Origin: Oscillospiraceae bacterium
GTDB lineage: Bacteria; Bacillota; Clostridia; Oscillospirales; Oscillospiraceae
Length of the DNA stretch: 14,284 nt
Reading direction: 5' to 3'
Assembly (NCBI GenBank): GCA_017936205.1
Contig: JAGBGB010000271.1
Coordinates: forward strand, 1 to 14,284
In this document: piece after piece, positions 1-14,284 of the stretch
How the letters are laid out: the number at the start of each line of letters is the position of its first letter
How positions within the stretch are numbered: position 1 is the first letter of the stretch
Translations under genes and position numbers: made by a program
The notes under the pieces: generated by a model
What the model was told of the DNA's origin: nothing
The model's input: the letters and a program-made list of their open reading frames with translations, nothing else
The model's database searches: none

Positions 1-100
1 TGACGCCGGTGCCATGGGCGGACAGAGTCGTCCGCCGCTACGGAATGGTGCGTAATTTGACAGCTTATACGATTGCTAACAGCTCGATAAATCGGAATTT
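1..100. repeat. Degenerate intergenic repeat copy (left edge)
   Basis: Positions 85-100 read as the reverse complement of the end sequence AAATTCCGATTTATCG, which also ends the inverted-repeat element at 4614-4819 and begins the copy at 14112. Positions 38-48 (CTACGGAATGG) resemble the inner part of that element's right arm (CTACGAATGG at 4792-4801). Positions 17-36 form a perfect 7-bp palindrome (GGCGGAC, six-base loop, GTCCGCC). This copy has about 37 extra bases between the two conserved blocks, so it is a diverged or composite member. The left limit lies outside the window. Confidence 0.55.
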
Positions 101-107
101 GGTGAGG

Positions 108-139
108 AAAAGCGGCTGTCCCGTGTTTGGGACAGCCGC
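108..139 (-). terminator. Rho-independent terminator of the GH3 gene
   Basis: A perfect 11-bp stem (GCGGCTGTCCC at 112-122, GGGACAGCCGC at 129-139) encloses a six-base loop. Read on the minus strand, the stem is followed directly by TTTT (108-111). It begins 12 bases past the stop codon of the GH3 gene, as expected for its transcript end. Confidence 0.9.
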
Positions 140-151
140 ATATGGATCGGG

Positions 152-1510
152 TTATTCGGCAATGATGCCGTACTTGTACTTCAGGCTCAGGATCCGTAGG
201 ACGCTTTCGTTGATTCGTTCCTCGGTGAGTGTGCCCTCGTCAAGGGCGGTCTTGAGGGCATTGAAGGCATCTTCCTTGTCCTCGGGCATAAGAACCACAT
301 CGCAGCCTGCCTGCACTGCTCGCAGAGCAGCCTCGCCGCAATCGTAGTAGTAGGAAATGGCGCCCATTTCATGGGAGTCCGTCACGATCAGACCCTCGAA
401 GCCCAGCTCCTGTCGCAGCATTCCGGTGACTACATCATAGGAAAAGTCGCAGGGCTCGTTATTCCCGGTTACGTTGGGCAGGGACATATGGGAGATCATA
501 ACCAGCTCTGCGCCCGCCTCGATGCCTGCACGGAAGGGGATGAATTCCAGCTCTCGCAGCTCCTCAGCAGTGCGCTCGCTGGTGGAGCTGCCGTAGTGAG
601 AGTCAGAGGAGGTGCTACCGTGTCCGGGGAAGTGCTTCAGGCAGGAGATCATATTCCCGTCCTGCAAGCCCTTGACCATCTGTGCTACCATGCGGGCTGC
701 TACCTGAGGATCATCGCTGAAGGAGCGGCTGCCGATCTCCGTATTATAGGGATTGGTCACCACATCTGCTACAGGAGCGAAGTCCAGATTAAAGCCTACG
801 CTTGCGATCTGCTCTGCAAACTGTGCGCCCAGATCATAAACAGCCTGCTCGTCACCGGCATCTCCATAGGTCTTCATGGGATCTGTCCAAGGGGTCACAT
901 TGATCTTGTTCAGTCGGGATACGTATCCGCCCTCTTCATCAACACCCATAAAGAGGGGGATCTTGGAATAGCTCTGGGTGTTGGCGATCATGGTGGTGAT
1001 CTGCTCGGTTCCCACAATATGCTCCCCGAAGTATACCAGACCGCCTACAGGATAGGTCTGAACAGCTTCCTTGGTTCCCTCTCCGGCTACGGTGGGACCG
1101 GTGGTGTCGGTCAGCTCGTCCGGGGTCAGGAAGATCATCTGCCAGATCTTTTCTTCTACAGTCAGACCTTCCATCAATGCCATAGCCTTCTCTACATGGG
1201 GCTCAATGGGGGGCTCGGTTTCTGTAGGCTCCTCTGTGGTGGGTTCCTCTGTAGTGGTAGGCTCCGTTTCAGTGGTGGTAGGTTCTGTTTCTTCCGGCTC
1301 CGTAGACTCCTCATTGGCTGCAAGCTGTGTGGCGATCTCGCCTACGGAAGAGGACGGGATCCCTGAGCCCTGACTCATGACATACACTGCAAAGCAGGCT
1401 ACTAACAGAGCTAAGCAAAAGGCTGTGCCTATGAGTGCCTTTTCCAGTGCCGACTTTTTACCGCGACGGCGTTTCTTTTTCTTGGAGCTTTTATGGCTCT
1501 CGTGACTCAT
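152..1510 (-). CDS. Membrane-anchored GH3 beta-N-acetylhexosaminidase (NagZ-like)
   Basis: This 452-residue glycoside hydrolase family 3 enzyme should remove terminal beta-linked N-acetylglucosamine from muropeptides or other glycans outside the membrane. Visible order: a Lys/Arg-rich cytoplasmic tail (residues 1-20), one membrane helix (about 26-46), a Thr/Glu/Pro-rich linker (67-104), then the catalytic barrel. Family motifs are VDEEGGYVSRL (190-200), RSFSDDP (262-268), KHFPGHGST (292-300) with the Asp303-Ser-His305 general acid/base dyad of NagZ enzymes, and VTDSHEMGAI (376-385) with Asp378 as the likely nucleophile. There is no C-terminal GH3 domain, which fits the single-domain NagZ type. 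The frame stays open far upstream (to 2269), but ATG 1510 is chosen because AGGAGGAAGG lies just before it, a promoter lies just upstream, and the extension would run across the divergent gene. Peptidoglycan recycling is the likely role; the exact substrate is inferred. Confidence 0.92.
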   Translation of the reverse strand: MSHESHKSSKKKKRRRGKKSALEKALIGTAFCLALLVACFAVYVMSQGSGIPSSSVGEIATQLAANEESTEPEETEPTTTETEPTTTEEPTTEEPTETEPPIEPHVEKAMALMEGLTVEEKIWQMIFLTPDELTDTTGPTVAGEGTKEAVQTYPVGGLVYFGEHIVGTEQITTMIANTQSYSKIPLFMGVDEEGGYVSRLNKINVTPWTDPMKTYGDAGDEQAVYDLGAQFAEQIASVGFNLDFAPVADVVTNPYNTEIGSRSFSDDPQVAARMVAQMVKGLQDGNMISCLKHFPGHGSTSSDSHYGSSTSERTAEELRELEFIPFRAGIEAGAELVMISHMSLPNVTGNNEPCDFSYDVVTGMLRQELGFEGLIVTDSHEMGAISYYYDCGEAALRAVQAGCDVVLMPEDKEDAFNALKTALDEGTLTEERINESVLRILSLKYKYGIIAE

Positions 1511-1544
1511 AACCCTTCCTCCTGTGTCTTTTATAATCCTTATT

Positions 1545-1573
1545 ATCATACTCGATTCTGTATAAAAAAACAA
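1545..1573 (-). promoter_or_regulatory. Promoter of the GH3 gene
   Basis: On the minus strand TTGTTT (1568-1573) is separated by 17 bases from TATGAT (1545-1550), giving a short leader of about 30 bases before ATG 1510. The -35 box lies inside the left arm of an imperfect palindrome (1564-1594), so binding there could affect this promoter. Confidence 0.6.
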
Positions 1574-1594
1574 GTGGTAACCGTAAGTTTTTTT
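1564..1594. promoter_or_regulatory. Imperfect palindrome between divergent promoters
   Basis: The sequence is symmetric about position 1579: seven A plus C (1564-1571) mirrors G plus seven T (1587-1594), and the centre is GGTAACC (1576-1582). Eleven of fifteen base pairs match. It overlaps the -35 box of the GH3 promoter and ends 16 bases before the -35 box of the topoisomerase promoter. It could be an operator; no binding protein can be named. Confidence 0.4.
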
Positions 1595-1610
1595 CAGGAG
1601 TTTGGAATAC

Positions 1611-1639
1611 TTGACTTTTTCCCCAAGGAAGGATATACT
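1611..1639 (+). promoter_or_regulatory. Promoter of the GyrB/ParE-like gene
   Basis: TTGACT (1611-1616), a 17-base spacer, then TATACT (1634-1639) is a near-consensus vegetative promoter. A transcript starting near 1646 would have a leader of about 100 bases before ATG 1748. A second TATAAT at 1648-1653 lacks a good -35 box at the right distance. Confidence 0.75.
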
Positions 1640-1747
1640 ATACTTATTATAATGGTAGAGAATGTGCAATTTCCGTTTTTTTCGGAAGCTTGCAGAAGAA
1701 CAGAGGGGAGGGCATGGGAGCTCTGCCCAAGATTTGTGAGGAGCATT

Positions 1748-3730
1748 ATGGCAAAGAAACAAAGCTACGGAAACGAAAGTATTACCTCCCTGAAAAATGA
1801 AGATCGAGTGCGCTTGCGCCCTGCGGTTATTTTTGGCTCTGACGATCTTATCGGCTGTCAGCATGCTGTGTTCGAGATCCTTTCCAATGCCATTGACGAG
1901 GCTCGTGAGGGTCATGGCGACCTGATTATTGTGACCCGTTATGCAGACCAGAGCATTGAAGTAGAAGACTTCGGCAGAGGCTGCCCCGTGGACTGGAACG
2001 AGAAGGAGCAGTGCTACAACTGGGAGCTGGTCTTCTGCGAAATGTATGCCGGCGGCAAGTACGACAAGAGTGCTGCAGGCACCAACTATGAATATTCTCT
2101 TGGCCTCAACGGTTTGGGCACCTGTGCTACCCAGTATGCCTCGGAATTCTTCGATGCGCGAATCTACCGTGACGGCTATAAGTACAGCCTCCACTTTGAA
2201 CGGGGCCGAATTGTAGGAAAAATGAAGAAGGAGCCTGCGGATCGGAAGAAGACCGGCTCTCTCTTCCATTGGAAGCCGGATCTGGATGTTTTTACGGAGA
2301 TCAATATTCCTGTGGAATACTATCTGGACGTCCTGAAGCGGCAGGCTGTGGTCAATGCAGGCATTACCTTCCGTTTCCGTAATCAGGTGGGCAGTAAGTT
2401 TGAGACTACAGAATTCTGCTATGAGAAGGGCATTGTGGATTACATTAACGAGCTGACAGAGGGGAATTCCTTCACCATGCCCCAGTATTGGGAAACAGAG
2501 CGGAAGGGTCGTGACCGTGCAGACAAGCCGGAGTACAAGGTCAAGCTCACTGCTGCAGTGTGCTTCTCACGGAATCTGAACCGCCTGGAATACTATCACA
2601 ACTCCTCTTGGCTGGAGCACGGCGGCGCCCCTGATCGGGCGGTACGCAACGCCTTCGTCTATGCCGTTGATGCCTACCTGAAGCAGAACGGTAAGTATAC
2701 CAAGAACGAAAGCAAGATCACCTTCCAGGATGTTGCAGATTGCTTGGTCATTGTGACCAACTGCTTCTCCACCCAGACCTCCTACGAGAACCAGACCAAG
2801 AAGTCCATTAACAACAAGTTCATTCAGGAGGCGATGACGGAATTCTTCCGCTCCCGTCTGCAGGTCTACTTCATTGAGAACAAGGCAGAGGCGGACAAGA
2901 TCGCAGATCAGATCCTGATCAATAAACGCAGCCGTGAGACTGCGGAGCATGCCCGTATTACAGTGAAGAAGAAGCTATCCGGCACTCTGGACATTGCCAA
3001 CCGTGTGCAGAAGTTTGTGGACTGCCGCAGTCGGGATGCCAGCAGACGGGAGCTGTATATTGTCGAGGGCGATTCCGCTATGGGCTCTGTAAAACAGTCC
3101 CGTGATGCGGAATTCCAGGGCATTATGCCTGTCCGAGGCAAGATCCTCAACTGCCTGAAGGCGGACTATGGCAGGATCTTCAAGAGCGACATCATCACTG
3201 ACCTGCTCCGAGTTATGGGCTGTGGCGTGGAGACCAAGGATAAGAGAGTGAAGGACCTGACCGCTTTCAGTCTGGATGCCCTGCGCTGGAACAAGATCAT
3301 TATCTGTACCGATGCGGATGTTGACGGCTTCCAGATCCGCACCCTGATCCTGACCATGCTGTACAGACTGGTTCCCACCCTGATCCGTGAGGGCTATGTA
3401 TATATTGCAGAATCCCCCCTCTTCGAGATCAACACCAAGGACAAGACCTGGTTCGCCTACAGTGAATCAGAGAAGGCTGAGATCCTGAAGTCCATCGGAT
3501 CCCAGAAGTATACCATTGCCCGATCCAAGGGCCTCGGCGAGAACGAGCCGGAAATGATGTGGATGACCACCATGAACCCGGAAACTCGCCGCCTGATCAA
3601 GATCATGCCGGAGGATGCAGAGAAGACTGCTATTTACTTCGATCTGCTCCTTGGAGATAACCTGAGCGGTCGTAAGGAATATATTGCGGAAAATGGCAGC
3701 CTGTATCTGGATATGGCAGATATTTCCTGA
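1748..3730 (+). CDS. Divergent type IIA topoisomerase, GyrB/ParE-like subunit
   Basis: This 660-residue ATPase/TOPRIM subunit should drive strand passage together with the GyrA/ParC-like protein at 4966-7200. Domains: GHKL ATPase (about 20-220) with Glu43 and Asn47 in FEILSNAIDEA, Asp74 in VEDFGRGCPV and GLNGLG (119-124); transducer with the QTK loop (349-351); TOPRIM with EGDSA (440-444), PVRGKILN (461-468) and DADVDG (522-527); and a C-terminal motif KGLGENEPEMMWMTTMNPETR (594-614). The length is ParE-like and lacks the large insert of E. coli GyrB. Departures from the usual sequence: DADVDG is followed by Phe528-Gln529 rather than x-His, GLHG is GLNG, and DDGRG is DFGRG. ATG 1748 is chosen because GAGGAG lies four bases upstream and YGNESITSL matches the N-terminal arm; the frame is open back to 1493 but that part is non-coding leader. 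Certain as a family; its role as a second topoisomerase is inferred. Confidence 0.93.
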   Translation: MAKKQSYGNESITSLKNEDRVRLRPAVIFGSDDLIGCQHAVFEILSNAIDEAREGHGDLIIVTRYADQSIEVEDFGRGCPVDWNEKEQCYNWELVFCEMYAGGKYDKSAAGTNYEYSLGLNGLGTCATQYASEFFDARIYRDGYKYSLHFERGRIVGKMKKEPADRKKTGSLFHWKPDLDVFTEINIPVEYYLDVLKRQAVVNAGITFRFRNQVGSKFETTEFCYEKGIVDYINELTEGNSFTMPQYWETERKGRDRADKPEYKVKLTAAVCFSRNLNRLEYYHNSSWLEHGGAPDRAVRNAFVYAVDAYLKQNGKYTKNESKITFQDVADCLVIVTNCFSTQTSYENQTKKSINNKFIQEAMTEFFRSRLQVYFIENKAEADKIADQILINKRSRETAEHARITVKKKLSGTLDIANRVQKFVDCRSRDASRRELYIVEGDSAMGSVKQSRDAEFQGIMPVRGKILNCLKADYGRIFKSDIITDLLRVMGCGVETKDKRVKDLTAFSLDALRWNKIIICTDADVDGFQIRTLILTMLYRLVPTLIREGYVYIAESPLFEINTKDKTWFAYSESEKAEILKSIGSQKYTIARSKGLGENEPEMMWMTTMNPETRRLIKIMPEDAEKTAIYFDLLLGDNLSGRKEYIAENGSLYLDMADIS

Positions 3731-3751
3731 GCCGCAGATCCTGTCACATAG

Positions 3752-4555
3752 ATGAAAGCGAAAATGATTTATATTCTTGTTGCATTCTTTCTGTGCTGTT
3801 TGGCATATTTTCTCTGGGAGAACTGCCATTTCACAGTGACAAAGTATGTTTATGAAAGCGAAGCCCTTCCCTCTGCTATGGATGGACTGCGGATCTTGCA
3901 GCTGTCGGATCTGCATGGACAGTCCTTTGGCAAGGACAATGAGAAGCTTCTGAATGCCCTTCGCAACTGCAAGCCGGATGCCATTATGATCACAGGGGAT
4001 CTGATCGACAGCACCTTTACCGATCCTGCTGCCGGGATCCGCTTGGTGGAGAGGTTGGTGACCATTGCACCTGTTTGCTACTGCACCGGCAATCACGAGC
4101 ATCGATTGGAGGAGACGGAGCTGCAAGGATTTCTGTCAGATTTGGCAGCCATCGGCGCCACCGTGCTGGCAGACAGGGCCGTTTCCTTCCGTGGAGGCAT
4201 TCTGGTGGGACTGACAGATCCCACCGCAAGGGAGCCTCAGGCGCTGAAGAAGCTGCTGGAGCCAATGGGAGAGGAATGCTTCACCCTGCTGCTGTCCCAC
4301 AAGCCCCATTATTTTAGCAATTACACCCAAGCAGATCTGGTGCTCTCCGGGCATGCTCACGGCGGGCAGCTTCGCCTCCCTCTGCTGGGGGGATTGTATG
4401 CGCCGGGACAGGGCTTCTTCCCGGAATATACCAAGGGCTTCTACAGCTTAGAGAACACTACCATGTTAGTCAGTCGCGGTGCAGGCAACAGCCACCGCAT
4501 CCCCCGCCTGTTCAACACCCCGGAGCTGATCCTCCTGACCCTCCGCAGACCGTAA
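3752..4555 (+). CDS. Membrane-anchored metallophosphoesterase (YkuE/YaeI-like)
   Basis: This 267-residue calcineurin-type phosphoesterase has one N-terminal membrane helix (residues 5-22), so the catalytic domain probably faces outward. The two-metal site is complete: Asp53-Leu-His55, GDLID (82-86), GNHE (113-116), SH (182-183) and GHAHGGQ (200-206). The arrangement matches the YkuE/YaeI group, some members of which act on phospholipid or UDP-linked precursors; the substrate here cannot be read from sequence. It starts 22 bases after the topoisomerase stop codon with no convincing ribosome site, so it may be translated by coupling or from the ATG at 3764. It lies between the two topoisomerase subunit genes without an evident functional link. 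No strong terminator follows. Confidence 0.9.
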   Translation: MKAKMIYILVAFFLCCLAYFLWENCHFTVTKYVYESEALPSAMDGLRILQLSDLHGQSFGKDNEKLLNALRNCKPDAIMITGDLIDSTFTDPAAGIRLVERLVTIAPVCYCTGNHEHRLEETELQGFLSDLAAIGATVLADRAVSFRGGILVGLTDPTAREPQALKKLLEPMGEECFTLLLSHKPHYFSNYTQADLVLSGHAHGGQLRLPLLGGLYAPGQGFFPEYTKGFYSLENTTMLVSRGAGNSHRIPRLFNTPELILLTLRRP

Positions 4556-4613
4556 CAGGACCAGACGGACAGTGGACAGCTGACAGTTTCCGTCTTAGGC
4601 TCTGCTGTCGTTC

Positions 4614-4819
4614 AAATTCCGATTTGTCGCACAGTTTGATTTACCGCTGCGTAGGGGCGCGCATTGCGCGTCCGGTTCATGACGGAACGCCATGAACACA
4701 AAAACCACCGAAAATAATGTATTTCCCAAAAATCGAAACATTTTTCACAACCACCAATTCTTGGCGTTTGTCGGACGCGCAATGCGCGCCCCTACGAATG
4801 GTACGATAAATCGGAACTT
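4614..4819. mobile_element. 206-bp inverted-repeat element, MITE-like
   Basis: A perfect 24-bp inverted pair (4651-4674 and 4772-4795; core GGGGCGCGCATTGCGCG) is nested inside outer ends that match at 16 of 19 bases (4614-4632 and 4801-4819, AARTTCCGATTTRTCGYAC). The 97-base middle holds no credible gene; it contains a small palindrome GTTCATG/CATGAAC (4675-4681 and 4691-4697). Related copies occur at 14112-14168 and, diverged, at 1-100. A non-autonomous transposon or a dispersed palindromic repeat fits. No target-site duplication could be confirmed. Confidence 0.65.
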
Positions 4820-4846
4820 GGCTGAAAGAGCTCTGCGCGTTAGAAA
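4818..4846 (+). promoter_or_regulatory. Possible promoter for the GyrA/ParC-like gene
   Basis: TTGGCT (4818-4823), a 17-base spacer, then TAGAAA (4841-4846) is the best promoter-like pair seen before ATG 4966. The -35 box lies across the right end of the inverted-repeat element. The match is weak; read-through from the upstream run is an alternative. Confidence 0.25.
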
Positions 4847-4965
4847 CGAATTTACCTATATGGGCAGCTGTCCGCTTTCCACCGTTAACGCAAACATCCC
4901 CTCCTCTCTTGGATGGATGGTTTTAAATGCTGGGAATTTCATCTCCCTGAAAAGGAAGTAATCAT

Positions 4966-7200
4966 ATGGCAAGAAAGAAGAAAGAACCGGAACTGAAGAA
5001 AAATATTGACACTTCCCGTGTGGAGGGTCTGCGGGCAGAGGTGCTGGAGCAGCCTATTACGGACACCTTGACCCTGAACTATATGCCCTATGCCATGAGT
5101 GTCATTGTATCCCGAGCCATTCCGGAGATCGACGGCTTCAAGCCCTCTCATCGGAAGCTGCTGTATACCATGTACAAAATGGGTCTGCTCAACGGGCCCA
5201 AAACAAAATCCGCTACCATTGTCGGTAAGACCATGCAGCTTAACCCTCACGGCGACGGCGCCATCTATGAAACTATGGTCCGTCTGGCCCGTGGCAACGA
5301 AACACTGCTGGTTCCCTTCGTGGATTCCAAGGGCAATTTCGGCAAGGTGTACTCCCGAGATATGGCATATGCTGCCTCCCGATATACGGAAGCTAAGTTA
5401 GAAGCCATCTGTCAGGAGCTGTTCCGTGACATTGATGAAGAAACTGTGGATTTTGTCCCCAATTATGACAATACTACCGAGGAGCCCACTCTGCTGCCCA
5501 CGGCATTCCCCAATGTGCTGGTTTCGGCCAACATGGGTATCGCCGTTGGTATGGCAAGCAATATTTGTTCCTTCAATCTTCGGGAGGTCTGCAAAGCCAC
5601 TGCCGCATGGATCCGTAATCCCAACTGCGATCTGTTGGAGCTGATGCCTGCCCCGGACTTTTCCACCGGCGGCGAGATCCTCTATGATATTAAGGAAATG
5701 GAGGAGGTCTACCGCACCGGCAGAGGCAGCATCAAGATCCGTGCCCGTTGGCGTTATGTGAAGGAAGGGAATCTGATCGAGATCTATGAGATCCCCTACA
5801 CCACCACTACGGAGGCTATTATCGACAAGGTCGCAGAGCTGACCAAGGCAGGGAAGATTCGTGAGATCTCTGATATGCGTGACGAAACTGACCTGAACGG
5901 CTTGAAGCTTGCCATCGACTTGAAGCGAGGAGTAGATCCCGACAAGCTCATGCAGAAGCTTTTTAAGTCCACCCCTCTGCTGGACAGCTTCGGCTGCAAC
6001 TTCAATTTGCTCATCGCCGGGATGCCCAGAGTGCTGGGCGTTCGTGAGATCATCGAGGAATGGACGGCTTGGCGTACGGAATGTGTCCGCCGCCGAGTCT
6101 ACCATCGGAAGCAGAAGAAGTCCGAGAAGCTACACCTGCTTAAGGGCTTGAAGCGGATCCTGTTAGACATCGACAAAGCCATCCGCATCATTCGGGAAAC
6201 AGAATCTGATGCAGAGGTCATCCCCAATCTGATGATCGGCTTCGGCATTGACAAGGTTCAGGCAGAATATGTAGCCGAGATCAAGCTGCGCAACATCAAC
6301 AAGGAATACATCCTCAAGCGCACCCAAGAGGTAGACAGCCTGGAGGAGGAGATCCAAGAGTTAGAGGACATTCTCCGTAGCGAACGGAAGATTCGTAATA
6401 TTATTATTAAGGAATTAGATGCCATCGCAGATAAGTACGGCAAGGATCGTAAAACCGGTATCGTCTTCGGTGGAGACATCGAAGAGGAAGAAGCCGTACC
6501 CGATTATGCTATTACGGTCTTCGTATCCAAGGAGGGGTATTTCAAGAAGATCACGCCCCAATCTCTGCGTATGTCAGGGGAACAGAAGTTCAAGGAGGGT
6601 GACAGCCTGAGCTTCTCTCTGGAAACCCAGAATTCTGCGGAGATGCTGGTCTTCACCGACAAGTATCAGGTCTACAAAGCCCGCTGCTCTGACTTCGAAG
6701 ACAGCAAGGCTTCTGTGCTGGGTGACTATCTCCCGGGCAAATTAGGCTTCGATGAGGGCGAGGGGATCCTGCAGGTTTGCTTCCCCGGAGATTACAGCGG
6801 CAATATGATCTTCATCTACGAGAACGGAAAGGTTACCAAGGTAGAGCTGTCCACCTATCAGACGAAATCCAATCGCCGCAAGCTCACGGGGGCATACTGC
6901 GACAAGAGTCCCTTGAAGGCTGCCTTCCTACTGAAGGAGGATGTCCAGATGGTACTGTACTCCACGGAAAATCGTGCTCTGATCTTCTCGACCGCACAGC
7001 TTGCACCTAAGACCACCCGTGCCACACAGGGCGTGGCTGTTATGACCCTAAAGAAGAAACATCTGCTCCATCGTGCTGCCTTATTAGAAGGCAGCGGCAT
7101 TGTCAACCAGTCCCGCTACCGTACCAAATCCCTGCCTGCCGCCGGTGCTTTGTTGAAGCCCGAGGATGCAGAGGAAAAACAGATGGAATTGGAGCTGTAA
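4966..7200 (+). CDS. Divergent type IIA topoisomerase, GyrA/ParC-like subunit
   Basis: This 744-residue subunit cleaves and rejoins DNA and should pair with the ATPase subunit at 1748-3730. The breakage-reunion domain starts near residue 37 (LNYMPYAMSVIVSRAIPEIDG). The catalytic Arg139-Tyr140 lie in AASRYTEAKL, and the DNA-bending Ile192 in GIAVGMASNI. The tower/coiled-coil part runs about 360-490, followed by a C-terminal domain (about 512-725) with degenerate blades such as TRATQGVAVMTL (684-695). No GyrA box (QRRGGKG) is present, so wrapping gyrase activity is unlikely and a ParC-like decatenase is favoured. The region corresponding to E. coli GyrA 78-87 reads NPHGDGAIYE (93-102): the quinolone-contact Ser is Gly98 and the acidic residue is Glu102. 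ATG 4966 has AAAGGAAG seven bases upstream. It heads a run with the YitT gene, three bases downstream. Confidence 0.93.
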   Translation: MARKKKEPELKKNIDTSRVEGLRAEVLEQPITDTLTLNYMPYAMSVIVSRAIPEIDGFKPSHRKLLYTMYKMGLLNGPKTKSATIVGKTMQLNPHGDGAIYETMVRLARGNETLLVPFVDSKGNFGKVYSRDMAYAASRYTEAKLEAICQELFRDIDEETVDFVPNYDNTTEEPTLLPTAFPNVLVSANMGIAVGMASNICSFNLREVCKATAAWIRNPNCDLLELMPAPDFSTGGEILYDIKEMEEVYRTGRGSIKIRARWRYVKEGNLIEIYEIPYTTTTEAIIDKVAELTKAGKIREISDMRDETDLNGLKLAIDLKRGVDPDKLMQKLFKSTPLLDSFGCNFNLLIAGMPRVLGVREIIEEWTAWRTECVRRRVYHRKQKKSEKLHLLKGLKRILLDIDKAIRIIRETESDAEVIPNLMIGFGIDKVQAEYVAEIKLRNINKEYILKRTQEVDSLEEEIQELEDILRSERKIRNIIIKELDAIADKYGKDRKTGIVFGGDIEEEEAVPDYAITVFVSKEGYFKKITPQSLRMSGEQKFKEGDSLSFSLETQNSAEMLVFTDKYQVYKARCSDFEDSKASVLGDYLPGKLGFDEGEGILQVCFPGDYSGNMIFIYENGKVTKVELSTYQTKSNRRKLTGAYCDKSPLKAAFLLKEDVQMVLYSTENRALIFSTAQLAPKTTRATQGVAVMTLKKKHLLHRAALLEGSGIVNQSRYRTKSLPAAGALLKPEDAEEKQMELEL

Positions 7201-7203
7201 ATC

Positions 7204-8079
7204 ATGGAATATACAAAGAAGCAAATCCTACGGAATATGCTGCTGGTGGTGATCGGCAGTCTGATCTCCTCCACAGGCTTCGTCATGTTCTTTGAGCCTG
7301 CGGGCATTAACTGCGGCGGCATCAGCGGTGTTGCTATGCTGATCAAGTATGTGGCAAAGCACCCGCTTATTACCATTGGTTCCGTCAGTGCTATTATTAA
7401 CATTCCTCTGTTTCTGTTGGGCTTTAAGAAGATCGGCAAATACTTCTTCTTCGGCTCCATGCTGGGTATGGCTGCCTCTGCGCTGGGCTTCGACCTTCTG
7501 GGCAAGGTGGTGCCCATTCCTGAGGTAGAGCCTCTGATCGCTGTGATCTTTGGCGCTGCCATCATCGGCGTGGGCTTGGGTATTGTGTTCCTTGCCGGGG
7601 CCTCTACAGGCGGGGTGGACATTCTTGCCCGTTTGTTGAAGTTTAAATTCCGCAACTGCCCCATTGGCAAGCTGATCCTGGTGTTCGATATGGGTACTGC
7701 CATTGCTACAGGCATCGTTTATCAGGATTTTAACAACACTCTGTACAGCGCACTTGCCCTGTTCCTGTCCTCGGTGGTGCTGGACTATGTGATCTACAGC
7801 CTGGACTATGCCAAGGTAGCTTTCATCATTACGGACAAGTACGCAGAAGTGTCTAAGGCGATCTCCAAGGATGTGGATCGTGGCATTACTCTGCTCAATG
7901 GCAGGGGCTACTACAAGCAGGAGGACAAGCTGATCCTTCTGTGTGCGGTGAAGAAGAAGCAGCTTGCAGAGCTGAAGGAAGTGATCTACCGTGTGGATCC
8001 CACGGCCTTCGTGATCCTGCAGGATGCCCAGCAGGTGTTGGGTGTGGGATTCAAACGCTATGACCGCTTCGAGCTGTAA
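7204..8079 (+). CDS. YitT-family membrane protein
   Basis: This 291-residue protein has the YitT layout: five or six membrane helices (about 9-30, 56-75, 80-99, 110-132, 155-173, 178-200) followed by a cytoplasmic DUF2179 domain (about 222-276, DRGITLLNGRGYYK onward). Family glycine motifs are GINCGGISGVAML (34-46) and GASTGGVDILARL (132-144). The family is widespread in Bacillota and is thought to be a transporter or channel, but no substrate is established, and none is indicated here. It begins three bases after the stop codon of the GyrA/ParC-like gene, with GGAG (7191-7194) inside that gene's last codons, so the two are co-transcribed and probably translationally coupled. Confidence 0.9.
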   Translation: MEYTKKQILRNMLLVVIGSLISSTGFVMFFEPAGINCGGISGVAMLIKYVAKHPLITIGSVSAIINIPLFLLGFKKIGKYFFFGSMLGMAASALGFDLLGKVVPIPEVEPLIAVIFGAAIIGVGLGIVFLAGASTGGVDILARLLKFKFRNCPIGKLILVFDMGTAIATGIVYQDFNNTLYSALALFLSSVVLDYVIYSLDYAKVAFIITDKYAEVSKAISKDVDRGITLLNGRGYYKQEDKLILLCAVKKKQLAELKEVIYRVDPTAFVILQDAQQVLGVGFKRYDRFEL

Positions 8080-8092
8080 GGGAGGCGGTAGC

Positions 8093-9436
8093 ATGAAGCG
8101 TTTGCTACCGATCCTGATGCTGCTATTACTCCTCACCGGCTGCGGCATCCATCGGAATCGGGACCATCTGTCCATTCGCCCCCATGTGGAACAGCCTACC
8201 CAAGCTCCTACGGAACTTCCCGACGAGCTCCCTGTGGTCAGCAGTCGGTTGGAGCTCCGTGGTGCCATTCTCTCTCTCATCGAGAATTGGAAAGAGAGCG
8301 GCTTGATCCTGATTCGGGATTACGACGGAGATGTGGAACAGCATCTCAGTGAAGCCATTGAGTTTACCACTCGGCAGAACCCCACGGGAGCCTATGCTGT
8401 TGACTTCGCCACAGGGGAGCTGCTGCAGCAGGACGGGGAGCAGTACATCCAAATGTCTATCGTATTCCGCCGTTCTGCTGCGGAGATCGATTCCATCGTC
8501 CGTGTCAATGACAATAAGGCTGCCTACTTGAAGATCATCGAGGCTTTAGAGAGCTTTAGCAATTCCCTGACCCTGAAGATCCAGAATTATAAGAATGAGG
8601 ATTTTTCCACTTACATTTTAGACTACTGTTTGGCGAATCCCAGAACCATCCTTGCTATCCCGGAGTTCTCTGCTACAGTCTACCCGGAGAAGGGGACAAG
8701 CCGCATTTTGGAGCTCCACTTTGCTTACCCGGAGTCTAAGGAGGCTATGCGTACGAAGCTCCAATCTATCCGGACCATCTTCGATTCCGCTGCCAGGTAT
8801 ATGGCCATGGGCAGCAATGAGTTAGGTTGTGCTCGTCAGCTCTACCGCTATCTGATCAATCGTCACGGTCTGTCCTCTATAGAGGAACAGAGCCCCTATA
8901 CCATTGCGGAGCAGATGCCTTCCATGCCCTGCTACAGCCTGCTGTTTGAGGATCTTGCCCACCACCTATCCCTTTCTGTTTTCTTCCAAGAGCAGTGCGA
9001 GGCAGCGGGGCTGAGATCTTACATTGTCAAGGGGCAGAAGGGGGATCAGCCCTATTACTGGAATATTCTGCAGATCGGAGAGGAGACCTTCCATGTGGAT
9101 CTGCTGCGCTGTATCGTAGAGGGAGAGAAGGAGCTGCGGCTGTTCTATGACGAGGAGCTTCTGGCAACAGGCTACGACTGGGATCGGGCAGCCTATCCCT
9201 CTGCCCCCAAACCTGTAGAGGAGGATCCTGACCCGTCGGAAACCGACGAAACAGGGACTGAAGCCGTAGAGCCTACAGTCACAGTACCCGAGACCACGGA
9301 GCCCCAAGCCACGGAGCCTAAGGCTACAGAGACGACTCCTACCGAAAGCTCCTCGACTACCCAGTCGGAGACGGAGCCTACCGACCTAACAGACTCCACC
9401 GAGGCTCCCACTGAGCCGACCACCCAGACCGAATAA
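8093..9436 (+). CDS. Lipoprotein with degenerate transglutaminase-like domain and Thr/Glu/Pro tail
   Basis: This 447-residue protein has a lipoprotein signal (MKRLLPILMLLLLLTGC; lipobox LTGC, Cys17), so it should be anchored on the outer face of the membrane. Residues 50-230 are not recognised. Residues about 240-345 resemble a transglutaminase-like (papain-fold) domain: the stretch from Tyr281 to Leu307 aligns without gaps to the usual nucleophile region, but the Cys position is His291, and the HxWN motif reads YYWN (321-324); only Asp336 of the triad remains. It is therefore probably a non-catalytic, binding version. Residues 370-447 are an unstructured Thr/Glu/Pro/Ser tail. ATG 8093 is preferred over upstream starts because GGGAGG (8080-8085) precedes it and the signal peptide begins there. 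It starts 13 bases after the YitT gene and closes that run. The domain call is moderate; the function is unknown. Confidence 0.8.
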   Translation: MKRLLPILMLLLLLTGCGIHRNRDHLSIRPHVEQPTQAPTELPDELPVVSSRLELRGAILSLIENWKESGLILIRDYDGDVEQHLSEAIEFTTRQNPTGAYAVDFATGELLQQDGEQYIQMSIVFRRSAAEIDSIVRVNDNKAAYLKIIEALESFSNSLTLKIQNYKNEDFSTYILDYCLANPRTILAIPEFSATVYPEKGTSRILELHFAYPESKEAMRTKLQSIRTIFDSAARYMAMGSNELGCARQLYRYLINRHGLSSIEEQSPYTIAEQMPSMPCYSLLFEDLAHHLSLSVFFQEQCEAAGLRSYIVKGQKGDQPYYWNILQIGEETFHVDLLRCIVEGEKELRLFYDEELLATGYDWDRAAYPSAPKPVEEDPDPSETDETGTEAVEPTVTVPETTEPQATEPKATETTPTESSSTTQSETEPTDLTDSTEAPTEPTTQTE

Positions 9437-9484
9437 AAGAACCACCTCATAGGATAGAAGTGTCCTTATGAGGTGGTTCTCTTT
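9436..9484. terminator. Bidirectional terminator between convergent genes
   Basis: A perfect 14-bp stem (AGAACCACCTCATA at 9439-9452, TATGAGGTGGTTCT at 9467-9480) is extended by AGGA/TCCT pairs. On the plus strand it is followed by CTTTCGG, on the minus strand by TTTTATT, so the stronger T run serves the minus-strand gene. It lies directly after the lipoprotein stop codon and 20 bases past the stop of the facing gene. Confidence 0.88.
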
Positions 9485-9500
9485 CGGATAGGGAAATGGT

Positions 9501-10358
9501 CTACTCTACGGTCAGCCCGGTGAGACCTTGGAGAATGGGCAGCTCGTAGCTGGGGAAGTAGATGCCCCAGTCCTGCCCCCGGTGGGTGAATTCCAGAATG
9601 TAGTAGGGCTTGGAGTATACACAGTTGTATTGATCCTGTCGGAGCTTGTATTCTTTGTATCTTCCTGTGTTAATGCCTTCCTCTTTGTTCCAGCCGATGG
9701 CAGCGATCCGCTTATCGATCCTGCGGATCCTGCGCAGGGTGCTACGGGGAATGGCGAACTTTGCTCTAAGATCGGCAATGTACAGCATCTGACCGTCTGC
9801 GAAGACGCGGAAGGCTTCGTTATGATAGGGACTGTTCTCCAGACCGGAGGTTACAGGCTTGATTTCTTCCTCCTTATTCTTGTAGCAGAAGCTGAGAATG
9901 TCTATTTCCGGGGCTGTCGCAGGAACACCCAAATCCCCCCAAATGCTGTTGACGATATTATCCAGATTAGAGAAGGCAAGGGTGCTTTCCTCCTGCTCTA
10001 AGACCTTCTTAGAGCGCCTTGCTGACAGCAGGAAAAGAATGAGCCAACCGACCAGGCAGCCTCCTGCGATCCAGAACAGGAAGGAGGCATTATCGAAGGC
10101 TTCGGAAAGAGAGGTGCCGTTTATAAGGGATTTTACGATCCCTACAATGATGAGGAAGGCTGCTGCACCCATGAGCCACTGTCCGGCTCGTAGAATGCCT
10201 GGGAGCTTGGATAAGTGGACGGTGTCCATTGCTTTCTGCGCAGCCGTTTCAAATGACTGGGTCAGGGCAGCAGAGGGACGTTGTACAAGGAATTCCAAGC
10301 CGTCCTTCTGGGTGTTTTGTTTATTCTCCGTAAGATCCGTTGCTAAAAATGGTTTCAT
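9501..10358 (-). CDS. Hypothetical two-helix membrane protein
   Basis: I do not recognise this 285-residue protein. It has a soluble N-terminal part (1-55), two membrane helices (about 58-79 and 92-112) joined by a short loop, and then a soluble domain of about 170 residues containing SIWGDLGVPATAPEIDIL and a C-terminal part rich in Tyr and Trp (YKEYKLRQDQYNCVYSKPYYILEFTHRGQDW region) suggesting a beta-rich fold, perhaps of the PH-like kind. Both ends probably face the cytoplasm. ATG 10358 is preferred over the ATG at 10388 because GAGG sits about eight bases before it and the upstream residues overlap a leader. It lies 90 bases downstream of the Band-7 gene on the same strand, beyond a weak hairpin, so it may be a read-through member of that run. 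Confidence 0.8.
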   Translation of the reverse strand: MKPFLATDLTENKQNTQKDGLEFLVQRPSAALTQSFETAAQKAMDTVHLSKLPGILRAGQWLMGAAAFLIIVGIVKSLINGTSLSEAFDNASFLFWIAGGCLVGWLILFLLSARRSKKVLEQEESTLAFSNLDNIVNSIWGDLGVPATAPEIDILSFCYKNKEEEIKPVTSGLENSPYHNEAFRVFADGQMLYIADLRAKFAIPRSTLRRIRRIDKRIAAIGWNKEEGINTGRYKEYKLRQDQYNCVYSKPYYILEFTHRGQDWGIYFPSYELPILQGLTGLTVE

Positions 10359-10399
10359 GGTGTGATCCTCTTTCTCTATCAAAATCAAGCTTCTTCAAA

Positions 10400-10433
10400 G
10401 GGCTGCAGCGATCCTGTGGGACGGCTGCAGCCC
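10400..10433 (-). terminator. Weak terminator-like hairpin after the Band-7 gene
   Basis: GGGCTGCAG (10400-10408) and CTGCAGCCC (10425-10433) form a perfect 9-bp stem, with further partial pairing inside. On the minus strand it is followed by TTTGAAG, which is a poor T run, so partial termination or attenuation before the downstream gene is likelier than a full stop. Confidence 0.5.
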
Positions 10434-10448
10434 GTTTATGGGTTTGAT

Positions 10449-11366
10449 TTACTTCTTAACAGACTCTACCAGTCCGGTTGCAAGACCTGCAAGACCTTGG
10501 ATCTCGGAGGGGATAATGATCTTGGTAGCCTGACCGTCGGCGATCTTCTGCATGGCTTCCAGAGCCTTCAGCTTAATGACCTGATCATTGGGGCAAGCAT
10601 CGTTCAGCAGACGCATTGCCTCGGCGGTTGCCTTCTGCACAGCAAGGATGGCTTCTGCCTGGCCCTCTGCACGGAGGATGGCAGCCTGCTTCTCAGCATC
10701 GGCACGGAGAATGGCGGATTCCTTCTCGCCTTCTGCAACCAGGATCTGAGAGTGCTTGGTACCCTCTGCCTGCAGGATGGCCTGACGGCGGTCACGCTCT
10801 GCCTTCATCTGCTTCTCCATGGAGCTCTGGATATCCTGAGGAGGCAGAATGTTCTTCAGCTCCACACGGGTGACCTTAATGCCCCAGGGATCCGTAGCCT
10901 CATCCAGAATGGAACGCATCTTGGTGTTGATCACATCACGGGAGGTCAGGGTCTGGTCCAACTCCAAGTCACCGATGATGTTACGCAGGGTCGTAGCTGT
11001 CAGGGTCTCCATAGCCAGCATGGGACGCTCTACACCGTAGGTATACAGCTTGGGATCGGTAATGGAGAAGTACACAACAGTGTCGATCTGCATGGTAACA
11101 TTATCCTTGGTAATCACAGGCTGAGGGGGATAGTCCAAAACCTGCTCCTTCAGGCTGACACGCTTGGCAATGCGCTGCAGGAAGGGGATCTTGAAGTGGA
11201 TGCCTACGCCCCAAACATCAGAGAAAGCACCTAACTTTTCGATAACATAGGCGTTGGACTGCTTGACGATGATGATGTTCTTCATCAGGATGATGATGAC
11301 CACAACCAGAAGCGCAATGAGGGCTACGACTGTGACACCGGGGTTTGCCGCGAAGATTAAATTCAT
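10449..11366 (-). CDS. SPFH/Band-7 (stomatin-like, QmcA-type) membrane protein
   Basis: This 305-residue protein is a prokaryotic stomatin homologue that should form membrane-bound oligomers marking microdomains and, in relatives, controlling membrane proteases. It has an N-terminal membrane helix (about 10-29), the Band-7 domain (about 30-190; VGIHFKIPFLQRI at 54-66, VTKDNVTMQIDTVVYF-type strand at 85-100, VTRVELKNILPP at 165-176), and an Ala/Glu-rich coiled coil (about 185-255). In that coil an Ile-Leu pair recurs every 11 residues (197, 208, 219, 230), indicating an undecad coil. ATG 11366 has AGGAGGAAG just upstream. It lies 25 bases after nfeD, the usual partner of this family, and is almost certainly co-transcribed with it. 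Confidence 0.93.
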   Translation of the reverse strand: MNLIFAANPGVTVVALIALLVVVIIILMKNIIIVKQSNAYVIEKLGAFSDVWGVGIHFKIPFLQRIAKRVSLKEQVLDYPPQPVITKDNVTMQIDTVVYFSITDPKLYTYGVERPMLAMETLTATTLRNIIGDLELDQTLTSRDVINTKMRSILDEATDPWGIKVTRVELKNILPPQDIQSSMEKQMKAERDRRQAILQAEGTKHSQILVAEGEKESAILRADAEKQAAILRAEGQAEAILAVQKATAEAMRLLNDACPNDQVIKLKALEAMQKIADGQATKIIIPSEIQGLAGLATGLVESVKK

Positions 11367-11391
11367 ACTCTCTTCCTCCTTGATTTATGTA

Positions 11392-11835
11392 TTATACAAT
11401 CTCTGCAGGTTCAACGCAGAGCTTTGCACTCTCTACACGGACGATCCGAACGGGAGTGTTCTTGGAGATGGGCTTTCCGTCCACGCTGCGAGCTGACCAG
11501 TCCACACCGGAGATCCGAACAACACCGCAGTTGCGGAGGTTGTCGATGTCCTCTGTGACTAAAATCACTTTTCCTATCAGACTGTCGGCATTGGTGGCGA
11601 CTCTGTGGGTGTTTACCAGCTTGTTCATCCAGGGACGAAGCAGGAGCAGCAGGATCAGAGATACGACTACGAAGCAGAAGATCTGCAGCCAAACAGGCAG
11701 TCCGAATATCGCCAGCAGGAAGGCAACCAGAGATCCTCCAATGAACCATAGGGATACTAAGGCACTGGTAGCGGCTTCTGCGATGGCAAAGAGTACAAGG
11801 GCAGCGATCCAGAACCATTGCATATAGGCTTCCAT
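11392..11835 (-). CDS. NfeD-family membrane protein
   Basis: This 147-residue short-form NfeD protein lacks the ClpP-like protease part and should bind the neighbouring Band-7 protein at the membrane. It has three membrane helices (about 7-25, 29-46, 49-67) followed by an OB-fold domain (about 86-145) with the family pattern LIGKVILVTEDI and GVVRISGVDWSARS (104-117). The frame is open to 11895, but ATG 11835 is chosen because AAAGGAGGAA (11841-11850 on the complement) lies five bases upstream and the extension runs into the promoter region. First gene of the nfeD-Band-7 run, divergent from the RNA methyltransferase. Confidence 0.92.
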   Translation of the reverse strand: MEAYMQWFWIAALVLFAIAEAATSALVSLWFIGGSLVAFLLAIFGLPVWLQIFCFVVVSLILLLLLRPWMNKLVNTHRVATNADSLIGKVILVTEDIDNLRNCGVVRISGVDWSARSVDGKPISKNTPVRIVRVESAKLCVEPAEIV

Positions 11836-11861
11836 AATGTTTCCTCCTTTATTCCTTTCTG

Positions 11862-11895
11862 AGTATAGTGTGCCACATTTTTCGAAAAAAGTCAA
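11862..11895 (-). promoter_or_regulatory. Promoter region of nfeD, with palindrome
   Basis: On the minus strand TATACT (11862-11867) is a good -10 box. TTGACT (11890-11895) lies upstream, but the spacer is 22 bases, too long for normal use, so activation by a regulator or a different -35 is possible. Between them is a near-perfect palindrome centred on TTCGAA (11875-11892, eight of nine pairs), a plausible operator. Confidence 0.45.
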
Positions 11896-11942
11896 GCAAA
11901 ATCATCGATGGGGATAAAATTGTCAAAAAACAGGATTTTCCG

Positions 11943-11971
11943 TTGCATTTTCCTCAGATATTCGGTATAAT
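11943..11971 (+). promoter_or_regulatory. Promoter of the RNA methyltransferase gene
   Basis: TTGCAT (11943-11948), a 17-base spacer and TATAAT (11966-11971) form a near-consensus promoter. The expected start is near 11978, leaving a leader of about 25 bases with GAGAGGG before ATG 12004. Confidence 0.8.
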
Positions 11972-12003
11972 AGCTCCGAACAGAAAACAATGAGAGGGCT
12001 ATT

Positions 12004-13116
12004 ATGGAAAAATTTACTATGGCAGTCCCCTGTCTCTTCGGTTTAGAGGGCTTAGTGGGGGATGAATTGCGTCGTATGGGCATGGATCAGGTCCGTGTAG
12101 AGGACCGTCGTGTCTTTTTTGAAGGGGACTTTACTGCAATGGCGAGGGCAAATATTTGCCTGCGCATGGGAGAACGGGTCATGATCCTGCTGGCGCGCTT
12201 TCCTGTTCACTCCTTCGAGGATCTGTATCAGGGGGTGAAGGCCATTGCTTTGGAACGCTTTATTCCCAGGGATGGAGCCTTCCCCGTGAAGGGCTACAGT
12301 CTGGATTCCCAGCTTCACAGCGTACCTGACTGTCAAGCCATTGCCAAGAAGGCAGCTGTAGATCGTCTGGGAGCGAAATATGGTTTGAGCTGGCTTCCGG
12401 AAACGGGAGCGACCTATCAGCTCCGTTTCTCTATTATGAAGGATATCTGCGAGGTATTCTTAGATACCTCCGGAGCCAGTCTCCATAAGCGGGGCTATCG
12501 AGCAGTGGGGAATGAGGCTCCGCTGCACGAGACTATGGCAGCGGCACTGGTCAACCTGTCCCGCTACCGTGGCAGAGATTATTTCTGGGATCCCTTCTGC
12601 GGCTCCGGTACTATCGTCATTGAGGCTGCTTTGGCGGCTCTGAATCGTGCGCCCGGTCTGTATCGGGAATTCGGGGCACAGAAGTGGTCCACGGTTCCTC
12701 AGGAGATCTGGCAGCAGGTGAGGACAGAAGCCAAGGATAAGGAGTTCCGTGGGGAATATCGGATCCTTGGGACGGATATCGATCCTCAGAGCCTTTCCAT
12801 TGCCATTGCCAATGCCAAGAAGGCAGGGGTCAGCAAGTATATTGACTTCCGTGAAGCAGATGCCACCAAGCAGTCTCTGCCCAGCGACAGCGGTGTGATC
12901 GTCTGCAATCCTCCCTATGGCGAGCGTATGATGGAGCAGCGGTCTGCACAGCAGCTGGTTCGTGCCTTCGGCAGACATCTGAAGTTTGCAAATGGCTGGA
13001 AGAAGTATATTATCTCATCCGAGGCAGAATTCGAGCACTACTTCGGCAAGGCTGCCACCAAGAAGCGCAAGCTCTATAACGGCAGACTGCAGTGCAATGT
13101 ATATATGTATTACTAA
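12004..13116 (+). CDS. THUMP-domain class I RNA (guanine-N2) methyltransferase, YpsC/RlmL-like
   Basis: This 370-residue enzyme should methylate a guanine in ribosomal RNA using S-adenosylmethionine. The N-terminal part (about 1-155) is the ferredoxin-like plus THUMP RNA-binding region. LHKRGYR (160-166) precedes the catalytic domain. The SAM site is DPFCGSGTIVIEA (196-208), GTDIDPQSL (256-264) holds the acidic ribose contact, and NPPYGER (302-308) is the amino-methylating motif. The length matches the single-domain YpsC/COG0116 type; E. coli RlmL is a longer fusion with a second methyltransferase, absent here. The 23S rRNA guanine equivalent to 2445 is the likely target, by family only. It has its own promoter and is followed after 12 bases by the lipid kinase gene. 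Confidence 0.93.
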   Translation: MEKFTMAVPCLFGLEGLVGDELRRMGMDQVRVEDRRVFFEGDFTAMARANICLRMGERVMILLARFPVHSFEDLYQGVKAIALERFIPRDGAFPVKGYSLDSQLHSVPDCQAIAKKAAVDRLGAKYGLSWLPETGATYQLRFSIMKDICEVFLDTSGASLHKRGYRAVGNEAPLHETMAAALVNLSRYRGRDYFWDPFCGSGTIVIEAALAALNRAPGLYREFGAQKWSTVPQEIWQQVRTEAKDKEFRGEYRILGTDIDPQSLSIAIANAKKAGVSKYIDFREADATKQSLPSDSGVIVCNPPYGERMMEQRSAQQLVRAFGRHLKFANGWKKYIISSEAEFEHYFGKAATKKRKLYNGRLQCNVYMYY

Positions 13117-13128
13117 GGAGGCGCAGCC

Positions 13129-14031
13129 ATGAAGCATATTTTCATTATTAACCCGGCTGCGGGGAAATACGACCATACCGGAGAGTTTACCCAAATGATC
13201 CGTGAGGCTTGCGAGCAGCGGGGACTGACCTATGAGATCCTTGTGTCCAAGGGCCCCGGGGACTGCACCATGATCGCCCAGGCTGCTGCAGCAACGGGAG
13301 AAGAGGTTCGCCTCTATGCCTGCGGCGGTGATGGAACCCTGAACGAGGTGGTCAACGGGATCGTAAACTGCAAAAATGCAGCAGTGACCAACTTTGCTTG
13401 CGGAACCGGAAATGACTTCATCCGCATTTTCTCCGATCCGACGGCGTTCCGCAGCTGTGAACGGCTCTTGGATGCAGAGGTGGCTGAGTTCGATCTGGTT
13501 CGCTGCGGCAATCACTATTCCATTAATATCAGCTCTATGGGTGTAGATGCTCGTATCGCTACATCTGTCAGCAAATTTAAGCGGCTGCCCCTGATCAACG
13601 GCTTCGGTGCTTATCTCATGGCAACAGGGGTTCATGTGGTCAAGGGCTTGACTCGCCACTGTGCAGTTGAGATCGATGGGAAGACCATTGACGGAGACCT
13701 GACCATGATCTGTATTGCCAATGCAAGCTGGTACGGCGGTGGCTTCCATCCTGTTCCCGAGGCGAAGCCCGATGACGGGTTGATGGATGTACTGGTCGTG
13801 AAGGCCGTTACCCGACTTCAGGCTGCCAAGGTGATCAAGAAATACAAGGCAGGTCAATACAAGGAGCTGGGCGATCTGGTCACGCCCTTCCGCTGCAAGA
13901 CCTTGACCATTCACTGCGATGCAGAAAGCGAGATCAACATGGATGGCGAGCTGCTTATGGCAAAGGATGCCACCTTTGAGGTCGCACCTAAGGCAATTCG
14001 ATTTTTCTACCCCAAGGGGCTTACATACTGA
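13129..14031 (+). CDS. Diacylglycerol kinase-family lipid kinase (DgkB/YegS-like)
   Basis: This 300-residue soluble kinase should phosphorylate diacylglycerol or a related lipid, returning it to phosphatidic acid for phospholipid synthesis. Motifs: INPAAGK (7-13), GGDGTLNEVVNG (66-77, nucleotide-binding loop), GTGNDFIR (92-99), a C-terminal beta-sandwich with YGGGFHPVPEAKPDDGLMD (202-220), and INMDGE (269-274). The length is normal and no key residue is missing. ATG 13129 has AAGGAGG about eight bases upstream. It is the second gene of the methyltransferase run and ends at a strong terminator. Whether diacylglycerol itself is the substrate (DgkB type) or another lipid (YegS type) cannot be told from sequence. 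Confidence 0.92.
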   Translation: MKHIFIINPAAGKYDHTGEFTQMIREACEQRGLTYEILVSKGPGDCTMIAQAAAATGEEVRLYACGGDGTLNEVVNGIVNCKNAAVTNFACGTGNDFIRIFSDPTAFRSCERLLDAEVAEFDLVRCGNHYSINISSMGVDARIATSVSKFKRLPLINGFGAYLMATGVHVVKGLTRHCAVEIDGKTIDGDLTMICIANASWYGGGFHPVPEAKPDDGLMDVLVVKAVTRLQAAKVIKKYKAGQYKELGDLVTPFRCKTLTIHCDAESEINMDGELLMAKDATFEVAPKAIRFFYPKGLTY

Positions 14032-14039
14032 TTTGATCG

Positions 14040-14090
14040 GATCCCTTCCTCTCCCACCTAAACGGGAGCCGGAAGGGATCTGCTGTTTTT
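14040..14090 (+). terminator. Rho-independent terminator of the lipid kinase run
   Basis: GATCCCTTCC (14040-14049) pairs with GGAAGGGATC (14071-14080), with an inner CTCCC/GGGAG stem (14051-14055 and 14064-14068). A T-rich tail follows (TGCTGTTTTT, 14081-14090). It begins nine bases after the stop codon. Confidence 0.9.
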
Positions 14091-14111
14091 GAATGGAAAA
14101 TTGAAAATGGG

Positions 14112-14168
14112 AAATCCCGATTTATCGCACAGTTTGATTTACTCCTTCGTAGGGGCGCGCATTGCGCG
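14112..14168 (+). repeat. Truncated copy of the intergenic inverted-repeat arm
   Basis: These 57 bases match the left arm of the element at 4614-4670 in 52 of 57 positions without gaps, including the full core GGGGCGCGCATTGCGCG. The similarity stops sharply at 14168, where the intact copy continues with TCCG but this one continues with GAGGCTGCTG. No second arm is present in the window. Confidence 0.75.
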
Positions 14169-14284
14169 GAGGCTGCTGAAAAAGTCCGATTTTCAAAATC
14201 GTACTCCGAAAAAACGGGAGATTTTACGATATATGGTTTCAAAATGTTCGGAATACGCCGAGTTTTGTGGTAAAAATTTTTACA
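14169..14284. mobile_element. Possible insertion-sequence end (cut by the window edge)
   Basis: The segment begins with GAGGCTGCTGAAAAAGTC (14169-14186), which resembles the ends of transposase-bearing elements common in Clostridia, and is AT-rich, unlike the preceding repeat. A perfect short palindrome follows (CGATTTT-C-AAAATCG, 14187-14201). No transposase reading frame is visible within the 116 bases available. The assignment rests on resemblance from memory and on the abrupt junction with the repeat. Confidence 0.35.

Follow-up and report, generated by a model that had tools for sequence, protein, structure and literature searches.

The gene pair at positions 1748 to 7200 of the window, by which we mean the whole stretch of 14,284 nucleotides, probably encodes a functional type IIA topoisomerase (A2B2) of the phage kind (phrog_28877; Geobacillus virus E3/Bacillus phage). 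This pair appears to be fixed in the chromosomes of a large clostridial lineage as a core pair, and there it would stand in for topoisomerase IV (topo IV) beside gyrase. We denote the window-type topoisomerase and its clade as X, and the gyrase and topo IV types as canonical. Judged by sequence, the window pair is the orthologue of a second topoisomerase that is common in its family and class.

The B subunit gene (1748..3730, forward strand, as are the A gene, the phosphoesterase gene and the motifs below; 660 aa, phage-type) encodes a GHKL ATPase, a transducer, a Toprim and a C-terminal GyrB domain. The A subunit gene (4966..7200, 744 aa) encodes the breakage-reunion core and a strand-rich C-terminal domain without the GyrA box. 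The Pfam matches are DNA_gyraseB, Toprim and DNA_gyraseB_C in B, and DNA_topoisoIV in A. Both ORFs run without interruption. The reading frame of B is open upstream of 1748 and would give 745 aa from the ATG at 1493; we have set the start at the ATG at 1748 because the relatives begin at the same ATG.

For the residue counts we have used 34 B and 25 A proteins of X, the two numbers being different since proteins shorter than 560 aa (5 A, 2 B) were dropped beforehand. In E. coli numbering, Glu42, Asn46, Asp73, Lys103, the QTK motif, Glu424, Asp498 and Asp500 are kept in all 34 B rows, and Arg32, Lys42, Arg121 and Tyr122 in all 25 A rows. In the window, the Toprim glutamate lies in EGDSA (B residues 440-444, 3065..3079), and the aspartates equivalent to Asp498, Asp500 and Asp502, the last also kept in 34/34, lie in TDADVDG (residues 521-527, 3308..3328). 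Tyr140 of A, within SRYTE (codon 5383..5385), corresponds to the catalytic Tyr122 of E. coli GyrA. That is, the GHKL ATPase, the QTK loop, the Toprim E and DxD, and the catalytic Arg-Tyr by which type IIA enzymes are recognized are all present. The unbroken ORFs and the residue alignment confirm the initial annotation of this DNA in that both subunits are complete and keep their catalytic residues.

The draft genome of the organism (2.46 Mb, 364 contigs, 72.5% complete) holds exactly two A-type and two B-type Pfam matches, i.e., the window pair and, side by side on contig C122, a gyrB and a gyrA. The latter genes score over the NCBI cut-offs (gyrB 964.9 vs 882.4; gyrA 1177.9 vs 877), and the window proteins are 33% (B) and 35% (A) identical to them. 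Since the genome also has this canonical pair, the window pair is a second type IIA enzyme, and the candidate reading that it is the only gyrase of the genome was rejected. The search for another, canonical gyrB/gyrA set thus found one, and the earlier claim of an additional type IIA enzyme next to the housekeeping gyrase is borne out. A ParE could be hidden in the missing part of this 72.5% complete genome.

The family scores separate the two pairs clearly. The best NCBIfam scores of the window proteins are 491.8 (B) and 593.7 bits (A), both under every gyrB, parE, gyrA and parC cut-off; the cut-off nearest to being reached is that of the broad subfamily PRK05561 (654, against the 593.7 of A). 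On the phage topoisomerase II profile phrog_28877, they score 847 and 803 bits. For the genome's own gyrase the order is reversed (382/422 bits on phrog_28877 vs 1009/1188 on NCBIfam), and a different genome of the class has a canonical second pair that scores 366 and 453 bits on phrog_28877. Among the annotated records of the phage collection, the closest are Geobacillus virus E3 (54.7% identity in B, 48.0% in A), Bacillus phage vB_BcoS-136 (48.8%, 48.6%) and FADO/PJN02/2S-4 (40.4%, ~45% with 45.4% as the lowest). By sequence family and by clade, the window pair belongs to the phage-type topoisomerase II, a kinship that the initial annotation missed.

Several records filed as viral should be read with care. 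Ten listed unannotated gut 'Bacteriophage sp.' scaffolds rank above E3 in the phage collection (61-70% identity); they are probably bacterial DNA and were not counted as phage evidence, and two of them (L126, L127) were included in the FastTree trees. One contig filed as viral in IMG/VR (L086) has two serine recombinases upstream of its X pair and a YitT gene behind it. We considered it as a clostridial phage with X and rejected it: the order downstream is the same as in the window (YitT by Pfam, and one more gene), where a YitT-family gene begins at 7204, three bases past the stop codon of A. Because the gene order after the X pair matches that of the window, the contig looks chromosomal, that is, like host DNA beside an element. 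Two unverified GenBank 'Listeria phage' clones (L120, L121) appear to hold host gyrase and topo IV genes.

The window pair itself is not located in a phage genome: X is a core gene in many genomes, and of the four window neighbours scanned by Pfam, three have non-phage families and one has none. The X copies of Tepidibacter and Alkaliphilus were considered as prophage genes, and this was rejected as their neighbours are ordinary.

We have built FastTree trees of 114 B and 98 A proteins, and IQ-TREE trees under a mixture model with 51 B, 49 A and 46 joined rows; the two sets give a concordant picture. In the IQ-TREE trees of B, A and the joined subunits, a branch with 100/100 support sets all gyrase and topo IV rows, E. 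coli included, apart from X and the phage-type rows. The phage-type side comprises X plus the E3-, FADO-, pBS32- and 949-type enzymes; in FastTree and in a wider B tree (102 rows), the canonical side also takes in some phages, including phage G. X forms a single clade in all three (100/100 in B, 100/98 in A, 100/100 joined). In the wider B tree, from which 28 of 80 viral rows were left out as near-copies, a 42-row clade (support 100) contains 13 X rows and 29 rows from viruses, viral contigs or a plasmid (L024) and nothing else, with the viral row L100 outermost. Overall, one and the same split divides the A and the B trees, and both subunits lie on its phage-type side, together and outside the canonical clades. 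The two earlier claims, that the subunits are a co-diverged pair and that they differ from the standard GyrB/ParE and GyrA/ParC, both hold, and X is firmly placed as kin of the phage enzymes, apart from GyrB/ParE and GyrA/ParC.

We have then surveyed the occurrence of X. It is found in 38 of 41 genomes of the family (the three without it are at most 83% complete), in 75 of 79 genomes of the order, and in 70 of 118 sampled genomes of the class, while outside the class only one of 59 genomes (G289) has it, as confirmed by the tree. No second canonical B gene was found in any of the 70 X-carrying class genomes, compared with 16 of the 48 without X. Each of these carriers has X plus one canonical match, save G174, which has none, and trivial extras in G214 and G224; the canonical match is only a fragment in G119 and G141. 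A third enzyme in G214 and G224 was considered and rejected, the extra matches having E values of 1.5e-4 and 2.7e-5. The other 32 of the 48 genomes without X have a single canonical B gene alone, and topo IV should therefore be dispensable for some relatives. Thus 32 of the 118 class genomes (G117 among them) have a single B-type topoisomerase gene, of the canonical type. The mutual exclusion of X and a second canonical B gene gives a Fisher p of 1e-7 among genomes that are related to each other, and the GyrB tree provides 3 independent contrasts, which are too few for significance.

A GyrB tree was built with 100 rows, 56 of them with X; the X label changes 4 times on it, against a mean of 32.8 when shuffled, and 2 times without G167 and G289. 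The drawn tree, in which one row is misplaced, has a 57-row clade with 53 X and one four-row clade without X. Of the three nearest GyrB sisters of G167, two (G139 and G212) are without X and possess a second canonical B gene; G167 itself has X and lacks such a gene. This pattern fits one old gain of X plus a few transfers, with mainly vertical inheritance. In a scan of named species, the titles of the best 80 of at least 592 carriers are apparently all Clostridia or unspecified Bacillota, and include Flavonifractor, Lawsonibacter, Flintibacter, Monoglobus, Cellulosilyticum, Tepidibacter and Alkaliphilus. The X of the window groups with those of Flavonifractor, Flintibacter, Lawsonibacter and Vescimonas (Oscillospiraceae). 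The Ruminococcus albus plasmid pRUMAL01 carries a lone X-type B gene (L019, 5992-7974) beside a replication initiator gene, and no A gene is annotated or was found within the 14 kb examined.

In enzymes of the type IIA family, the B dimers close on ATP, and the A dimers together with the Toprim domain of B cut one duplex and pass another. X would accordingly pass one duplex through a cut in another in an ATP-driven manner, with the A subunit of the window presumably cutting via Tyr140. The GyrA box, Q(R/K)RGG(R/K)G, is present in 17 of 18 GyrA rows, and is absent from the A subunit of the window and from all of the 25 X, 15 E3-type phage and 13 ParC-type rows; by this mark the window pair is not a DNA gyrase. 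Since no DNA wrapping is expected without the box, X should relax and decatenate, and would be unable to wrap DNA for negative supercoiling. The kept catalytic residues and the absent box point to the job of topo IV, and as the carriers are without a second canonical B gene, this is the simplest job for X. Since no other second type IIA enzyme was seen in the carriers, X most likely separates sister chromosomes; we infer from the lacking box and the lack of another second enzyme that it decatenates and relaxes without negative supercoiling, i.e., that it would remove catenanes, knots and positive supercoils after replication.

Is X just an ordinary ParE/ParC of Clostridia that has diverged fast? 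Such a reading would agree with its topo IV-like architecture without the GyrA box and with its place as a second enzyme beside gyrase, but we regard it as highly improbable. AU tests reject X with the Gram-positive ParE (p 2.65e-5, B) and with the Gram-positive ParE/ParC in the joined subunits (p 7e-5), so that, as with the NCBIfam scores under the cut-offs, the two subunits do not lie inside the ParE and ParC clades. Moreover, where other class genomes do have a canonical second pair, it groups with gyrase and away from X, and X is not fast, being 57-78% identical to the window across many families. The initial annotation had supposed a distinct job, with a special growth phase or drug tolerance among its guesses, that is, a special-purpose enzyme on top of the normal set. 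Its point of support is the quinolone-contact serine, which is position 83 of E. coli GyrA. In the window, the QRDR equivalent NPHGDGAIYE (A residues 93-102, 5242..5271) has Gly98 in place of Ser83 and Glu102 in place of Asp87; among the 25 X rows, position 83 is Met in 9, Ala in 7, Gln in 5, Ser in 3 and another residue in 1, while position 87 is Glu in 23. His78 is replaced by Asn in 24 of 25 rows and in the window. The changed position 83 predicts a weak quinolone contact, and drug tolerance might be suggested as a role of X. However, since the organism's own GyrA has Ala at position 83 and is likewise without Ser, no special tolerance role follows from the glycine. X is also almost universal in the sampled family and order, and its carriers showed no other second type IIA enzyme. 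A special-purpose enzyme is thus improbable in our judgement: the second enzyme beside gyrase stands, but it is not peculiar to this organism, being the standard second type IIA enzyme of the family (38/41) and of much of the class (70/118).

The direction of transfer is a different matter. X could be an old third cellular type IIA lineage in Bacillota, from which the phages acquired their enzymes. X is the sister of the E3/BcoS/FADO phages, and not inside them, in the A tree (95/92) and in the joined tree (99/99), all phage rows as one clade with X outside is not rejected by the AU test (p 0.26 in B, p 0.49 joined), and Alkaliphilus and one genome outside the class also have X. On the other hand, in the B tree X is closest to E3 (89/94), next to BcoS-136 (91/86), and lies within three phage layers; all the 29 other rows of the 42-row clade are phage, viral-contig or plasmid rows, with a viral one outermost; X is limited to one main clade of the GyrB tree; and phage monophyly drops to a borderline p of 0.0425 when L113 and the long-branched viral row L100 are added, for a group that was named after the trees were seen. 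Weighing these, we consider the cellular origin rather unlikely. Because phage monophyly, which is itself neutral on direction, is not rejected in two of the three tests, the kinship with phage enzymes is firm while the step from phage to bacterium is unproven, and phages are likely, though not proven, to be the donors of X. With somewhat better than even confidence, we suppose that a phage replication enzyme displaced topo IV once in the ancestor of a large part of Clostridia (Flavonifractor, Flintibacter, Monoglobus, Cellulosilyticum and their kin), was since inherited as core, and was later passed to a few others (G167, and G289 in another class). The ancestor would have acquired X from a phage and then lost, or would already have lost, parE-parC.

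The initial annotation also described the subunits as parted by a phosphoesterase and a repeat element, which is correct. A calcineurin-like metallophosphoesterase (PF00149, 3752..4555), not part of the topoisomerase, is followed by a 207-bp dispersed repeat (4614..4820, unstranded) with perfect 25-bp inverted arms at 4650-4674/4772-4796. Repeat comparison finds at least 40 copies in the draft genome, the window copy included (at least 90% identity over 183-207 bp), as a lower bound with 40 of 222 candidates scored; the repeat may be a MITE or REP-like element. A 57-nt piece of it (91%) occurs again at 14112-14168, near the end of the window. Among the 69 class genomes with both X genes, B is followed by A on the same contig and strand in 59, and the two lie on separate contigs in 10. 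The gap measured between the matches has a median of 51 bp, and the 1238 bp of the window is the largest. In the nearest relative (genome G031, locus L047), B and A nearly abut, and Vescimonas has ~1.1 kb between them with a different small gene inside. Given this spacing in relatives, the phosphoesterase and the repeat are most likely recent local insertions, a local oddity that is uninformative on function. As a side observation, the A-gene match has one or two in-frame stops in four class genomes (G168, G126, G184, G181); that of G126 is in two open pieces of 487 and 254 aa, by sequencing error or real.

Topo IV is seen as one of the basic enzymes of bacteria and as a main drug target. Should many gut Clostridia indeed have a phage-type enzyme as their second type IIA topoisomerase, the textbook rules for ParC/ParE, such as quinolone-contact residues, inhibitor design and parE/parC annotation, need not apply to them. 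If true, the case would also illustrate clearly how a replication enzyme of viral type can assume a housekeeping role across a whole bacterial lineage, and X would offer a directly testable system for the function of phage topoisomerases. In present records, the X genes go under the product names 'toprim domain-containing protein' and 'DNA topoisomerase (ATP-hydrolyzing) subunit A'. Passages of a 2022 paper (PMC9348778) describe gyrA-like sequences without the GyrA box in phages of Bacillus or Lactococcus; our literature search, covering papers outside subscription, found none that describes a topoisomerase of phage type among the core enzymes of Clostridia.

Compared with known systems, X resembles DNA gyrase (GyrA2GyrB2) in domain order and catalytic residues, but has no GyrA box and is 33% (B) and 35% (A) identical to the gyrase of its own genome. 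It resembles topo IV (ParC2ParE2) as a second type IIA enzyme beside gyrase, with the catalytic residues and without the GyrA box, whereas it lies in a separate clade and under the parE/parC cut-offs. The topoisomerase pair on a plasmid of B. subtilis NCIB 3610, which we take to be pBS32, and that of Geobacillus phage GR1 are outer relatives in the phage-type clade (36% B, 39% A); they are more distant, plasmid- or phage-borne, and have an A subunit of ~660 aa. The record of Geobacillus virus E3 (L020, 7998-12101) gives a single product joined from two pieces, and notes an in-frame stop and a fusion by peptide sequencing. The closest likeness is to the topoisomerase II of E3 and of the Bacillus phages vB_BcoS-136, FADO, PJN02 and 2S-4 (54.7 to 40.4% in B, 48.6 to 45.4% in A), with which X shares the clade, the lacking GyrA box and, for E3, BcoS-136 and FADO, the order of B then A. 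Unlike these E3-type phage enzymes, X is chromosomal and near-universal in a bacterial lineage, and it keeps the Asp of EGDSA in all 34 rows where the phage rows have EGKSA (15/15).
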